From IMG/VR virus record IMGVR_UViG_3300029319_000004, positions 39,017 through 103,016 of that record: 64,000 bases of DNA; one strand, given 5' to 3'. This DNA is from a virus. Positions 1 through 64,000 of the stretch are shown here, piece after piece. Position 1 is the stretch's first letter. Each line of letters starts with the position of its first letter. The notes beneath the pieces were generated by a model that was not told the DNA's origin, made no database searches, and was given only the letters and a program-made list of their open reading frames with translations. A program made the translations under genes and the position numbers.

Positions 1-279
1 AACGCAAAAGCTATAATTGGATCACAAGATATACCTTATATCTTTGAAGATAGAGTTAACGAAGAAGATGTTGTTAATGCGCTTGTGCAAGCTTACGAAA
101 ACAAAGATCTTAAAAAAATGGGATCCGATGGACGACAGCATGTTGTTGAAAATTATGGTTTTGATAAGTTTTGCAAATCTTGGGATGGTCTTCTTCGATC
201 CGTTCATGATAGATATGGTTCTTGGGATACGAGAAATCATTATAATAGATGGGAATTTTTAGAGGTTAATAATGACTAA
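1..279 (+). CDS. Glycosyltransferase, C-terminal end only (partial at left edge)
   Basis: The reading frame is open from base 1 and stops at TAA 277-279, so only the last 92 residues are present. The tail reads like the end of a GT-B (GT4-type) glycosyltransferase: a helix around 'ALVQAYENKDLKKMGSDGR' followed by 'ENYGFDKFCKSWDGLL', the usual 'defined by motif ENYsW/F...' C-terminal helix that packs back on the first Rossmann domain. The next gene is also a glycosyltransferase and its ATG overlaps this stop by 8 bp, which suggests translational coupling and a shared pathway. Phages use such enzymes to sugar-modify DNA, capsid or host surface glycans; the substrate cannot be told here. Family assignment is from the C-terminal pattern only, because the catalytic part lies outside the window. 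Confidence 0.6.
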   Translation, partial: NAKAIIGSQDIPYIFEDRVNEEDVVNALVQAYENKDLKKMGSDGRQHVVENYGFDKFCKSWDGLLRSVHDRYGSWDTRNHYNRWEFLEVNND

Positions 280-1528
280 AAAGAAAGTTTTACTAAGATC
301 GCCGCTCTTAACTCAATCCGGCTATGGAGAGCACGGAAGATTTGTTTTAAGATCTCTTCGAACAAGAGAAGATTTTTTTGATATTTATCTTCATGCAACT
401 GACTGGGGCAAGACTAGTTGGCGATGGGAAGATAGCGAAGAAAGAAATTTTATTGATGAGACTCTTCAAAAAACCATGAAATACTCTCATGAACACGAAG
501 GTAAGCCAGAATTCGATGCAACTATCCAAGTTACTATTCCAAATGAATGGGAGCCTGTTGCACCGATTAATATCGGAGTTACTGCCGGAATTGAAACTAC
601 AAAGCCTGCGCCTGTTTGGATTGAGCGTGGTAATTTCATGAACAGAATAATCACTGTCTCAGAACATTCGAAACAAGTTCATGAAAATGCCTCATATGAG
701 GGAGCTAATCGTTTAACAGGCGAAGCAATGGTTTTAAAAAATACAACTGATATTGATGTTGTACACTATCCAGTAAAAACCAGAGATATTGATCCTGTTA
801 ATTTAGAACTTACAACAGATTTTAATTTTCTATCTGTTCAAATGATGGCGCCTAGAAAAAATACTGAACAATTGCTTCATGCTTTTTATCAACAATTTAA
901 AGATGAAGATAATGTTGGTTTTATATTAAAGACTAACATTATGAAAAATTCTATTATTGATCGTCGTGCAACACTTAACAATCTTAAATCAATTTCAAAA
1001 GCTTATCCTGGTGCAAAATGTAAATTATATTTAGTTCATGGATTTATGACAGATAAGGAATTGAACGCCTTATATACTCATCCAAAAGTTAAAGCGTATA
1101 TTACGTCAACGCATGGTGAGGGGTTTGGTTTGCCTCTTTTTGAAGCTGCATATAACGCTTTGCCTGTTATCGCTCCTAATTGGAGCGGTCATGTTGATTT
1201 TCTTTACAAGCCTACCAAACAAAAAAAAGGCAAGGTAAAAAACAAAGCTATGTTTTCAAAAATTAGCTACACTCTTGGATCAGTTAAACAAAAAAAATGG
1301 GCAGAATGGCCAAGCGTTATTGAGCCTGATTCTATGTGGGCTTATCCTGAAATGGGTTCGATTAAGATGTGTATGGATGAAGTATACAAAGACCATGGTC
1401 GTTTTAAAAAACAAGCAAAAACACTTCAGTCATGGATTCTTGATGAATTTACTGAAGAAAAACAATATAATAAAATGATTGAAAGTATTATGAAATGTTT
1501 TGATCAAGAAGGAGAAAACAATGAATGA
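272..1528 (+). CDS. GT-B fold glycosyltransferase (GT4-like)
   Basis: A complete 418-aa protein. The second Rossmann half carries the E-x7-E motif of retaining GT-B enzymes: E283 and E291 in 'HGEGFGLPLFEAAYNALPV', followed by 'APNWSGHVDFL', the nucleotide-sugar binding loop. The N-terminus 'KKVLLRSPLLTQSGYGEHGR' matches the Gly-rich first strand-loop of this fold. The mid-part 'FNFLSVQMMAPRKNTEQLLHAF' is the typical start of the C-terminal domain. The enzyme would transfer a sugar from an activated nucleotide donor; acceptor unknown (DNA base, virion protein or host glycan are all possible). It overlaps the upstream glycosyltransferase by 8 bp and the downstream small gene by 8 bp, so it is probably in one transcript with both. 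Confident of the fold and enzyme class, not of the substrate. Confidence 0.85.
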   Translation: MTKKKVLLRSPLLTQSGYGEHGRFVLRSLRTREDFFDIYLHATDWGKTSWRWEDSEERNFIDETLQKTMKYSHEHEGKPEFDATIQVTIPNEWEPVAPINIGVTAGIETTKPAPVWIERGNFMNRIITVSEHSKQVHENASYEGANRLTGEAMVLKNTTDIDVVHYPVKTRDIDPVNLELTTDFNFLSVQMMAPRKNTEQLLHAFYQQFKDEDNVGFILKTNIMKNSIIDRRATLNNLKSISKAYPGAKCKLYLVHGFMTDKELNALYTHPKVKAYITSTHGEGFGLPLFEAAYNALPVIAPNWSGHVDFLYKPTKQKKGKVKNKAMFSKISYTLGSVKQKKWAEWPSVIEPDSMWAYPEMGSIKMCMDEVYKDHGRFKKQAKTLQSWILDEFTEEKQYNKMIESIMKCFDQEGENNE

Positions 1529-1733
1529 AGTTAAAAGAGAGTTTAAGCTTTCAAATGAAGCTTTGGGAAGTTTAATGATGGCCCTTCAAAAATCTTTATT
1601 AGAACAAAGTGATATTGTTCCAGTGCTTCAAGGATTTAAATTTAGAGCAAGTGAAAATTTTGAGCTTTTTATTATGAATCCTCCAATTGTTAAGTTTGAA
1701 GATGAGGATTCTTATACAGAGAGCGAAGATTAA
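1521..1733 (+). CDS. Small hypothetical protein (70 aa)
   Basis: I place the start at ATG 1521 because an AAGGAG ribosome binding site sits at about 1509-1514, the right distance upstream; an in-frame ATG at 1500 lacks one. The 70-aa product starts 'MNEVKREFKLSNEALGSLMM' and has a short amphipathic helical first half and an acidic tail (EDEDSYTESED). There is no recognisable domain, cysteine motif or membrane segment. It overlaps the glycosyltransferase end by 8 bp and is followed within 2 bp by another small gene, so it is part of the same operon. Function unknown. Confidence 0.6.
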   Translation: MNEVKREFKLSNEALGSLMMALQKSLLEQSDIVPVLQGFKFRASENFELFIMNPPIVKFEDEDSYTESED

Positions 1734-1734
1734 A

Positions 1735-1905
1735 ATGATTGATCTAAATAAGCAAGAGATTTGTGTATTGTCGAATTACTTAAAAAGAAATCTTCGTTAT
1801 TTTTTTGAAAATAATTCTGAAAGACAATTTTGGAATGATGCTTATAACATTGATGAGCTAGAAACAATTCTAAAAAAATTAGAAAATGCCAAAGTACACA
1901 TATAA
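1735..1905 (+). CDS. Small hypothetical protein (56 aa)
   Basis: The frame starts at ATG 1735, one base after the upstream TAA, and ends at 1905 inside the next gene. The 56-aa product (starting MIDLNKQEICVLSNYLKRNL) is predicted helical: a 'Y-L-K-R' helix, an aromatic middle and a final helix 'DELETILKKLENAKVHI'. It resembles the many short helical proteins of unknown role that phages encode. A longer in-frame reading from 1687 would overlap the upstream gene heavily and has no ribosome binding site. Function unknown. Confidence 0.5.
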   Translation: MIDLNKQEICVLSNYLKRNLRYFFENNSERQFWNDAYNIDELETILKKLENAKVHI

Positions 1906-2143
1906 ATGCACTAATTGTCAAGAAGTTATAGCTAGATACCACAGTTTTTCTGAGCGCTTAGTAGACTGTCCAGTGTGCAGTACAGAAGATTGTTTAAAAA
2001 GATTACCTTCAAACTTTTTGACAGATAAGCAAGACGATAAGCCTATCGTAGTAGGAAATATTGTTAAAGAATTTATTAATGAAACAAAAGAAGCGCTTGA
2101 AGAGCAAAAGGAAAATTTAAGAAGTGATTGGAACAACGAGTAG
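1886..2143 (+). CDS. FmdB-like zinc-ribbon protein
   Basis: An 85-aa protein with four cysteines in a zinc-ribbon arrangement: C8-x2-C11 in 'YTYKCTNCQEV' and C28-x2-C31 in 'DCPVCSTEDC'. The start 'MPKYTYKCTNC' and the following 'RYHSFSERLVDCPVC' match the FmdB/CxxC_CxxC_SSSS putative regulatory family found widely in bacteria and phages. The last ~45 residues are charged and helical. It overlaps the previous gene by 20 bp and the next by 20 bp. A nucleic-acid or protein-binding role is likely from the fold, but no specific target is known for this family. Confidence 0.7.
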   Translation: MPKYTYKCTNCQEVIARYHSFSERLVDCPVCSTEDCLKRLPSNFLTDKQDDKPIVVGNIVKEFINETKEALEEQKENLRSDWNNE

Positions 2144-2519
2144 AATATTAATATTTTTATCTGTTATCTTAAATGGAGTTTTGTTGTCATTTCTTTTTGG
2201 ATTGGTGCCTTTCTTATTGTATGTAAGCGCAGTAATAAATCTAATTCTTTTGTGGTATGTAAAAAATGTTTTAAGTCAGACTGAAGCTGTACAAGATAAT
2301 GTTTTAGAGATATTCGAAAAACTAGATGTATTTTCTGAGCACTTAGAGCAAGTTCATGCTATGGAGATGTTTTATGGCGAGCCTATTCTTCAAGATCTCA
2401 TAAATCATTCAAAACAACTAATAAATGATATTGTTGATATTCAGCAGCAGTATTACGATATTGATCAGGGATTGGAAGAGGAATATGACACAGAAGAAGA
2501 CTCGCAGGAAAAAGAGTAA
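2124..2519 (+). CDS. Small membrane protein with cytoplasmic helical tail
   Basis: Starts with GTG at 2124 inside the preceding gene, 131 aa. Residues ~6-48 form one long or two closely spaced hydrophobic segments ('ILIFLSVILNGVLLSFLFGL' and 'VPFLLYVSAVINLILLWYV'), which indicates a membrane hairpin. The remaining ~80 residues are acidic and helical, with a possible short coiled coil ('NVLEIFEKLDVFSEHLEQVH') and a very acidic end. This layout is common in small marine phage proteins that sit beside the late sigma factor gene. The 3' end overlaps the start of the sigma gene. Function unknown; it is not an obvious holin because the soluble tail is longer than the membrane part. Confidence 0.6.
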   Translation: MIGTTSRILIFLSVILNGVLLSFLFGLVPFLLYVSAVINLILLWYVKNVLSQTEAVQDNVLEIFEKLDVFSEHLEQVHAMEMFYGEPILQDLINHSKQLINDIVDIQQQYYDIDQGLEEEYDTEEDSQEKE

Positions 2520-3180
2520 AAATCAGTATTTTACGAAAGTTCATGAAGAGGCGATCATCAAATATGCCCTCACTGATAGTCGTGCTATAAGATCAGAACT
2601 GTATGTTACATTGATAGGTCCAGCTTTTGATGAGCTTGTTGACAAAATAGTGTTTACTTACAAGTTTACAAATTTACCAAACATAGATTATCTTAAGGAC
2701 GATTGCAAAATTTGGCTTATGACTATTTTGGATAAATATGACCCTAATAGAAAATCAAAAGCTTTTTCTTATTTTAGCGTGATCACAAAAAATTGGTTTA
2801 TTCATAAAGTAAAACAAAACTCTAAGCAGCTAAAAAGAGATGTTAACTTAGATGATGCTGATAAAGATATAGAAAACTCCCTTGTAACTTATAATGGTTA
2901 TGAAAACAACAGAGAAAATTTTGAGTTCTGGTCTCATCTTTTTGGAGAAATAGAGCAGTGGGAAAAGCTAAAACTAAAAGACAATGAAAAAAAAGTTTTA
3001 GACGCTATTAAGATTTTGTTCGATAGTATTGATGAGATAGAAATTTTCAATAAAAAAGCTATTTACTTGTACATGAGAGAGATAACTGGTTTAAACACTA
3101 AGCAGATAGTTAGTAATTTGAACAGGATAAGAAAAAGATATAGGGCGTTTAAAAAAGAATGGGAAAAGGGAAACATATAA
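2485..3180 (+). CDS. Late-transcription sigma factor, T4 gp55-like
   Basis: A 231-aa protein. I choose ATG 2485 because AGAGGA lies directly upstream; an in-frame ATG at 2425 would add 20 residues inside the upstream gene. The diagnostic part is 'LDKYDPNRKSKAFSYF' followed by 'SVITKNWFIHKVKQ'. This corresponds to sigma-70 region 2, where T4 gp55 has an equivalent D-x-x-K-x-x-x-x-A-Y-x-T-x-A-x-x-x-F stretch. Downstream is a charged linker and a helical C-terminus ending 'NLNRIRKRYRAFKKEW', a basic helix that could serve region-4-like or clamp contacts. The protein would redirect host RNA polymerase to late promoters of the structural genes. It overlaps the next gene by 22 bp. Family-level assignment is from pattern, not alignment. 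Confidence 0.65.
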   Translation: MTQKKTRRKKSKNQYFTKVHEEAIIKYALTDSRAIRSELYVTLIGPAFDELVDKIVFTYKFTNLPNIDYLKDDCKIWLMTILDKYDPNRKSKAFSYFSVITKNWFIHKVKQNSKQLKRDVNLDDADKDIENSLVTYNGYENNRENFEFWSHLFGEIEQWEKLKLKDNEKKVLDAIKILFDSIDEIEIFNKKAIYLYMREITGLNTKQIVSNLNRIRKRYRAFKKEWEKGNI

Positions 3181-3458
3181 CTTCTGAAGAGTTTGTTAAC
3201 AAGGCTATAGAGAATATTGAAAATGACAGAGCTTTAGCCACCGACTTACTGATACACCTAACAAGCTATATGAAGGCTTCCGAAGAACGACACTCTAGTT
3301 GTGGAGTTGTCGCTGCTAAATACCTTGAAACTTTACAAAGATCAAACGAACAACTAGTTAAGCTAGCTTCTTTACTCAACAGGAAAGAAACATCGCCTAA
3401 AGCTGGGTTGTCGACAATGGAAAAATCAGATATCTACGACTTAATAAATAAGGAGTAG
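3159..3458 (+). CDS. Hypothetical protein next to late sigma factor (99 aa)
   Basis: Starts at ATG 3159, 22 bp inside the end of the sigma-factor gene, and stops at TAG 3456-3458. The 99-aa product is mostly helical ('TSEEFVNKAIENIENDRALA', then 'SYMKASEERHSSCGVVAAKY'), has no membrane segment and no motif I recognise. Because it follows the gp55-like gene and is about the size of T4 gp33 (the late co-activator), a role in late transcription is conceivable, but there is no visible sequence signature to support it. The neighbouring ribosome binding site AAGGAG for the next gene lies in its last codons. Confidence 0.55.
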   Translation: MGKGKHITSEEFVNKAIENIENDRALATDLLIHLTSYMKASEERHSSCGVVAAKYLETLQRSNEQLVKLASLLNRKETSPKAGLSTMEKSDIYDLINKE

Positions 3459-3460
3459 TA

Positions 3461-6400
3461 ATGACTGAAAAAAAAATTACAACAATATCTGATCCATGGG
3501 CGTCGTGGAAAGCGTATGATGATTCTGAGCTTTGTCCAGAATCATCCACAATTGATGAGTATATTGGAGATGACGTAAGTCTGTATGAGCAGCTGCAGCA
3601 GTTAAATAGCGATAAATACACCTCCAATAATACTAGTTCCGGTAGGTCCACCAGCTATTCTCAGGGTGTTGTTATCTCTGTTCTTTCTGGTAAGCATGCT
3701 AACAACGATGCTTCAACGCTTGGAAGAGAAACAGGCGCATTAAACGTTCGTGGTACTCGTCCTGTGCACGAAGAGGTTTCTGTGTTAGAGGGCAAAGCTC
3801 CAGCCCTCAGGGTTAAAGTTAAGTTGTTTTGTGAGCATCAGCATTTACCATGGCCGGAAGATGATAAAGATATAAAAACTATAGATCAATACCCAGAAGC
3901 TGTTGCATTTGATGCCAGCATTGACGAAAAAGCTGTGGTAGCACCAGGCAGTGCAATATGGGTAGCATTATACAATTCAGATGATGTTCACAGTGGGATT
4001 ATAGGTGTGATAGTCAATGCGCTTGATGCGAACAAACCATCGGTTTCTACCGTAGACATTTCACCAAAAGACGGATTTAAACCAAAGTGTACCTCACCAT
4101 TAAACATTTCTGATGGTGGACAGAACTATGTTGCAGATACAGTTTCTATTTTAGACAATGGACCATTAGTTCGTAGAGTTAAGAAAAAAATTCCTCTGGG
4201 AGTTTTTGGAAATGGAACAGCCCAAACTAAATCTCATTTTGTTGCTAGTCTTTTAAACTCTGATCCATCAACAGTTCAAAATTTAGAGGGACCAGCAGAT
4301 TCTTTTAAAAATGCTTTTATATGGGTTGGCCATCTTAAGAACAATGGATATTTAGACCATGTAGATAGGCCATCAACAATAGGCAGAGAAACTATCATTT
4401 ATGCACCAAAGTATTTTACTACTGCCCATCCGTATGAAATTATATATTATTTACATGATAGATCAGGATTTGGATTTTGCTGGGTTGACGGTCCAAAAAC
4501 TACAGTTGAGCAAGCTATAGCAAATGCCTCACTAGAAGGAAATGACTTCTCACAGATCATAGGTCCAGCTATAAAAAACCTTAGTTTACTAGGTAGAAAT
4601 TTTATATTGGTTATACCCGAAATGATGCACTCTAGAGGTTACGGAACACCAATTGCAGATGCGTCAAGGATACAAAAATATACTCTTGGACAGGATGTTG
4701 GAAAAGGAAGTGTTGCACAATTTGATTTAGTGCAAAGAGTAAACCCAGAAGTTAGTGGTAACGAGGCAGCTCTAGCATCTTTACGCGCTAATTTACAACA
4801 AAAATCTTATAATCAAGGTGGAAAAACTCTTGCGTCAATAAATCGATTTGTAGAAAGACAATATTCTACTTTTGATAATTCTTATACTGGAGGTAACTTT
4901 TTTAATTTTGATGCAGAGGTGCAAAGCACAATTCAAGCTTACTTAGGAAATGATTTAGGAACTCCAAATATAACAATTGTAGCTGACGGACTATCTTCTG
5001 TAACTTTAGCAGCAATGTCAATTGCGCCTGAAAATGGTCTACCAGGTTTAAGCAGTGTTGCGAATCTAAAAAGAATTAATTATATTACTGCTGAGGAAGA
5101 TTTTGGATTATATTCTCCTACTTTTAGTAGTTTTCCATCTATTGCATTATTTGAAAATTTAGTTTCTGGCATATCTGATATGGAATTTAATTACGTTACA
5201 AAATATTCTGCCACTCTAAAGAATAATTTATTTTTTAGTCATGTAAATTTAGATGGACACTTTAGAACAATGTTTAAGCCTGGATCAAATGGTCGAATAT
5301 TTTCTAAGCCGGCTTCTGTTGGCGGTGGAACAGCAGATACAGGAATTTGTTTGCATCTGTCGTCAAACAAAAGTTTGTATGGGCTTACAATCCACAATGA
5401 ATCAACAATTAATACAGAATTATTAAGAATGCAGAAGCCTAGTTTAAGTAAGGTTTTACAATCAGAAATTCCAAATCACGCTGCACAACTAAGCACAAAG
5501 CCCTCTGTAGCCGCGATGCTTGAAGCAGAGTCAAAAATTAACAGCTTGAATGGAAAAAATGAATTTTTTAACGGTTTTTTGTTTGATTTTGTCAATAGTT
5601 CATCCGGAGGCCTTACGGCTTCTAGTCAAGTGTGTCTTAACCCAGATTGGAAAATATTTTGTCGTGCAGAGGACCCAACAACACCTGACGAAGCAAAGTT
5701 TGTAAACATGGAGGAGGGAAGCAGACTTCAAACAATGTACAGTGATTGGTACGAAAATTACAAAGAAATTGTAAAACAAGAAATGATACAAGAAGCACTT
5801 GTAGAAGTTGCGCACATAAACAGAAATCTTAATCTTTTAGATCAATCTTTTGTAGATGTTGGAAAAATGATAGAAGATTTTAAAAAGTCACAAAAAAATT
5901 ATGATGCCTTAGCAGATTATTATTCAACATTTAGATTTTCAGATTGGGATCCATCTGTGGACGCTACAAACACTAATGCAGAGTCAATTTTAAGATCTGA
6001 CATAAGAAATTTTCATATGGTAGAGGTGCTTGAGTTAAAAAGAAAAAAACTACAGGAAATTTACGATCAATACACTTCTGCTCAAATATCTTCTTTCTCT
6101 GACCCTGATTGTGCAACTCCTGCAACTTCGCTTGGGTTGTTGAAAAATAACAATATTTCTGGATCTCAAACATCAAATGCCTTTATTGAGTGCGGTAGGC
6201 TAAGATTGTCAAATCCTGCTCCATCCTCTTACGCAGAATTGTCTAATTATATACCCTTTTATCCAACAAAACAAGATTTTGTTGATCTTAAAAAAAATGA
6301 TATTCAACAAGTTGAGGGCTATAAACTACTAGGTTTTAAGTATTTAACAAGGAAAGCTAACAGCAAGATAAGTTACCTAAACTCAGCTCAAACAGGCACA

Positions 6401-7150
6401 AAAGTGTGGCAGTGTATTGTTCCTATAATTGAAAAAAGTTGGGAAAATGCATGTGTTATATCAAAATATATTCCTTTTAGAGCTGCTTTTGGTTTTAGAG
6501 CAGATCCAACACCAAATTTAAAAGATAGCTTATCTTTACATAATTTAGGACTTGCTATCGATGTTGATCCTGCCCTTAGTCCATCAGGGAATGATAAGAC
6601 ATCTGGTATTTTTACTAACTCTTGGAAGCTTGGAATCGGAGGAAATTATGAAATTGACCAGCTTGGAATATTTTCAGAAAGGTTTTTTGATTTGAAAAAT
6701 AATGTTTATAAATCTTCTATTTTTACCGGAGAGACATTAATTACTACTGATGATTGGGATAGTGCTTATGGTGCTCATCGCGATAAAAGTATTGGTGATT
6801 ATTTAACTGGAATGCATAAAGGAAATGTTGTTTGCCCACTAGAATCAAATCCTCTTCTGTGGGTATTAGTTTTTTGCGAAACATCCGGAATGAAATGGTG
6901 TAATTCAACTTTTATGAGAAAAAGATATCGAGGGGGGCAGAGATGGTCTCCACTAGAATTAAAAAAAATTGATAGAATTTTTGGTATCAATAATGTTGTT
7001 AGAAGAGTTGAAGCTATATCACACCGATCAACAAAAGGAGAAGCTCTAAACAACCACATGCAATTTCAATGGTGGAGCAATCGTTCCACAATAAAATTTG
7101 ACGAAATAAGACAAGCAGAAGAGATAAATGGAGTTCAGGGTAAGCCCTAA
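3461..7150 (+). CDS. Tail spike/lysin: OB-fold-like N-terminus and peptidase M15 C-terminus
   Basis: A 1229-aa protein with three readable parts. Residues ~65-190 look like the OB domain of gp5/VgrG-type spikes: 'LRVKVKLFCEHQHLPWPEDD' followed by 'VVAPGSAIWVALYNSDDVHS' and 'GIIGVIVNA'. Residues ~320-560 have an alpha/beta-hydrolase-like order ('EIIYYLHDRSGFG', 'NFILVIPEMMHSRGYG', then 'ITIVADGLSSVTLAAMS' at the nucleophile-elbow position), but the G-x-S-x-G is imperfect, so activity is doubtful. The C-terminal ~220 residues carry peptidase M15 (VanY/endolysin type) ligands: 'SLHNLGLAIDVDP' with H1027-x6-D1034 and a later 'NNHMQFQWW' with H1199. M15 enzymes cut peptidoglycan stem peptides. The gene has AAGGAG just upstream and heads the baseplate block. 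The M15 assignment is the strongest part; the OB and hydrolase readings are inference. Confidence 0.7.
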   Translation: MTEKKITTISDPWASWKAYDDSELCPESSTIDEYIGDDVSLYEQLQQLNSDKYTSNNTSSGRSTSYSQGVVISVLSGKHANNDASTLGRETGALNVRGTRPVHEEVSVLEGKAPALRVKVKLFCEHQHLPWPEDDKDIKTIDQYPEAVAFDASIDEKAVVAPGSAIWVALYNSDDVHSGIIGVIVNALDANKPSVSTVDISPKDGFKPKCTSPLNISDGGQNYVADTVSILDNGPLVRRVKKKIPLGVFGNGTAQTKSHFVASLLNSDPSTVQNLEGPADSFKNAFIWVGHLKNNGYLDHVDRPSTIGRETIIYAPKYFTTAHPYEIIYYLHDRSGFGFCWVDGPKTTVEQAIANASLEGNDFSQIIGPAIKNLSLLGRNFILVIPEMMHSRGYGTPIADASRIQKYTLGQDVGKGSVAQFDLVQRVNPEVSGNEAALASLRANLQQKSYNQGGKTLASINRFVERQYSTFDNSYTGGNFFNFDAEVQSTIQAYLGNDLGTPNITIVADGLSSVTLAAMSIAPENGLPGLSSVANLKRINYITAEEDFGLYSPTFSSFPSIALFENLVSGISDMEFNYVTKYSATLKNNLFFSHVNLDGHFRTMFKPGSNGRIFSKPASVGGGTADTGICLHLSSNKSLYGLTIHNESTINTELLRMQKPSLSKVLQSEIPNHAAQLSTKPSVAAMLEAESKINSLNGKNEFFNGFLFDFVNSSSGGLTASSQVCLNPDWKIFCRAEDPTTPDEAKFVNMEEGSRLQTMYSDWYENYKEIVKQEMIQEALVEVAHINRNLNLLDQSFVDVGKMIEDFKKSQKNYDALADYYSTFRFSDWDPSVDATNTNAESILRSDIRNFHMVEVLELKRKKLQEIYDQYTSAQISSFSDPDCATPATSLGLLKNNNISGSQTSNAFIECGRLRLSNPAPSSYAELSNYIPFYPTKQDFVDLKKNDIQQVEGYKLLGFKYLTRKANSKISYLNSAQTGTKVWQCIVPIIEKSWENACVISKYIPFRAAFGFRADPTPNLKDSLSLHNLGLAIDVDPALSPSGNDKTSGIFTNSWKLGIGGNYEIDQLGIFSERFFDLKNNVYKSSIFTGETLITTDDWDSAYGAHRDKSIGDYLTGMHKGNVVCPLESNPLLWVLVFCETSGMKWCNSTFMRKRYRGGQRWSPLELKKIDRIFGINNVVRRVEAISHRSTKGEALNNHMQFQWWSNRSTIKFDEIRQAEEINGVQGKP

Positions 7151-7166
7151 CGCAGAGGTTACATAA

Positions 7167-8465
7167 GTGTCATTAGATATTAAAACAAGAGAATATAGTA
7201 CATCTGTTAATGGTGATCTAAAAAAAGTTCATAGCGTGTCTGTCGTTGGCCCAGCAGGCCCAATCAAAACACTACAAACACAAGATGTCAAAGAAGCTAA
7301 TGATTTTGTATTAAAATCTCTGGATGAATATCCTAATGCAACAATAAATGGGGAAAATACAGATGAGTCTCCTTTTACTTCTGATGCGCCTGCGTTTAAG
7401 CCCTCCAAGAAAATAAATGAAGATCCTCCAGGGCTGGCAAGTAGTGGCACAGCAATCAGTAACAAAGCTCCTACCCCTAATCTCAATAATCTTTCTAGTC
7501 GCTTGCCGCAAATAAGAAAATCTTCAAAGAAAAAAGCAGTTGATTTAAGTGGTTTGTCTGTTGAAAAACAAAGAATTTATAAACAAAGTTCTAAACAAGA
7601 GCGCATAGATCGTGGTCTTATTGGTCCTTTTTGCGGAGAAACTATGGAGGCTGTGCCTAATAGGATAACAACAAAAGGAGAAAAAATTATTGGTAAATCA
7701 CCAACTAGTCCAGCTTTTATTGTTTGTGGTCGTGATCGTCCAAGATCCACAGCTAGTGGATATGGCGGTAAAGGCCACACTCAATCTAGTTGTATTGATT
7801 TGGTTGCTGGTCTGGGAGGCTATAAGCCAAAGCAAGTTGATTCTAGCGATAATCCAGTCTATACAGATCCAGATATGTTTATGGACGCTGCAAGAGTTTA
7901 CATATCTCAAAAAACAGATGTGGATGAAAATTTTGCAATCGGAAAAAAAGAAACATATTTTAGATCTAAAGCGAAATCTGCAATTGCTGTGAAGGCAGAT
8001 CATGTGAGAATTATTGGAAGAGAAAGTTTAAAATTAGTTACTTATACTGATAGAATGAATTCTCAAGGGGGAGAAATAAGATCTTGGTCTGGAATTGAAT
8101 TAATGGCGAATAACGATGAAGACGGTCTTCAACCAATACCCCGTGGCGACAATCTAGCACTGGGATTAAGAAAACTTAGTGTTAATGTGGAAAAATTAGC
8201 AAAAATTTTAAGTGGATTTATTGAATACCAAGGGGTATATAACGAACAGGTTGCTGAACATACACACGTTGCTCCTTTCTTTGCAAAGCCCACGCTTCCA
8301 GACCCTAACATTATTAAAGCCGGCTTGCAACAAAGCACTAATGCTTTTTCAAAAAGTCAAATGAGCATATTAAAAATTTTAACAAATTTAGCCGGCTTTA
8401 GACACAATTTTCTTGTTGAGAGCGGCAAGAGTTATATTAATAGTAGATACAACAAGGTTAATTAA
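7167..8465 (+). CDS. Baseplate spike-associated structural protein
   Basis: A 432-aa protein starting at GTG 7167, 17 bp after the spike/lysin gene, with AGAGG upstream. Residues ~180-215 hold a conserved-looking Gly-rich motif, 'IVCGRDRPRSTASGYGGKGH' followed by 'TQSSCIDLVAG'. Residues ~265-290 ('KSAIAVKADHVRIIGRESLK') read like one strand-turn of the intertwined beta structure at the tip of gp5/gp45-type spikes. A later 'EHTHVAPFF' may be a metal-binding tip. The first 140 residues are low in structure and rich in Ser, Pro and Lys. With its position between a probable lysin and the giant baseplate protein, I read it as a spike or hub component; it could also be a separate hub adaptor. Confidence 0.55.
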   Translation: MSLDIKTREYSTSVNGDLKKVHSVSVVGPAGPIKTLQTQDVKEANDFVLKSLDEYPNATINGENTDESPFTSDAPAFKPSKKINEDPPGLASSGTAISNKAPTPNLNNLSSRLPQIRKSSKKKAVDLSGLSVEKQRIYKQSSKQERIDRGLIGPFCGETMEAVPNRITTKGEKIIGKSPTSPAFIVCGRDRPRSTASGYGGKGHTQSSCIDLVAGLGGYKPKQVDSSDNPVYTDPDMFMDAARVYISQKTDVDENFAIGKKETYFRSKAKSAIAVKADHVRIIGRESLKLVTYTDRMNSQGGEIRSWSGIELMANNDEDGLQPIPRGDNLALGLRKLSVNVEKLAKILSGFIEYQGVYNEQVAEHTHVAPFFAKPTLPDPNIIKAGLQQSTNAFSKSQMSILKILTNLAGFRHNFLVESGKSYINSRYNKVN

Positions 8466-8470
8466 AATAC

Positions 8471-11400
8471 ATGTCTTTAACTGCAGCAAAACAAAATGAA
8501 GCAAAGTCATCGTTACTGGATATAAAAAAAATATTAGGACTTTTAATTCAGTCTGATTCTGAAATAGAAAAATTATCTGCGCTAACAAGCATTGGAGTAG
8601 ATTTTGATAGTTCAGGATATAATACCATCAAAGAAGATACTGATTCTCCTGATTCTACTTTCGAAAATGTAGCCTCCTCTCTGCTTTCTTTAATGACAGA
8701 GTCATCAAATCTTTTAGCAGCGCTTAACGATGTTAATCTAGAAGAGAAAGAAAGTTTAAGTCTTTTTACGGAAGGTGCATCAACTTTAGCTGATATCATA
8801 GACAATATTGATCCAAAAGTATATCAAGATCCTAAATTATGGTTTAAGGGGTTTCCAACTGATTGGATTGGCAATGTGCAGCCATCTTCATATGAAAGCC
8901 TAGTTAAGCAATTTTGCAGAAGGATGCAGTATGATGTCGAAGACGCTGGAGGTGTATCTAATTTTGATCCTAAGACTTTCTTATTTCAAGCTTTATCTAA
9001 TTCTTTAAAAAAATACTCATCTCTATTTGGAAAAAGTTATTTTAACAGAAGACCAATAGAAGCGCCTCCTGGCCCAATTGATATCGCTCAAATGATGCCA
9101 GTTGATGAAAATTTAGAAACAAAATTTCTTCCAAAAAACATCAATGCGACTCACTATATTGGCGCCCTAGAGCCTGCAGTTAGTTCAGCAGGCGCAAGAG
9201 AAGAAGATTATTTACCTGTTAGATTGGCGCCAGGTGCGTATCCAACACCCTTAGCTAGTGGCTGGGATGATGAGGGATATAAACTATTAAATAAACAAGG
9301 AAAATTAGTCAATCAGTCTCACCCTCGTGAAAATGGAATAGTTATTCCTATAGGAACACAAGTTTTTGTAACTGAAGTTGTTCTTGGTCTTTCTGGCGTG
9401 TGGGTAGGATTTATTCCTTTAGATTTAAGCGGTCAGCAAAAGTCTGCTTATGAAGCTGCAACTAAAAAAAATCAAAACATACTCTACACTCATGTAGATT
9501 ATCTTAGAAGGTTTGCATCTTCAGATCCTATGGCAGTGTTATCTCAAACACTAATTCCTTATGATGGTCAAGATCCTAGAGCTAGTACCATGCAAGGTGC
9601 TTCTCTTATAAAACCTGATTCAAATCTAAACTGGACAACTTTGGGCTATGGCGATGTTCACTTAGCCTATTATAACTTTTTAGAACACAATAATAAATAT
9701 CCAATTTATTTAGACGCAGATGATAATCCATCTGTTAGCGAACCTGATAATCTTGAAGCTATAGGTGCAATGTTTTCTAGGCCTCGTGGAAAATTTTCGG
9801 AAGGTTATTATTATTTTGCAACTCTTGATACAACTCGTCCAACAGTTGGAGAACTTTTAGAAAGCATTTCTCCTGGGCCTGGTGTAGAAAATTCAAACGA
9901 AATGAGAGAGGCGAAAGAAGAAGCAGCAACTAATGCAATTAGTGAATTAACGCCTCAGGCAATAAAAATTATTTTAGAATATGCTGGAAAACAAATTCCA
10001 GACGACCTTCTCAGTTTTGAATCATACTATATTGCTCCTGTAGCTCAAAACTTATCAACGCGTGGTGGAGAAAACAATGCAAGAATTCTTTTTGCGATGC
10101 CAGCACAAGTAGTCGACGCGCTTCCGAATTCGAAAAACATATATTATGATGATTTTAATTCTGATCTAAAAGACACTTTTAACGGTAAAGATTACACATT
10201 TACAATAAAAATATCTGATATTCCAAAAATATCTGAAAAACTAGTTCAGTTTTTAGAAAATATTAAATCAAAATTAGATACGTTTACTCAAGAGGGTGGG
10301 GCTATAAAAAATCCTAATGGAATTGATTATAATATCGAATCTCAAATAACAAGGATTGAAGAGTTCCCCATAATATTAAATGATTTTTTGCAAAGGCAAA
10401 GCACAGCTGGAGAAAGAGATGTTTTGTCTGAGCATCTTTCTTTAGGGACAAACATTGAGGGAGAAGCATTAATACAGTTTGGAATAAGAGACAATGGACA
10501 AGTTGGAGGGCAAGTAAGACAGACAGTATCTTTTGTTCTTTATAGTCCAGATCCAGATAGACTAGTACAGTCGAACAGGAAAGAGTTTGTTACCTTAGAT
10601 CCTTATTTAATTGATGAAGAAAAAAATGGTTTAGCAGTGCCAACTAGGACTGGAGTTGTACTAACGAAGGCGCTACCTTGGTTGAGAGATAAATTTCTTG
10701 ATGCTGAAGGTGCAAGGACTCTTCACTATTTCATGTCTCATAGAAACTTAATTGAGTTTGATTCTGAAACAGGCGCAGACTTGAGACTAAATGAGTGGGT
10801 TAAGTTTTTGCAGGCATATACTGTTCCTCCGTTATTAATAAAGTTATCAAAGGAAAAATCTACATCACCAGAGCAAATAGACTGTAAAAAGCTAGTTGAT
10901 GATTTATTGAATTCTCCCAGCGTTGTTGGGCCAAAAGATAAAAAGTTAAGAGAGCTTGTAGAAAAAAGATGCGGTAAAGAGTATCTTGAAGCGGTTCTGC
11001 AAGATACAGATGCTAGTGATTCTGAATCATCAGAAAAAGCCTTAGAATTTAAACAAAAAGCCTCTCAAAACCCTGGCTCCTTTGGCAATTCTAAAGCAGC
11101 TGCTCATTTAACTTTATTATATAGACAGTTTCTTCATAAGCTTGACCCACAGGGTTTAATTGCTTTATTGATGGCATGTCTGCAGGAACAATTAGGTATT
11201 CCGCTAACAGCAGAAGCGCTTTGTGAGGTTGCAATAGAAAAACTTATTGAAGCAGCTGGGGTTGAAGAAATTAAAAAAACAATTGTAAAAGCAGTGCCTG
11301 AACTTGCTTTGTTTTTTCCCGAGCTTCGTGTCGCTGAAAGGCTTGGCGACATTAGTGTAATGAACCCTGATCCCTATGATTATGACAACTCATCTGAAAA

Positions 11401-14400
11401 TTTCGCTGCTTCTTTCGGCGAAATAATGTACCCCAGCGAAAGTGAATATGAGGATACGCTAGGAGAGGATGGAACTAGTATTTTTCAAAAAGAACATATT
11501 ATAAATCAAAATATATATACTAATGCTCCAATTGCTGCAGGCGTAAAGCTTTCAAATCCTAAGTTTCCCCAAGACAAAATAATTTTTATTGCGAAATTAG
11601 AAAGAGTTGGGTATCCTATACCTCTTGTTCCAACTTCAAAAACTAATTCTATTTCTGGAGGGGGACTTTCATATCTTGCAGAAAAACAACAAATATATCT
11701 CGATAAAGGATACAGCGAGTATGAAGCAAGAGCCGCTATGGTACGAGATGGAGATTTAGAAGTTCATGAAGAGTTTTTAAATAGAGACATTGAAATTAAT
11801 CCATACGAAGCAGCTCAAAATAAGCTTCAAGGAGCAGAGAGCGCCTTTTCTGACATAAGTGATGCATTTTACAATGCAGGTCAGCGAATGAATAATCTTC
11901 CGCCAGGCACTGACGTGCTTTTAGGAACAGGAGGATCTGAATTATTAAACGCAGTTGGAGCAACTGCTGAAAGTGCAGAGCAGTTCTTGGGATATTTAAA
12001 AAGAATTATTGACCTTCAACAACTTTGTGAATTATTGGTTGGTCCAATACTTCAAGCACCAGGATTGTTATTTTCGGATCCTAACAGTTTTGTAAGTAAT
12101 TGGGAAAATTGGGCGGCTAATTTAAAAGATTCACTAATCAGGCAGTTTAAGCCACCAGATTTTAATATTCCTAAGCTAGGGTTGCCAGATGAGTTGTCAA
12201 CTGACGATTTGATTGGTGATTATGCTACAAAACTTGAACAACTAATTGTTGGTGCGATTGGAATGATTTTAGGAGAAATTTTAAATCTTCTACTAAAAGA
12301 GCTTTTAGAGAAATGCTTTAATAATCCTCAAGACAATGACTCAACAGGACCTCGGCCTGTTGGATCTGAGCCATCAATCCCACTTCCAATCATAGATGAC
12401 TTAAGCACTCGTTTGCCATCGGGAGCAACACGACCAGATTGGCCAGGTTGGTGGGCTGATATGATTGGCATATTGTCTAACCAGCAGTTATGTCGATTGT
12501 TAAAATTTAACGCAACCAGAGAAGAAATAGATATTGTTCTTGATAGAACAGATAAAAAATGGCCAGAATGCTGGGAAGCCGGAATGGACAACTCTGCAGA
12601 CGTTCAGATTACGTTTAAGCAGGCTGGTGATCGAATGCGTGCTACTGGAGATTTAGATATATGCGACGCAATTCAAGCATTAACTCCTATTTTAGTTACT
12701 GCATGTGATGCAAAATATGATTATGATGCTCGTTGTGCTGAATTGCAAATGAACGGCCTAACCAAAGAAGAGTGTGATGAGCAAATAAGACAAGAAATAG
12801 AGGATTTAAAAAACAAATTAAAATTGTTTTCTAGTAAATTATTTCCTGGGGAAGATGACACTTTTGCAGGGGTACCCGAACCTTGCGGTCCAGATGGTTA
12901 TTTTGTTTTACCGCCCATGATGGAAAATACAATGGGTAGGATAACGGACAACTATTTGCGTGCAGTAAAAAGATCTGTTTTGGATGATTTAACAACTATG
13001 GAGTTTTTCTCAGTTCCTCCTAAGGCATATGAAGCTATTAATGATCCCGAAATTCTACAGTCAACTTACAACCTAGCATTGAAAGCTACTTCTCAGGGAG
13101 CTTCGAAAGAAATAAATGCAGTAATGCCTATTCAAAAGCACTCTTTTTTGACCCAGATGGGTCTCTTCGAGCCGCGTGATTATGAGAATCTTGATGTAAA
13201 TGAAAGCCCTACGCACCTGCCATTAACCTATTCGACTGTTGGTTACAATCTTTATCTTTTTAAAATTGGCGCAAATCAAAGCGATATTACATCTGAGGAA
13301 GTAGAAACCATAAGTGCTGATGATTGGTTTGGACATCCTCCAGAGGGATTTATAAATTCTAAAACATATCAAGACACACTCCGCTCAGGAGATGGAACTT
13401 TAGTTCTTCCAGCTTGTTCATGGAATTCTACAATACCAAATCCTCATTCTAAAAATAACATACCTCAACTATCACAAGTTACTGGTGCCACAAACTTTTT
13501 ATCTGCATTAAGTATTTTTAATATGTCTCTCAATAATCAAAATACTAATATTAGTGATGCATCTGAGCTTAACGTTGTTCTTAACAATATTGAAGATCAA
13601 GTAGAAATATTACAAGATATTTTTGAAAATTCATTTTTAGGTTCGGAGATGTTTAATGTTTTTATAGAAGATGAACTATCAGAGGAACTCTTTGGTCAAA
13701 GAGTTTACAATCTTACAAAAGAATCAGAAGAATTTATAAAAGCTAATCGCCTTGGGTTTATTGAACTTAAAACAACTGATGATTTAAATTATGACTTGCC
13801 AGCCTCACTTGGAGGAATTGGTGCAGCCGGAACTAAAAAATATTGGGGATACTGGGAGCCTGGAGCAAGTTATATGGGAGATGCTACGAATGAGTATTCC
13901 GGAGCAAACTATTTCTCATCTAACGTTGGTCTCTTCAAAACTCTTACTGAAGAAGAAAAAGAGCACATGCTTAAATTAAGATCTAATGCTTTTGATGATC
14001 GATTAGCTGCCAATCTAAAGTTATTAAATAACTTTGCGCCAGGAATTTTTCCTGTTACTAGGTTTGAAGAAATAAAAAACTTTTTGGTTCAATACGCGCC
14101 AGATGATATTTATTCAGTTCTAAAAGAAATTCTTCCTGGTCCACCAACGGAAGCACAATCTAAAAAATCTGCGGCCCTTCTTTTGACTCACACTGAGTTT
14201 GAACTTATTCAAAAAAGAAAAAGATCTATAAGTCCAGAAATTAATGTCGATGCAGGCATGAGAATGCTTAATGAAAGCATGCTTGATATGATTACTTTAG
14301 ATACTCCAATGAGTGACTTATTTGCCATATCTGAAGACAGAGAGCAAAAATTTAAAAAATTTCTTGGCCGGTTGCTTGCCGACCAGAAAAACGCAAAAAA

Positions 14401-17400
14401 TGCTGCTAAAATGCCAAAGAAATTAGCTAATATGGCTGAGGGTGGCGAGCCGCATTTTGCTTTCTTGCAAATGATGGCAAGCTTTATTGGCTGTGATATG
14501 TCAAGTATCCCATTGGAAGTGCTAGGTGTAGATGTGGCACAATTAGTTCAGTTCACAACAGATGATATTCCGGTTACTGATCATGAAAAAGTAGACAGTG
14601 GAGTTAACATTGAAGAAGGTGGTGGTAGAATTCACTACTATAAACAAGATGTAAAGAAAGCTAGTTGGCAGTATAAGTTTTACAGATGGATTACTAACCA
14701 CTCAGATTTTCACATTCAAACACTTTGGGAGCAAGATCTTCCATCTTATTCAGTAGGGGGAGGAGTATATCAAGAGGAGTTTTTAGTTGATAAAGAAGGA
14801 AACCATAGCGGCGATACAGCTCACCACTACTTTGTTTCCAATGTAAGTGTTGGAGATTCACCAATATTTAAAGCGATTCGTCAAATTGCACTACATGCTA
14901 GGAGCAGTGATGAAAATCTCCTACAAGCTTTTACTCATATGCCAATTGGAAAAGCTACTGGCTTAACACCAGAAAGGTTAAATAAAATATTACCAAACTG
15001 GACTGGTTTTTTTGGATTAATTGAGGGTGTATTTTTGGATAAAACACCAGGACTACTTGCAGACTCAATGAGGACAAATTTCGGCAACGACCACACAGAC
15101 CTGGATCCAGGGATATACATGGGCTATATCCAAGATATTTTTCGAGTGCCTCAAGTAGAGGTTTCTGCATTGGCTTTAAAAACAATGCATCGAGGAAATA
15201 ATCCTTTAGAAAATACTGATTTATGCGAAATGGTTCCCGCTCTTTCAAAAAAGCCTGTTAGCGAAGCTTTGATTACAATGTTTGATAATCCTTCAGAAAC
15301 AGAAGTTTTTTCTCGTGGTCTTTATGAGAGAAGCACAATTTTAACACCAGGCGATCCATACAGTCTTACTGGAACTCCGTACAAGCGAACATTTAATAAT
15401 CTTACATTCATATCAGAACAAGTTCCAGGACTTACAGAATCTCCTAGAGCTTGGTATGGAAATACTAATTTTAATCCAAACATTTTTTATTTTGATATGC
15501 CATTGAAAAGGTCTACAACCCTAGCTCAAGCTTCTAGTGTTTCAAAAAGACTTTTAGACTCACTAGCTACACCAAGTCAAGTATCAAATGCGGGAACGCC
15601 ATCTGCTTCAGATTTGCCTCTTGTGGCATTATCAGGAATGCGAAGTTCTGCATTAAATAAAATTTTGATTTATCAAGAGATCCCTTTGGGCTCTGTTCAC
15701 ACACAAAAAGCCTTTAGCAACGATATAAAAGATTCTTATTTTATAACAAAATCAAAAGTCGTCTCAGTAGAGGGTGTTGATTCAAAATCATTTATATTAA
15801 GCGATTCCCAGCCAAATAGAGTCAGCCCTATAAAACAAGAAAGTCAGTTAATAAATCCAGAGTATAGTTTTAACATTTTTGAAGATTATGATGATGATGT
15901 TAAAAAATTAATTTATGATGTTGTTGAGAAAGCAAAAATTAAATATCTTGATGCATCTTATTTAAATCAGCCGTTCCCTGAGCAAAATTTTTCTTGGGGG
16001 TTTGGAGAAGTTAGTGCATCTGATAGAAAATATGATACTCCATCAATTTTTGCTAGTCTAGTGATGTCAAAGCTACAAGATATGATGGATGAGTATGCTG
16101 ATGGGCCAGGGACAGAAGATTCTACACCAGACTATATTGAGCGTTTTCTGCCCTGGATTTTCAAAAACCGAGAATTTTCTGCTTGTAGGTTAGCGTATTC
16201 AAATAAAGTTTTTGGAAAATTAAGATTTTCAAGATTAAATCACAAAAATTTTATGACATCGATGTGGAAAAAAATTCTTAAATCTCCTCTATCAACACCA
16301 AGAACAAATAAGCAGTGTGAAGACGTTTTAGATTCTATAAGCAGAACAAGTCAAGACACAGAAAAAACAGAAACTGATTTTTTTCAAATAGATAAAATTA
16401 AACCTCAAATTGTTGAATTTTATAAAAAATCTGTCTGTGCTGATGTTTATGATCAGTCAACTGACGTGTATAACTCTACTCATCGTGCCTTAATAGAAGG
16501 CGCAGTATCCTTAATGATTAAAATTCATGTTTTAGAGATGTGTTTAGCAGGAATAATAGCTTGGGATTGTTATAATCTAAGTGATGTATTTTCTGAAAGA
16601 ATAATTTCTAATATAATCACTAAAAGATTGAGAGAATTATTTGACGGCGATTCAGAAGAGTATGAGGACTTTTTGTTGTTTGCTGAAAACATAGCTAGAA
16701 AAGAAACAAATGTAGTTAGTTTTGCCGCAAGAACTCAAGTTAAAAATCAAACAGGTCTGGAGTATCTCATACAAAAAGAAGCGGAAAATATTGATTCAAT
16801 TGTAAGACCAATGTTTAGAAATTCTAGACCAATGAATACTAATTTATCTCTAAATGTTGTTGACTCCTCTGATGACAGTCTTTTGAAAGAGTTGGCAGCT
16901 GTTAGTTTGAGACAAAATGTTGCAAAAAAAGTTTTTCAATGTGAAGATGTGCCAAATATATTAGTAAATCAAGCTTTAAGTTCATACCCGCCAATATCAG
17001 ATGACGATGTAAAGAATGACGCAGAAAGATTATTAAAAATAGAAGAGGAATCGCTTTATTTTAATTCATTCTCAGAAAGAGATATAACTTATCCTGCTAT
17101 AAATCATTTTGTTGACAATCATTATACTCATAATTATTACGATGCCGTGCTACAAAATAGATATCATTATACACGCGGGCTATATGAAAGCATGGATGGT
17201 CTGTCGACAGAACACGATTTAAAACTAGTATATTCAAGTAAACCAACTAATGATCCTGAAACTGCAATGGATTTTTCAAGCTTGTTGTCCAAGCTTTCAC
17301 AGAGAAATTTCTTACATTCAGTTCCATTAAATTATTTTCCCGAAGCAACTCTAACTGAACCGAGAGAAATGCAAAACCTTGTTCTTTGCGAAACTCCAAC

Positions 17401-19525
17401 AAACAGTGGAGGAAATATAGAACCAGATTTTCTAAGAGTAGAAGAGTTCTATGAGCACATGTCAAAAATTAATGTTTTGCCAGCAGCAGAATTTTTAAGA
17501 TCAAAATTAATGTGCGACCCTTCCCAGTTTATAAATCAGCATGAATTTATGATTGGCAATGGTCTAAACAGTAAAATGGGAAATTTTATATTTCAACCAT
17601 ATGTTAAATTGGTTGACCAGGATGACAGAAGTTTTAAATCTAGAAAAGGACAAGATTTAGAACCTTGCGATATTGATGATAAAACACAAGGAAGCATTGT
17701 TGAAGCAGAGACTTTAATGCCAGCAGGACCCATCTTAGAAGACATAAGGAATGAAGATAATCCTTATAGTGCTTACATTTTTGATGTTGTTCCTCTTTCT
17801 ATCTTCAATTGGTTCATGGGTGAAGCTTTAATTCCTTGGCTTAATCAGCCAGAAAACCAAGACATTAATGTTTTATATAAAGATCATGGAATGAAATTAT
17901 TTTTCAAAGATGTTAAATTTGGCATGAGAATGGTATATGTTAGTTCTTTTGGTCCTTTAGTGTCCACTAATAGTTTAAAAACTAATATTATACAAGAGTT
18001 AAAAAATACATTTGGTGACGAAGCCTTTAAAAGATCAAAAGCTGGATTAGTTTCTAGAATATATTCTTTAGAAAATCGCAGATATCAGACGGCAGAAAAA
18101 AACGGACAGCCTTATACGTTTCCTGGCAGTGATCTAAGCATTAGAAAGATTCCTCAATTAATGCATGAACTTCATATACCTATGGCTTCATATGAGGAAT
18201 CATTAGAAATAACTAGAAATTCTGTGTATTTTAAAGATTCTGATAACTCAAGAGGGTCAAAAGTTTTTGATACGCAAGAGTTTTGTTACGGCCCAGTTCA
18301 AATCCCCGGCTCTGTAGAAACATTCGATATAAGGGACTTAGCGAATAAAGAAAATGAAGCGCTTCTTAAGTCTTTAGTACACATACCGAGTAATTTTTAC
18401 TTTAAACACTTCGCAAACAGGGCTATCAATCAAATACAAGGATCACCTGAATTTAAACTTTTATTTGAGCATGTTTTTCCGATAAAAAGGTACATGGCTC
18501 TAGCTTATTTGTATGCTAATGACACTATGCTTGAAAATAGATCAGGAGATTCGAATCTTTTGGCTCAGACAAAAAGCACTATTTTTGACATTATAAAATC
18601 TCTAAAAGCATCATCAGGCAATGATTACACCTTTATAACAGAATCTTCTAAAAACAAACTTGAGATTGATTTAAATGCAGAAAGAACTGGAACAACTGGT
18701 AAAGAAGAGTCCCTAACAGATCAAATAAAAATGATTATTTTTAAAACATTGCTTCTTCTTCTAAAGGGCTTTGTTGAGATTACTGATCCTGCTATTATAA
18801 CTGCGAAGTCTATTATTGACATCGGTAAGGCAATCTATGAAGCAGTAATTATTGCTGTTGAAACAGGGTTTAACGCTGCAAAACAAGGATTTCAAGCGGT
18901 TATTGATGCTGCAAATAGTGCAAAAGTTCAATTAGAGGTATCAATAGCTGTTTCTGGTCCTCCGTTAGAACAAGCATACAACCCACTAGCGCAAGCTCTA
19001 GGAGAAAAAGCCGCAGACGCAGTGCCAAATTTTGATGTCAGTAAGGAAAAAGTAACGGAATGGGAAATTGAAGTAAATGAAAGTTTTGAAATTCCTCCTG
19101 ATTTGGGTATTGAGCAGGAACAATGGGAGGATTTTGTTGAATTAGCATCTGACCTTAAGAGCACAATTGATGAGCTTAAAAAAGTTGATGAAGAACTAAA
19201 AAAAGCAGAGAAAGACAAAGAAGATTTAGAAAAAGAATATGAAAAGATAATGAACGGTGAAGATGGAAAAGGAGGAATAAAAGGCGAAATGGAAAAAGTT
19301 TTTGGATCTAATTTTCTTCTTCCGGCAACCTGGGCAGCTCTTCTGCCATCAATGACACCATATGGCGGAGGAATCATCCCGCCGCCACTTTTCATAGGCC
19401 CCCCTGGAACTTTTCCAGGTATAATATATTTAGTTTTAGTAATGTCGGGCGCTTATGAAGATTTATTTGCTGAAGAGTCCTTAAACAACTCAAGTGATGA
19501 TCCTAATTGTGATGATGAATTGTAA
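8471..19525 (+). CDS. Giant virion structural protein (3684 aa), probable baseplate/hub
   Basis: One uninterrupted 11-kb frame starting at ATG 8471. No enzymatic motif is visible. Observed pieces: a soluble mixed region over the first ~1100 residues; hydrophobic or amphipathic helix-rich stretches near residues 900-960 and 1255-1285 ('GAIGMILGEILNLLLKELLE'), which repeat the theme of a helix pair followed by a Cys; a long mixed middle; more hydrophobic helices near 3425-3500 ('KTLLLLLKGFVEITDPA'); a charged coiled coil near 3555-3600 ('LKKVDEELKKAEKDKEDLEK'); and a Pro/Gly-rich hydrophobic end ('GGGIIPPPLFIGPPGTFPG'). It lies directly before gp25 and gp6, which argues for a baseplate or hub part. 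A tape-measure role is possible because of its length, but it lacks the long uniform helical pattern of tape measures. Function is inferred from position only. Confidence 0.6.
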   Translation: MSLTAAKQNEAKSSLLDIKKILGLLIQSDSEIEKLSALTSIGVDFDSSGYNTIKEDTDSPDSTFENVASSLLSLMTESSNLLAALNDVNLEEKESLSLFTEGASTLADIIDNIDPKVYQDPKLWFKGFPTDWIGNVQPSSYESLVKQFCRRMQYDVEDAGGVSNFDPKTFLFQALSNSLKKYSSLFGKSYFNRRPIEAPPGPIDIAQMMPVDENLETKFLPKNINATHYIGALEPAVSSAGAREEDYLPVRLAPGAYPTPLASGWDDEGYKLLNKQGKLVNQSHPRENGIVIPIGTQVFVTEVVLGLSGVWVGFIPLDLSGQQKSAYEAATKKNQNILYTHVDYLRRFASSDPMAVLSQTLIPYDGQDPRASTMQGASLIKPDSNLNWTTLGYGDVHLAYYNFLEHNNKYPIYLDADDNPSVSEPDNLEAIGAMFSRPRGKFSEGYYYFATLDTTRPTVGELLESISPGPGVENSNEMREAKEEAATNAISELTPQAIKIILEYAGKQIPDDLLSFESYYIAPVAQNLSTRGGENNARILFAMPAQVVDALPNSKNIYYDDFNSDLKDTFNGKDYTFTIKISDIPKISEKLVQFLENIKSKLDTFTQEGGAIKNPNGIDYNIESQITRIEEFPIILNDFLQRQSTAGERDVLSEHLSLGTNIEGEALIQFGIRDNGQVGGQVRQTVSFVLYSPDPDRLVQSNRKEFVTLDPYLIDEEKNGLAVPTRTGVVLTKALPWLRDKFLDAEGARTLHYFMSHRNLIEFDSETGADLRLNEWVKFLQAYTVPPLLIKLSKEKSTSPEQIDCKKLVDDLLNSPSVVGPKDKKLRELVEKRCGKEYLEAVLQDTDASDSESSEKALEFKQKASQNPGSFGNSKAAAHLTLLYRQFLHKLDPQGLIALLMACLQEQLGIPLTAEALCEVAIEKLIEAAGVEEIKKTIVKAVPELALFFPELRVAERLGDISVMNPDPYDYDNSSENFAASFGEIMYPSESEYEDTLGEDGTSIFQKEHIINQNIYTNAPIAAGVKLSNPKFPQDKIIFIAKLERVGYPIPLVPTSKTNSISGGGLSYLAEKQQIYLDKGYSEYEARAAMVRDGDLEVHEEFLNRDIEINPYEAAQNKLQGAESAFSDISDAFYNAGQRMNNLPPGTDVLLGTGGSELLNAVGATAESAEQFLGYLKRIIDLQQLCELLVGPILQAPGLLFSDPNSFVSNWENWAANLKDSLIRQFKPPDFNIPKLGLPDELSTDDLIGDYATKLEQLIVGAIGMILGEILNLLLKELLEKCFNNPQDNDSTGPRPVGSEPSIPLPIIDDLSTRLPSGATRPDWPGWWADMIGILSNQQLCRLLKFNATREEIDIVLDRTDKKWPECWEAGMDNSADVQITFKQAGDRMRATGDLDICDAIQALTPILVTACDAKYDYDARCAELQMNGLTKEECDEQIRQEIEDLKNKLKLFSSKLFPGEDDTFAGVPEPCGPDGYFVLPPMMENTMGRITDNYLRAVKRSVLDDLTTMEFFSVPPKAYEAINDPEILQSTYNLALKATSQGASKEINAVMPIQKHSFLTQMGLFEPRDYENLDVNESPTHLPLTYSTVGYNLYLFKIGANQSDITSEEVETISADDWFGHPPEGFINSKTYQDTLRSGDGTLVLPACSWNSTIPNPHSKNNIPQLSQVTGATNFLSALSIFNMSLNNQNTNISDASELNVVLNNIEDQVEILQDIFENSFLGSEMFNVFIEDELSEELFGQRVYNLTKESEEFIKANRLGFIELKTTDDLNYDLPASLGGIGAAGTKKYWGYWEPGASYMGDATNEYSGANYFSSNVGLFKTLTEEEKEHMLKLRSNAFDDRLAANLKLLNNFAPGIFPVTRFEEIKNFLVQYAPDDIYSVLKEILPGPPTEAQSKKSAALLLTHTEFELIQKRKRSISPEINVDAGMRMLNESMLDMITLDTPMSDLFAISEDREQKFKKFLGRLLADQKNAKNAAKMPKKLANMAEGGEPHFAFLQMMASFIGCDMSSIPLEVLGVDVAQLVQFTTDDIPVTDHEKVDSGVNIEEGGGRIHYYKQDVKKASWQYKFYRWITNHSDFHIQTLWEQDLPSYSVGGGVYQEEFLVDKEGNHSGDTAHHYFVSNVSVGDSPIFKAIRQIALHARSSDENLLQAFTHMPIGKATGLTPERLNKILPNWTGFFGLIEGVFLDKTPGLLADSMRTNFGNDHTDLDPGIYMGYIQDIFRVPQVEVSALALKTMHRGNNPLENTDLCEMVPALSKKPVSEALITMFDNPSETEVFSRGLYERSTILTPGDPYSLTGTPYKRTFNNLTFISEQVPGLTESPRAWYGNTNFNPNIFYFDMPLKRSTTLAQASSVSKRLLDSLATPSQVSNAGTPSASDLPLVALSGMRSSALNKILIYQEIPLGSVHTQKAFSNDIKDSYFITKSKVVSVEGVDSKSFILSDSQPNRVSPIKQESQLINPEYSFNIFEDYDDDVKKLIYDVVEKAKIKYLDASYLNQPFPEQNFSWGFGEVSASDRKYDTPSIFASLVMSKLQDMMDEYADGPGTEDSTPDYIERFLPWIFKNREFSACRLAYSNKVFGKLRFSRLNHKNFMTSMWKKILKSPLSTPRTNKQCEDVLDSISRTSQDTEKTETDFFQIDKIKPQIVEFYKKSVCADVYDQSTDVYNSTHRALIEGAVSLMIKIHVLEMCLAGIIAWDCYNLSDVFSERIISNIITKRLRELFDGDSEEYEDFLLFAENIARKETNVVSFAARTQVKNQTGLEYLIQKEAENIDSIVRPMFRNSRPMNTNLSLNVVDSSDDSLLKELAAVSLRQNVAKKVFQCEDVPNILVNQALSSYPPISDDDVKNDAERLLKIEEESLYFNSFSERDITYPAINHFVDNHYTHNYYDAVLQNRYHYTRGLYESMDGLSTEHDLKLVYSSKPTNDPETAMDFSSLLSKLSQRNFLHSVPLNYFPEATLTEPREMQNLVLCETPTNSGGNIEPDFLRVEEFYEHMSKINVLPAAEFLRSKLMCDPSQFINQHEFMIGNGLNSKMGNFIFQPYVKLVDQDDRSFKSRKGQDLEPCDIDDKTQGSIVEAETLMPAGPILEDIRNEDNPYSAYIFDVVPLSIFNWFMGEALIPWLNQPENQDINVLYKDHGMKLFFKDVKFGMRMVYVSSFGPLVSTNSLKTNIIQELKNTFGDEAFKRSKAGLVSRIYSLENRRYQTAEKNGQPYTFPGSDLSIRKIPQLMHELHIPMASYEESLEITRNSVYFKDSDNSRGSKVFDTQEFCYGPVQIPGSVETFDIRDLANKENEALLKSLVHIPSNFYFKHFANRAINQIQGSPEFKLLFEHVFPIKRYMALAYLYANDTMLENRSGDSNLLAQTKSTIFDIIKSLKASSGNDYTFITESSKNKLEIDLNAERTGTTGKEESLTDQIKMIIFKTLLLLLKGFVEITDPAIITAKSIIDIGKAIYEAVIIAVETGFNAAKQGFQAVIDAANSAKVQLEVSIAVSGPPLEQAYNPLAQALGEKAADAVPNFDVSKEKVTEWEIEVNESFEIPPDLGIEQEQWEDFVELASDLKSTIDELKKVDEELKKAEKDKEDLEKEYEKIMNGEDGKGGIKGEMEKVFGSNFLLPATWAALLPSMTPYGGGIIPPPLFIGPPGTFPGIIYLVLVMSGAYEDLFAEESLNNSSDDPNCDDEL

Positions 19526-19556
19526 TAGTAACTAATTAAATAAAAGAGGGATTAAC

Positions 19557-19955
19557 ATGCAAGGAATTGGACCAGCTTTACCTTTAACAAGAGATTCTAG
19601 TTTTGGGGTTTTTGCTCTCATTACTGATTACGAAGCAGAAATAAGACAAAATTTTAAAAACCTAGTATTGACTAGTCCCGGCGAACGAATGATGAATACT
19701 GATTTTGGTGTTGGAATAAGAAATATTTTATTCGAAAACTACATCACAGCAAAAACTGTATTTAAACAAAGACTAGACTCTCAAGTAAGAAGGTACATGC
19801 CTTTTATAAATATTCAAGACGTTATTTTTCAAAGCAATGATGAAAATCAAGTGCCCTTAGAGGAAAGAAATATTTTATCCATAAAGATTATCTTCTCTGT
19901 TCCTGATTTAAATTTAAATTCTTCAATAATTGTCAACACAGAGGTGGAAAATTAA
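19557..19955 (+). CDS. 25: Baseplate wedge protein, gp25-like
   Basis: A 132-aa protein, the usual size of the T4 gp25 family (GPW/gp25). Diagnostic features: the N-terminal 'GPALPLTRDSSFGVFALITD' followed by 'EAEIRQNFKNLVLTSPGERM' and 'NTDFGVGIRNILFEN', which corresponds to the family core L-L-T-x-x-G-E-R/E-x-x-x-x-P-x-F-G. gp25 sits at the centre of the wedge and connects to gp6, whose gene follows with a 1-bp overlap (TAATG). AGAGGG at 19545-19550 gives a clear ribosome binding site. Confident assignment. Confidence 0.93.
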   Translation: MQGIGPALPLTRDSSFGVFALITDYEAEIRQNFKNLVLTSPGERMMNTDFGVGIRNILFENYITAKTVFKQRLDSQVRRYMPFINIQDVIFQSNDENQVPLEERNILSIKIIFSVPDLNLNSSIIVNTEVEN

Positions 19956-21754
19956 TGAGTAAAATGAACAAAAAACTAATCAGATACACTGATAGAGATT
20001 TTAATACGATAAAAGAAAGTCTTGTAAATTATGCAAAAAGATATTATCCTAATGTTTATCAAGATTTTTCTGAGGCCTCATTCGGGTCTTTAATGTTGGA
20101 TACCGTGTCTTATGTTGGAGATGTGCTTTCATTTTACTTAGATTATCAAGTTAACGAATCTTTTATTGACACAGCAACAGAGTATGACAATGTTTTAAGG
20201 CTTGGAGAACAAGTTGGATACTATCCATCATTAAGGTCTCCATCATTCGGAATAGTTTCTTTATATGTTCTTGTTCCCACCAGCCCAAACGGCAGCGGCC
20301 CAGACACAGACTATCTTCCAATAATTACTAAAGGAAGCAAATATTCTACTATTGCTGGAGATACTTTTGAGCTTACAGAAGACGTTGATTTTTCAAACCC
20401 CAACAATGAAGTTGTGGCAGGGACTGAGGAGCAACAAGGTGGTGGAGCAACATCATTTGTTGTAAAAGCGTATGGAAAAGTTATTTCTGGAGAATTAAAA
20501 GAACAAAATATAACTGTTGGCGATTTTTCAAGATTTTTAACTGTGTCTCTTGCAGATGAAAATATTACTGAAATTGTTTCTGTTACAGATACTGAAGGAC
20601 ATGAGTATTTTCAAGTTCCATTCTTATCTCACGATACGGTCTTTAGAACAGTTATAAATAAAGATCCAGCTACAAGATCCAAAGCTCCTAGTATTTTAGT
20701 AACCACTGCAGTTCCTAGAAGATTTATTAGCTTTGTAAGAGACCAAAGAGTTCATTTAAAATTTGGATATGGCTCTGAATCTTCTTTAAGAACAGACAAT
20801 ACAACTCACCCATCAAATGTAGTTTTAAAAATGCACGGTCGGGATTACGAAACTGACACTGGGTTTGATCCATCTAAATTATTAGAAAGTGACAAATTTG
20901 GTATCGCGCCGGCAAACACTGTCCTTAACGTTGTTTATCGTGCAAATACTTCTGATAATTCAAATACCGCAACTGATAGTATTTCATTTATTGGAGATCA
21001 GACGTTTATTTTTCCCGAGTCTGCGGATAATTTAGAAAAAATTGATTTTGTAAGAGGTAGTTTAGAAGTCTCCAATGAGTTTCCAATAGTAGGAGATGTT
21101 AGCATCCCAACAACTTCTGAGTTGAAGCAAAGAATAAATGATCTTTTTGCAACACAAAACCGTGCTGTTACTGAAGAAGACTATAGATCTCTTATTTATA
21201 GAATGCCAGCTAAATTTGGAAAAGTAAAAAGAGCAAAAATTGTTAGAGATCAGGATTCTTTTAAGAGAAACTTAAATTTGTATATTGCCTCTGAAGATGA
21301 AGATAGAAATCTTATTACTTCAAATGCTGTAATAAAAAACAATTTAAAAACTTTTTTGCAACACTACAAAATGGTTAATGACACTATTGACATTCTTGAT
21401 GCTAAGATTGTAAACGTTGGAATTGAATTTGTTGCGGTTATTAATACCGATCAAGACAAGTATCAAGCTCTTAGTGCAGCAATAAAAACGCTGCAAAACG
21501 AAATGTTTGCAGAAAAATATGACATAGGACAGCCAATATATATAACAAACATATATGATATGTTAAACAATTTAGATGAAATTGTTGATGTTGTTGATGT
21601 CAGAATAGTCCCTAAAACAACTGGGCTTTATTCAGATTTCTCTCTCAATATTAATGAATATGTTTCAGCAGACGGTAGAATTTTATACGCTCCTGAAGAT
21701 GTTATATACGAAATCAAATATCCTAATAGAGACATTAAGGGGACCATAAGATAA
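19955..21754 (+). CDS. 6: Baseplate wedge protein, gp6-like (baseplate J family)
   Basis: A 599-aa protein. Early residues 'YYPNVYQDFSEASFGSLMLD' and 'VSYVGDVLSFYLDYQVNESF' with 'LGEQVGYYPSLRSPSFG' are the classic gp6/J start: a helix-rich domain that forms the inner baseplate ring. The C-terminal half has the J-like series 'TTSELKQRINDLFATQNRAV', 'TEEDYRSLIYRMPAKFGKVK' and 'YDIGQPIYITNIYDMLN'. It is close to T4 gp6 in length (660 aa). In T4, gp6 dimers clamp gp25 and gp53 and join the wedges around the hub. ATG overlaps the gp25 stop by 1 bp and its own stop overlaps the next ATG, so gp25, gp6 and the 615-aa gene are coupled. Confidence 0.92.
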   Translation: MSKMNKKLIRYTDRDFNTIKESLVNYAKRYYPNVYQDFSEASFGSLMLDTVSYVGDVLSFYLDYQVNESFIDTATEYDNVLRLGEQVGYYPSLRSPSFGIVSLYVLVPTSPNGSGPDTDYLPIITKGSKYSTIAGDTFELTEDVDFSNPNNEVVAGTEEQQGGGATSFVVKAYGKVISGELKEQNITVGDFSRFLTVSLADENITEIVSVTDTEGHEYFQVPFLSHDTVFRTVINKDPATRSKAPSILVTTAVPRRFISFVRDQRVHLKFGYGSESSLRTDNTTHPSNVVLKMHGRDYETDTGFDPSKLLESDKFGIAPANTVLNVVYRANTSDNSNTATDSISFIGDQTFIFPESADNLEKIDFVRGSLEVSNEFPIVGDVSIPTTSELKQRINDLFATQNRAVTEEDYRSLIYRMPAKFGKVKRAKIVRDQDSFKRNLNLYIASEDEDRNLITSNAVIKNNLKTFLQHYKMVNDTIDILDAKIVNVGIEFVAVINTDQDKYQALSAAIKTLQNEMFAEKYDIGQPIYITNIYDMLNNLDEIVDVVDVRIVPKTTGLYSDFSLNINEYVSADGRILYAPEDVIYEIKYPNRDIKGTIR

Positions 21755-23601
21755 TGGCGATCAAAAGATACTATGCAGAGGCCGATAATACAATAACAAA
21801 TGCATTTGACACCGTGTTGTCTCAAAGAGGAACAGGATCCAATGCAGGGGCAAATGATGTTTTAGAAACATTTTCAATTTACGGCCAATACAGTACTAGC
21901 TCTACAGAGCTTTCTAGAATTCTAATAAAGTTTCCTGTTACTGGGACAACTAGTGTTAAAGCCGATAGAGATGCGTCAAACCTGCCTGCGTCTGGTAGTG
22001 TTAAATTTTATTTAAAAATGTTTAACGCTAGACATCAAGAGCAGCTGCCTGAAAATTTAATTCTTAGTATTTTTCCAGTTGCGAGGAACTGGGAAGAAGG
22101 AACAGGCATTGACCTTGTTAATCATGCTGATAAAACAAAAGATGTTATCCCTGGCTCGAATTGGGTCAATAGAACAAAAGGTGTTGCTTGGGTTCGAAAT
22201 GGTGGAGATTATATTTCTGGAAGTGCAAACTCAGCAGTGTGGTCTACGGCCAGTTTTGTTACTGGATCCGAAGATCTAGAAGTTGATGTTACTGATGTGG
22301 TAGAAGAATGGATAAGCTCTACAGAAGTAAAGGCTACAGCGACAATAACCTTTACTGAAAAACCGCATGAAGCAACAACAATTACCTTAGTTGATGGTGA
22401 TGGAACATCTGCAACGTTCGAGATTGACGATAACGAAGATGGTGTTGTCGCTGGCAATATTGCCATGAACCCCGCTTCAGACGACGCCGCAGGAATGGCT
22501 ACGATTTTATTTCAAAAAGTAAATGCATCCGCATTGAAAATCACAGCGACTAACCCATCATCTGGCCAGGTTGTCTTAACACAGGATACAGCAGGGCGAG
22601 TTGGAAATACTACAATTACTTATAGTAATTCTACTAGTTGGAGCGACAATACATCAGGTACTTTACCAACAGCTTTTACCGGAGGCACCGGCGTAGTTAA
22701 CTATGGTTTTGGAATCATGGTCACAAGCAGCCAGGAAGCTTATCGCGCAACGGCAGACTCTGGGTCTGAGTTGCAAAACACAGATGGAATAACTAAGTCA
22801 ACCTATACTAAAAGATTTTATTCTAGGAGTTCTGAATATTTCTTTAGAAGGCCTGTAATTGAGGCTCGCTGGGAAGATAGAATCAGTGATGACAGAAATA
22901 AGTTTTTTGCTAGTAGTTCTCTGTGCAGCACACAAAATACTCAAAGCGTCTACTTGTATAATTATATTGATGGAGTATTAACTAACTTACCTGACGAATC
23001 AGTTACAATTAATTTTTATGCTAGCTCTGGATCATTGCCAAGTGGCTCTTCTATCGCCAATACAACAGCCACAAAAGTTAGCACTGGAATATATCGAGCT
23101 GCTTTGGCGATAAACACTACCGAGTCAGTTTTGCATGATGTTTGGTCAGAGACTGATGGAGGAAGTGTATACCATACAGGCACAATTTCTGTGCGAACAC
23201 GAAGTGCTAGCGATTCAAATAAAATTGGTGATTTTATTAGCAATATAACAAACTTAAAAGATACATACAAAAGAACTGAAAATGCAAGAATAAAAGTTTT
23301 TGTTAGAAGAAGGAATGAGTGCCCTACTGTGTACACAGTGGCTACTAGTGTTGCAGAGGGAGAGACAATTGTTAGTGCATCGTACTCTGTCGTAAGAGAT
23401 ATAGATAATAAGATAATTTTTCAGCATAGCACAGGCAGTTCAGATAGACATACATTCTTATCGTATGATAATTCTGGTAGTTATTTTGATTTTGATATGT
23501 CGTTGCTAGAGGCTGGATATATGTATGGGTTTAAGTTTGCTTATTATGCCGCCGGAAAGTGGAGAGAGCAAGAAGAACTGTTTAAATTTAGAGTAGAATA
23601 A
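21754..23601 (+). CDS. Virion structural protein with one marine-phage beta module (615 aa)
   Basis: A 615-aa protein encoded directly after gp6 (TAATG overlap). The N-terminal ~190 residues look like a receptor- or coat-like beta fold starting 'MAIKRYYAEADNTITNAFDT', with the 'RNWEEGTGID' and 'WSTASFVTGSEDLEVDVTDV' features often seen in phage proteins of the DNRLRE/carbohydrate-binding type. Residues ~196-315 are a single copy of the beta module seen many times in the 3302-aa protein ('TTITLVDGDGTSATFEIDDN', then 'LTQDTAGRVGNTTITY', 'FTGGTGV'). After residue ~320 the beta fold resumes ('GFGIMVTSSQEAYRA', 'YFFRRPVIEARWEDR'), so the module appears inserted into another domain. The C-terminal part is beta-rich. 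Likely a wedge-attached fibre or decoration protein. Confidence 0.65.
   Translation: MAIKRYYAEADNTITNAFDTVLSQRGTGSNAGANDVLETFSIYGQYSTSSTELSRILIKFPVTGTTSVKADRDASNLPASGSVKFYLKMFNARHQEQLPENLILSIFPVARNWEEGTGIDLVNHADKTKDVIPGSNWVNRTKGVAWVRNGGDYISGSANSAVWSTASFVTGSEDLEVDVTDVVEEWISSTEVKATATITFTEKPHEATTITLVDGDGTSATFEIDDNEDGVVAGNIAMNPASDDAAGMATILFQKVNASALKITATNPSSGQVVLTQDTAGRVGNTTITYSNSTSWSDNTSGTLPTAFTGGTGVVNYGFGIMVTSSQEAYRATADSGSELQNTDGITKSTYTKRFYSRSSEYFFRRPVIEARWEDRISDDRNKFFASSSLCSTQNTQSVYLYNYIDGVLTNLPDESVTINFYASSGSLPSGSSIANTTATKVSTGIYRAALAINTTESVLHDVWSETDGGSVYHTGTISVRTRSASDSNKIGDFISNITNLKDTYKRTENARIKVFVRRRNECPTVYTVATSVAEGETIVSASYSVVRDIDNKIIFQHSTGSSDRHTFLSYDNSGSYFDFDMSLLEAGYMYGFKFAYYAAGKWREQEELFKFRVE
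22339..22698 (+). repeat. Beta module copy inserted in the 615-aa structural protein
   Basis: About 120 codons with the same order of features as the copies in the 3302-aa protein: a 'T-I-T-L-x-D-G-x-G' strand, 'F-E-I-D', a helix with 'A-T-I-L-F-Q-K-V-N-A', 'L-K-I-T-A-T', 'V-x-L-T-Q-D-x-x-G', 'G-N-T-T-I-T' and a terminal 'F-T-G-G-T-G'. The flanking sequence reads through as a different beta domain, which suggests insertion of the module. Confidence 0.6.
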
Positions 23602-23622
23602 TAATTACATGTGGGCACTTAA

Positions 23623-26600
23623 ATGAGTACAAAAGATCTTTTTGATAAAGGCTATTCTTTAAACTTTTTAAAGAACAAGTCTCTTACGGACTACAGAGAA
23701 GATGTAGAGTCGCCCAGATATATCGATGCTTATATCAAAAAAAGAGAAAGATTTTTTCCTGATGTAAATTATGCCACTGCTTCTAATTTCGCTGCATATG
23801 GATTAGCAGAGGAATATTACAAGCAATCTATAGAAAGAATATATAAAACATATCCTTACGATGGATCTTTAGCAGAAAAATTAGAGTGGGAAAATGAAAG
23901 CACCTATTTAGATCTTTTTATTTTTGAAAACGAATACCCTAGATCAACTGGCTATATTGTTTTTAACAGCAGTTCTTACTCGTATACAGACACCAAAACA
24001 GGCAATTTCTATAGCAGTAGCGCCCCTCAATATGTTTACTTTTATGGAAATCCTCACGCTGATGTTAGCGGAAACTTTAAAGAGCCACCAACAGCTGGCC
24101 CTTCAGGAGTCGGTGTTTCCAAAGCCAATGTTTATGAAACAGGCAGTCAAAGAACTTCTAATCTTGAAATTGATTTAGAAAAAGGGATTACAGTAGAATT
24201 TTGGCTTAAAAAAACTTCTTGGGCAACACAAAATGCAGCTGCCGAGGTTTTATTTAGTAACATAACAGACGAAACCAGTACAGAAACTAGGTTTTGGATT
24301 TCTTCTTCAAACACCGCTAAAGGAAAAATTACAGCAGAGCTATTTTCCACTCCAGTCATAGCGACTTTTGAACACGACACAGGTTTATCTGACATAGGAG
24401 ATGGAGCTTGGCATCACTACGCAGTAACAGTTAAAAGATCTGGAAATACAAATGTTAGTAATTTGTATGTCGATGGAGTCCACAAATCAAAAAAAACATC
24501 TGGAGCAGGTGGTACATTTACTAACATTACTGCATCAACTGTCGCCGCTATTGGGGCGATATCAAAAGATGTTGATGGTTTTTACGGCGCAGGATATGGA
24601 AATGTTGTTGGATGCTCCTTCGATGAATTTAGATACTGGAAAACAGAAAGGAACGCACAGCAAATTGGCAGACACTTCAGAGATCAAATTGGCGGCGGAA
24701 CAAATACAGACAACGTTAAGTATGATAAGACACACAATCCTGTAGATTTAGGAGTATATTTTAAATTTAACGAGGGAATAACTGGTGATAGTTCAATCGA
24801 CTCCACAGTTTTAGATTACTCTGGTCGCATATCTAATGGAACTTTTGTAAACTATCAAAGTAGCTCATCTAGAAATACTGGATCAGCAATGGTTTCTGCT
24901 AGCGTGGCTGAGCGTGAATTTAAAGATCCTATTATATACTCGTCTCATCCAAGTGTTATTAGTCTAATACAGGAGAAAACAAGAGATGGTGCAGTGCACG
25001 ATCATGAAAATGCTACTTCAATTTTCAAATCACTACCTGGATGGATAGCAGAGGAAGATGAAGAAAAATCTGGAAATTTAAAATATCTTATACAGATCAT
25101 GTCAAGTGTTTTTGATGAGATTCAGCTTCAAGTCGGTTCTATTCCAAAATTAAAAGATATAAACTATCCATACGATGCAAAGTTTGAAAAACCATTGCCT
25201 TTTGCAGATCGTCTTTTGTCTTCCCGCGGACTCGATGCACCAGAGCTTTTTTCTGATGCATCTCTTCTAGCAAAATTTTTACAGAGGGGTGAAAAAAAGT
25301 TATTTGAAAAAAAACTATATGAGATAAAAAATACAATATATCAAAACATTTACAATAACTTAACATACATCCATAAATCAAAAGGCACAATGAAGTCAAT
25401 GAGAAACCTTTTAAGGTGTTTCGGAGTTGACGAAGAGCTTGTAAAAATTAATATTTATTCAAAAAATGGCACTTATGAGTTCAAAGATAATGTATCGCAC
25501 ATGGCTTTACGTAAAAAATATGCAGATTTTGATGACCTAGAGACAAGATTTGGAACAACCGGTATATATTCTGGCACTTTTGCTTCTACAGTTTATCAAT
25601 ATTACGATTCAACTAACGCTAATTCACTTTCTTATATTCCAGCGTTAGCCGATGTATCTCATGGGCTTGCTGCTACAATTGAAGCGGAGGTTATTTTTCC
25701 AAAAAGAACTCCTCAAAGAGATGATAATTTTGGACTTTTTCCCGGCAGAGAGGTTTCTTTGTTTGGACTGCATGCAGTCGAAGCTTCAAATACTAATTTG
25801 AATTACTTGAACGACAATATTAATTTCAATGTCATAGCTGTAAAATCTAACAACGACCCCAGAAGCGTAAAATTTGCTGTTACATCAAACTCTAACTCAA
25901 ATATTCCACACATGGAAACAACTGGCACGTTTATGGGAGTTTATGATAATGAAAAATGGAATCTTGCATTTAGAATCCGACCTGTAAAACACCCGTTAGC
26001 AGACAAAGTTAATGATTCTTTAGTTCCTGCAGCATCATCATATCAAGTTGAACTTTACGGGGTAAATTATTTATCAGATCAGCTTCAGAATGAGTTTACT
26101 TTAACGCAGGTACTATCAGAAGCTAATGCGAGGGCATTTTTTAGCAAAGCAAAAAGATTATTTGTAGGTGCAAATAGAACAAACTTTGATGGAGATTTAG
26201 TTAGAGCTTCCGATGTTAAAATATCTTCTGTCAATATGTGGTATGATTATCTTGAAGATGATGAAATTAAAGCACACGCAAGGGACGCGAACAATGATGG
26301 ACGCGCTCACCCTTACAGAAATGCAATATTTAACGAGGGCACACAAAATGATTTAATAGCTGGTGGCGACAGCGACCTACTGTGGACTTTTAGAGTACCA
26401 GAAATTGATACTTTAGTATTAAGCTGGAACTTTGAAAATGTTACAGGTTCAAATTCTGATGGTCAATTCTTAGTAAATGATATTTCATCGGGATCTGCAG
26501 AAGATAGAACTAATTTACGTTATGGAGCGTTAAGTGAGGTAAATACTTATCACTTTTCAGGTCGTGGAGACAAGTTTGTTGCAAATAGCGACCAGGCTGT

Positions 26601-29600
26601 GGATATAGAGTTTGTTCCGACAGGCAGAACTAGACTTCCAGAGGTTATTGCTAGCGATGATATGGTAAAAATACTTAATCAACAAGATGATGTGATGTTC
26701 ACCAGAGACACAACCTTCATACAGCACATTATATCTGTAGAAAAGAGCATGTATCAGTCTATTTCTGAAGAAATGTTGAGAATGTTTGCTACTGTTACTG
26801 ACTTTAACAATATTGTAGGTAGTCCTGTTAACAGATATAGGATGAATTACAAGGAATTGTCAAAATTAAGAAATATTTTCTTTGAAATTGTACAAAACGA
26901 GCCAGATATTGAAAAATACATTGAATATTTTAAATGGATTGACGATGCAATATCATTATTTATCTTTCAGCTGCTTCCTGCCTCTTCAAACAAGGTAGAA
27001 TTCTTAAGAACCATGGTTGAAAGCCATATTCTTGAAAGATCAAAGCATTTTAATAAGTTTCCAACCATAGAAATGTTTAATCCAGAACCAAACGAAGCTT
27101 TCAAAGGTATAAATCAGCTACTTTATAACTGGAAAATAGGCCATGCACCTCTTCAGTCGAATGGATCGGGACCAAGTCAGACACAAAACCAGCACATGCA
27201 CTCACTATGGTGGAAAGAACGTGCTGAAAGAACAGGATCCGGCGCCGTCCTTACATCAGGCGACGATAATATTGATGCTAGCAAGCACGAAATACTAAAA
27301 GTGGCCATAACAGAGACTTCAGGTAATGATAGCTTGTCATTATCGTTCGGGCCTTCTGGTTTAGACAAGGCAGATGGTAAATATGGCGCCCAGGGGGGTA
27401 CAAAGACCAAGTATTCCGCATCATATTACTCAGATCGCTCAACAAGCACTCCAGTTAGGGTAACACAAAGTTTTGTTAAGACATACAAATCTGGTCCAAA
27501 TCCTGATTCAAATAAGATATATGATTTTTATAAGGGTGTTGTTAAGTTTGCCAGCGATAACGACTATATTTTTCTAGATAAAGACCACGTTGTCAAACCT
27601 CTAGATTCAACTGATGTCCTCCAAGCTGAAAAAAGCTCTTCATCCGAGGGTTTTTATCTTCCAAACAAGAAAGAGTATGTTATTAAAGCCCTTACAATGA
27701 CAGGAGATGAAATTTCAAGCTCAAATGCTGCTGGCACGGGAGACAGCGACTATAAATACACAGATGCTCTTAATAAACTAACAACTCCGTTTAGTATGTT
27801 TGCAAATAAAGGCGTGGCGAACGGTGATTATACAGTATTTTACGAAAATTATTTTGAAAATGGACATCATAACAGTCAAAATGACACAACTCGTATCGAA
27901 ATAAACAACTTACACCATGACATATATCGTCCGACTTTTGAAGTTCCAATGCAGGGGCCTTTTAACAGACAACATGTTGGAGGAAACCAACACCGCCATG
28001 TTAGTTTGAACTATCGGGATTATGACTCTTTTGGTAGCTTAGGTTCTCTTGACACAAGGATGTCACGGCCGGAAGCTTGGGAGTTAGTTCATGATAAAGG
28101 TATGTCAAATTATATTATTTTGGATATGCCGTTCTCTAGGTATAATATGCCACCAGAAATGTCTGGATCAGATCCAACAACTGGTCATGTTGACGGTGGT
28201 CATGGTTTCGGAGATCCTGAGCCTCGTGATAGGTGGAGGAATGTAACTAAAAATGACAAGCTAGCTGGCTCTATTAATGGATGGCAAAGAACAACGTTTA
28301 TATCAGATCCAGATTGTGGACCAGCAAATGACTCTGGCGATGGAACTACTTATTTTGCATATGCAAGACTAGAAAACGAAGAAAACAATGCAACTAAATA
28401 TTTTGGATATCGAACACCTTTAATTGATGCTCACGATGCGCATCGAGGTTTAAAAATTCAATTCTATTACCATGTAACATCAGCTCCAAATTTAGAAACT
28501 GGACGATTTTTTGTTGATTATTCTTATGATGAAGATTTTAGTGATGGCGGAACAAGCTTAACTACTACATGGGACAAAGGCGCAGCTGGTCAAGAAAGCG
28601 CAGTTGATCTTCCAAAAACTTTAGAACAAGCCTCTAAAAATGCTTCTTGGAAGTTGGCAGAAATAAATCTTAGCGCATTTATGGGGCAGAGAGTATATCT
28701 TAGATTTAATTACATAGCAGCACCACACTCATTTAATATATGTGCTATAGATCAAGTTAAAGTTTTTGCTGAAGCTGGAATATCTTCTTTACGACTACTT
28801 CATCCAACTCATGATGACCATCATCGTCCATACGCTCCATATATGCGAGAGGAGTATGCAAAACGTCCAGTTAATATTAAAAATATTCAGATTGGCAAGC
28901 TTAACAGTAATGGCAACTTAAATTCTTTACATGCCGGTGATTTTGGAGCACTTCAAAGGACAGTCGCCGGAAACTATCGCAATACATATGAATATGTTAG
29001 TACTGTTAGTCGAGAGGCCAACGACCCTGCATTCAAAAAACTAGTAGAGACTTTGCCAGAATCTAGTAATCCACAAGAAGGGATGCAAGAAATAGCATCG
29101 ATGTATTTAGGATACAGTGATTCTTTTCCAGTGTTGTTTTCTTCTCAAAAAACTCAACATGGTACAGAAAATCGCTTAGCTAGATATTTAACTGTTCATC
29201 AGATAGAGAATGGTGTTACATCTTCTTCCGAAGTTACTTCAAACGCAATTTCTGTCAACCCAGTGCCTGGAAGAGATAGAGAGGAGTTTCATAAAGGAAT
29301 TGAGGCTAGATATAGGCAAAAAACAAGAATGGTTAATTTATTTTCTGCTCCAGGTGATATTTTAGATTCTTGCACTGGATTTTTAGATGAGGCGCATACA
29401 ACTTATTCTGCCTATAATTGCCTTCCTTGGAGGAACTATAGGATCAGACAAAGAATGCAATCTATGCTGACAGCGCACTGTGGTAGGTTTGGCATTGGAT
29501 CACACACGCAAGATGCAGTTGCTGCTAGCGGAAGCATAAAATTTAAAGACATTGCAACATTAAAATCTTATCTTGACGCGGCGCCTGAAAAAACTGACTT

Positions 29601-30414
29601 TGTCATATCCTTGACTGATGCAAGATCGAATACTATAAATATTTATTTAATGTCCTCAAAATGGGCCCCAGCCTCCCTAATTTTTTGGGAAGATAAGTAT
29701 AAAGTAGCGAATATTGCTCATACCGTCGATGCGGTCGACGAGGTGGGTTTAGCTGCTGCTGTTATAGCAACTTTTAATGCCGCAAGATCAATTTTTGATA
29801 ATACCGCTGCAGATGCACTCCCCGGAGCCGGCCATGCCTTTGGCATTACTGCAACTAACGCTGCTGATACTATTTCTTTCTTCCAGTCGACCCCAGGCTT
29901 TGTTGGCAATACAAATATATATATTAGACAGGTTGATCAAGCGGAAACAACAAAAATGGTTGATGTGTCCTCTGATGTAATTCAGCTTAAAAACTTTGCT
30001 GGTGGGAAAAATGCAACATCTAGAGTTTATCGATCTCAAGCTGTGGAACCACCTCAGCCCGGTGTTATAGAAAAAGCTGATTATACAGTCGTAAGTGCTA
30101 GCTTTCACAAGTACCACAGGAATAGAGCTGACAAGTTCTTTTTAAGCGACGCAACACAAGAAAACATGTATTATGATAAAATGCAAGAAGCCACAAGTAG
30201 TTTGTCTAAAATTGATTTTCCAACAGACATCCTAGCGCGAGGTTCAGTTTATGACAATGCTTATATTGGTCACGCAATTCCTCGCTCAGATGACCAAGTT
30301 CACTGGGTCAGAAGCGTTAATGGGTTAGTCCAGGAGCAGCTAAATTTGGAATATGAGGATAACGATCCAATATTGAAATTCTTAGACTTGATTATAGCCT
30401 ATATCAAGCCGTGA
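23623..30414 (+). CDS. Large tail structural protein with LamG-like domain (2263 aa)
   Basis: A 2263-aa protein starting at ATG 23623 (an ATG at 23609 runs into a stop after five codons and is rejected). Residues ~169-386 form a LamG/concanavalin-A-like domain: 'ITVEFWLKKTSW', 'GDGAWHHYAVTVKRSGN', 'SNLYVDGVHKSKK' and 'FDEFRYWKTERNAQQIGRHF' are the standard strand signatures. Such domains bind glycans. Residues ~575-620 hold 'TYIHKSKGTMKSMRNLLRCF' then 'GVDEELVKINIYSKNGTY', a motif shared with gpI-type baseplate proteins that connect wedge and fibre. A second lectin-like stretch lies near residues 680-850. A divergent copy of the beta module is near the C-terminus (29521-30014). I read it as a wedge or fibre-hub protein with host-binding parts. 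Confidence 0.7.
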   Translation: MSTKDLFDKGYSLNFLKNKSLTDYREDVESPRYIDAYIKKRERFFPDVNYATASNFAAYGLAEEYYKQSIERIYKTYPYDGSLAEKLEWENESTYLDLFIFENEYPRSTGYIVFNSSSYSYTDTKTGNFYSSSAPQYVYFYGNPHADVSGNFKEPPTAGPSGVGVSKANVYETGSQRTSNLEIDLEKGITVEFWLKKTSWATQNAAAEVLFSNITDETSTETRFWISSSNTAKGKITAELFSTPVIATFEHDTGLSDIGDGAWHHYAVTVKRSGNTNVSNLYVDGVHKSKKTSGAGGTFTNITASTVAAIGAISKDVDGFYGAGYGNVVGCSFDEFRYWKTERNAQQIGRHFRDQIGGGTNTDNVKYDKTHNPVDLGVYFKFNEGITGDSSIDSTVLDYSGRISNGTFVNYQSSSSRNTGSAMVSASVAEREFKDPIIYSSHPSVISLIQEKTRDGAVHDHENATSIFKSLPGWIAEEDEEKSGNLKYLIQIMSSVFDEIQLQVGSIPKLKDINYPYDAKFEKPLPFADRLLSSRGLDAPELFSDASLLAKFLQRGEKKLFEKKLYEIKNTIYQNIYNNLTYIHKSKGTMKSMRNLLRCFGVDEELVKINIYSKNGTYEFKDNVSHMALRKKYADFDDLETRFGTTGIYSGTFASTVYQYYDSTNANSLSYIPALADVSHGLAATIEAEVIFPKRTPQRDDNFGLFPGREVSLFGLHAVEASNTNLNYLNDNINFNVIAVKSNNDPRSVKFAVTSNSNSNIPHMETTGTFMGVYDNEKWNLAFRIRPVKHPLADKVNDSLVPAASSYQVELYGVNYLSDQLQNEFTLTQVLSEANARAFFSKAKRLFVGANRTNFDGDLVRASDVKISSVNMWYDYLEDDEIKAHARDANNDGRAHPYRNAIFNEGTQNDLIAGGDSDLLWTFRVPEIDTLVLSWNFENVTGSNSDGQFLVNDISSGSAEDRTNLRYGALSEVNTYHFSGRGDKFVANSDQAVDIEFVPTGRTRLPEVIASDDMVKILNQQDDVMFTRDTTFIQHIISVEKSMYQSISEEMLRMFATVTDFNNIVGSPVNRYRMNYKELSKLRNIFFEIVQNEPDIEKYIEYFKWIDDAISLFIFQLLPASSNKVEFLRTMVESHILERSKHFNKFPTIEMFNPEPNEAFKGINQLLYNWKIGHAPLQSNGSGPSQTQNQHMHSLWWKERAERTGSGAVLTSGDDNIDASKHEILKVAITETSGNDSLSLSFGPSGLDKADGKYGAQGGTKTKYSASYYSDRSTSTPVRVTQSFVKTYKSGPNPDSNKIYDFYKGVVKFASDNDYIFLDKDHVVKPLDSTDVLQAEKSSSSEGFYLPNKKEYVIKALTMTGDEISSSNAAGTGDSDYKYTDALNKLTTPFSMFANKGVANGDYTVFYENYFENGHHNSQNDTTRIEINNLHHDIYRPTFEVPMQGPFNRQHVGGNQHRHVSLNYRDYDSFGSLGSLDTRMSRPEAWELVHDKGMSNYIILDMPFSRYNMPPEMSGSDPTTGHVDGGHGFGDPEPRDRWRNVTKNDKLAGSINGWQRTTFISDPDCGPANDSGDGTTYFAYARLENEENNATKYFGYRTPLIDAHDAHRGLKIQFYYHVTSAPNLETGRFFVDYSYDEDFSDGGTSLTTTWDKGAAGQESAVDLPKTLEQASKNASWKLAEINLSAFMGQRVYLRFNYIAAPHSFNICAIDQVKVFAEAGISSLRLLHPTHDDHHRPYAPYMREEYAKRPVNIKNIQIGKLNSNGNLNSLHAGDFGALQRTVAGNYRNTYEYVSTVSREANDPAFKKLVETLPESSNPQEGMQEIASMYLGYSDSFPVLFSSQKTQHGTENRLARYLTVHQIENGVTSSSEVTSNAISVNPVPGRDREEFHKGIEARYRQKTRMVNLFSAPGDILDSCTGFLDEAHTTYSAYNCLPWRNYRIRQRMQSMLTAHCGRFGIGSHTQDAVAASGSIKFKDIATLKSYLDAAPEKTDFVISLTDARSNTINIYLMSSKWAPASLIFWEDKYKVANIAHTVDAVDEVGLAAAVIATFNAARSIFDNTAADALPGAGHAFGITATNAADTISFFQSTPGFVGNTNIYIRQVDQAETTKMVDVSSDVIQLKNFAGGKNATSRVYRSQAVEPPQPGVIEKADYTVVSASFHKYHRNRADKFFLSDATQENMYYDKMQEATSSLSKIDFPTDILARGSVYDNAYIGHAIPRSDDQVHWVRSVNGLVQEQLNLEYEDNDPILKFLDLIIAYIKP
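24128..24780 (+). other. LamG-like (concanavalin A-like lectin) domain coding segment
   Basis: This segment encodes residues ~169-386 of the 2263-aa tail protein. The signature D-G-x-W-H-H-Y-A-V-T-V followed by N-x-Y-V-D-G and D-E-F-R-x-W matches Laminin-G-like type 3 domains. Placed on a virion surface protein it suggests glycan binding during adsorption; the ligand is unknown. Confidence 0.8.
29521..30014 (+). repeat. Divergent beta module copy in the 2263-aa protein
   Basis: Encodes a stretch with 'SLTDARSNTINIYLMSS', a central helix 'GLAAAVIATFNAARSIF', 'HAFGITATNAADTISFFQST' and 'GFVGNTNIYIRQV', then 'KNFAGGKN'. The order strand, helix with 'A-A-I-x-x-F-N-A', 'I-T-A-T', 'Q-x-x-x-G-x-x-G-N-T', 'F-x-G-G' is the same as in the other copies, though the sequence is more diverged. 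Confidence 0.5.
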
Positions 30415-30446
30415 GGATCATAATACTTTAACTTAAGGTATATTTG

Positions 30447-30482
30447 TTATATAATCTAATTATTTAAGAATACCCACAAAGG
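30447..30482 (+). promoter_or_regulatory. Candidate promoter and leader of the 3302-aa gene
   Basis: The 74-bp gap between the 2263-aa and 3302-aa genes is one of the longest in the window and is very AT-rich. It contains TATAAT at 30450-30455. A -35 match is weak: TTTAAC at 30427-30432, 17 bp upstream, fits only 3 of 6 positions. AAAGGTG before the ATG at 30489 serves as ribosome binding site. No hairpin terminator is evident in the gap. Confidence 0.35.
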
Positions 30483-30488
30483 TGAAAA

Positions 30489-33400
30489 ATGTCAAGAAGC
30501 AGATATATTACACTCGAACAAAGCAGAGCAAGCAGAGCAAATAGAGCAACCACTTTTACATCAGTTAAAACTTATACTCTTGGATCTAGAAACACAGCCT
30601 CAGTCACGGCTTCATCAGAGTTTGTTCCTCTAAACACTCTTATTGTTGATAATTTTCCTGAAACTTCTAAAAAAGGGTCATGGTATCTATATGTTTTTGA
30701 TAATCCCACCGGTAGTTTTTTTCAACTAGAGACGCCTGAAAAAACACATAAGTTTATAGCTGTTAACGACACAACTCCACTAGTGCCAGCTAGTGCTAGC
30801 ATAAGTGTAGTTGCAAATCAAGCAGTTGCCAAAATTACTTTTGATGGTACTACAATTCAAAATGGTGAAAATTTTAGAATTATTGACGGTGAGGGTAAGA
30901 CAACTTTGTTTACGTTTGATACCGGGTCAACATCGTCTACTGGAACAACTGTTGGTTTATCGGGAAGATCAACCACAAGCACTATTGCCACTGCTGTTGC
31001 TTCATGTATTAATTCTGAATCAATCAAAATTACAGCAACTGCTTCTGGAAGCAGTGTAGAGCTAAAGCAAGATATCTTTGGAAGCCATGGAAACACACTA
31101 ACACAGACTTCTGGGAGTACAACTTTAAACTCCGGATATAGAATTTCTAATTTTTCCGGCGGTCGAGGACTAAATTATTCCTCACACAATCAAACAATTA
31201 CTTTTTCTGATGCTTCAAATAATAGTTACAGCGCATCAATAGACGGGGGGACACGATCAACTTTGTCTATTGATCTGGTTTCTATTGATAATATTGCTTC
31301 TAGTGCAGCCGCCTCAGGCTCAATAACAGTAACAGACTACTCAGCTTTAACAGCTGCGACTACAGCATCAGCTACGGTTTCGGTTTCAAGCGCGAACATA
31401 ACTGCTGGAGACACTATTAGGCTAATTGATTCCTATGGCTACGCGCATTCATTTAGGGCAGTTGCCTCTCGCGGCAATGAAAGTACAGATTATATTTTTG
31501 ACTCAGGAAGCTCTAGCACTACAGCAACAAATTTAGCTAGGATAATAAATCTAAATAATTCTTTTTCTGCCTCTGCATCCTCAAATAACGTTACAATTAC
31601 TCAGTTTGTTGGAGGTGCTGCAGGAAATACAACCATTACAGTTACAGACTCAACAGGTAGCGCCGGTCTTGAAGTTACCTCCAACTTTTCATCAGGTGCA
31701 GATGGTACAAAAATTGTTTTAACGTCTGCGGATGGTCAGCAATATAATTTATTAGCTGATAGTAAAGTAACGTCTGGTGATGTATCAACTACAACTGCTT
31801 CTCCTACCTTTAGAGGAAATACACTATTTTTTAAGATTGGCTCAACAAACGCAGCCACAGCAACTAATATAAAAACTGCGTTAAATCAAATAGGAGCATT
31901 TAATTCTTCTATTTCCAGTAATGTAATATCTGTCACTCAGCAATTTGCAGGAACCTCTGGAAATATTTCTATAACAGAGAATTCATCTGGACTGACTGCA
32001 GATGGATTTGCTGGTGGCACTGCTGGGGACTCATTTGTCTTTACAACAAGACACTCTGATAGCGTAACTCTTCGAGCAGGAGAAAATTTTCTTGTTAAGT
32101 CTGGAGATAGAGAATTAACAAGAGACAATTTAATTTCCTCTATTAATTTAAACCCAATTTTATTTGCTAATTTTACTGCTTTTCCACACGATTGCGATCC
32201 AGGCATTGCAGTTTTAACTTCTCGCAGGGCTGGTACAAGCGAAAATTCTCATTCTGTTTCTTTTTCTTCTACTAGTACTGCAGCTGGCGATATTAAAATT
32301 CAAGATACTGCAATAACAAATAGTAGAAGCATATCAGCTCAATCTTTTGTCTCAGGGGCTGCATCGGCTACAACATCAAAAACAATTATTGGAGTTAGCA
32401 GCGTTACTACTCCAACGGAGTTTGCTGCAGAAATAAATACTTCTTTGGCAGCAGCAATAACTGATGGACTAAAAGCCACCACGTCTGCTAGTGGAGCCAC
32501 AGTTTCTGTGGTGTCGTCAGTTGCAGGATCTGCAGGAAATAACACCATAAGTGGTTCATATGTTTTTGGATATAATGCATTTACCTCTGGCTTTTCTGGT
32601 GGTGCAGACAATGTGCATGTAGGTTCTAGCAAGACAGACTATGCTACTAATCTTGTTTCTAGAATAAACACGTCTTTATCTTCTTATGTTACTGCAACTC
32701 TTGGAGATCTTACAACAATAACTGCGCCGCGACATCCTCCAACTGGAAAAATTACATTTGTATCTACCACTCTTAGCGATTACACATCGCAGACTATTAC
32801 TATAAGCGGACTGGAAAAAACTAAAACTTATAAATTTTCTGATGAGTGTGGAGACACTGGGGAATTAAGCGGATCTAGTGTGATGGTCTACTTAGGAAAC
32901 CAAACAACCATAAATGTAAATAATATAGCTAATGAGTTTGTTGGTGCATTAAATCATTCGAATGGCCACGGGTTTAACATTAGAGTTAAAAACCCCTCCA
33001 GCGGAGTCATAATTTTATCTCTAAAACATGGTACTGAAAATTCTATTACAGCTATGTCAAAAACCGCTGCAGATTCTGTCATGACCAAGGAAGATATAAC
33101 GCAACAGACTGCAGTTCCAATTACAATTGCAATGAAATTTGGAGGAGACTTTAGGGACGCATATCCAGCATCAATTAGCATAGATGGTAGTCTTTTCTTA
33201 GATAAGACACCTTCAACTAGTTGTGATTCCTGTGAGGATGATGTAGATAATCATTTCGAGACCGGCCCAATAGGTGGAGAAGGCCCATCGATTATTAATT
33301 TTGACAATATTAAAGGTGGAGGAAACACAGATACGAGTGACTACCTCAACCCAAATTATCAAGATTTTTATGGCTCTGGCTCTCAAGCAAACTCTGATGG

Positions 33401-36400
33401 TCTTTTAAACGATATATTAATAAACAGAAATGGAATTTACGAGTATCCCACTTTTAAACAATATGGCGAGATTATTGAAAAACTTGGTGGAGGAAACTAT
33501 TATACCACACCTCCGCTTGGTATGGGATTTCAGCCACCAGAATATGATACTGCTTTTGAGATACCTCAGCCTACAGGTGATGGCCCTCCATACAAACTAG
33601 GTGCAATTATTTTAGATGGCGATGACGATAATATTCCAGATAATGCAACGTTGGGCGAACTAGGTGAAATTGGTGAAGGCGACGTTTTTGATCCAAAACC
33701 TAGAATTCCTGGGCTTCCTCACCTTCGTGCTAAGCCAGTGCAATATTTTTATGAGCCGGCTTTAGAGGATAGACATAAGCCATTGATTTATCAATTTGCT
33801 TCTGATGAGGGATCTCCAAATTCAGTCGCAATTGCAAGACAGACTTTGTTTAATGGTATTCACTTTTTTTCAAACAAGTATCAAAATATAAAATATAGAC
33901 TTTTGGATGGAGATGCTAGAGACTTCAAAGTTGGTTCGCTTAGAAAATCTCATTTATATGATTTATTTAGGGCTGCTCGCGCAATGGGAGGTCGAAGATT
34001 TAGGTTTAGAGAGCGTTTGTTCCCAGGAGAGTTAAATTCAAGAAGATCTCAATTAAATAAGCGCCCTGATTATCATGAACTAGATAGTATTGTTGCGTTT
34101 GACGGTCAAAAAATAGATCCAAAACAAGATATAGATCACAGAAAAAGATTGACCGATCTTAGAATATTTTGGAGAAACAAACAAGTAGATAGGGTAAGAA
34201 ACATACGAGCTAGCCATGCAGATGAATCAGTTTTTCTTACGCCTACAAGCTCTTTAGGTGGTGTATATCAACCCTCTCCAATCACCAAAGATGGAATGTT
34301 TCACGAGATAAGACAAATATCTCATGGTTTTTATGTTCAGCCTGGAGATTTAAAAGATCAGCTTGCAGGCTCTGATGGACGTAAGCATCATATTGCTGCT
34401 GGTATATCTACAAGATATCAAATGGCTAAAACTGCAGACAGCACACCAAATCTAAGCGAAAATGCTATAGTTATCAATGATGAAAGACATGAGGGCAATC
34501 TTAATGCACAATCTGGCACACCACAGCAAGAACCTGTAAAACTAAACAGCTCTATGATTGAGGCTATAGTATTACCTACTTCTGCCATGCAAGGTATAGA
34601 TTCCCCATTTTTGCCTGAAGATTCTTTAATTGTTGCATTTTCAGCAACATCTGCATCCTTCATAGACTCAAATAGCCAAACTGTAACTAATGATGTTGAT
34701 GTAGGTCATGAAATCCACTACAATCAACCTTTTGATTTTAGTTTAATAAGTATGTGGCCTTTAGATTTCCCAGAATATCTCCGTTTGCCCTTCAAGCCAA
34801 AAAGTAATGTTCCTACCCTGCAAAGCCCTGATAACTCAACTTATCAGGTTTTGGATAGTGGGCCTTTTGTTTATGGAATTCAGAGAGTTGGTCTTGCCCC
34901 TAACAGAATTGCTCCTGATAGAGTTGAGGGTGCAAATGGCACGCCTGTTCCTAATTTTTATGAATTTCTCGAAAACAATCCTCATGCTTCTAAATTATTT
35001 AATCAAGAATATGCGAACAGGCTTGGAGACCCTAAGCTAGCAACACATGGTCAAAATCCAAAAAATCAAGTTACTGGAGCCGCAGGCGAGCTTTTGTTCA
35101 GCACCAAGCCGACAATCACTTTGTATAATAAGCACGCATACAGAAGGCCTTTGCCTTTTCCAAGCAACGGCTTTTTACCGGGAGGCAAGCAGTTTTATTC
35201 AAACTTAACTACTAATTCTCCAAGTGAAGCACTGCTTTTCGCCGCCGCATATGTTTTTAATGGCGCAGAATTTAGTGAGCCAATATTTGTTGATGATGCT
35301 TCAGATTTGATAAGAGGATATGGTATTGTTAGTGAGTTGTCTAATGAGCTTGAAACTACAGAAACTTCCCTTGCTAGCGCTATTTCTAGTGCAGAGCCAA
35401 ATAGTGAAACTCTTCTTAGCAGCTACGAGCCAAAACCAGCTATTTCTTTTCAAGGAGGAAAACTAATAGGTGATTCAGACAAGAAAGAAGATTCCAGCGG
35501 TCTAATAGCGCAAGATGTTGGCACAGCATATAAATATGATTATAGCTCAATACATCATACTGCATTTTTAAGAGACGGAGCACCTGCACCAGGAACTACA
35601 TATGACTATAAGCTCGTCTTGGGAAAGGCCGCAGGTGCGAAATTTACTACTATAGAAAATCGCGATAGTTATTTTACTTTAGAGAGGGCAGCAGAGGGTG
35701 CAGCTGGGTATGCTAGTGCAACAGCTAGTATGCAATATTTACGTCATGCTTGGCCTTATTACCAGCCAATATGGAGATTGGATAAGTTAACTGGTCGCTC
35801 TCCTTTTCATGACTCATATCAAGATTTTACTAATGATGTTGATATTGTTGGCCGTGGATATTCACAAATTGCAGAGTTTACAATTTCAGATCATTTTGAA
35901 CACTACAATGATTTCTTAATTGAGTCTATTAATAATGACAGGCCTGTGTATTCGATTACTGAATTTAATAGAATTAAAAGAAACTTAAATGTTCCAATTG
36001 ATTATGCTGCTAACTTTGCAAAAATTATTGGATCATCAAATGTTGGTGATGTGCAAGTTTCTGTTCTGGCTGGCCAGTTTGGTCTTTTAAATGAGTCTCC
36101 AAGAGTTATACACACTGCTAGTGCCATGTCCTCTACTTTTAATGCAACCTCTACAATGCATGATTTAGAATATGCAGACTACACTGTTGTATTAAATTCT
36201 TTATCTGCCAGCCAATATGAAGAGGCGAATGGACACTGGAGAATGGATTCTCACAGTACAGCCTTTATGCCAAAATACATGCAGGCTGATGCTAGCAAAA
36301 ACTTTGCAAAACTGTCGCGACAAAACGATAGAGGGTTTTTAGATGATAAAGATACTATACCAAATAAAATTACTTTGACTGTTAAATCAATTAAAAAGCT

Positions 36401-39400
36401 CTTGCCTCAGAAAGATATGTATCCTTTGTTTAGAACAATGAAACTTGGCTCAATGTTAACGGATGCATTTTCTGACTCAATAAGTTACTCTACTAGAGAA
36501 TACGATGGAATAAATTCTGGCGTGACTGACTCTCACAAGGCTGCTGCTGCAACACAAAGCTTTTTAGAACCTCTTTTTGCTCCTGGAATCATGTTTAATT
36601 CAATTAAATCTGGGTTAGGAGTTAGTTTTCCTATTTTTGTTGATGAAGGAGCCGGCCGCGGCGCTCCATACTATTATGGCAATCCTCACATATATGGTCC
36701 ATGGGGACCATCTCCATTTACCTCCTCCGGCCAGCAACATGCAGGATATGATAATTTAGCATATAGAATAGATGATCCTGTTACAATGTTTAGTTATGGA
36801 TTAGCCAATAGTGCTGGAGTTAATAGAACGGCGCCAACATATTTGATGCGTAGGCCAAGTTTTCAGTTGCCTTTTGAGGCAATATATAAGCCAAATTATT
36901 TAGAAATAATGAAAAAACGCAAGACTTATATGGTTGATGATCTTTTTGATCAAACAAGGTCAACTTATGTTACAGGGGCCTATAATCAGATAGAGTATGA
37001 GACCGGCACACCAGGCGGATCACATGAATGGACATTTACAACTGCGTCAATTTCATATGTTATTACAGGAACTTCTAATCATGCTCACATGACAGGTTCA
37101 AGATTTACATTGTCTGCTTGGCATGCGCAATCAGGAGAGAAAACAAAAGATTTTGATAGCCAGACACAGTTTGATTATGGAACTCCAGAGGACACATTTT
37201 ATTGGGAGTTTAAAAATCATCCCCAAAGTGCTTTAGACCCTTCAATAGCTTTATTTCCAGAGATAAATAGCTTAACTGCCTCAGTCGATGATGAAAGTAT
37301 TGATGATTTTCCATTATTTTTGAATTATAGATTTGAAGGCGTTGCTAATGACACTGATGCTGTTAATATAACAGGATCTCAATTTTTAGTAGGAACTACT
37401 CCATACGAGTATGCTACAAATTTAGCAGACGCAATCAATCGTCGATGCAAAGTTACTCATTCAGTGCAAACAGGCTCAACACCATCTTACGATATTGATG
37501 GAAATGAAGTGGTGGCTTCTAGTAAAACTATGAAGTTACGTATTCATCAATTTTTTACAGCTAGTGTGCTAGTGGATACCACAGGAAAATTTGGTCAACC
37601 GGTCGGACAAGTTGCAAACGTGCTAACAATACACACTGCTGGCCCATTAATGAACCATGGAATAAAAGAAGGTATTTTGTACTTTAACGATAATGATGAA
37701 CTTGTTACTTTTGATGACACAAATATTCATCCTCTTGTATTTGCTAGAGAAATGAGACTTCCAATTGGAGACGCCAACGCAGATTGTATATTCGGTACCC
37801 CCATATGCCATACATCATCACATGGTAAAAGATTTACCAGTTCTACAACTGCACTAGGACAAGTGAATCATTCCTATGGCTTTTTCGATAGACCAGGAAG
37901 TTCTCACTCTAGAAATGTTGCGCAACATGAATTTAAGCCTCATGTCCTTCTGTACCCAGACATGCCAGATACTGGCAGTTTTCAAAGTAGATTATATGAA
38001 GCATCAATTAATAACTTTTTAGCAGAAACAATTAATTTCTTTATAGATTCTGAAAGTGAAGGCAGGTACTATGATTTAAAAATGCCAGTTATTGTATCTG
38101 ATCCAATAGAAACTGTGCCGGTGACGTCTGGTACGGTATATTACATGTCTGTAAATCTATACATGGGCAAAAGCCACATTATGTGTGAAGGCCCTAGGTT
38201 TGCAAATATGCCTCACGCAGCTCATAATGCATCTTCCTCAATGAGAGGTGCTTTTTTTGGGCCACCAATGGAGGTTGTGCACCGTGATTCTAAGATAAAT
38301 GGACCCGCTAGTGGAGGATACACAAGTGATGCTGAGGCAATGAGTTCTAATTTAACAGACCCAGCCTATCATCATGTAACACCCCCATATTTTTATGGCC
38401 CATCATCTATTCTATTGCGATACCAAGCTACCAGCAGTGGCGATGTTACAATTGATGATATATGGACAAATACTAAAAAATCATCATTATATTTTGAAGA
38501 ATATATTACAGACATTCCAGATGGATCAACTACTACAATCGGAGATGAAGTCCCGGTATCCGACTTTTTCTTCCCAACTTCGTCGTTAAGTCCAAAAGTG
38601 CCGACAAAAAAATCTGTATCGCAAGGCTCGGCTGCAAGAATGAAATTAGAAGAGTGTGTTGATGTTTGGTCTCCAAAAAATCTTGTTGAAGTACAGGCGC
38701 TTGATCCAGCAACAAACATCCCCTCTGCAACTCCGACAAAAGTTTGGGCTATGACTCCAAAATGGGTTTGTCCCGTTTTAGATTTTGGTCTGCCGGCAAC
38801 ACTTTTCATGTCTGCTAGCTCATATGATTCTTTTGATAACAAAATATTTGAATCTTCATTTCAACTTAATGATCCAGCAATTAAGTCAACTTTATCTTAC
38901 TATAACATGCTTACAGGTAGATCTATGTGGACTGGATACGGAATTGACCCATATGATGGGTCAGATTTAAAAAGAATTGAATTGTATATGAACAAACAAC
39001 AACTTCTTAAAAAACAGTTTGAAGATTATTATGAAATTTTAAAACAAGATGAATTAGAAAATGGAAATATAGAAAAAGAAACTATCGCTTTTGTGGTAGA
39101 GCCAGATCAAGATGTTTCTTCTGTTAATAAAAAAGGAATTTATTTTCAAATATCAGAAACGTTCCCGGAAGAGCTTGCAACACAAGCTGCTTCTTCTGTC
39201 ACATTCCAAACCCCATACGAGGGTGCAGAAAATGCTTCCGGATATTATACCTCCAGAGAAGAAGTGTTTTCATCAACTAGCGTAACATCATCTCTTGTAC
39301 CCTTGCTGGGCTTTAACGATACAAATAGAAGGCCAATTGGAAAAATTTCAAAGAGCAAAGTCGTCTCTGAGGCTATTGTCGCTATCCCTTATCTACCCAA

Positions 39401-40397
39401 GCCTTTTGGAATATACGGAAAAATTAGAGGAACTGGCCCAGATGGATCAGTAATTGCATCTAAAGATTTGCTTAGTCTTGTGGAAAAAGGACCTGATCAA
39501 TCTTTAGTAAGAACTTTGATGGCTACTACTGAGGTTATTCCAGGATATCACTTTTTGTCGATTGACAATTTGGTTTTTGATAATTTCTTGAATACTATTT
39601 TAATAGACTTTTTAACTCCAAACAGCTCACCCAGAAGTGAAGAGTTAAAGCAAAGGTACGAAAATTATTCAAATGCATTAGAGATATGTGATGCTAGTGA
39701 TCTAGGAATAATGATAAACACACTCCTAGGTCGTGTTGGCCCATCTAAGCTTGGCTATATGCTTCCGCCAGAGATGGACTTCATAAACAATTCAGCGATT
39801 GCACCTTTTCAAATGGCTGTAGTTCCTCTTGCTCACGAGTTAGACAAAAGAGATCTTATGAATATGTGGCAAAATATAATGCCAGATATATCTACTAAAT
39901 TGATAAAATCTGTTGATAACATTTCGTTTAATCCAAATGCAAATTTCTTTGGAACGCCTGAAGCTGAATTTGACTTATTGGCAATATCTAAGACTGGTGG
40001 AAATCTAGGATCGCCTCCGCTAGCCGAAGTTTGCCCGGGCCAGTTCTTGAATACTAAATCTCTTTCAAAGAATTTTCAAAAAACTTTTGAAGACGATATA
40101 CTTCCTTATAATATTCCATTCATCCCTCCTAATTCATCTGCTTTTTTTGAAAAGCTTAAGTGGCTTGTATTTAAAGTAAAGCAGCGCGCTGCAAAAGATT
40201 ATGAAACCTACAGAGAGCGTCAAATAGATGCTGCAATTGCTTCGAAAGGATACCAAAGAAAACAACAACAAAACTTGCAATATTCTGCTCTAGATTGTCT
40301 AAATACAAAAGAGATCTATGGTGCAAACTGGCCCTATGATTTCTTCTCATTAACTGAGAGAGCAAAAATAGAAATTGAATATGAGGTGCAGTCTTAA
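30489..40397 (+). CDS. Giant virion structural/appendage protein (3302 aa) with repeated beta modules
   Basis: A 9.9-kb frame with its own short leader. After a ~110-residue N-terminal region (Ser/Arg-rich start 'MSRSRYITLEQSRASRANRA'), residues ~112-905 carry about five to six tandem copies of a beta module (see repeat entry). Residues ~905-1180 form a Gly/Asp/Pro-rich linker-like region, and the rest (~2100 residues) is a unique beta-rich part with no recognisable domain. One more module-like half ('TTPYEYATNLADAINRRCKV') appears near residue 2310. The protein ends at a TAATG overlap with the 342-aa gene. Size, composition and place point to a long fibre or baseplate appendage. No enzymatic residues, signal peptide or membrane helix were seen. 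Function by inference only. Confidence 0.6.
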   Translation: MSRSRYITLEQSRASRANRATTFTSVKTYTLGSRNTASVTASSEFVPLNTLIVDNFPETSKKGSWYLYVFDNPTGSFFQLETPEKTHKFIAVNDTTPLVPASASISVVANQAVAKITFDGTTIQNGENFRIIDGEGKTTLFTFDTGSTSSTGTTVGLSGRSTTSTIATAVASCINSESIKITATASGSSVELKQDIFGSHGNTLTQTSGSTTLNSGYRISNFSGGRGLNYSSHNQTITFSDASNNSYSASIDGGTRSTLSIDLVSIDNIASSAAASGSITVTDYSALTAATTASATVSVSSANITAGDTIRLIDSYGYAHSFRAVASRGNESTDYIFDSGSSSTTATNLARIINLNNSFSASASSNNVTITQFVGGAAGNTTITVTDSTGSAGLEVTSNFSSGADGTKIVLTSADGQQYNLLADSKVTSGDVSTTTASPTFRGNTLFFKIGSTNAATATNIKTALNQIGAFNSSISSNVISVTQQFAGTSGNISITENSSGLTADGFAGGTAGDSFVFTTRHSDSVTLRAGENFLVKSGDRELTRDNLISSINLNPILFANFTAFPHDCDPGIAVLTSRRAGTSENSHSVSFSSTSTAAGDIKIQDTAITNSRSISAQSFVSGAASATTSKTIIGVSSVTTPTEFAAEINTSLAAAITDGLKATTSASGATVSVVSSVAGSAGNNTISGSYVFGYNAFTSGFSGGADNVHVGSSKTDYATNLVSRINTSLSSYVTATLGDLTTITAPRHPPTGKITFVSTTLSDYTSQTITISGLEKTKTYKFSDECGDTGELSGSSVMVYLGNQTTINVNNIANEFVGALNHSNGHGFNIRVKNPSSGVIILSLKHGTENSITAMSKTAADSVMTKEDITQQTAVPITIAMKFGGDFRDAYPASISIDGSLFLDKTPSTSCDSCEDDVDNHFETGPIGGEGPSIINFDNIKGGGNTDTSDYLNPNYQDFYGSGSQANSDGLLNDILINRNGIYEYPTFKQYGEIIEKLGGGNYYTTPPLGMGFQPPEYDTAFEIPQPTGDGPPYKLGAIILDGDDDNIPDNATLGELGEIGEGDVFDPKPRIPGLPHLRAKPVQYFYEPALEDRHKPLIYQFASDEGSPNSVAIARQTLFNGIHFFSNKYQNIKYRLLDGDARDFKVGSLRKSHLYDLFRAARAMGGRRFRFRERLFPGELNSRRSQLNKRPDYHELDSIVAFDGQKIDPKQDIDHRKRLTDLRIFWRNKQVDRVRNIRASHADESVFLTPTSSLGGVYQPSPITKDGMFHEIRQISHGFYVQPGDLKDQLAGSDGRKHHIAAGISTRYQMAKTADSTPNLSENAIVINDERHEGNLNAQSGTPQQEPVKLNSSMIEAIVLPTSAMQGIDSPFLPEDSLIVAFSATSASFIDSNSQTVTNDVDVGHEIHYNQPFDFSLISMWPLDFPEYLRLPFKPKSNVPTLQSPDNSTYQVLDSGPFVYGIQRVGLAPNRIAPDRVEGANGTPVPNFYEFLENNPHASKLFNQEYANRLGDPKLATHGQNPKNQVTGAAGELLFSTKPTITLYNKHAYRRPLPFPSNGFLPGGKQFYSNLTTNSPSEALLFAAAYVFNGAEFSEPIFVDDASDLIRGYGIVSELSNELETTETSLASAISSAEPNSETLLSSYEPKPAISFQGGKLIGDSDKKEDSSGLIAQDVGTAYKYDYSSIHHTAFLRDGAPAPGTTYDYKLVLGKAAGAKFTTIENRDSYFTLERAAEGAAGYASATASMQYLRHAWPYYQPIWRLDKLTGRSPFHDSYQDFTNDVDIVGRGYSQIAEFTISDHFEHYNDFLIESINNDRPVYSITEFNRIKRNLNVPIDYAANFAKIIGSSNVGDVQVSVLAGQFGLLNESPRVIHTASAMSSTFNATSTMHDLEYADYTVVLNSLSASQYEEANGHWRMDSHSTAFMPKYMQADASKNFAKLSRQNDRGFLDDKDTIPNKITLTVKSIKKLLPQKDMYPLFRTMKLGSMLTDAFSDSISYSTREYDGINSGVTDSHKAAAATQSFLEPLFAPGIMFNSIKSGLGVSFPIFVDEGAGRGAPYYYGNPHIYGPWGPSPFTSSGQQHAGYDNLAYRIDDPVTMFSYGLANSAGVNRTAPTYLMRRPSFQLPFEAIYKPNYLEIMKKRKTYMVDDLFDQTRSTYVTGAYNQIEYETGTPGGSHEWTFTTASISYVITGTSNHAHMTGSRFTLSAWHAQSGEKTKDFDSQTQFDYGTPEDTFYWEFKNHPQSALDPSIALFPEINSLTASVDDESIDDFPLFLNYRFEGVANDTDAVNITGSQFLVGTTPYEYATNLADAINRRCKVTHSVQTGSTPSYDIDGNEVVASSKTMKLRIHQFFTASVLVDTTGKFGQPVGQVANVLTIHTAGPLMNHGIKEGILYFNDNDELVTFDDTNIHPLVFAREMRLPIGDANADCIFGTPICHTSSHGKRFTSSTTALGQVNHSYGFFDRPGSSHSRNVAQHEFKPHVLLYPDMPDTGSFQSRLYEASINNFLAETINFFIDSESEGRYYDLKMPVIVSDPIETVPVTSGTVYYMSVNLYMGKSHIMCEGPRFANMPHAAHNASSSMRGAFFGPPMEVVHRDSKINGPASGGYTSDAEAMSSNLTDPAYHHVTPPYFYGPSSILLRYQATSSGDVTIDDIWTNTKKSSLYFEEYITDIPDGSTTTIGDEVPVSDFFFPTSSLSPKVPTKKSVSQGSAARMKLEECVDVWSPKNLVEVQALDPATNIPSATPTKVWAMTPKWVCPVLDFGLPATLFMSASSYDSFDNKIFESSFQLNDPAIKSTLSYYNMLTGRSMWTGYGIDPYDGSDLKRIELYMNKQQLLKKQFEDYYEILKQDELENGNIEKETIAFVVEPDQDVSSVNKKGIYFQISETFPEELATQAASSVTFQTPYEGAENASGYYTSREEVFSSTSVTSSLVPLLGFNDTNRRPIGKISKSKVVSEAIVAIPYLPKPFGIYGKIRGTGPDGSVIASKDLLSLVEKGPDQSLVRTLMATTEVIPGYHFLSIDNLVFDNFLNTILIDFLTPNSSPRSEELKQRYENYSNALEICDASDLGIMINTLLGRVGPSKLGYMLPPEMDFINNSAIAPFQMAVVPLAHELDKRDLMNMWQNIMPDISTKLIKSVDNISFNPNANFFGTPEAEFDLLAISKTGGNLGSPPLAEVCPGQFLNTKSLSKNFQKTFEDDILPYNIPFIPPNSSAFFEKLKWLVFKVKQRAAKDYETYRERQIDAAIASKGYQRKQQQNLQYSALDCLNTKEIYGANWPYDFFSLTERAKIEIEYEVQS
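30822..33200 (+). repeat. Tandem array of ~80-190-aa beta modules in the 3302-aa protein
   Basis: Approximate copies: 30822-31170, 31367-31706, 31707-32027, 32028-32366, 32367-32613 and a diverged 32614-33200. Clear copies share: a strand with D-x-x-G ('FRIIDGEGKTTLFTFDT', 'IRLIDSYGYAHSFRA'), a central helix 'A-T-N-L/I-x-x-x-I-N', a strand 'I-T-A-T/S-A-S', 'V-x-L/I-T/K-Q' then 'G-x-x-G-N-T', and a closing 'F-S/A-G-G-x-x-G'. Nucleotide identity between copies is low, so these are old duplications at protein level, not recent DNA repeats. Confidence 0.6.
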
Positions 40398-41425
40398 TGG
40401 AATTTTTTGATTCAAAAGAAGAAGTTATTGATCTTCAATTAACTCAGTTTGGGCGTCATTTGCTCTCTAAGGGGAAATTTAAGCCTGTATATTATTCTTT
40501 TTTTGATGACGATGTGCTTTATAATTGTGAAAATGCAGGGTTTTCAGAAGAACAAAACCAAACTCACGAAAGAATATATAAAGCAACAGAAAATCTTACA
40601 GGTTCTGGTGCTCCAAGAATGAAACCTCAAATATCTTTCTTAAGCTTAGAAAAAGAATTTCTTAATAACTACAATAAAACTGTTTCTGGGCAAGAAAAGC
40701 CTGGTGACCCTGGGCAGCAGCCAACAGCAATAAAAAATTATACCCTGCCTCAGCCAATTGGTACTATCGCGGTTGACAAAGACTCCGCCCCAGCATTTTC
40801 TGTGAAGGTCTTACAAGGAGAAATATCCAGTTCAGCCGGATTTATAGATCTTAAGCAAACATCTGGTGGCAAAAATACAATTATGATACCTCAGCTTGAG
40901 ATGGAGCTTGATATAGAATACATACCTCAAGAACACGATGAATTTTATGAAATAGAGGACGCGTCTGCTATATCTTTTGGTGTTACAACAAAAAATGAAG
41001 AAATGTTTTTGTTTGTTAAGATTTTAGAGGAAAATGCGCCGTATCAAAAAAGAAATTTTGATATGGAGGTTTATGAAATATCTGAAGAGGTGTCTGGTTC
41101 AACTACGGTTGAGCACCTCAGACAATTAGAGTTTTTTAATATGCCTAAGTGGCTTTTTGATAGTGAAAAACCAAGTGATCCATCGCTTTTAATAAGCTCA
41201 AACACCACTCCTGAGTTAGCTCAAAACAATGTTGAATACTATTTTGATGTTTTTGTTGATGAAGAAATTGATGAAGAAATTTGCAGGCTAGATCCTGACA
41301 CATTTAATAGAGGTGTCTTTGCAAATAAAGATAATAAATTATGTCGTGATGTATTAAATGATGATAATAAAGTATCTTATGATATTTATGAAGCAGAGGC
41401 TGATGATCCTGGAGAAGTTTGCTAA
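40397..41425 (+). CDS. Virion structural protein (342 aa), FKPxYY family
   Basis: A 342-aa protein starting at the TAATG overlap with the 3302-aa gene. The first ~55 residues ('FFDSKEEVIDLQLTQFGRHL', then 'LSKGKFKPVYYSFFDDDVLY' and 'EEQNQTHERIYKATENL') form a motif I know from marine phage structural proteins of unknown role. They also match the N-terminus of the 347-aa protein at 48476 (see findings). The rest is beta-rich and acidic, ending in a strongly acidic tail. There is no catalytic motif. Its place between appendage proteins suggests a small adaptor in the tail or baseplate. The next gene starts at the overlapping ATG 41425. Confidence 0.6.
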   Translation: MEFFDSKEEVIDLQLTQFGRHLLSKGKFKPVYYSFFDDDVLYNCENAGFSEEQNQTHERIYKATENLTGSGAPRMKPQISFLSLEKEFLNNYNKTVSGQEKPGDPGQQPTAIKNYTLPQPIGTIAVDKDSAPAFSVKVLQGEISSSAGFIDLKQTSGGKNTIMIPQLEMELDIEYIPQEHDEFYEIEDASAISFGVTTKNEEMFLFVKILEENAPYQKRNFDMEVYEISEEVSGSTTVEHLRQLEFFNMPKWLFDSEKPSDPSLLISSNTTPELAQNNVEYYFDVFVDEEIDEEICRLDPDTFNRGVFANKDNKLCRDVLNDDNKVSYDIYEAEADDPGEVC

Positions 41426-44400
41426 TGGCTAGTAATGTTTTAGATACTCTTGTTGGCGATATTCTACCTCATGTTCACATTAAAAAAATTATTGTTGAAG
41501 ACTGGGATGGTAGTAGCCAAGCCGGCTTAAATGATGGTCCTGGCATACCATATCTTCATACAATAACTGTCCAAATGGAGCTTTATCAGCGTAAAGATAG
41601 CTTATTAAAAAGTTCATGGCTGGCAGATATAGACTTAAACCTTGAAGAAGAAGGCGTAACTAGTCTTTTTGATTTTTTTAAATTAAATTTTGCAACTGTT
41701 CAAAGTTCTACCTCTATTAGGAAGCTAAGAAAGTCCAATCCTACTAGTGCCCTAAAATCAAATCAATCTGTATATCTACACAAACAATCTGATATTTCTG
41801 ATCAAGATTATTGGCCGGCCGCTTTTAAAGGAAGAGAGTCAGGGATGGGTGTTTCGTCGGCGTATGGTGATCCATTTGCTAGAAAATGGAGCGTTCCTGT
41901 TCATCTAGGTGCTCTTGCTGGTCTAACTCAATCAGGCTTCGATGGTAATTCTTCTGTTTTACATGATGCTAAAATTAGAGAAGAAATTTATAATGGGGAT
42001 GTGTACTACGCTATACCATATCAAACTAAGTTTAACTGGCGACCAGTTATGGAATTGTCACAGGTCGCTGAATATGATGCTTCTGGAGAAAACCTGGCCG
42101 CGTCAATTAAGAAAAAAAATGAAAAACTTATTGGTGATGTGTCACGTTTAGTTACTTCCGGCGAACTATCAGCGTACAACCTTGGGTTTGTAGCATATAT
42201 GTCTCTAAAGTTAGACGATGCTTTGGGCCTTCCAGCAAACTCTGTCTATAGAGATGTGGTTAATCTAGAGGGCACAATATCTACAGAAGTTATAATGGCC
42301 AATGGTGTTCCAGTTGACACAAGAGAGGCTTTTGTTGACCCCAATGGAAAGGAGTGGTCTGGCGCTGTGCACTATCATGGCCCAGAAAACCCAGTTGAGG
42401 GATATCAAGGATACATGGTTGGACTTAAGCACCGTCCGGGAGAGAACCAGCCAAAGTTAACTGTCATAGAGAAACCTAATGTTTTAATTTCTGATATGAC
42501 AGACCCAATTCAACAAAAAGTGCCAAATGAGATGTTTAGTATTGATAAGTCTGGCAATGTTGTTGTAACCGGCGAAGACTCAACATCAAATATTGGGCCT
42601 TCCTACGCTAATGCAAAAGAAATTTTTGATTTAATAAACGAGCCTATACAGGTTCAGTATCAAAAAAACACTGTAAAGGATATTTTTAAGAACGATAAAG
42701 ATAATGATACTGAATTCTCTGGCCTGTACGTTAGTAGGGACTCTTCCAACAATGCCAGAGGAATGTTTTTCATTGATTTTAGAGAACTTTTATTAAATAA
42801 TTCTCAATACATGCAATATATCAGGCCACAAATTAGAAAAAGCCTAGGTGTTGTTTCAGAGGCACTTCTTAAAAGCAGGATAATAAATTTATCTTTGTAT
42901 AGAAGAAGAATTAACCCGCATATAATGGAAAAAGGCTATAAGGCCTTTGCTGTAAACACAAGTTATGAACACCCACCAGAGCTTATAGGGACACTTCAAG
43001 ATAATGATTCTTTCAAAACTGCATTTACTTCTTATGAAAAAAGCACTACTTCTTTCAGAGAGACAAAAATAGATACGGAAAAATCAAACTTTACAAGATA
43101 TTTTGCTTTTTCTGACTCTGATATTTCGCTTTTAGGGTCAGGGTATTATCAATATGAAGTCGAGCTTGAGTTTTTTGATGGCACTGCAATTGTAATGCAG
43201 GAATTATCAGATAATTTAAAATCACTTAAAGTTGAAATAGACGATTACGGCAGATTAGCGTCATCTTCAGAACAAAAACAGGTTGCGCAAAGCGAAACAT
43301 TGCAGAAAATTAAAGGAAGCAAGAAATCTACTTCTGTTACTACTAATAAATACATGTATGTTCCGTACTATGATAATAATTACAAATCTTACAGAACGGA
43401 ATTTTCTAAATTAGCTCATGAACAGTTTCAAAAAAATGGATCGCATGTTTGGACAAGAACAGCAGAGGCCATGGTTATTTATTTTACTTTATTTTCATCA
43501 AAAAAATTGTCTACAGATCTTTTAGGCCAATCTAAAGTAGGAAAGAAAATTCTTAAAATGTTAATGCCTGGTCCTGTGATAAATGGAAGTCCGGATGAAA
43601 TTGCGCTTGTCTCCAGAATATTGAACAACTCGATCAAGTCTTTAGATAAAATTTTGTATCAAAAATCGTCAAAAAAACAATATAATTCAAATATTTTTCA
43701 AAGCATTGTTAAAACAGATGATCCAAAAAATGAATTTGACTATAAAATGCCTTCATATTCAACAATAAAAGAAAAACATAGCTATGATCATCCAAGAGAA
43801 ATAGTTAGAGCATCTCGCGCCTCATCTTTTTACGCTGATTACTTATCAACTAATAATGAACCACTTTTTTCAAGTTACTCTGGGCCTAGAGTTATTTCAA
43901 AACAAACTTTCAAAAAAAGATGTTACTTAGAGCTTTTAAAGTTTTCTCCTTTGGCGTTAAATCAATTTGCTGTGCATGGCACAGACCCAGAATCTGCACC
44001 TTTTGGAGGAGCTATTCCAAGATTGATTCAAGGGCAGGCTAGACGAGACGCAGACAACTTCACCATGGATAATCTTTCTAAAACTATGTTTAGCTATTTG
44101 TGTCCATCGCTCATATCTTTAGCATCTAATGTTGAAAATGAAGCTAGTTTTAATTTTAGATATTCAACTTTTGATTTAAAAGCAGAGGAAGTTCTGCTTG
44201 GTAATTTACAACCAGCCTATACTAATATAATATCAAGAAGAGGTAGAAACAACAGCTTGTTAAACACTATGCTTTTGACCATAGGAAATTATGCAAAAAA
44301 TTTGCAAGATGTAAGATATGCAGAACAAGTTGATGCTTTTATAATTCCTCCCGATATCGCTCTAAGGCTCCCAGGTCCACCATCTCAGTCCCACAACAAT

Positions 44401-45423
44401 CTTGTACAGTCTGAGGCTTATAAATCATTTTTTTCAAAGCATAACATCACTATTCATGACACGTCAGCCCACACTAAAATATTTGGTGATGGACTAGTCA
44501 AAGAAGGTGGTGCACTTGGATATAGCCACACTCCTTCTGTTGATGAATTTCCCCTTCGAAGTGAGTATTTTACAGATTCTGGCGTGCAGCCAAGATCGTT
44601 TTTTTCTAAAATAATCACCTCAAAAGAACAAACATACTTAAAAGTTCCAAAAGGACAAATTCAACCTTATGATTACTCTGTAAATTTGCCAAATATTTTT
44701 AAATTTAAATATGTTAGAGATGATTTTGAATCTGCAAATATTGATGTCAAGTTTTTAAATGGCACATTTTTTAATATGTTGGCTGCGTCAAATGAAAGTC
44801 AAACTTCTGAACTTAATGCATTTAAGTTTTTTAATTTTAACATGGTTGTGAAAATAGAAAAATTGTCAGGTCATGGCCTAGCAGGCGTTGGTGCATCTGC
44901 AGCGATAGAAGAAAAATGGCAGCTTTTAACTGAGTCTGACTTAGTTGGCGAAGAAAGATTACTATGTAAAATGAGTTATTATGATTCTTCTTTGTTATCT
45001 GGTATTGAGCTTCCTATTTTAGATCAATATTTTATTCTATCTCCTAATTCAAATGAAGAAACAGTTCCAATAATGCTGCCATCTGTGCTTCTAGGTCCCT
45101 TGGTAGACAGTACACTGGCTGATGATATTCTATATTTTGAGAGTCAAAATATTGATAAGTTAAATGAGATGATGACAATATTAGAGAAAGGAAAAACTAA
45201 AATTAGCCCCTCGTCTCTAAAGTTACCATCCTTAACCGGTCCGGTTTTGGATCAAATTAGCTCTGCAGTTGTTCCTGGACAAACACAAACTCCAACTGCA
45301 CAAGATGTTACTCTGCCAAGCCAAACTCAGACGCCAGGTGAGGCACCCTCCTCCCCATCACCAGGAGGAACAGTTACAGGTGGCGGAGGAGGCTACGGCG
45401 GTGGAGGAGGAGGTTCATACTGA
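41425..45423 (+). CDS. Large virion structural protein (1332 aa) with Gly-rich C-terminus
   Basis: I start the gene at ATG 41425 (TAATG overlap with the upstream stop, GGAG about 11 bp upstream); a TTG six bases earlier is possible but unlikely. The protein begins 'MASNVLDTLVGDILPHVHIK' and is a mixture of beta and helix with no recognised domain. Around residues 430-620 there is a well-ordered stretch containing 'GLYVSRDSSNNARGMFFIDF' and 'YYQYEVELEFFDGTAIVMQE'. The last ~60 residues are Thr/Pro/Gln-rich and end in a glycine run ('GGGGGYGGGGGGSY'), as seen in flexible tail-fibre or attachment ends. Overlaps the next gene by 1 bp. Probably a structural protein of the tail appendage block. Confidence 0.55.
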   Translation: MASNVLDTLVGDILPHVHIKKIIVEDWDGSSQAGLNDGPGIPYLHTITVQMELYQRKDSLLKSSWLADIDLNLEEEGVTSLFDFFKLNFATVQSSTSIRKLRKSNPTSALKSNQSVYLHKQSDISDQDYWPAAFKGRESGMGVSSAYGDPFARKWSVPVHLGALAGLTQSGFDGNSSVLHDAKIREEIYNGDVYYAIPYQTKFNWRPVMELSQVAEYDASGENLAASIKKKNEKLIGDVSRLVTSGELSAYNLGFVAYMSLKLDDALGLPANSVYRDVVNLEGTISTEVIMANGVPVDTREAFVDPNGKEWSGAVHYHGPENPVEGYQGYMVGLKHRPGENQPKLTVIEKPNVLISDMTDPIQQKVPNEMFSIDKSGNVVVTGEDSTSNIGPSYANAKEIFDLINEPIQVQYQKNTVKDIFKNDKDNDTEFSGLYVSRDSSNNARGMFFIDFRELLLNNSQYMQYIRPQIRKSLGVVSEALLKSRIINLSLYRRRINPHIMEKGYKAFAVNTSYEHPPELIGTLQDNDSFKTAFTSYEKSTTSFRETKIDTEKSNFTRYFAFSDSDISLLGSGYYQYEVELEFFDGTAIVMQELSDNLKSLKVEIDDYGRLASSSEQKQVAQSETLQKIKGSKKSTSVTTNKYMYVPYYDNNYKSYRTEFSKLAHEQFQKNGSHVWTRTAEAMVIYFTLFSSKKLSTDLLGQSKVGKKILKMLMPGPVINGSPDEIALVSRILNNSIKSLDKILYQKSSKKQYNSNIFQSIVKTDDPKNEFDYKMPSYSTIKEKHSYDHPREIVRASRASSFYADYLSTNNEPLFSSYSGPRVISKQTFKKRCYLELLKFSPLALNQFAVHGTDPESAPFGGAIPRLIQGQARRDADNFTMDNLSKTMFSYLCPSLISLASNVENEASFNFRYSTFDLKAEEVLLGNLQPAYTNIISRRGRNNSLLNTMLLTIGNYAKNLQDVRYAEQVDAFIIPPDIALRLPGPPSQSHNNLVQSEAYKSFFSKHNITIHDTSAHTKIFGDGLVKEGGALGYSHTPSVDEFPLRSEYFTDSGVQPRSFFSKIITSKEQTYLKVPKGQIQPYDYSVNLPNIFKFKYVRDDFESANIDVKFLNGTFFNMLAASNESQTSELNAFKFFNFNMVVKIEKLSGHGLAGVGASAAIEEKWQLLTESDLVGEERLLCKMSYYDSSLLSGIELPILDQYFILSPNSNEETVPIMLPSVLLGPLVDSTLADDILYFESQNIDKLNEMMTILEKGKTKISPSSLKLPSLTGPVLDQISSAVVPGQTQTPTAQDVTLPSQTQTPGEAPSSPSPGGTVTGGGGGYGGGGGGSY

Positions 45424-48400
45424 TGTCTGACTTAGTAGGAAAAAAGAAACTTGTTATAAATGATGAACTTTGGGGCGCCCCTGAGCAAACAGCTGGTCAT
45501 GAGCCAGTTTTTGAAGATCCAAATTTTGATGTTATGGTGCAAAACTCACCAGTTGGAATGACATTTTTAGCTTATGATAGTAATGGATTTCAAACGGAAG
45601 ATAATTTAAGAATAGCATTAGGAAAAAATTGGAATACCGCCCCAGAAGACTCTAATGACGAAAATTCTCAAGTTGTTACAAAAAATGATTGGGGTTCTTT
45701 AAAGCTTTTTTACGGACAGCCTTTAGGTATAAAATATTGTTTTGAAGGTCAGGGTCTAGATTCAGAATATCCTGGATTCTACTCTGAAGCAGGATCTCCT
45801 ACAATTGCTATTGAATCGTTTTTCACAGAGGGACTTATAGCGGATCCAATTTATTTTGAGGCTATTTGGAAAGAAAAAATTGTTGTGTCTTGTTCTGTTC
45901 CAAAAGGACCAAAAGCTGATTTGGAAGATGATGCAGCAGCTAATCCAGAGCTTAACAAATTTAAAAGACCAAATTTAGAGTTATGGTCTGGGTTTATAAA
46001 AACAGGAGTTATTTCTGATGGAAAGTATTACTTTCCAATTATTAAAAATAAGGGTAACGGACTTCAAGTTGATGTCGTGCCAGGTAGAATGTATGGCGAT
46101 CACTATCATGAATCTGTTAACCCTTTTACACCAAAAGAACTGTTATCTAAACAGCCATTTGGAAAGTCTGCTTTTGCCAATGTAAGCACTTATTATAAAT
46201 CAACCAGCGCTTCTACTTCAAATATGCTTTTTAGTAATTTATCATATGAAAAGTTTATTGGTCAATTGGCAGATCCATCTAACATTGGGGTTTCAGTTTT
46301 TCCTGGCAATGTAGCTAGCTTTAATACAATTATGCCAACTCCATATGGTTTTTTAAGATTAATGACAAATAAATTTGAGGTTGAAGATCTTTATGACCTA
46401 GATGTACCATCTAGCACTCTATTTCCGCATCCTTACAAAAATGTCGGCCAGCTTTTTAAGAATTTTCCATTAGAGGCATTAACAACATATTTTTCTAGAG
46501 TGCCTCATCAAACTTTATCAAAATTTATGAAAAGCAGTTTTAAAAATTTAGATATTTCAGCTTTCATGGATGAATATTTTATAAGATGGCAAGAAGCGCA
46601 CACATCAATCAACACAAAGGGCACTCAATCAAAATCAACTCGATCTTTGTTTTTGCAGCTTTTAGATCAAAGATTGTCAAACATCGTTATAAGCCCAGAA
46701 ATGATAAAAAAATTAGATAAAGTTGAATCTATTAAGAAATATTTTCCTTTTTATTGTGAGTTAGAATTTAGTACTAGTATATTCACTGAACTTGGAGATT
46801 TAATTAAAAAACTTTTATTTACTAAATTTTTTACTAATAAGATAGCAGAGTTTAACACAAGAGACTACTCAGATCCAAGTCAGTTGGCAACTACGCACAC
46901 CCCAGCAGCGGAAGTACCCTTTTACGATCACTATACTGATGGATATTATGAGAATATATTAGCTGATGAGATGATTGGAGATCAGCAAACCGGTAAAACA
47001 GTTACTCAGTCCAACCTTCAGTTTAGTGTTGGCTCTGTTGACGGATCTGTGTCTCAAGAGGTAACCAAAAAGGTGTATGATATTGCGTCTCTTTTGAATA
47101 CATATCTTGATGAAGATAACGTGGATTATTATAGGGACCCTGGAGACAACGGCACTAGTTTAGATATCCAAGATTACATTACATATCTTCGAAGCGACCT
47201 AGAAGAGCCAATAAATATTGATGAATACAATAATGTCTGGAAAAATGTGTTAGGTCAAATTTTAAAAGTTAAATTATTAAAAACTTATAAAAAACATCAC
47301 AGAACATATCAAGACTTGCTAGAAGGTAAGCCAGCTTATTATGAAACAATAGCTTATAAAATTGAAAAATTTGAAAAAAATCCTGAAGACGCTCCTAGCG
47401 CGTATACTCCTGTGCAAAGTTTTATTATTCCAAATACCTCTGAGTTGGATGTTTTTAAATATGTCGACACACAAGTTAGATATGGAGATACAAAAGTCTA
47501 TCGATATGATGTAAATGCTATCAAAATAGTTTTTGGTTGCAACTACAGATATTCTTTTAATGATGAAGCTGATGGATTTGAGGCTGTAGATGCATCGACA
47601 CCAGAAAAAGTTTTGAATCCAAACAATTATCAAGATTTATTGGCAACTCCTTTTTCTGAAGATGGAGAGCCTCAACAATATAGCGCTACTTGTGGAGTAG
47701 AGATCTATCCCAGCATTGTTATGATGGAAGATTTGTATTTTAGGACGCCTGATATTATTATATCAGATAACCCACCGATATCTCCAGATGTTAACATAGT
47801 GCCCTACAGAGCGGTTAATGATAGAATTTTAATCTTACTCAATAATATGATAGACTCCCATAGGCTACCACCAATAGAAATATTAGATTCAGATAATGAT
47901 AAATTTGAGTTTAACAAAAAAGCTCAATTAACACCGGATGATAAAATTTTATTTTCATCTGATGATGCAATTAAAAAATACGAAATATTTAGGACAGAAA
48001 AAGAGCCTTATTCATACACAGATTTTGAAAGAATCGAACAAACCTCAAAAACACACTATGTTGATCAGATTACACCAAATAAAAGATACTGGTATTGCTT
48101 TAGATCTATAGATGATCACGGCAATATATCAAACCCAACAGCTGTTTTTGAAGTTGAGCTTGTTGACGATCAGGGCGCGGTTAGACCAATGATAAGAGTC
48201 TTTAATTTTAAAGAACCAAAGAATTCTCAGGCGATTAAGGAATGTCAAAAATATTTAATGATAAGACCTAGTTTTGAGCAAATTTACTATGATGGTGAAA
48301 AAGACCTAGATCACATGTTTAACAACAAAGATGACACAACTAAAAGAAAATTCAAAATTAGGCTTACTTCTAAATCAACTGGAAGAAAAATAGACTTTAA

Positions 48401-48431
48401 CGTTGCTTTCAATAAGAAAGCAGTAACATAA
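45423..48431 (+). CDS. Virion structural protein (1002 aa) with FN3-like C-terminal segment
   Basis: A 1002-aa protein starting in a TGATG overlap. N-terminus 'MSDLVGKKKLVINDELWGAP'. Most of the sequence has no recognisable domain, but residues ~855-930 read like a fibronectin type III strand set: 'KYEIFRTEKEPYSYTDFERI', 'THYVDQITPNKRYWYCFRSI', 'DDHGNISNPTAVFEVELVDD'. The phrase 'pN-x-x-Y-W-Y-C-F-R-x-I-D-x-H-G-N-x-S-N-P-T' is the usual FN3 F/G-strand pattern, and such domains are common surface modules on phage virions. The gene is the last of the giant block; after it comes a 44-bp gap with a promoter-like motif. Likely a tail or baseplate surface protein. Confidence 0.55.
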   Translation: MSDLVGKKKLVINDELWGAPEQTAGHEPVFEDPNFDVMVQNSPVGMTFLAYDSNGFQTEDNLRIALGKNWNTAPEDSNDENSQVVTKNDWGSLKLFYGQPLGIKYCFEGQGLDSEYPGFYSEAGSPTIAIESFFTEGLIADPIYFEAIWKEKIVVSCSVPKGPKADLEDDAAANPELNKFKRPNLELWSGFIKTGVISDGKYYFPIIKNKGNGLQVDVVPGRMYGDHYHESVNPFTPKELLSKQPFGKSAFANVSTYYKSTSASTSNMLFSNLSYEKFIGQLADPSNIGVSVFPGNVASFNTIMPTPYGFLRLMTNKFEVEDLYDLDVPSSTLFPHPYKNVGQLFKNFPLEALTTYFSRVPHQTLSKFMKSSFKNLDISAFMDEYFIRWQEAHTSINTKGTQSKSTRSLFLQLLDQRLSNIVISPEMIKKLDKVESIKKYFPFYCELEFSTSIFTELGDLIKKLLFTKFFTNKIAEFNTRDYSDPSQLATTHTPAAEVPFYDHYTDGYYENILADEMIGDQQTGKTVTQSNLQFSVGSVDGSVSQEVTKKVYDIASLLNTYLDEDNVDYYRDPGDNGTSLDIQDYITYLRSDLEEPINIDEYNNVWKNVLGQILKVKLLKTYKKHHRTYQDLLEGKPAYYETIAYKIEKFEKNPEDAPSAYTPVQSFIIPNTSELDVFKYVDTQVRYGDTKVYRYDVNAIKIVFGCNYRYSFNDEADGFEAVDASTPEKVLNPNNYQDLLATPFSEDGEPQQYSATCGVEIYPSIVMMEDLYFRTPDIIISDNPPISPDVNIVPYRAVNDRILILLNNMIDSHRLPPIEILDSDNDKFEFNKKAQLTPDDKILFSSDDAIKKYEIFRTEKEPYSYTDFERIEQTSKTHYVDQITPNKRYWYCFRSIDDHGNISNPTAVFEVELVDDQGAVRPMIRVFNFKEPKNSQAIKECQKYLMIRPSFEQIYYDGEKDLDHMFNNKDDTTKRKFKIRLTSKSTGRKIDFNVAFNKKAVT

Positions 48432-48445
48432 AATAAATAATGATG

Positions 48446-48467
48446 TATACTATTTATATTTGCGAGG
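48446..48467 (+). promoter_or_regulatory. Candidate late promoter/leader motif before the 347-aa gene
   Basis: In the 44-bp gap 48432-48475 the sequence TATACTATTTA (48446-48456) is followed after exactly 7 nt by GAGG (48464-48467), the ribosome binding site of the gene at 48476. TATACT fits a -10 box in 5 of 6 positions, and GTAACA at 48423-48428, 17 bp upstream, fits a -35 in 4 of 6. The same 11-mer and the same spacing occur at 57238-57259. Confidence 0.45.
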
Positions 48468-48475
48468 AATAAACC

Positions 48476-49519
48476 ATGGCATTTTTAGACAATTCTGGAG
48501 ATATTATCCTAGACGCTGTTCTAACGGACACAGGCCGCTTGCGCCTGGCGCAGGGCGACGGCAGCTTTAAGATTACAAAGTTTGCTTTAGGAGATGACGA
48601 GATAAATTATGGACTTTACAACAAAAATCATCCATCAGGCAGCGCATACTATGATTTAGAAATTTTACAAACACCAGTTTTAGAAGCTTTTACTAACAAT
48701 ACTTCAAATCTTAATTCAAAGCTAATGTCTATCTCAAGAACAAATCTTCTTTTTATGCCTGTCTTGAGACTTAATAAAACAGATAAAACTGCTGGACCAA
48801 ATTCAAGATCTACTTTAATGTATGATCGTAGCAATAGCGATGGTTCTGTTGCTGCTGGCTCATCTTTCAAAACAAAGTTTGTTGTTGCAGTTGATGAGAC
48901 AACCTTCAATATTTTTAATACAGGGTCGGTATCTGTTCAGGGCGTTATTCAAGGATATCAAAGCACAGGATCTCTAGTTGGTGGTCAAGTAAGAGTCGAC
49001 CAGGGGATGTCAACTTCACAAATATCCCCAGCTTCTGGGCTGGACTCTGATCTTCTTGAAACTCAGTTTATTTTAGAGCTTGATTATCGCCTAGGCCGAC
49101 TAGCAAGGCCTAATGCTCAGACTGTTCAAAATGTAAACTTTATCGATGATGATAGCATTGCTTCATATTATGTCGCTGGCACCAATTTTGTTAGCCCAAT
49201 CAATAATACTGATTCGGTTGCTAGCGCTTCTGCGCAGGACCCACAAGTTTTTGATGGCCCTCGTGGAAATGCTCTTATGTTTAGGCTTCAAGCATCAACA
49301 GAGCTACAATATTCTACATATTTGTTCACTCAAATAGGAAAAACTTTATCCAATAGTAACGTTGGTAATAATGTCTTTGGTATTTCACAAACAGATATCA
49401 CTAATAGTCCCGCTGGCGCAAATGCATCATTATACTACATTGATTCTACTGTTCGTGTTGTAGGTGCGAATACTGGCTTTAGGCTTGATATCCCCGTAAG
49501 GTACGTTAAAATTCAATAG
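48476..49519 (+). CDS. Virion structural protein (347 aa), LTDTGR family
   Basis: A 347-aa protein starting at ATG 48476 behind GAGGA. The N-terminal 'FLDNSGDIILDAVLTDTGRL' and 'RLAQGDGSFKITKFALGDDE' is a motif I associate with structural proteins of large marine phages. It resembles the N-terminus of the 342-aa protein at 40397. The remainder is beta-rich, ending 'FRLDIPVRYVKIQ'. It is preceded by one of the few intergenic gaps, with a promoter-like motif, so it may be expressed more strongly than the giant genes upstream. Two further structural genes follow. A role as tube, collar or decoration protein is possible; none is shown by the sequence. Confidence 0.6.
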   Translation: MAFLDNSGDIILDAVLTDTGRLRLAQGDGSFKITKFALGDDEINYGLYNKNHPSGSAYYDLEILQTPVLEAFTNNTSNLNSKLMSISRTNLLFMPVLRLNKTDKTAGPNSRSTLMYDRSNSDGSVAAGSSFKTKFVVAVDETTFNIFNTGSVSVQGVIQGYQSTGSLVGGQVRVDQGMSTSQISPASGLDSDLLETQFILELDYRLGRLARPNAQTVQNVNFIDDDSIASYYVAGTNFVSPINNTDSVASASAQDPQVFDGPRGNALMFRLQASTELQYSTYLFTQIGKTLSNSNVGNNVFGISQTDITNSPAGANASLYYIDSTVRVVGANTGFRLDIPVRYVKIQ

Positions 49520-49530
49520 GAAAAACAATC

Positions 49531-50715
49531 ATGGCAAGCACTTTTAAAACTTTACTAAACGATGATGTGGTCAGCACACGCACTCTTCTTCACGAGGCAA
49601 TCCCAATTACAGGTACAATTGTTAGTGGGACAACCTATAATACAGCGCAGATTAAAACTTATACACACGGTATGTTTGAGTCGACGTTTGATTATCCTTA
49701 TTTAAGCTCATCAGCTAATCATATTTTTGATCTTACTTTTGGACATCATGAAAGTGTTTACAGCGATTTAGAGACAGCTAAAGCCGCCGGTACCGCCACG
49801 CCTTATCAAAACCAGAAAAAGCGAGACATTTATAATCAATTTGCACAGGTTTTGATGGGGTATGACGAGTCTGGCTCTATCCGGCACTTTGACTCTGATG
49901 GCACTCTTGACGATGGAACAACTGGAAGAATGACAGAGTGCTTTTTCTTGTCTTTTTCTCGCTTGCTTGTGAAAGATGAGATCAAAAAGAACAGCTTCAG
50001 ACTTCAGTATCGCCCTAGCGGAACAGTGGATAACCTTGTTTCACAAAAAGCCGCGGATAATTTTGTAGCTCCAGAAAGCACAACAGCCACTCTTGGTGAC
50101 TACGCATCTGCAAATGAGTATTATACTTCGCCAGCTGGCGATTATGGCTTGATCTTTACAAGCAGTGCGACAGCGCACGTAGAAGATCCTGCAAATAGCG
50201 TCGGGATTGTTTTTTATCAAGCCGGCGTTGTTGTATTATCTTCTTCTATATTTAGTGGAGGGGAGACAACTGCAAATGGCGCTCTTTCGTTTGGCTATAG
50301 CGGATCCGAAGGAGCTGCCAATAGCTGGGGCGAAGCTGATATTGGTTCTGGCGCCGACGCAGCAAAAGCCGATGGTGTGCAACATTGTATCGTATCAGGC
50401 TCTATTGAAAACGCAGCTCAGGGTTTTAGAAACAGATGGGTTGATTGTGACTTCAACAACACAATTGAGCTTAACTCTACCATTTATTTCGCTAGAATTA
50501 ACCATAATGAGTTTAATTATAGCGCAAATCCGACTTATGTAAGCGGAAGCAAGCTAGTAGTTAAGAACAACGTTAATGATCTTCCTGTCACATATATCAC
50601 AACAGTTGGGCTATACTCACCAGACAACGAATTATTGGCATGTGCCAAGCTATCAGAGCCGATCCGAAAGGATCCAAACACGGAGTTGACGCTGAGGGTC
50701 AGATTAGATTACTAG
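49531..50715 (+). CDS. Virion structural protein (394 aa), paralogue of the next gene
   Basis: A 394-aa protein starting at ATG 49531, 12 bp after the previous gene, with AGGA upstream. The first ~140 residues are unique and include 'LLHEAIPITGTIVSG' and 'HIFDLTFGHHESVY', of a type common in marine phage virion proteins. From about residue 150 onward it shares a domain with the following 405-aa protein: 'DEIKKNSFRLQYRPSGT', 'SVGIVFYQAGVVVLSSS', 'NEFNYSANPTYVSGSKL' and the end 'YITTVGLYSPDNELLACAKL' then 'SEPIRKDPNTELTLRVRLDY'. No enzymatic motif. Likely a homologous pair of virion proteins, perhaps forming a mixed ring or fibre. Confidence 0.6.
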   Translation: MASTFKTLLNDDVVSTRTLLHEAIPITGTIVSGTTYNTAQIKTYTHGMFESTFDYPYLSSSANHIFDLTFGHHESVYSDLETAKAAGTATPYQNQKKRDIYNQFAQVLMGYDESGSIRHFDSDGTLDDGTTGRMTECFFLSFSRLLVKDEIKKNSFRLQYRPSGTVDNLVSQKAADNFVAPESTTATLGDYASANEYYTSPAGDYGLIFTSSATAHVEDPANSVGIVFYQAGVVVLSSSIFSGGETTANGALSFGYSGSEGAANSWGEADIGSGADAAKADGVQHCIVSGSIENAAQGFRNRWVDCDFNNTIELNSTIYFARINHNEFNYSANPTYVSGSKLVVKNNVNDLPVTYITTVGLYSPDNELLACAKLSEPIRKDPNTELTLRVRLDY

Positions 50716-50728
50716 GAGGCGATAAAAG

Positions 50729-51946
50729 ATGCCATTAAAGCCTCAATATGGTAATTTTTTTGAATTTGATGAAAATGACCTTATTATTAACAGGATAGAA
50801 GCCTTTCCAAAGGTTGAATTCTTTGTGCATAGCAACGTTGTTTACTTTAATAACGAGAATAACAACGCTTCTAACCCTAATGTTCCTAATGGACACCTTA
50901 GTTTATACGACTACAACGTCAATAGAGATTCAAACGCGGCAAATGGGCAACTAATCCACCCATTTGTAACTAAAATTGGCGCTGGAACAAGCTTGGGGAC
51001 TGTTACAACGTCAAATTATGTCTTTGATTTCGACGTCGGAGACAAAATAACTGGTTCTTACCCAATGACTGCCTCTATTTCGATTGATAGATTAGGCACA
51101 AAAGCAATGTGGTCGACTTTAACAGAGTCAGCAGACGGTAAAAAGCAGTATTATATACCTGCTCTAAAGAATCACCTCAATTATTATACGAAACTTAGCC
51201 CTCATTACGAGTATTCTTCCTCCCAGCACGGAGATTTAAATGATAAGTACGTAAATCTGATTAGTATTCCAAGTATCTTCTATGGTTCAGAGATTAAAAA
51301 GGGTACAGTAACCCTCAAGTACTTTGTGTCTGGAACTCTCATAGGAGAGGCATCAGATATTAACAAAAACGGCGAGTTAATTCACACAACTGGCAGTGAG
51401 GGTGCCGTTACTACAGGATCTGTGGTCGGAGTCGTGTTATATAACGAAGGTTTTATACTTTTGAAGTCAAATGACTCAATTGCAAGTCACACAGAGAGAT
51501 ATGATGGTCCAACCGATGGTGTGGAGCCAGCTGTGGCTAACGCTTCATGGTTTAACTTTGGTGCTACCGGATCAACGGCGGGGGCGCCTTCATCGAGCTT
51601 CTCGATCCACCTAAGCGGAACTTCACATATAGATACAATGACAATGTTTGCTCATGCATCCGAAAATAAGTTAAATTTTTCAAATAATCCAACTTATCTT
51701 ACGTCAGCAGTTAAACAGGTAGTTACAGGAAGCGACCATTATGTGGAAAGCGCAGGAACTGCGATTAAAAACATAGTTTCTAGTTCTTATGCTGCTCATA
51801 GCGCTACTTTTGAGCCAACAACGTATATATCAAAAATTGGTATATATGATCAGAACAAAAATCTAATTGCAATTGCATCATTAGCTAAGCCGATGCGAAA
51901 AAGAGAAAAAGATAGCTATACCTTTAAACTAAAGCTTGATATTTGA
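50729..51946 (+). CDS. Virion structural protein (405 aa), paralogue of the previous gene
   Basis: A 405-aa protein at ATG 50729 with a strong GGAGG. Domain shared with the 394-aa neighbour: 'GSEIKKGTVTLKYFVSGT', 'VVGVVLYNEGFILLKSN', 'NKLNFSNNPTYLTSAVK', and the C-terminal 'TTYISKIGIYDQNKNLIAIA' followed by 'SLAKPMRKREKDSYTFKLKL'. The N-terminal ~130 residues differ from the neighbour ('MPLKPQYGNFFEFDENDLII'), and the part between has 'KSITGSYPMTAS'-like beta strands. Tandem duplication followed by divergence is the simplest reading. It is the last of the structural block before the replication genes. Confidence 0.6.
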   Translation: MPLKPQYGNFFEFDENDLIINRIEAFPKVEFFVHSNVVYFNNENNNASNPNVPNGHLSLYDYNVNRDSNAANGQLIHPFVTKIGAGTSLGTVTTSNYVFDFDVGDKITGSYPMTASISIDRLGTKAMWSTLTESADGKKQYYIPALKNHLNYYTKLSPHYEYSSSQHGDLNDKYVNLISIPSIFYGSEIKKGTVTLKYFVSGTLIGEASDINKNGELIHTTGSEGAVTTGSVVGVVLYNEGFILLKSNDSIASHTERYDGPTDGVEPAVANASWFNFGATGSTAGAPSSSFSIHLSGTSHIDTMTMFAHASENKLNFSNNPTYLTSAVKQVVTGSDHYVESAGTAIKNIVSSSYAAHSATFEPTTYISKIGIYDQNKNLIAIASLAKPMRKREKDSYTFKLKLDI

Positions 51947-51958
51947 TATAATTGTGGC

Positions 51959-52480
51959 ATGATTTTAGGACTAGATGTTAGCACCAGCATAACAGGTGCC
52001 ACTGTCATTGACAGTGATGGAAAAATAGTATATAATGAGGCGTGGGACCTGAGAAAGTATAAAGATTTCTTTCAAAAAGCAGAAGTTGTAAAAGGCAAAA
52101 TTTGGGAACTAGAAGATACTTTTCTTATCAAAGAAATTTACATTGAGCAGTCTCTTCAGAGCTTCAGAAGTGGCTTTTCCTCTGCAAAAACTCTCTCTAC
52201 TCTTTCTCGCTTCAATGGTGTTGTGTCTTGGCTGTGTTATGACATTTTAAAAACTGCGCCAGAGTATATAGCTGCCACAAGTGCCAGAAAAAAGGTTGGG
52301 ATAACAGTTCCAAAGGGAACAAAAGCTAAAGAGTGTGTTATTAAGCATGTAATTGACAATGTGCCAGATGTTGCTATAACTTATACTAAGTTCGACAATG
52401 TGAAGCCTGAATGCTACGATAAAGCAGACAGTTGGGTTATCGCTATGGCAGGTCATATACAATGCAAGACAAAAAACTAA
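51959..52480 (+). CDS. RuvC-like Holliday junction resolvase / crossover junction nuclease
   Basis: A 173-aa protein, the standard RuvC size. The RNase H-like fold is marked by 'MILGLDVSTSITGATVIDSD' (D6, first metal ligand), 'IKEIYIEQSLQSFRSG' (E63, second acid) and the late 'ECYDKADSWVIAMAGH' (D154 and D157, the last acids). RuvC-type enzymes cut four-way DNA junctions symmetrically. In T4-like phages junction cutting by gp49 removes branches before packaging; a RuvC-like enzyme could fill that role here. It is followed by the primase gene with a 19-bp overlap. Strong family assignment; whether it cuts Holliday junctions or other structures is not shown. Confidence 0.85.
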   Translation: MILGLDVSTSITGATVIDSDGKIVYNEAWDLRKYKDFFQKAEVVKGKIWELEDTFLIKEIYIEQSLQSFRSGFSSAKTLSTLSRFNGVVSWLCYDILKTAPEYIAATSARKKVGITVPKGTKAKECVIKHVIDNVPDVAITYTKFDNVKPECYDKADSWVIAMAGHIQCKTKN

Positions 52481-53403
52481 AAATTCTAACCTCAGTATTA
52501 GGAAGATATTTTTCTTCCAGTGATGAAAAACTTTTTCACTGTCCTAGATGCGAGCACCACAAGCAGAAGCTCTCTGTAAATATAGAAAAAAACGTATTTA
52601 AATGCTGGGTTTGTGATTACAAAGGAAAAGACCTTTATAGGATTGTCAAAAGATATGGCGTATACGAGCAACGTCGCAAATGGAAAGAGTTGACATCTAC
52701 AGTTGATGTAGAGAACTTTACAGCCAATCTTTTTGATCAGAGACAAGAACAAGAGAAGCAGATTATTGACATGCCCCGCGAGTTTATATCGTTAGCAAAT
52801 AAAAATCTTCCACCCTTGTCGATGTATGCTTTAAATTATCTTCACTCACGTGGACTATCAAAGGCGGATATTATAAGATGGAAAATAGGTTTTTGCCCAG
52901 ATGGAGATTACGGAGGAAGAGTTATTGTACCATCGTTTGACGAGGACGGAGATTTAAATTACTTCATTGCTAGATCTTATGATCACACGTGGCCAAAATA
53001 TTTAAATCCTAAAGATGCTAATAAGGGTATCATATTTAATGAGCTTTTTTTAGATTTTGATGAGGACCTTATCTTAGTTGAGGGGGTATTTGACGCAATT
53101 GTTGCTGGTCCCAATGCTGTGCCGATACTTGGATCAACTCTGAGAGATGAACACCCTTTAATTCAAAAAATCATTGATAACGACACAACAATATACATTG
53201 GGATGGATCATGATGCGAAAAAGAAAGAATTAGACATAATTAAGCTGCTACTCAAGTATGATATTGAAGTTTACAAAATTGATACTGGCAATCATGATGA
53301 TATTGGCTCAATGAAAATATCTGAATTCAGAGAAAGAAAACAATCTTCTTCATTAGTTACAAATGACAACTATTTATATCAAGTTATACAGGAGTTTTTG
53401 TAG
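52462..53403 (+). CDS. DNA primase (CHC2-type zinc finger plus TOPRIM)
   Basis: I start at ATG 52462 ('MQDKKLKILTSVLGRYF'), inside the resolvase end; the frame is open from 52432 but without a good site. The 313-aa protein has an N-terminal zinc ribbon C27-x2-C30 ... C48-x2-C51 ('FHCPRCEHHKQKLSVN', 'VFKCWVCDYKGK') and a TOPRIM fold: E207 in 'LILVEGVFDAIVAGPNAV' and D249/D251 in 'YIGMDHDAKKKELDII'. The helix between ('YLHSRGLSKADIIRWKIGFC') is the usual DnaG/T7 gp4-like RNA polymerase domain entry. It makes RNA primers on the lagging strand. There is no helicase domain, so it must work with a separate helicase. The next gene starts at the stop overlap. Confidence 0.88.
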   Translation: MQDKKLKILTSVLGRYFSSSDEKLFHCPRCEHHKQKLSVNIEKNVFKCWVCDYKGKDLYRIVKRYGVYEQRRKWKELTSTVDVENFTANLFDQRQEQEKQIIDMPREFISLANKNLPPLSMYALNYLHSRGLSKADIIRWKIGFCPDGDYGGRVIVPSFDEDGDLNYFIARSYDHTWPKYLNPKDANKGIIFNELFLDFDEDLILVEGVFDAIVAGPNAVPILGSTLRDEHPLIQKIIDNDTTIYIGMDHDAKKKELDIIKLLLKYDIEVYKIDTGNHDDIGSMKISEFRERKQSSSLVTNDNYLYQVIQEFL

Positions 53404-53729
53404 TGAAGATTACCATCCTTAAAGAAAAGAAGCAAAAAAAACAAATTGATGAGGGGTTGCCCTTAGCTGGATTGGCTACACTTATTGGCGGTGCAATCTC
53501 TGACGCGCTAGATGATGAGCCTGCAGAAACAGCAGACAACATTATAGATAAGTCAAGCAACAAGCCAGTAATGGTACAAGCTCATGGTGACGAATTTAGA
53601 TCTATAAAAAGAATCCTACAGGCCATACAAGCACAACTAATTAAGATGGGCGGAGGTCCTACAGGCAAGCGCTCTTCTAAGGCCGCTCCAGCCGCGGCAG
53701 GTGTTGTTTCTGAGGAAAAAATAGATTAA
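53403..53729 (+). CDS. Small hypothetical protein (108 aa)
   Basis: Starts at GTG 53403 overlapping the primase stop. The 108-aa product has a Lys-rich start 'MKITILKEKKQKKQIDEG', a short hydrophobic alanine/glycine stretch ('LPLAGLATLIGGAISDAL'), a charged centre and an alanine-rich, lysine-containing end. The hydrophobic piece is short for a membrane helix. No domain is recognised. It sits between the primase and another small gene whose start is also 'MKVTK'-like. Function unknown. Confidence 0.55.
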   Translation: MKITILKEKKQKKQIDEGLPLAGLATLIGGAISDALDDEPAETADNIIDKSSNKPVMVQAHGDEFRSIKRILQAIQAQLIKMGGGPTGKRSSKAAPAAAGVVSEEKID

Positions 53730-53733
53730 AATT

Positions 53734-54006
53734 ATGAAAGTTACGAAAGAAAAACTTCGAGAAATCATAAAAGAAGAGCTTCAAGAAGCTTACGTTCAGT
53801 CCTTATCTTCTAAAGGCTCACATGAGGGAAGAATGGCTAGAAGCCAACTTTTAAGGTCTGCGGAGTATTCTGTTAAGCTCATTAATATGATTGAAGACGA
53901 TGATGAATTGCCCTCATGGGTACAATCAAAAATTACGTTGGCATCAGATTATTTAGCTAAAGTTTATCACTATCTTTATGGTGAAGAAGTTTTTGATCAA
54001 GAATAG
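53734..54006 (+). CDS. Small conserved phage protein with MKVTK-type N-terminal helix (90 aa)
   Basis: A 90-aa protein. The first 20 residues 'MKVTKEKLREIIKEELQEA' form a basic amphipathic helix of a type I recall at the start of several small marine phage proteins. The remaining part, 'LRSAEYSVKLINMIEDDDEL' and 'PSWVQSKITLASDYLAKVYH', matches a short helical bundle motif ('P-x-W-V-Q-x-K-I-x-x-A-x-D-Y-x-x-x-V-x-H-Y') common in cyanophage-like genomes. No function has been shown to my knowledge. The gene ends at 54006 and is followed by a sigma70-type promoter for the nuclease. Confidence 0.6.
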   Translation: MKVTKEKLREIIKEELQEAYVQSLSSKGSHEGRMARSQLLRSAEYSVKLINMIEDDDELPSWVQSKITLASDYLAKVYHYLYGEEVFDQE

Positions 54007-54008
54007 TA

Positions 54009-54036
54009 TTTACATGCTATATTGTGTTTGTATAAT
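54009..54036 (+). promoter_or_regulatory. Sigma70-type promoter for the SbcD-SbcC gene
   Basis: In the 49-bp gap before the nuclease gene, TTTACA (54009-54014) and TATAAT (54031-54036) are separated by 16 bp: a 5-of-6 -35 and a perfect -10. The ribosome binding site AGGAG (54046-54050) lies directly downstream. This is the best conventional promoter in the window and implies early or middle expression from host-type RNA polymerase. Confidence 0.65.
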
Positions 54037-54055
54037 GCTATGAGCAGGAGTTTAT

Positions 54056-57000
54056 ATGAAATTTGCTCACATAGCTGATACTCACATCAGAAACTTAAAA
54101 TATCACAAAGAATACAAAGAGGTATTCAACAACCTTTACAAATCCTTAAAGGAAAAAAAGGTTGACTACATTGTCCATTGTGGAGACATTGCACACACAA
54201 AAACTCAGATCTCGCCTGAGTTTGTTGAGATGTGCTCTGATTTTCTTTTTAACCTAGCAGAGATTGCCCCTACATATGTTATTCTTGGGAACCATGATGG
54301 AAATTTAAAAAATTCAAATCGTCAAGATGCGCTAACCCCAATTGTTCATGCGCTGAATCATGATAACTTATTTTTGCTCAAGAACTCTGGAGAAACTCAG
54401 ATTGATAATAAATTTACTATTAATGTATTATCAGTCTTTGATAGGGAAAACTGGCAACTACCTACTAATGAGGAAAAAATAAATATTGCCCTATACCATG
54501 GCTCTATTAGTGGTGTAACCACAGACTCTGGCTGGACAATGGAGAGCGGTGAAGATGATATCAATATTTTTAATAACTTTGACTATGGGTTTCTTGGTGA
54601 CATCCACAAGACCAATCAGACCCTTGATAAAAAAGGAAAAATTAGATATCCAGGATCAACCGTACAACAAAACCATGGAGAAACAAACGACAAGGGTTTT
54701 CTATTATGGGACATTGTAAGCAAAGATAGCTTCACTTGTGAGCACATAGTATTAAAAAACCCTAAGCCGTTTATTACAATAAAGCTGACACCTAAGGGTC
54801 GCTTACCTAACAAAATTTCTATTCAAGAAAACTCTAGATTGCGCCTTGTAGCAGAGAACAATTTACCCCTTGATGTTATTCGTCGAGCTATAGACGTAGC
54901 AAAACACCGGTTCTCTCCAGAGTCTGTAACCTTTCTAAATCGTGCACAAGGCGATCGTAAGGATATGCAAGAGAGTACAAACTCTTTGGGCAAGCAAGAC
55001 CTTCGAGATCTTGCAGTTCAGGAAAAGCTAATACAAGAGTACCTAGAAGATTTTCACCCTAGTCAGGATACACTCAAGTCTGTTTTTTCTTCAAACTCAT
55101 CATACAATACAAAAGCTGAAGAGCAAGAGGACATCCAAAGAAATGTTAACTGGAGACTTCTTAAGCTAGAGTGGGACAACCTTTTTAACTACGGAGAGGG
55201 CAACTGTATTGATTTTTCTGAAAAACAAGGAGTTGTAGGTATTTTAGGGAAGAATTTTTCTGGAAAATCAAGCACTATTGATAGCCTTCTTTATACCTTA
55301 TACAATACCACTTCGAAACGTAATAGAAAAAATCTTAATTTAATTAACCAAAATAAAGACAATGCACGTGGTTATATTGAAATTGGAATTGGAACAAAAA
55401 TCTATTATGTTGAAAGAACAAGCACAAAATATACTAAAAAGCTAAAAGGAAAGCAGACTCTAGAAGCTAAAACTGATGTTAATTTTTGGCTTATTGACGA
55501 GGCAACCGGAGAGGAAAGATCGCTAAACGGTATTACACGTGCAGAAACTGATAAAAACATTCGTAAGGTTTTTGGAACTTTAGAGGATTTTTTGACAACC
55601 TCTATGGCTAGTCAGCTTGACTCTCTTTCATACATAAATGAAGGGTCAACTCGAAGAAAAGAAATATTAGCTAAGTTTTTGGATTTGGAATTTTTTGATA
55701 AAAAGTTTAAACTTATAAAAGAGGATACTACTGACGTAAAAGCCGTTGTTAAAAGGTTTTCCGATGTAGATTATGATGATGAGATCTCAAATGCCAGAAC
55801 TTTACTGGCTAGATCTCAAACAGAGCTTTCTGTAAATCAAAGAGAGCTTGAGAAGATAGAGTTAGATAAAGAAAATCTCGTTGTTGCATTGACTAGCATT
55901 AACTCTAAGCTGCAGCAAATACCTAATGAAGTCGTCGAAGGTAGCGGCCTAGAAGATAAGATATCTAAAACTCAAGACACTATCTCAACTTTAGAAATTA
56001 ATTCTTCATCTATCTCAGATAAGCTTCATGCCTGCAATAATATACATACTAAGCTTGAAAATTTTATTGAAAATTTTGATATCGAGAATTGGAAAAGTCG
56101 TAATCAAGATATTGAAGATATGAATGATCGTCTTCAAAAAGTTCAAAGAGACTTAGATGAGTATGAGACTCTTAACAATAGAAATAATTCAAAAATAGAG
56201 CTTTTAAAAAGCGCACCTTGTAACAAAGCATTAAAACAAAAATGTCATTTTGTGAAAGATGCGTATAAGGCCTATGAGGACGTCTCTAGAACTAGAATGG
56301 CTGTTAATCAATTATCTTTGAATAAGAAAACTTTAATTTCTAGGTTGAAAGAGTCGCAGCCTGAAAAAGTTATGCGCTATATTGAACAATACGAAACGCT
56401 CTTAGAGAAAAAGAGGCAAAAAACTATTGAAGTAGCCAATCTAAAGCTTGACATGCAAAAAAACAAGTCTCAGCTGTTTCAGCTTAGGTCTCTTTACGAT
56501 GAGCTTCTTGTAAAACAGCAAAAACAACAAGATAACTTGGACTTGATAAAAGAACTAAATGGTCTAGAAAAAGAAAGGAAAGAGACTGAAAAACTTCTTC
56601 AACAGACTTCGAGCGAATACGAAGATCAAAAAGTTTTAGTTCTCGACTTGTATAAGAAAAGTGGCAGCTATGAACAAAGCCTTCAGGAGCTTATTGATCA
56701 AAAAGAGGAATTTGAAAACATGGAGAAGGAGTTTACGACTCTAGATCTTTTGATGCGATGCATGCACCCTAATGGCATTTCTTACGATATTATCAAAAAA
56801 CAATTGCCAGTCATTAACACTGAAATTTCTAAAATTTTAACTAATATTGTCGATTTCCAAATCTTTTTTGAAAATGACGAAAATCGACTCAATATTCTTA
56901 TTCAACACCCTGGATATGCGGCTCGTCCAATTGAGATGGGCTCAGGTGCAGAAAAGACTATAAGCGCTATGGCAATCAGATTAGCTCTTCTAAACGTGTC

Positions 57001-57211
57001 TACTTTGCCAAAAAGCGATGTTTTTATTCTTGATGAGCCTGGTACTGCGCTAGATGAGGACAATATGGAGGGCTTTATTAGGATTCTTGAAATGATTAAA
57101 ACACAGTTTAAGACAGTGTTGTTAATCTCTCACCTTGACACCCTTAAAGATATTGTCGATCAGCAAATTATCATTGATAAGAAAAATGGATATGCTAGTG
57201 TAAACGAATAA
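54056..57211 (+). CDS. Fused SbcD-SbcC (gp47-gp46) recombination nuclease
   Basis: A single 1051-aa chain that joins what are normally two proteins. Residues 1-~290 are the Mre11/SbcD/gp47 phosphoesterase: D8 and H10 in 'FAHIADTHIRN', D44 in 'VHCGDIAHTK', 'VILGNHDGN' (N79-H80-D81), 'ALYHGSISG' and 'FLGDIHKTNQ'. Residues ~370-1051 are the Rad50/SbcC/gp46 ATPase: Walker A 'GKNFSGKSSTIDSLLY' (G398...K404-S405), a long coiled coil, a hook with C722-x7-C730-H ('PCNKALKQKCHFV'), the signature 'MGSGAEKTISAMAIRLALL' near residue 961 and Walker B 'VFILDEPGTALDED' (D993-E994), with 'LLISHLDTL' after it. The complex resects double-strand ends for recombination-dependent replication. It is preceded by a good promoter. 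Confidence 0.93.
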   Translation: MKFAHIADTHIRNLKYHKEYKEVFNNLYKSLKEKKVDYIVHCGDIAHTKTQISPEFVEMCSDFLFNLAEIAPTYVILGNHDGNLKNSNRQDALTPIVHALNHDNLFLLKNSGETQIDNKFTINVLSVFDRENWQLPTNEEKINIALYHGSISGVTTDSGWTMESGEDDINIFNNFDYGFLGDIHKTNQTLDKKGKIRYPGSTVQQNHGETNDKGFLLWDIVSKDSFTCEHIVLKNPKPFITIKLTPKGRLPNKISIQENSRLRLVAENNLPLDVIRRAIDVAKHRFSPESVTFLNRAQGDRKDMQESTNSLGKQDLRDLAVQEKLIQEYLEDFHPSQDTLKSVFSSNSSYNTKAEEQEDIQRNVNWRLLKLEWDNLFNYGEGNCIDFSEKQGVVGILGKNFSGKSSTIDSLLYTLYNTTSKRNRKNLNLINQNKDNARGYIEIGIGTKIYYVERTSTKYTKKLKGKQTLEAKTDVNFWLIDEATGEERSLNGITRAETDKNIRKVFGTLEDFLTTSMASQLDSLSYINEGSTRRKEILAKFLDLEFFDKKFKLIKEDTTDVKAVVKRFSDVDYDDEISNARTLLARSQTELSVNQRELEKIELDKENLVVALTSINSKLQQIPNEVVEGSGLEDKISKTQDTISTLEINSSSISDKLHACNNIHTKLENFIENFDIENWKSRNQDIEDMNDRLQKVQRDLDEYETLNNRNNSKIELLKSAPCNKALKQKCHFVKDAYKAYEDVSRTRMAVNQLSLNKKTLISRLKESQPEKVMRYIEQYETLLEKKRQKTIEVANLKLDMQKNKSQLFQLRSLYDELLVKQQKQQDNLDLIKELNGLEKERKETEKLLQQTSSEYEDQKVLVLDLYKKSGSYEQSLQELIDQKEEFENMEKEFTTLDLLMRCMHPNGISYDIIKKQLPVINTEISKILTNIVDFQIFFENDENRLNILIQHPGYAARPIEMGSGAEKTISAMAIRLALLNVSTLPKSDVFILDEPGTALDEDNMEGFIRILEMIKTQFKTVLLISHLDTLKDIVDQQIIIDKKNGYASVNE

Positions 57212-57225
57212 ACAACTTTTTATAG

Positions 57226-57259
57226 CTATTTAGTATATATACTATTTAGTTTTAGGAGG
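57226..57259 (+). promoter_or_regulatory. Direct-repeat/palindrome leader before small membrane gene
   Basis: The 56-bp gap holds CTATTTAG (57226-57233), TATATATA (57234-57241), CTATTTAG (57242-57249). The centre AGTATATATACT is a perfect 12-bp palindrome. Within it TATACTATTTA (57238-57248) is followed after 7 nt by GAGG (57256-57259), the same arrangement as at 48446. It may be a phage late promoter, with the repeats as an operator; this is inference. Confidence 0.45.
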
Positions 57260-57267
57260 TTTGTATT

Positions 57268-57465
57268 ATGCAAAGGGTAAGAGCTTGGCTTGATAGGCAA
57301 GTACAAAGATTTATTTCACGTAAGTTTTTAGCGTGGGGCACTGCGACTTATCTTGTCGCGACACAGTCGCTTACTAGCGAGGATTGGGTTGCCGTTACCT
57401 TAGTTTATATTGGGTCTGAGGCGCTTGTAGACGTCGCTATGCGGTGGAAACATGGAGGTCAGTAA
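57268..57465 (+). CDS. Small membrane protein, possible holin (65 aa)
   Basis: A 65-aa protein behind AGGAGG. It has an Arg-rich start 'MQRVRAWLDRQVQRFISRKF', then two hydrophobic segments at residues ~20-34 ('FLAWGTATYLVATQS') and ~39-57 ('DWVAVTLVYIGSEALVDVA'), and a basic tail 'MRWKHGGQ'. Two short membrane segments with a basic C-terminus fit class II/III holin-like proteins, and the next genes encode a membrane-anchored coiled-coil protein and a secreted protein, as a lysis cassette would. It overlaps the next gene by 1 bp. No endolysin gene is next to it, so the lysis role is inference. Confidence 0.55.
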   Translation: MQRVRAWLDRQVQRFISRKFLAWGTATYLVATQSLTSEDWVAVTLVYIGSEALVDVAMRWKHGGQ

Positions 57466-57869
57466 TGCTGACTGCACTTTTTTGGAAAAAAGTTTGGACT
57501 TGGCTTAAACATTATTGGTATTGGCCTGTTATAATAATATTATTAATTTTTGGAGTAGTTGCTGGAAGAAGCACAAGAGCTAAAATGTTTGAGCTTCTTG
57601 AAAAACAAAAGCAAGGCTATGAAAAAGAAATAGAAATATTACAAACTGCTAACAAAGAAAAAGAAGAGAAGAAGAATAAAGTTTTTTCTGAGCACAAAGA
57701 GGAAATTAAAAAGATCGAAGAGCAGCACGAAATTAAAGTAGCCGACCTTCAGGAAAAGAAAAAAGAAGAATTAGCCTCAACTATTCAGAAAAACAAAGAT
57801 AATCCTGAATCTCTAGCGCGAGAAGTTGCAAGAGTTCTTAGTTCGCAGTTTCACAAAAACAATAGGTGA
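57465..57869 (+). CDS. Membrane-anchored coiled-coil protein, i-spanin-like (134 aa)
   Basis: I start at ATG 57465 (TAATG overlap with the upstream gene, GGAGG at about 57454). The 134-aa product has one N-terminal membrane helix, residues ~16-33 ('YWPVIIILLIFGVVAGRS'), followed by ~90 residues of Lys/Glu-rich coiled coil ('KQGYEKEIEILQTANKEKEE', 'KIEEQHEIKVADLQEKKKEE'). A single inner-membrane anchor with a long periplasmic coiled coil is the layout of Rz-type i-spanins, which help disrupt the outer membrane. However there is no obvious lipoprotein partner nearby. The next gene starts 5 bp after its stop. Confidence 0.55.
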   Translation: MLTALFWKKVWTWLKHYWYWPVIIILLIFGVVAGRSTRAKMFELLEKQKQGYEKEIEILQTANKEKEEKKNKVFSEHKEEIKKIEEQHEIKVADLQEKKKEELASTIQKNKDNPESLAREVARVLSSQFHKNNR

Positions 57870-57873
57870 TGTT

Positions 57874-58338
57874 GTGTTTAAGAATTTTATAGTTTATTTT
57901 ATTTCAATTGCGATTATTATTTTACCGTTTTCAGCAATGGCGGATGAGGGATTACAGGGTCGTGTAACGTCACTTTCTGCAGATGAGCGAGCGCCATATG
58001 CTGGAGTGCTTCTTGATTCTATTGCTGCGTCAAAAATGATTGTTGACAAAAAGTATTTAAAAATTGAAATAGAATTAGAGCTTAGAAAAGAATTTCAGAA
58101 AGACCTTGCAGATAAGAGAATGGCATATGACCTTTTAAAGGTTGATTATGACTCTCTCAAGACTGTTCATGAGCAGACCATTGCTCTTAAAGAAAAACAA
58201 ATTAACGATTTAAATATTCTCTTGAAAGAAGAGATGGCAAAAGAAGACCACACAGAGTGGTGGATATTGGGAGGAGTTGCAATTGGAATCGTATTATCTT
58301 TGGGCGTATTTTATGCCAGTGTGGAAATCGCCAAATGA
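57874..58338 (+). CDS. Secreted/periplasmic coiled-coil protein with C-terminal membrane anchor (154 aa)
   Basis: The frame is open from 57826, but I choose GTG 57874 because it gives a clean signal peptide: 'MFKNFIVYFISIAIIILPFS' then 'AMA' cleavage site before 'DEGLQG', and AGGTG lies at the correct distance. The mature protein has 'LSADERAPYAGVLLDSIAAS', a phrase seen in several phage and bacterial proteins of unknown role, then a charged helix and a C-terminal membrane segment ('WWILGGVAIGIVLSLGVFYA'). A periplasmic protein with a membrane end would fit a role in lysis or superinfection exclusion. It overlaps the zinc-ribbon gene by 4 bp (ATGA). Confidence 0.55.
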   Translation: MFKNFIVYFISIAIIILPFSAMADEGLQGRVTSLSADERAPYAGVLLDSIAASKMIVDKKYLKIEIELELRKEFQKDLADKRMAYDLLKVDYDSLKTVHEQTIALKEKQINDLNILLKEEMAKEDHTEWWILGGVAIGIVLSLGVFYASVEIAK

Positions 58339-58751
58339 AAAAAGATCTAAATTACATAGCAGGCCTTGAGAAGGCCATAAAGAAACAATATGGCGAGGAC
58401 GCTATAATTAATCCTAGAAGCGGATGGTCGCAAGAAAAGGAAAATGATTATTTAAAGCAGGTACAAGATTCGTATGATTATGAGCAAGATGATGAGTCGT
58501 TTGAAGATCTTAATGGAGTTTTAATACATAAAAAACTAATTAAAAAGAGGAAAACAAAACATTGTCACACATGTAGCGAGAAGATAAAAAATTTAGATGA
58601 TGATGCTTGTTATACAAAATATCAAACTTGCTTTAAGTGCTACATAAATTATATTGAGGGCCGTAAAGAAAGATGGCTAAAAGGATGGAGACCAAAACAT
58701 GTCAGAGAAAACACTACAAATAATTCAGGGCCTGGCTCAAGCGGCTGCTGA
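58335..58751 (+). CDS. Zinc-ribbon hypothetical protein (138 aa)
   Basis: I start at ATG 58335 (ATGA overlap with the upstream stop) instead of the open frame beginning at 58257. The 138-aa product has a helical acidic first half and a Lys-rich linker, then a cysteine cluster: C77-x2-C80 ('KHCHTCSEKI'), C92 and C99-x2-C102 ('YQTCFKCYINYIEGRKERW'). The closing 'YIEGRKERWLKGWRP' is a pattern I recognise from zinc-binding proteins of unknown function encoded just before the large terminase in marine phages. It may bind nucleic acid or protein. Overlaps the next gene by 53 bp. Confidence 0.6.
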   Translation: MKKDLNYIAGLEKAIKKQYGEDAIINPRSGWSQEKENDYLKQVQDSYDYEQDDESFEDLNGVLIHKKLIKKRKTKHCHTCSEKIKNLDDDACYTKYQTCFKCYINYIEGRKERWLKGWRPKHVRENTTNNSGPGSSGC

Positions 58752-59229
58752 TTCATATGACGGCGCTTCGGATAAGGATGGCAGTCCTTTAGATATTGGC
58801 CTAAAAAGAGAAAAAGGACATCCTATTTTAGACTCTAGGCAGATTGACGGCTTTAAGTGCCGTATTGATGGAACCCATTTAATGGTTACTTATCATGGTG
58901 AGATTAAACTTAAGGACGTATACTGCACTAAAAACAAGTTTGAAGACAGTCTAGAAAACACCATGGCTGATATTGTTTCTCATTTGAAAAAAAGGTATAA
59001 AGAAATAACAGGAAAGTCAGTTCGCCTCACACCTGCAGGAGAAGTCGATGCTATTGTAGAAAAAATTAGCAAAGTTCGTGTGCATGTTGTTGCAAAGAAG
59101 GTTTATAGAATCGGTGGAATGGACGGAGTTGAGGACAGAATGGCTCCAAGCGCAGACCGTCTAGAAAACAGTTTCAAGAATTTTCTTTCTCAGGGAGGCT
59201 TCGGTCAAAAATCAGTACGGCGTGATTAA
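58699..59229 (+). CDS. Conserved hypothetical protein upstream of large terminase (176 aa)
   Basis: A 176-aa protein starting at ATG 58699 inside the zinc-ribbon gene. The start is helical ('MSEKTLQIIQGLAQAAADSY'); the middle is mixed ('DSRQIDGFKCRIDGTHLMVT', 'YHGEIKLKDVYCTKNKFED'), followed by 'SHLKKRYKEITGKSVRLTPA' and 'VEKISKVRVHVVAKKVYRIG'. The position directly before terL is where T4 has the small terminase gp16, and the size is similar, but I do not see the oligomer-forming coiled-coil core or helix-turn-helix of TerS, so I leave it as unknown. Two bases separate it from terL. Confidence 0.6.
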   Translation: MSEKTLQIIQGLAQAAADSYDGASDKDGSPLDIGLKREKGHPILDSRQIDGFKCRIDGTHLMVTYHGEIKLKDVYCTKNKFEDSLENTMADIVSHLKKRYKEITGKSVRLTPAGEVDAIVEKISKVRVHVVAKKVYRIGGMDGVEDRMAPSADRLENSFKNFLSQGGFGQKSVRRD

Positions 59230-59231
59230 AA

Positions 59232-60803
59232 ATGTCGTCAGTATTGTCCAAGAAAGAGATAATTGCAGAAGTGGTAAAAGCTGGTAAAGATCCAGTTTAC
59301 TTTATAAATAATTACTGTAGAATATCTCATCCCCAATTAGGCTTGATACCTTTCAAAACTTACGATTTTCAAGCTAGTCTTGTGGGTGATTTTAATGAGC
59401 ATCGATTTAATGTTATTTTAAAGGCCAGGCAGCTTGGAATATCTACTATATCTGCAGCTTATATTGCTTGGTTGATGATGTTTCATCGTGACAAAAACGT
59501 TCTTGTTATTGCCACTAAGTTTCAAACGGCTGCAAATCTAGTTAAAAAAGTCAAGGCTATTCACAAAAATTTGCCAGATTGGCTTCGAATATCTGAAATA
59601 TCTATAGACAACAGAACTTCTTTTGAGCTTTCAAATGGGTCACAGATTAAAGCATCATCTACCTCGTCAGATGCTGGACGTTCAGAAGCACTTTCTTTAT
59701 TGGTTATTGACGAGGCTGCTCATGTCGATGGGTTAGATGAGTTGTGGGCTGGCCTATACCCTACCTTATCAACCGGAGGAAGATGCATAGCTCTTTCAAC
59801 TCCTAATGGCGTTGGTAACTGGTTTCATCAAACGTGTATCGATGCTGAAGCAGGAAAGAATGATTTCTTTTTGACCACGTTGAAATGGGATGTCCACCCT
59901 GACCGCGACCGAGAGTGGTTTGAAAAAGAAACTAAAAATATGCCTGTTAGGCAGATAGCTCAAGAGCTAGAATGTAACTTTAATATGTCTGGCGAGACAG
60001 TCTTCCATCCTGAAGACATGCAATGGATTAAAGAGAACCTAGAGGATCCAAAATATAGAACAGGTTTTGATAGAAATTTGTGGATCTGGGAGGAGTATCA
60101 ACCAGGCTCCTCTTATATGGTTTCTGCTGATGTCGCTCGTGGAGACGGAAATGACTACTCCGTGTTTCATGTTGTTAAGTTGGAGACAAGTGAAATAGTG
60201 GCAGAGTATCAAGGAAAGCCAAATCCAGATATGTTTTCAGTGATGCTAAACGAGATAGGAAAAGAGTATGGAAATGCGCTCTTGGTTGTTGAGAACAACA
60301 ATATAGGCTGGTCAGTTCTTGATAAAATACAAGAACAGCAATATGATAATTTATACTTTAGCAAGAAATCAACTCATGAATATGTTGATGCACATGCTAG
60401 TCTTTATGAGAATGTTGTACCTGGTTTTTCCACAACTATCAAGACAAGACCATTGATAGTTGCAAAGCTTGAAGAGTTTGTAAGAAATAAACTAATTAAA
60501 ATTAAGTCTAAAAGAATGTATAATGAAATGCAAACATTCGTTTGGCAAAATGGCAAACCTCAAGCAATGAAAAAAAATAATGATGATTTAATTATGGCAT
60601 GCGCAATTGGATGTTGGGTAAAGGATACGGCACTCTCAGTATCTCAACGAGAGGTGGCATATCAAAAAGCATTCTTATCTTCCATAGGAACTTCAGAAAC
60701 AAAACTTAATACCGCAATACCCGGCATGGAAGGTTATAAGTCTACAAAAAAGAACAAACAACTAGAGAAGCTTAAAGATCACTTATGGCTTTTGAAGGGA
60801 TAA
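59232..60803 (+). CDS. terL: Terminase large subunit (gp17-like packaging ATPase/nuclease)
   Basis: A 523-aa protein, a normal TerL length. ATPase: 'VILKARQLGISTISAAYIAW' with K64 at the start and I70 where the usual Walker A lysine sits (deviant Walker A), Walker B 'LSLLVIDEAAHVDG' (D160-E161), and coupling motif 'CIALSTPNGVGNW' near 187-196. Nuclease (RNase H-like): D300 in 'MVSADVARGDGNDYS', E354 in 'LLVVENNNIGW', and D451/D452 in 'NNDDLIMACAIG'. The enzyme pumps DNA into the prohead and cuts concatemers. It lies directly before the portal gene without the sheath and tube genes that T4 has in between. Very confident. Confidence 0.96.
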   Translation: MSSVLSKKEIIAEVVKAGKDPVYFINNYCRISHPQLGLIPFKTYDFQASLVGDFNEHRFNVILKARQLGISTISAAYIAWLMMFHRDKNVLVIATKFQTAANLVKKVKAIHKNLPDWLRISEISIDNRTSFELSNGSQIKASSTSSDAGRSEALSLLVIDEAAHVDGLDELWAGLYPTLSTGGRCIALSTPNGVGNWFHQTCIDAEAGKNDFFLTTLKWDVHPDRDREWFEKETKNMPVRQIAQELECNFNMSGETVFHPEDMQWIKENLEDPKYRTGFDRNLWIWEEYQPGSSYMVSADVARGDGNDYSVFHVVKLETSEIVAEYQGKPNPDMFSVMLNEIGKEYGNALLVVENNNIGWSVLDKIQEQQYDNLYFSKKSTHEYVDAHASLYENVVPGFSTTIKTRPLIVAKLEEFVRNKLIKIKSKRMYNEMQTFVWQNGKPQAMKKNNDDLIMACAIGCWVKDTALSVSQREVAYQKAFLSSIGTSETKLNTAIPGMEGYKSTKKNKQLEKLKDHLWLLKG

Positions 60804-60806
60804 AAC

Positions 60807-62822
60807 ATGGCAAAAAATAAAAATAAATCAGGCGATAGAAATCCTAAAAATCCACTCTTTAGACAACTATCAAAGCTGCTTTCAGGGCCGCTTGTCCGAT
60901 ATCGTAGGCAAGACGCAAAGCAGCTAAAAAGACGACAACTAGATAAATATGCCACTCGTTTTAATTCTACCTCTGGGCAAGAGTTTAAGATGTCCTCCTA
61001 CAGCGATGTATACGGCATGCTCCAGGCGGAATATTATGCAAACCAAAACAGGCTTGATCGATATGTTGATTTTGATCAGATGGAATACACGCCTGAAATT
61101 GCGTCAGCATTAGATATATACGCGGACGAAATGACAACATCTTCCCCATATACTCCTATAATTAATATACAATGTAGCAACAGTGAAATAAGAGGGGTGC
61201 TGGACACTTTATTTTTTAATATTTTGAATATTGAATTTAACTTATACGGCTGGGCTCGTTCAATGTGTAAGTATGGAGATTTCTTTCTTTACCTTGATAT
61301 TGAGCAAGATGAAGGGATTAAAAACACTATAGGCTTGCCCCCAACAGAGATTGAAAGACTTGAGGGTGAGGATCGAATGAATCCAAACTACATTCAGTTT
61401 CAATGGAATTCTGGTGGCCTTACGCTAGAAAATTGGCAAGTTGCTCATTTTAGAGTTCTTGGTAATGATAAATTTGCCCCGTATGGCACTTCAATTCTTG
61501 ATGGAGCAAGAAGAATTTGGAGACAATTAACCCTTCTTGAAGATGCAGTTATGGCATATAGAATTGTTAGATCTCCTGAGCGGCGAGTATTTAAGATTGA
61601 TGTTGGCAATATACCCCCGGAAGATGTGGAACAATACATGCAAAGGGTCATGACCCAGATGAAGAGGAATCAAATTGTAGACGCTAGCACCGGTCGAGTT
61701 GATTTAAGATACAATCCTCTCAGCATTGAAGAAGACTACTATATTCCTGTTAGAGGTGGCCAAACTAGCACTGATATTTCTGTTGTTGGTGGTGGCAAAT
61801 ATACTGGAGATATCGAAGATGTTAAGTATCTTAGAGACAAATTGTTCAGCGCGCTTAAGATCCCTATGTCCTATTTATCTCGCGGTGACGGCGCCGACGA
61901 GGACAAGTCTACTTTAGCACAGAAAGATATTCGATTTGCTAGAACTGTGCAGAGACTACAGCGCTCTATTATATCTGAGCTTCACAAGATGGCAGTTATT
62001 CATTTGTATACAATTGGATATCGTGGTAATGACTTGTTATCGTTCAAGATTAAATTAAACAACCCTTCGAAACTAGCTGAATTGCAAGAGCTAGAGCACT
62101 GGAAGGCTCGCTTTGGAGCGGCTGGTGAAGCTACTGAAGGATACTTTAGTCGTCGATGGGTTGCTAAAAATATTCTTGGGTTGCAAGAAGAAGAGTTTAG
62201 AAGACTCCAAGCAGAGAGTTATTATGATAAAAAGCATGATATTTCACTTGAGAAAGTTGGAGAATCAGAGGCAGAAGGTGCTGGCGGCGGTGGTGCTTTA
62301 GGTGGAGACTTAGGTGGCGGTTTAGGCGGTGATCTTGGTGGTGGAGATTTAGGAGGTGATCTTGGTGGAGACCTTGGCGGGGATCTAGGAGGAGAAGCTG
62401 GCGCTGGAGAAGGAGGAGACGCTCCTGGCGGTGAAGAACCACCGGCACCAGGGGGAGATCTCTTGGCTACCCCACCTGGAGAAACAGCACCAGCAAAAAG
62501 AGATGAAGATGGCAACCTGAAAAAGGGTCAAACTAGAAAGTATAAAAAATCAAAATATAAAACAAAAGGGCAGTCGGGCAAAAGCAGAGGCGCTTTTACT
62601 AGGTCTCAACAAGGAATGTATTCAAAAGAAACCTCTTCAGGCACTGTACGCAACATTCACAAGGGAAAAGATAGTTTAGACGCTGCCATAAAACATTCTC
62701 ATAGCCTAACAGAAAACAAAACTGATTTTTATGATCAGGAAGAAATAAAACTATTTAAAGAGAACCATGAATTTAAAACACTAATCAACTCTCTGGAGAA
62801 AAACCATGAAGTTTCATCATAA
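60807..62822 (+). CDS. Portal protein (gp20-like) with Gly-rich insertion
   Basis: A 671-aa protein, longer than T4 gp20 (524 aa). Core features of T4-type portals: 'YTPEIASALDIYADEMTTSS', 'WQVAHFRVLGNDKFAPYGTS', 'RRIWRQLTLLEDAVMAYRIV', 'RSPERRVFKIDVGNIPPEDV', 'EDYYIPVRGGQTSTDI', and 'KIPMSYLSRGDGADEDKSTL'. The portal is the twelve-subunit ring through which DNA enters and leaves the capsid. From residue ~490 a Gly/Asp/Leu repeat run follows, then Pro-rich and Lys-rich stretches and a charged helical C-terminus ('DSLDAAIKHSHSLTEN'). This extra ~180-residue tail is unusual in length. The gene overlaps the next one by 17 bp. Confidence 0.93.
   Translation: MAKNKNKSGDRNPKNPLFRQLSKLLSGPLVRYRRQDAKQLKRRQLDKYATRFNSTSGQEFKMSSYSDVYGMLQAEYYANQNRLDRYVDFDQMEYTPEIASALDIYADEMTTSSPYTPIINIQCSNSEIRGVLDTLFFNILNIEFNLYGWARSMCKYGDFFLYLDIEQDEGIKNTIGLPPTEIERLEGEDRMNPNYIQFQWNSGGLTLENWQVAHFRVLGNDKFAPYGTSILDGARRIWRQLTLLEDAVMAYRIVRSPERRVFKIDVGNIPPEDVEQYMQRVMTQMKRNQIVDASTGRVDLRYNPLSIEEDYYIPVRGGQTSTDISVVGGGKYTGDIEDVKYLRDKLFSALKIPMSYLSRGDGADEDKSTLAQKDIRFARTVQRLQRSIISELHKMAVIHLYTIGYRGNDLLSFKIKLNNPSKLAELQELEHWKARFGAAGEATEGYFSRRWVAKNILGLQEEEFRRLQAESYYDKKHDISLEKVGESEAEGAGGGGALGGDLGGGLGGDLGGGDLGGDLGGDLGGDLGGEAGAGEGGDAPGGEEPPAPGGDLLATPPGETAPAKRDEDGNLKKGQTRKYKKSKYKTKGQSGKSRGAFTRSQQGMYSKETSSGTVRNIHKGKDSLDAAIKHSHSLTENKTDFYDQEEIKLFKENHEFKTLINSLEKNHEVSS
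62278..62410 (+). repeat. Gly-rich GGDLGG tandem repeat in the portal gene
   Basis: About 45 codons, encoding a run of units like G-G-D-L-G-G interrupted by single A, E and G changes. The DNA repeats are imperfect because third positions vary, so the amino-acid pattern is what is conserved. It forms a flexible Gly-rich linker near residue 490-535 of the portal. Confidence 0.8.
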
Positions 62823-63615
62823 TAAGAAAAGAAATACCGCTTTGATTTATGAAATGATGGTCAATGAGCTTACCAAAGCCATCATAAATAAGAATCAAGA
62901 ATCTAAAAACAAAATCTCTACCATGTTTAAAAAGTATTTTAGTAAGGGTACAGTGCTGCACAAAGAAAACTCAATTTATTCATCACTAACAGAAAGTAGA
63001 GATCTTGGAAATGAAATATTTAAAGAAGTTTTAGAAACAGCAAAAAAACAGTATAATTTACTTGACAAGAAAAGTATATTTAATCAACAGACGCGCTTAA
63101 TTAGCGAGGTGAATAAAAGTCTGGGGAAAGATTTTTGGAGTAACTATGTTAAGGATTATCAATGGACTGCAACGTTGAATCAGGTTCTTAAGCAAGACAA
63201 TCCTCCAAAAAATCAAGTGCTTTTAGAGCATAAGCTTGTTGATATTAAGAAGCCTGTCGAATCAAAAACTGCGAGCTTTCCAAAGATAGACAATCTTGCA
63301 ATAAAAAGCTTTGTTCAGAAATTTAACAGCACTTACAAACAAACTTTAACGGAGTCTCAACGAACTATTTTAAATAAGTTTATACTATCTTCGCATGACA
63401 ATGGGCTAGAGTTAAAAACCTGCATATATGAAGAATTAGAAGACATAAGACAGCAATTACAAGAAGCACAATCAAATACTAAAGATAACAGTGTAAAAAA
63501 CAAAATTAATAAAGTTGTGCAAAAAACACAATCTTATCAGGACAGCAAAGTCGATCAAAAAATTATTTTTGAAGTGTTTCAAATGCGGAGTCTTGTTGAG
63601 GAGTTAAAAAAGTAA
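62806..63615 (+). CDS. Conserved hypothetical protein downstream of portal (269 aa)
   Basis: A 269-aa, basic, mostly helical protein starting at ATG 62806 within the end of the portal gene (GGAG upstream). N-terminus 'MKFHHNKKRNTALIYEMMVN' is a pattern that I associate with a protein encoded beside the portal in large marine phages. Two charged helical stretches follow ('IFKEVLETAKKQYNLL', 'LEDIRQQLQEAQSNTKDN'). A scaffold or prohead-core role is plausible from position (T4 has gp67 and gp68 here) but there is no motif to prove it. Overlaps the next ATG by 1 bp. Confidence 0.6.
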   Translation: MKFHHNKKRNTALIYEMMVNELTKAIINKNQESKNKISTMFKKYFSKGTVLHKENSIYSSLTESRDLGNEIFKEVLETAKKQYNLLDKKSIFNQQTRLISEVNKSLGKDFWSNYVKDYQWTATLNQVLKQDNPPKNQVLLEHKLVDIKKPVESKTASFPKIDNLAIKSFVQKFNSTYKQTLTESQRTILNKFILSSHDNGLELKTCIYEELEDIRQQLQEAQSNTKDNSVKNKINKVVQKTQSYQDSKVDQKIIFEVFQMRSLVEELKK

Positions 63616-64000
63616 TGGCTATTATTATAAAAATACAAGCAACTCCTGCAGCAACCGAAGAGATAAAGAAGGTAATATTAAAAGCCAGAAGAACTCTAGA
63701 TGGCAAAATATTAATTCCTGACCATCCAGATATTGATATCGCGATAATACCTGAAAAGAACAAAGTTATTGCTTTTCCAAAGGAAGAGATGGATGACGAA
63801 GTATATGAAACGCAAGACAGGCTTTTTAAGCACCTAGTAAGGCAAGGTGTTTGTGATTATGATTCAGTTCAGGGTGGTGGTGTTTTTATGTCAATGGAAG
63901 CAAAAATACCTCAGATGAAAGATGGTGATAATTTACAATATTTAATATACAGTATCAGTCAATTTCTTGACAGTGACCTTCCTTTCTACAAAGATCGTGA
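63615..64000 (+). CDS. Conserved hypothetical protein, 5' part (cut by right edge)
   Basis: The frame opens at ATG 63615 (TAATG overlap with the upstream stop) and continues to the window end without a stop, at least 128 residues. It begins 'MAIIIKIQATPAATEEIKKV' and contains 'ARRTLDGKILIPDHPDIDIA', 'IIPEKNKVIAFPKEEMDDEV', 'ETQDRLFKHLVRQGVCDYDS' and 'VQGGGVFMSMEAKIP'. I recognise this as a protein commonly encoded between portal and prohead protease in marine T4-like phages, with no known function. Its presence supports that the prohead protease and capsid genes lie to the right. Confidence 0.6.
   Translation, partial: MAIIIKIQATPAATEEIKKVILKARRTLDGKILIPDHPDIDIAIIPEKNKVIAFPKEEMDDEVYETQDRLFKHLVRQGVCDYDSVQGGGVFMSMEAKIPQMKDGDNLQYLIYSISQFLDSDLPFYKDR

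What the first reader, a model, noticed from the sequence alone, without database searches (positions are those of the whole stretch)
54056..57211. SbcD and SbcC (gp47 and gp46) fused in one chain
Seen: one uninterrupted 1051-aa frame carries all phosphoesterase motifs (D8, H10, D44, N79-H80-D81, GDIHK) and then Walker A, coiled coil, hook, signature and Walker B of a Rad50-type ATPase. Known: these are normally two separate proteins in a heterotetramer. The fusion fixes a 1:1 ratio and order (nuclease at the N-terminus). The hook is also unusual: C-x7-C-H instead of C-x-x-C.
Basis: partly seen in the sequence, partly recalled or inferred. Interest (0 to 1): 0.6.

Follow-up and report, generated by a model that had tools for sequence, protein, structure and literature searches.

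The report
Phage one-chain Mre11-Rad50 repair nuclease
This virus of bacteria makes the two halves of a DNA-break-processing machine (nuclease and ATP-driven clamp) as one protein; such fusions have been known since 2011 and are widespread in related viruses, but the metal-binding tip of this one departs from the usual pattern.

Summary
Window 54056-57211 (+) is one intact 1051-aa frame: SbcD/Mre11 nuclease, capping domain, helix-loop-helix, a linker of about 8 residues, then a full SbcC/Rad50. It is not an assembly error: 79 of 80 related IMG/VR contigs carry the whole protein in one open frame (50-99% identical; the 80th is cut by its contig end). Phage Mel-JY01, a 735-kb phage, and Tenacibaculum, Sphingomonas and Chryseobacterium phages are also fused. 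The architecture is not new: Yoshida et al. 2011 (PMC3175470) described Mre11/Rad50 fusions (Mimivirus R555) and argued that their aquatic homologues, linked to primase genes, are phage. This clade fits: primase lies just upstream in 56 of 59 loci with room. Best mechanism: a homodimeric MR resection nuclease feeding recombination-dependent replication; the record also encodes RecA/UvsX, gp32-like SSB, RuvC-like resolvase and primase, and no second SbcC or SbcD was found. The unexpected part is the hook. Canonical Rad50 hooks are CxxC (106 of 106 split gp46 here); this clade mostly has PC-x6/7-C (77 of 90 rows; 13 CxxC). On a head-domain tree the forms switch at least six times, suggesting exchange of hook cassettes. 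I found no prior description.

The parts
54046..54050 (+). Shine-Dalgarno AGGAG
   Evidence: sequence read directly
54056..57211 (+). fused SbcD-SbcC (Mre11-Rad50) gene, 1051 aa
54056..54715 (+). SbcD/Mre11 phosphoesterase domain, residues 1-220 (D8, H10, D44, N79, H80, H148, D182, H184)
   Evidence: Pfam PF00149; conservation; model
54758..54943 (+). Mre11 capping-domain-like region, residues about 235-296
   Evidence: predicted strand-helix-strand; Foldseek alignment to Mre11 structures; exact limits are inference
55004..55123 (+). Rad50-binding helix-loop-helix of Mre11, residues about 317-356 (helices 319-333, 337-356)
   Evidence: model; expected in fusions by PMC3175470
55124..55147 (+). 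short linker between the two halves, residues 357-364
   Evidence: model; the stretch 220-380 is 158-162 residues long in all 81 rows
55247..55273 (+). Walker A GKNFSGKSS, residues 398-406
   Evidence: invariant in 81 rows except F/Y at 401
55688..56212 (+). first coiled-coil arm, residues about 545-719
   Evidence: helices in model
56213..56251 (+). hook, residues 720-732, C722-x7-C730 (non-CxxC)
56252..56764 (+). second coiled-coil arm, residues about 733-903
   Evidence: helices in model
56936..56959 (+). ABC signature MGSGAEKT, residues 961-968
57020..57040 (+). Walker B VFILDEP, residues 989-995
57128..57139 (+). H-loop SHLD, residues 1025-1028
51959..52480 (+). RuvC-like Holliday junction resolvase; same strand and place in 55 of 56 sister loci with room
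   Evidence: PHROG 159 and 827, weak E-values 4e-5 and 3e-4; synteny
52462..53403 (+). DnaG-type primase
   Evidence: PHROG 47, 7.6e-38; upstream of the fusion in 56 of 59 loci of this clade and 19 of 19 of the Mel-JY01 clade
59232..60803 (+). terminase large subunit, T4 type (context)
   Evidence: PF03237, PHROG 2
60807..62822 (+). T4-type portal gp20 (context)
   Evidence: PF07230, 1.2e-81

Best explanation
A one-chain Mre11-Rad50 (SbcD-SbcC) complex of a T4-related phage. Two identical chains dimerise through the nuclease domains, the ATP-bound heads and the hooks, rebuilding the usual M2R2 complex as a homodimer. ATP binding and hydrolysis by the heads opens and closes access to the two-metal nuclease, which trims ends and gives 3' single strands; the phage's gp32-like SSB and RecA/UvsX then drive strand invasion, and DnaE polymerase, DnaB helicase, primase and the RuvC-like resolvase complete recombination-dependent replication and repair. 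Shown here: the intact fused frame; conserved catalytic, ATPase and structural elements; no second SbcC/SbcD found in the record; co-encoded recombination genes. Inferred: oligomeric state, activity, polarity, role in replication, and hook dimerisation.
For: Both halves detected by profiles; PDB sequence hits to Rad50 and Mre11; Foldseek hits to the C. thermophilum MRN, E. coli SbcCD and Mre11-Rad50 structures, and full-length hits to giant-virus proteins named DNA repair exonucleases. Nuclease and ATPase residues under strong constraint in 81 rows. HLH helices and a linker of about 8 residues sit where the 2011 paper said a fusion would need about 9-12 residues. Only one SbcC/SbcD locus in the 180.7-kb record. 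RecA/UvsX, gp32-like SSB, DnaE, DnaB and 5'-3' exonuclease, primase and RuvC-like. In T4 and cyanophage ACG-2014f the split genes run gp47 then gp46, the order of the fusion.
Against: No biochemistry. Two catalytic-motif departures (H47 for D in GDxxD; D182 for the first His of GHxH) could change metal use or activity, although they are invariant in the clade. The structure model has pTM 0.46, so domain packing is not shown. The hook is not CxxC, so hook-mediated dimerisation is not assured. The record is not shown to be complete, so a second SbcC/SbcD elsewhere is not excluded.
Confidence: 0.85

Rival explanations
1. Artefact: a sequencing or assembly error has joined two adjacent genes.
For: In T4 and cyanophages the genes lie close together and are split, so a lost stop could join such genes.
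Against: 79 of 80 related contigs give the full-length single frame with a constant junction length; L002 is 99% identical on a separate contig; Mel-JY01, PAU, pT24, PTm1 and MA9V-1 records are annotated as single genes.
Confidence: 0.01
2. The fused protein is specialised, for example for degrading host DNA or for defence or counter-defence, rather than for replication and repair of the phage genome.
For: T4 gp46/gp47 is annotated as required for host DNA degradation as well as recombination; the catalytic-motif changes might alter substrate choice.
Against: Conserved position beside primase and a RuvC-like resolvase; RecA/UvsX and SSB co-encoded. Both roles can coexist.
Confidence: 0.12
3. 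The chain is processed after translation into separate SbcD and SbcC, so the fusion is only a way of joint expression.
For: A low-confidence stretch (residues 298-312, pLDDT below 50) lies before the HLH and could be exposed.
Against: The region next to the ATPase contains invariant residues (E358, R362, N363, W366) and its length is nearly fixed, which speaks for a structural role.
Confidence: 0.04

Closest known systems
Mre11/Rad50 (SbcDC) fusion proteins, Mimivirus R555 type (Yoshida, Claverie, Ogata 2011, PMC3175470)
   Same: Same order (nuclease first), HLH and short linker kept; same two substitutions reported for R555 (third D of GDxxD to H; His206 of P. furiosus Mre11 to D); aquatic homologues near primase genes and suspected to be phage.
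   Different: 1051 aa here against 1351 aa in R555; hook of the C-x6/7-C type. R555 itself could not be aligned here, so membership of its exact clade was not tested by sequence.
T4 gp47/gp46 and cyanophage gp47/gp46
   Same: Nuclease and ATPase of the same families, same gene order, phage context with SSB, UvsX/RecA, and T4-type terminase and portal.
   Different: Two proteins there; CxxC hook in 106 of 106 sampled gp46; GHxH with two histidines in T4 and ACG-2014f.
Fused proteins of Microcystis phage Mel-JY01, Tenacibaculum pT24/PTm1, Sphingomonas PAU, Chryseobacterium MA9V-1 and 735-kb phages LR756501/LR756503
   Same: Single chain, nuclease first (1066-1326 aa).
   Different: The window protein is 29.5% identical to Mel-JY01 and 27.6% over the matched half of the 735-kb phage protein; the others are longer and more distant; all of these have CxxC hooks (Mel-JY01).
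Bacterial SbcCD and archaeal/eukaryotic Mre11-Rad50
   Same: Domain content and predicted fold.
   Different: Separate subunits; canonical zinc hook in E. coli SbcC (CPLC).

Membership tests
[quoted passage not shown]
Mre11/Rad50 (SbcDC) fusion proteins | capping region, HLH and a linker of about 9-12 residues before Rad50 | tested here: met
   predicted elements with a linker of about 8 residues; from a model of moderate confidence
Mre11/Rad50 (SbcDC) fusion proteins | R555-type substitutions (GDxxH; D for Pf His206) | tested here: met
   H47 and D182 in 81 of 81 rows, compared with the text of PMC3175470
Mre11/SbcD nuclease | all canonical metal ligands and catalytic His | tested here: inconclusive
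   D8, H10, D44, N79, H80, H148, H184 present; D182 stands for one His ligand, a change also seen in split Vibrio phage VspSw_1
Rad50/SbcC ATPase | Walker A, signature, Walker B, H-loop around a coiled coil | tested here: met
Rad50/SbcC ATPase | CxxC zinc hook at the coiled-coil apex | tested here: not met
   C722-x7-C730; 77 of 90 related rows have C-x6/7-C, 13 have CxxC. The hook is described as conserved in all forms of life in PMC5093744
Rad50/SbcC ATPase | zinc-mediated hook dimerisation | not testable with these tools
   needs metal binding and oligomer assays
T4-type recombination-dependent replication kit | MR nuclease, SSB, RecA-type recombinase, resolvase in one phage | tested here: met
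   the RuvC-like match is weak, and UvsY/UvsW were not looked for

The most novel reading that the evidence does not exclude
The PC-x6/7-C hook is a second, working class of Rad50 hook, and phages of this clade exchange it with the CxxC hook as a recombining cassette (sometimes with the coiled-coil arms), possibly so that the repair machines of co-infecting phages do not dimerise with each other.
Probability: 0.3. Interest if true: 0.6.

Novelty: new variant of a known kind. Interest (0 to 1): 0.36.

Why it matters
The fusion bears on a point left open in 2011: long contigs now show that Mre11/Rad50 fusions with R555-type features sit in phage genomes beside primase, tail, terminase and portal genes. 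A single-chain MR complex is a convenient object for structure and single-molecule work. The hook is the part that could surprise a specialist: CxxC is treated as universal, and a natural, conserved alternative that alternates with CxxC among close relatives offers a direct test of what the hook must do.

Tried and rejected
Assembly error: rejected. A second, split SbcC/SbcD in the same record: none found. The other strand of the gene (one frame translated): full of stops; only a 65-codon ORF is listed there. Plasmid relatives: only partial, weak matches; the 2011 plasmid fusions were not recovered. Genome-contig scan: 18 hits, the strong ones mostly on short MAG contigs, probably phage contigs binned with bacteria. 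Group I intron in the split gene of LR756508: no Rfam match. Moorella SbcC as a query for more C-x7-C hooks: no relatives found in viral contigs. Papers on non-CxxC hooks: a phrase search found none, which is weak evidence of absence. I first called the Mel-JY01 clade 'freshwater'; a member from a MAG titled Candidatus Nitrosopelagicus (L094) makes that label unsafe and I dropped it; the label 'marine' used in scripts for the window's clade was likewise not verified.

Full report
Observation. Window 54056-57211 (+) is a single 1051-codon frame from ATG to stop with a good ribosome-binding site. Pfam finds Metallophos at 1-184 and AAA_23 and SMC_N on the rest; PHROGs finds its SbcC and SbcD families; PDB sequence hits are Rad50 to the C-terminal half and Mre11 to the N-terminal half. 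The window lies in an IMG/VR virus record of 180,711 bases.

Not an artefact. A scan of viral contigs gave 373 stretches that encode relatives; of the 80 kept, 79 match from residue 1 or 2 to 1049-1051 in one open frame at 50-99% identity, and one (L016) begins at the contig edge. The stretch from residue 220 to 380, where a missed stop would lie, is 158-162 residues long in all 81 rows.

Anatomy. D8, H10, D44, N79, H80, H148, D182 and H184 are conserved throughout the clade, as are Walker A, the signature, Walker B and the H-loop. Two departures from the textbook motifs, H47 for the last D of GDxxD and D182 for the first His of GHxH, are the ones reported for Mimivirus R555. D182 also occurs in the split nuclease of Vibrio phage VspSw_1, so it is not a mark of fusion. 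The AlphaFold model (25 rows, mean pLDDT 76.7, pTM 0.46) shows a phosphoesterase domain, a strand-helix-strand cap at about 235-296, two helices at 319-333 and 337-356 where the Rad50-binding helix-loop-helix should be, the Rad50 head from 365, and two helical arms of about 175 residues meeting at 720-731. The low pTM means that domain packing is not shown. Foldseek places it with MRN, SbcCD and Mre11-Rad50 structures.

Prior knowledge. Fused Mre11/Rad50 proteins were described in 2011 for Mimivirus R555, Bacillus phage 0305phi8-36, several bacteria and plasmids, and some eukaryotes; the authors found R555 homologues abundant in aquatic viromes, on scaffolds with phage primases, and suspected phages (PMC3175470). 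Here, the best full-length structural neighbours in BFVD are giant-virus proteins (Tupanvirus, Harvfovirus, Catovirus, Terrestrivirus) and Tenacibaculum phages. Fused genes are present in Mel-JY01, 735-kb phages and ten relatives, and pT24, PTm1, PAU and MA9V-1, annotated only as metallo-phosphoesterase. So the fusion is known and common; this clade is a further, abundant group. In a tree of nuclease and head segments, 34 fused phage sequences lie on one side of a branch with SH-aLRT 95, but branches are long and the fused rows were fetched with fused queries, so a single origin in phages is compatible, not proven.

Context. Tail-region genes (a label from position, not tested by profile), a RuvC-like gene, primase and the fusion keep order and strand: primase in 56 of 59 clade loci with room, and in 19 of 19 of the Mel-JY01 clade. 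Downstream lie a T4-type terminase and portal. Elsewhere in the record are RecA/UvsX, gp32-like SSB, DnaB, DNA polymerase III alpha, 5'-3' exonuclease, ThyX, IMP dehydrogenase, ribonucleotide reductase and GroEL-like genes. No second SbcC or SbcD was found in the record. This supports a role in recombination-dependent replication and repair, as for T4 gp46/gp47; the role is inferred.

Hook. The window has C722-x7-C730. In the sampled clade plus nearest outgroups (90 rows) 61 have C-x6-C, 16 C-x7-C and 13 CxxC. All 106 split gp46 sequences examined, from T4-like and cyanophage-like groups, have CxxC, and the literature treats the CxxC hook as conserved in all forms of life (PMC5093744). The two forms are discrete motifs: HEYDPxCxxC..N.FVKDA, shared with Mel-JY01, and PCGxxFPxCKFIKDA. 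On a tree built from the head domains alone the form changes at least six times, forced by starred branches. Closest pairs such as L056/L032, 80-100% identical over most head segments, carry different hooks. For L056, L057, L032 and L035, heads group L056 with L032 and L057 with L035, while the arms group L056 with L057 even with the hook removed; AU tests reject L056+L057 on the heads and reject L056+L032 and L057+L035 on the arms (p about 0.003 or less). These groupings were picked after seeing the hook pattern, so the p-values are somewhat optimistic. For L051/L039 and L043/L025 the arms agree with the heads (weakly supported for the latter) and only the hook differs. Exchange of a hook cassette, sometimes with the arms, explains this better than repeated convergence, but no nucleotide breakpoint analysis was done. 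The unfused SbcC of Moorella phage MTATph1 has PC-x7-C in mid-protein, so the form is not restricted to fusions. Whether it binds zinc or dimerises is unknown.

Verdict. The hook class and its alternation among relatives are the part that seems undescribed, within the limits of an open-access text search.

Noticed in passing
L083 (LR756508, 484-kb phage) 5944-10166: The fused gene is in pieces: a 243-codon ORF ends soon after GDIHK, a 305-codon ORF with zinc-ribbon-like motifs resembling a homing endonuclease follows, then an 863-codon ORF resumes at about residue 198; no Rfam intron match. It resembles gene-splitting by a homing endonuclease.
   Followed up: partly
L136 3304-6544: A relative is split into two overlapping ORFs at nearly the same place (residues about 198-214); frameshift or natural split not resolved.
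   Followed up: partly
virus record G000: ORFs ending at 5362, 14045, 14412, 15413, 16946, 18800, 167250: Seven ORFs share a short N-terminal peptide of the type MKLLFENWRRFINE, reminiscent of T4 capsid-targeting sequences that are cleaved from injected internal proteins (recalled, not tested).
   Followed up: partly
window 53734-54006 and record ORFs ending at 6792, 7016, 7639, 11639, 12640: A second recurring N-terminal peptide, MKITKxxLxxIIKEEL, including the small gene directly upstream of the fusion.
   Followed up: partly
L111:7267-10692 and L111:16744-18345 (same virus record): The phage encodes a bacterial-type DNA polymerase III alpha subunit (PHP domain) and a GroEL-like chaperonin.
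   Followed up: partly
L090 5956-8049 (CP070664.1, WOR-3 MAG 'chromosome'): A 698-codon frame 55% identical to residues 2-627 of the fusion lies in a bacterial MAG chromosome: prophage fragment or chimeric assembly.
   Followed up: no
Mel-JY01 clade (L082, L117 and others), Walker B region: Walker B is followed by glycine (AIDEG) rather than DEP as in the window clade.
   Followed up: no
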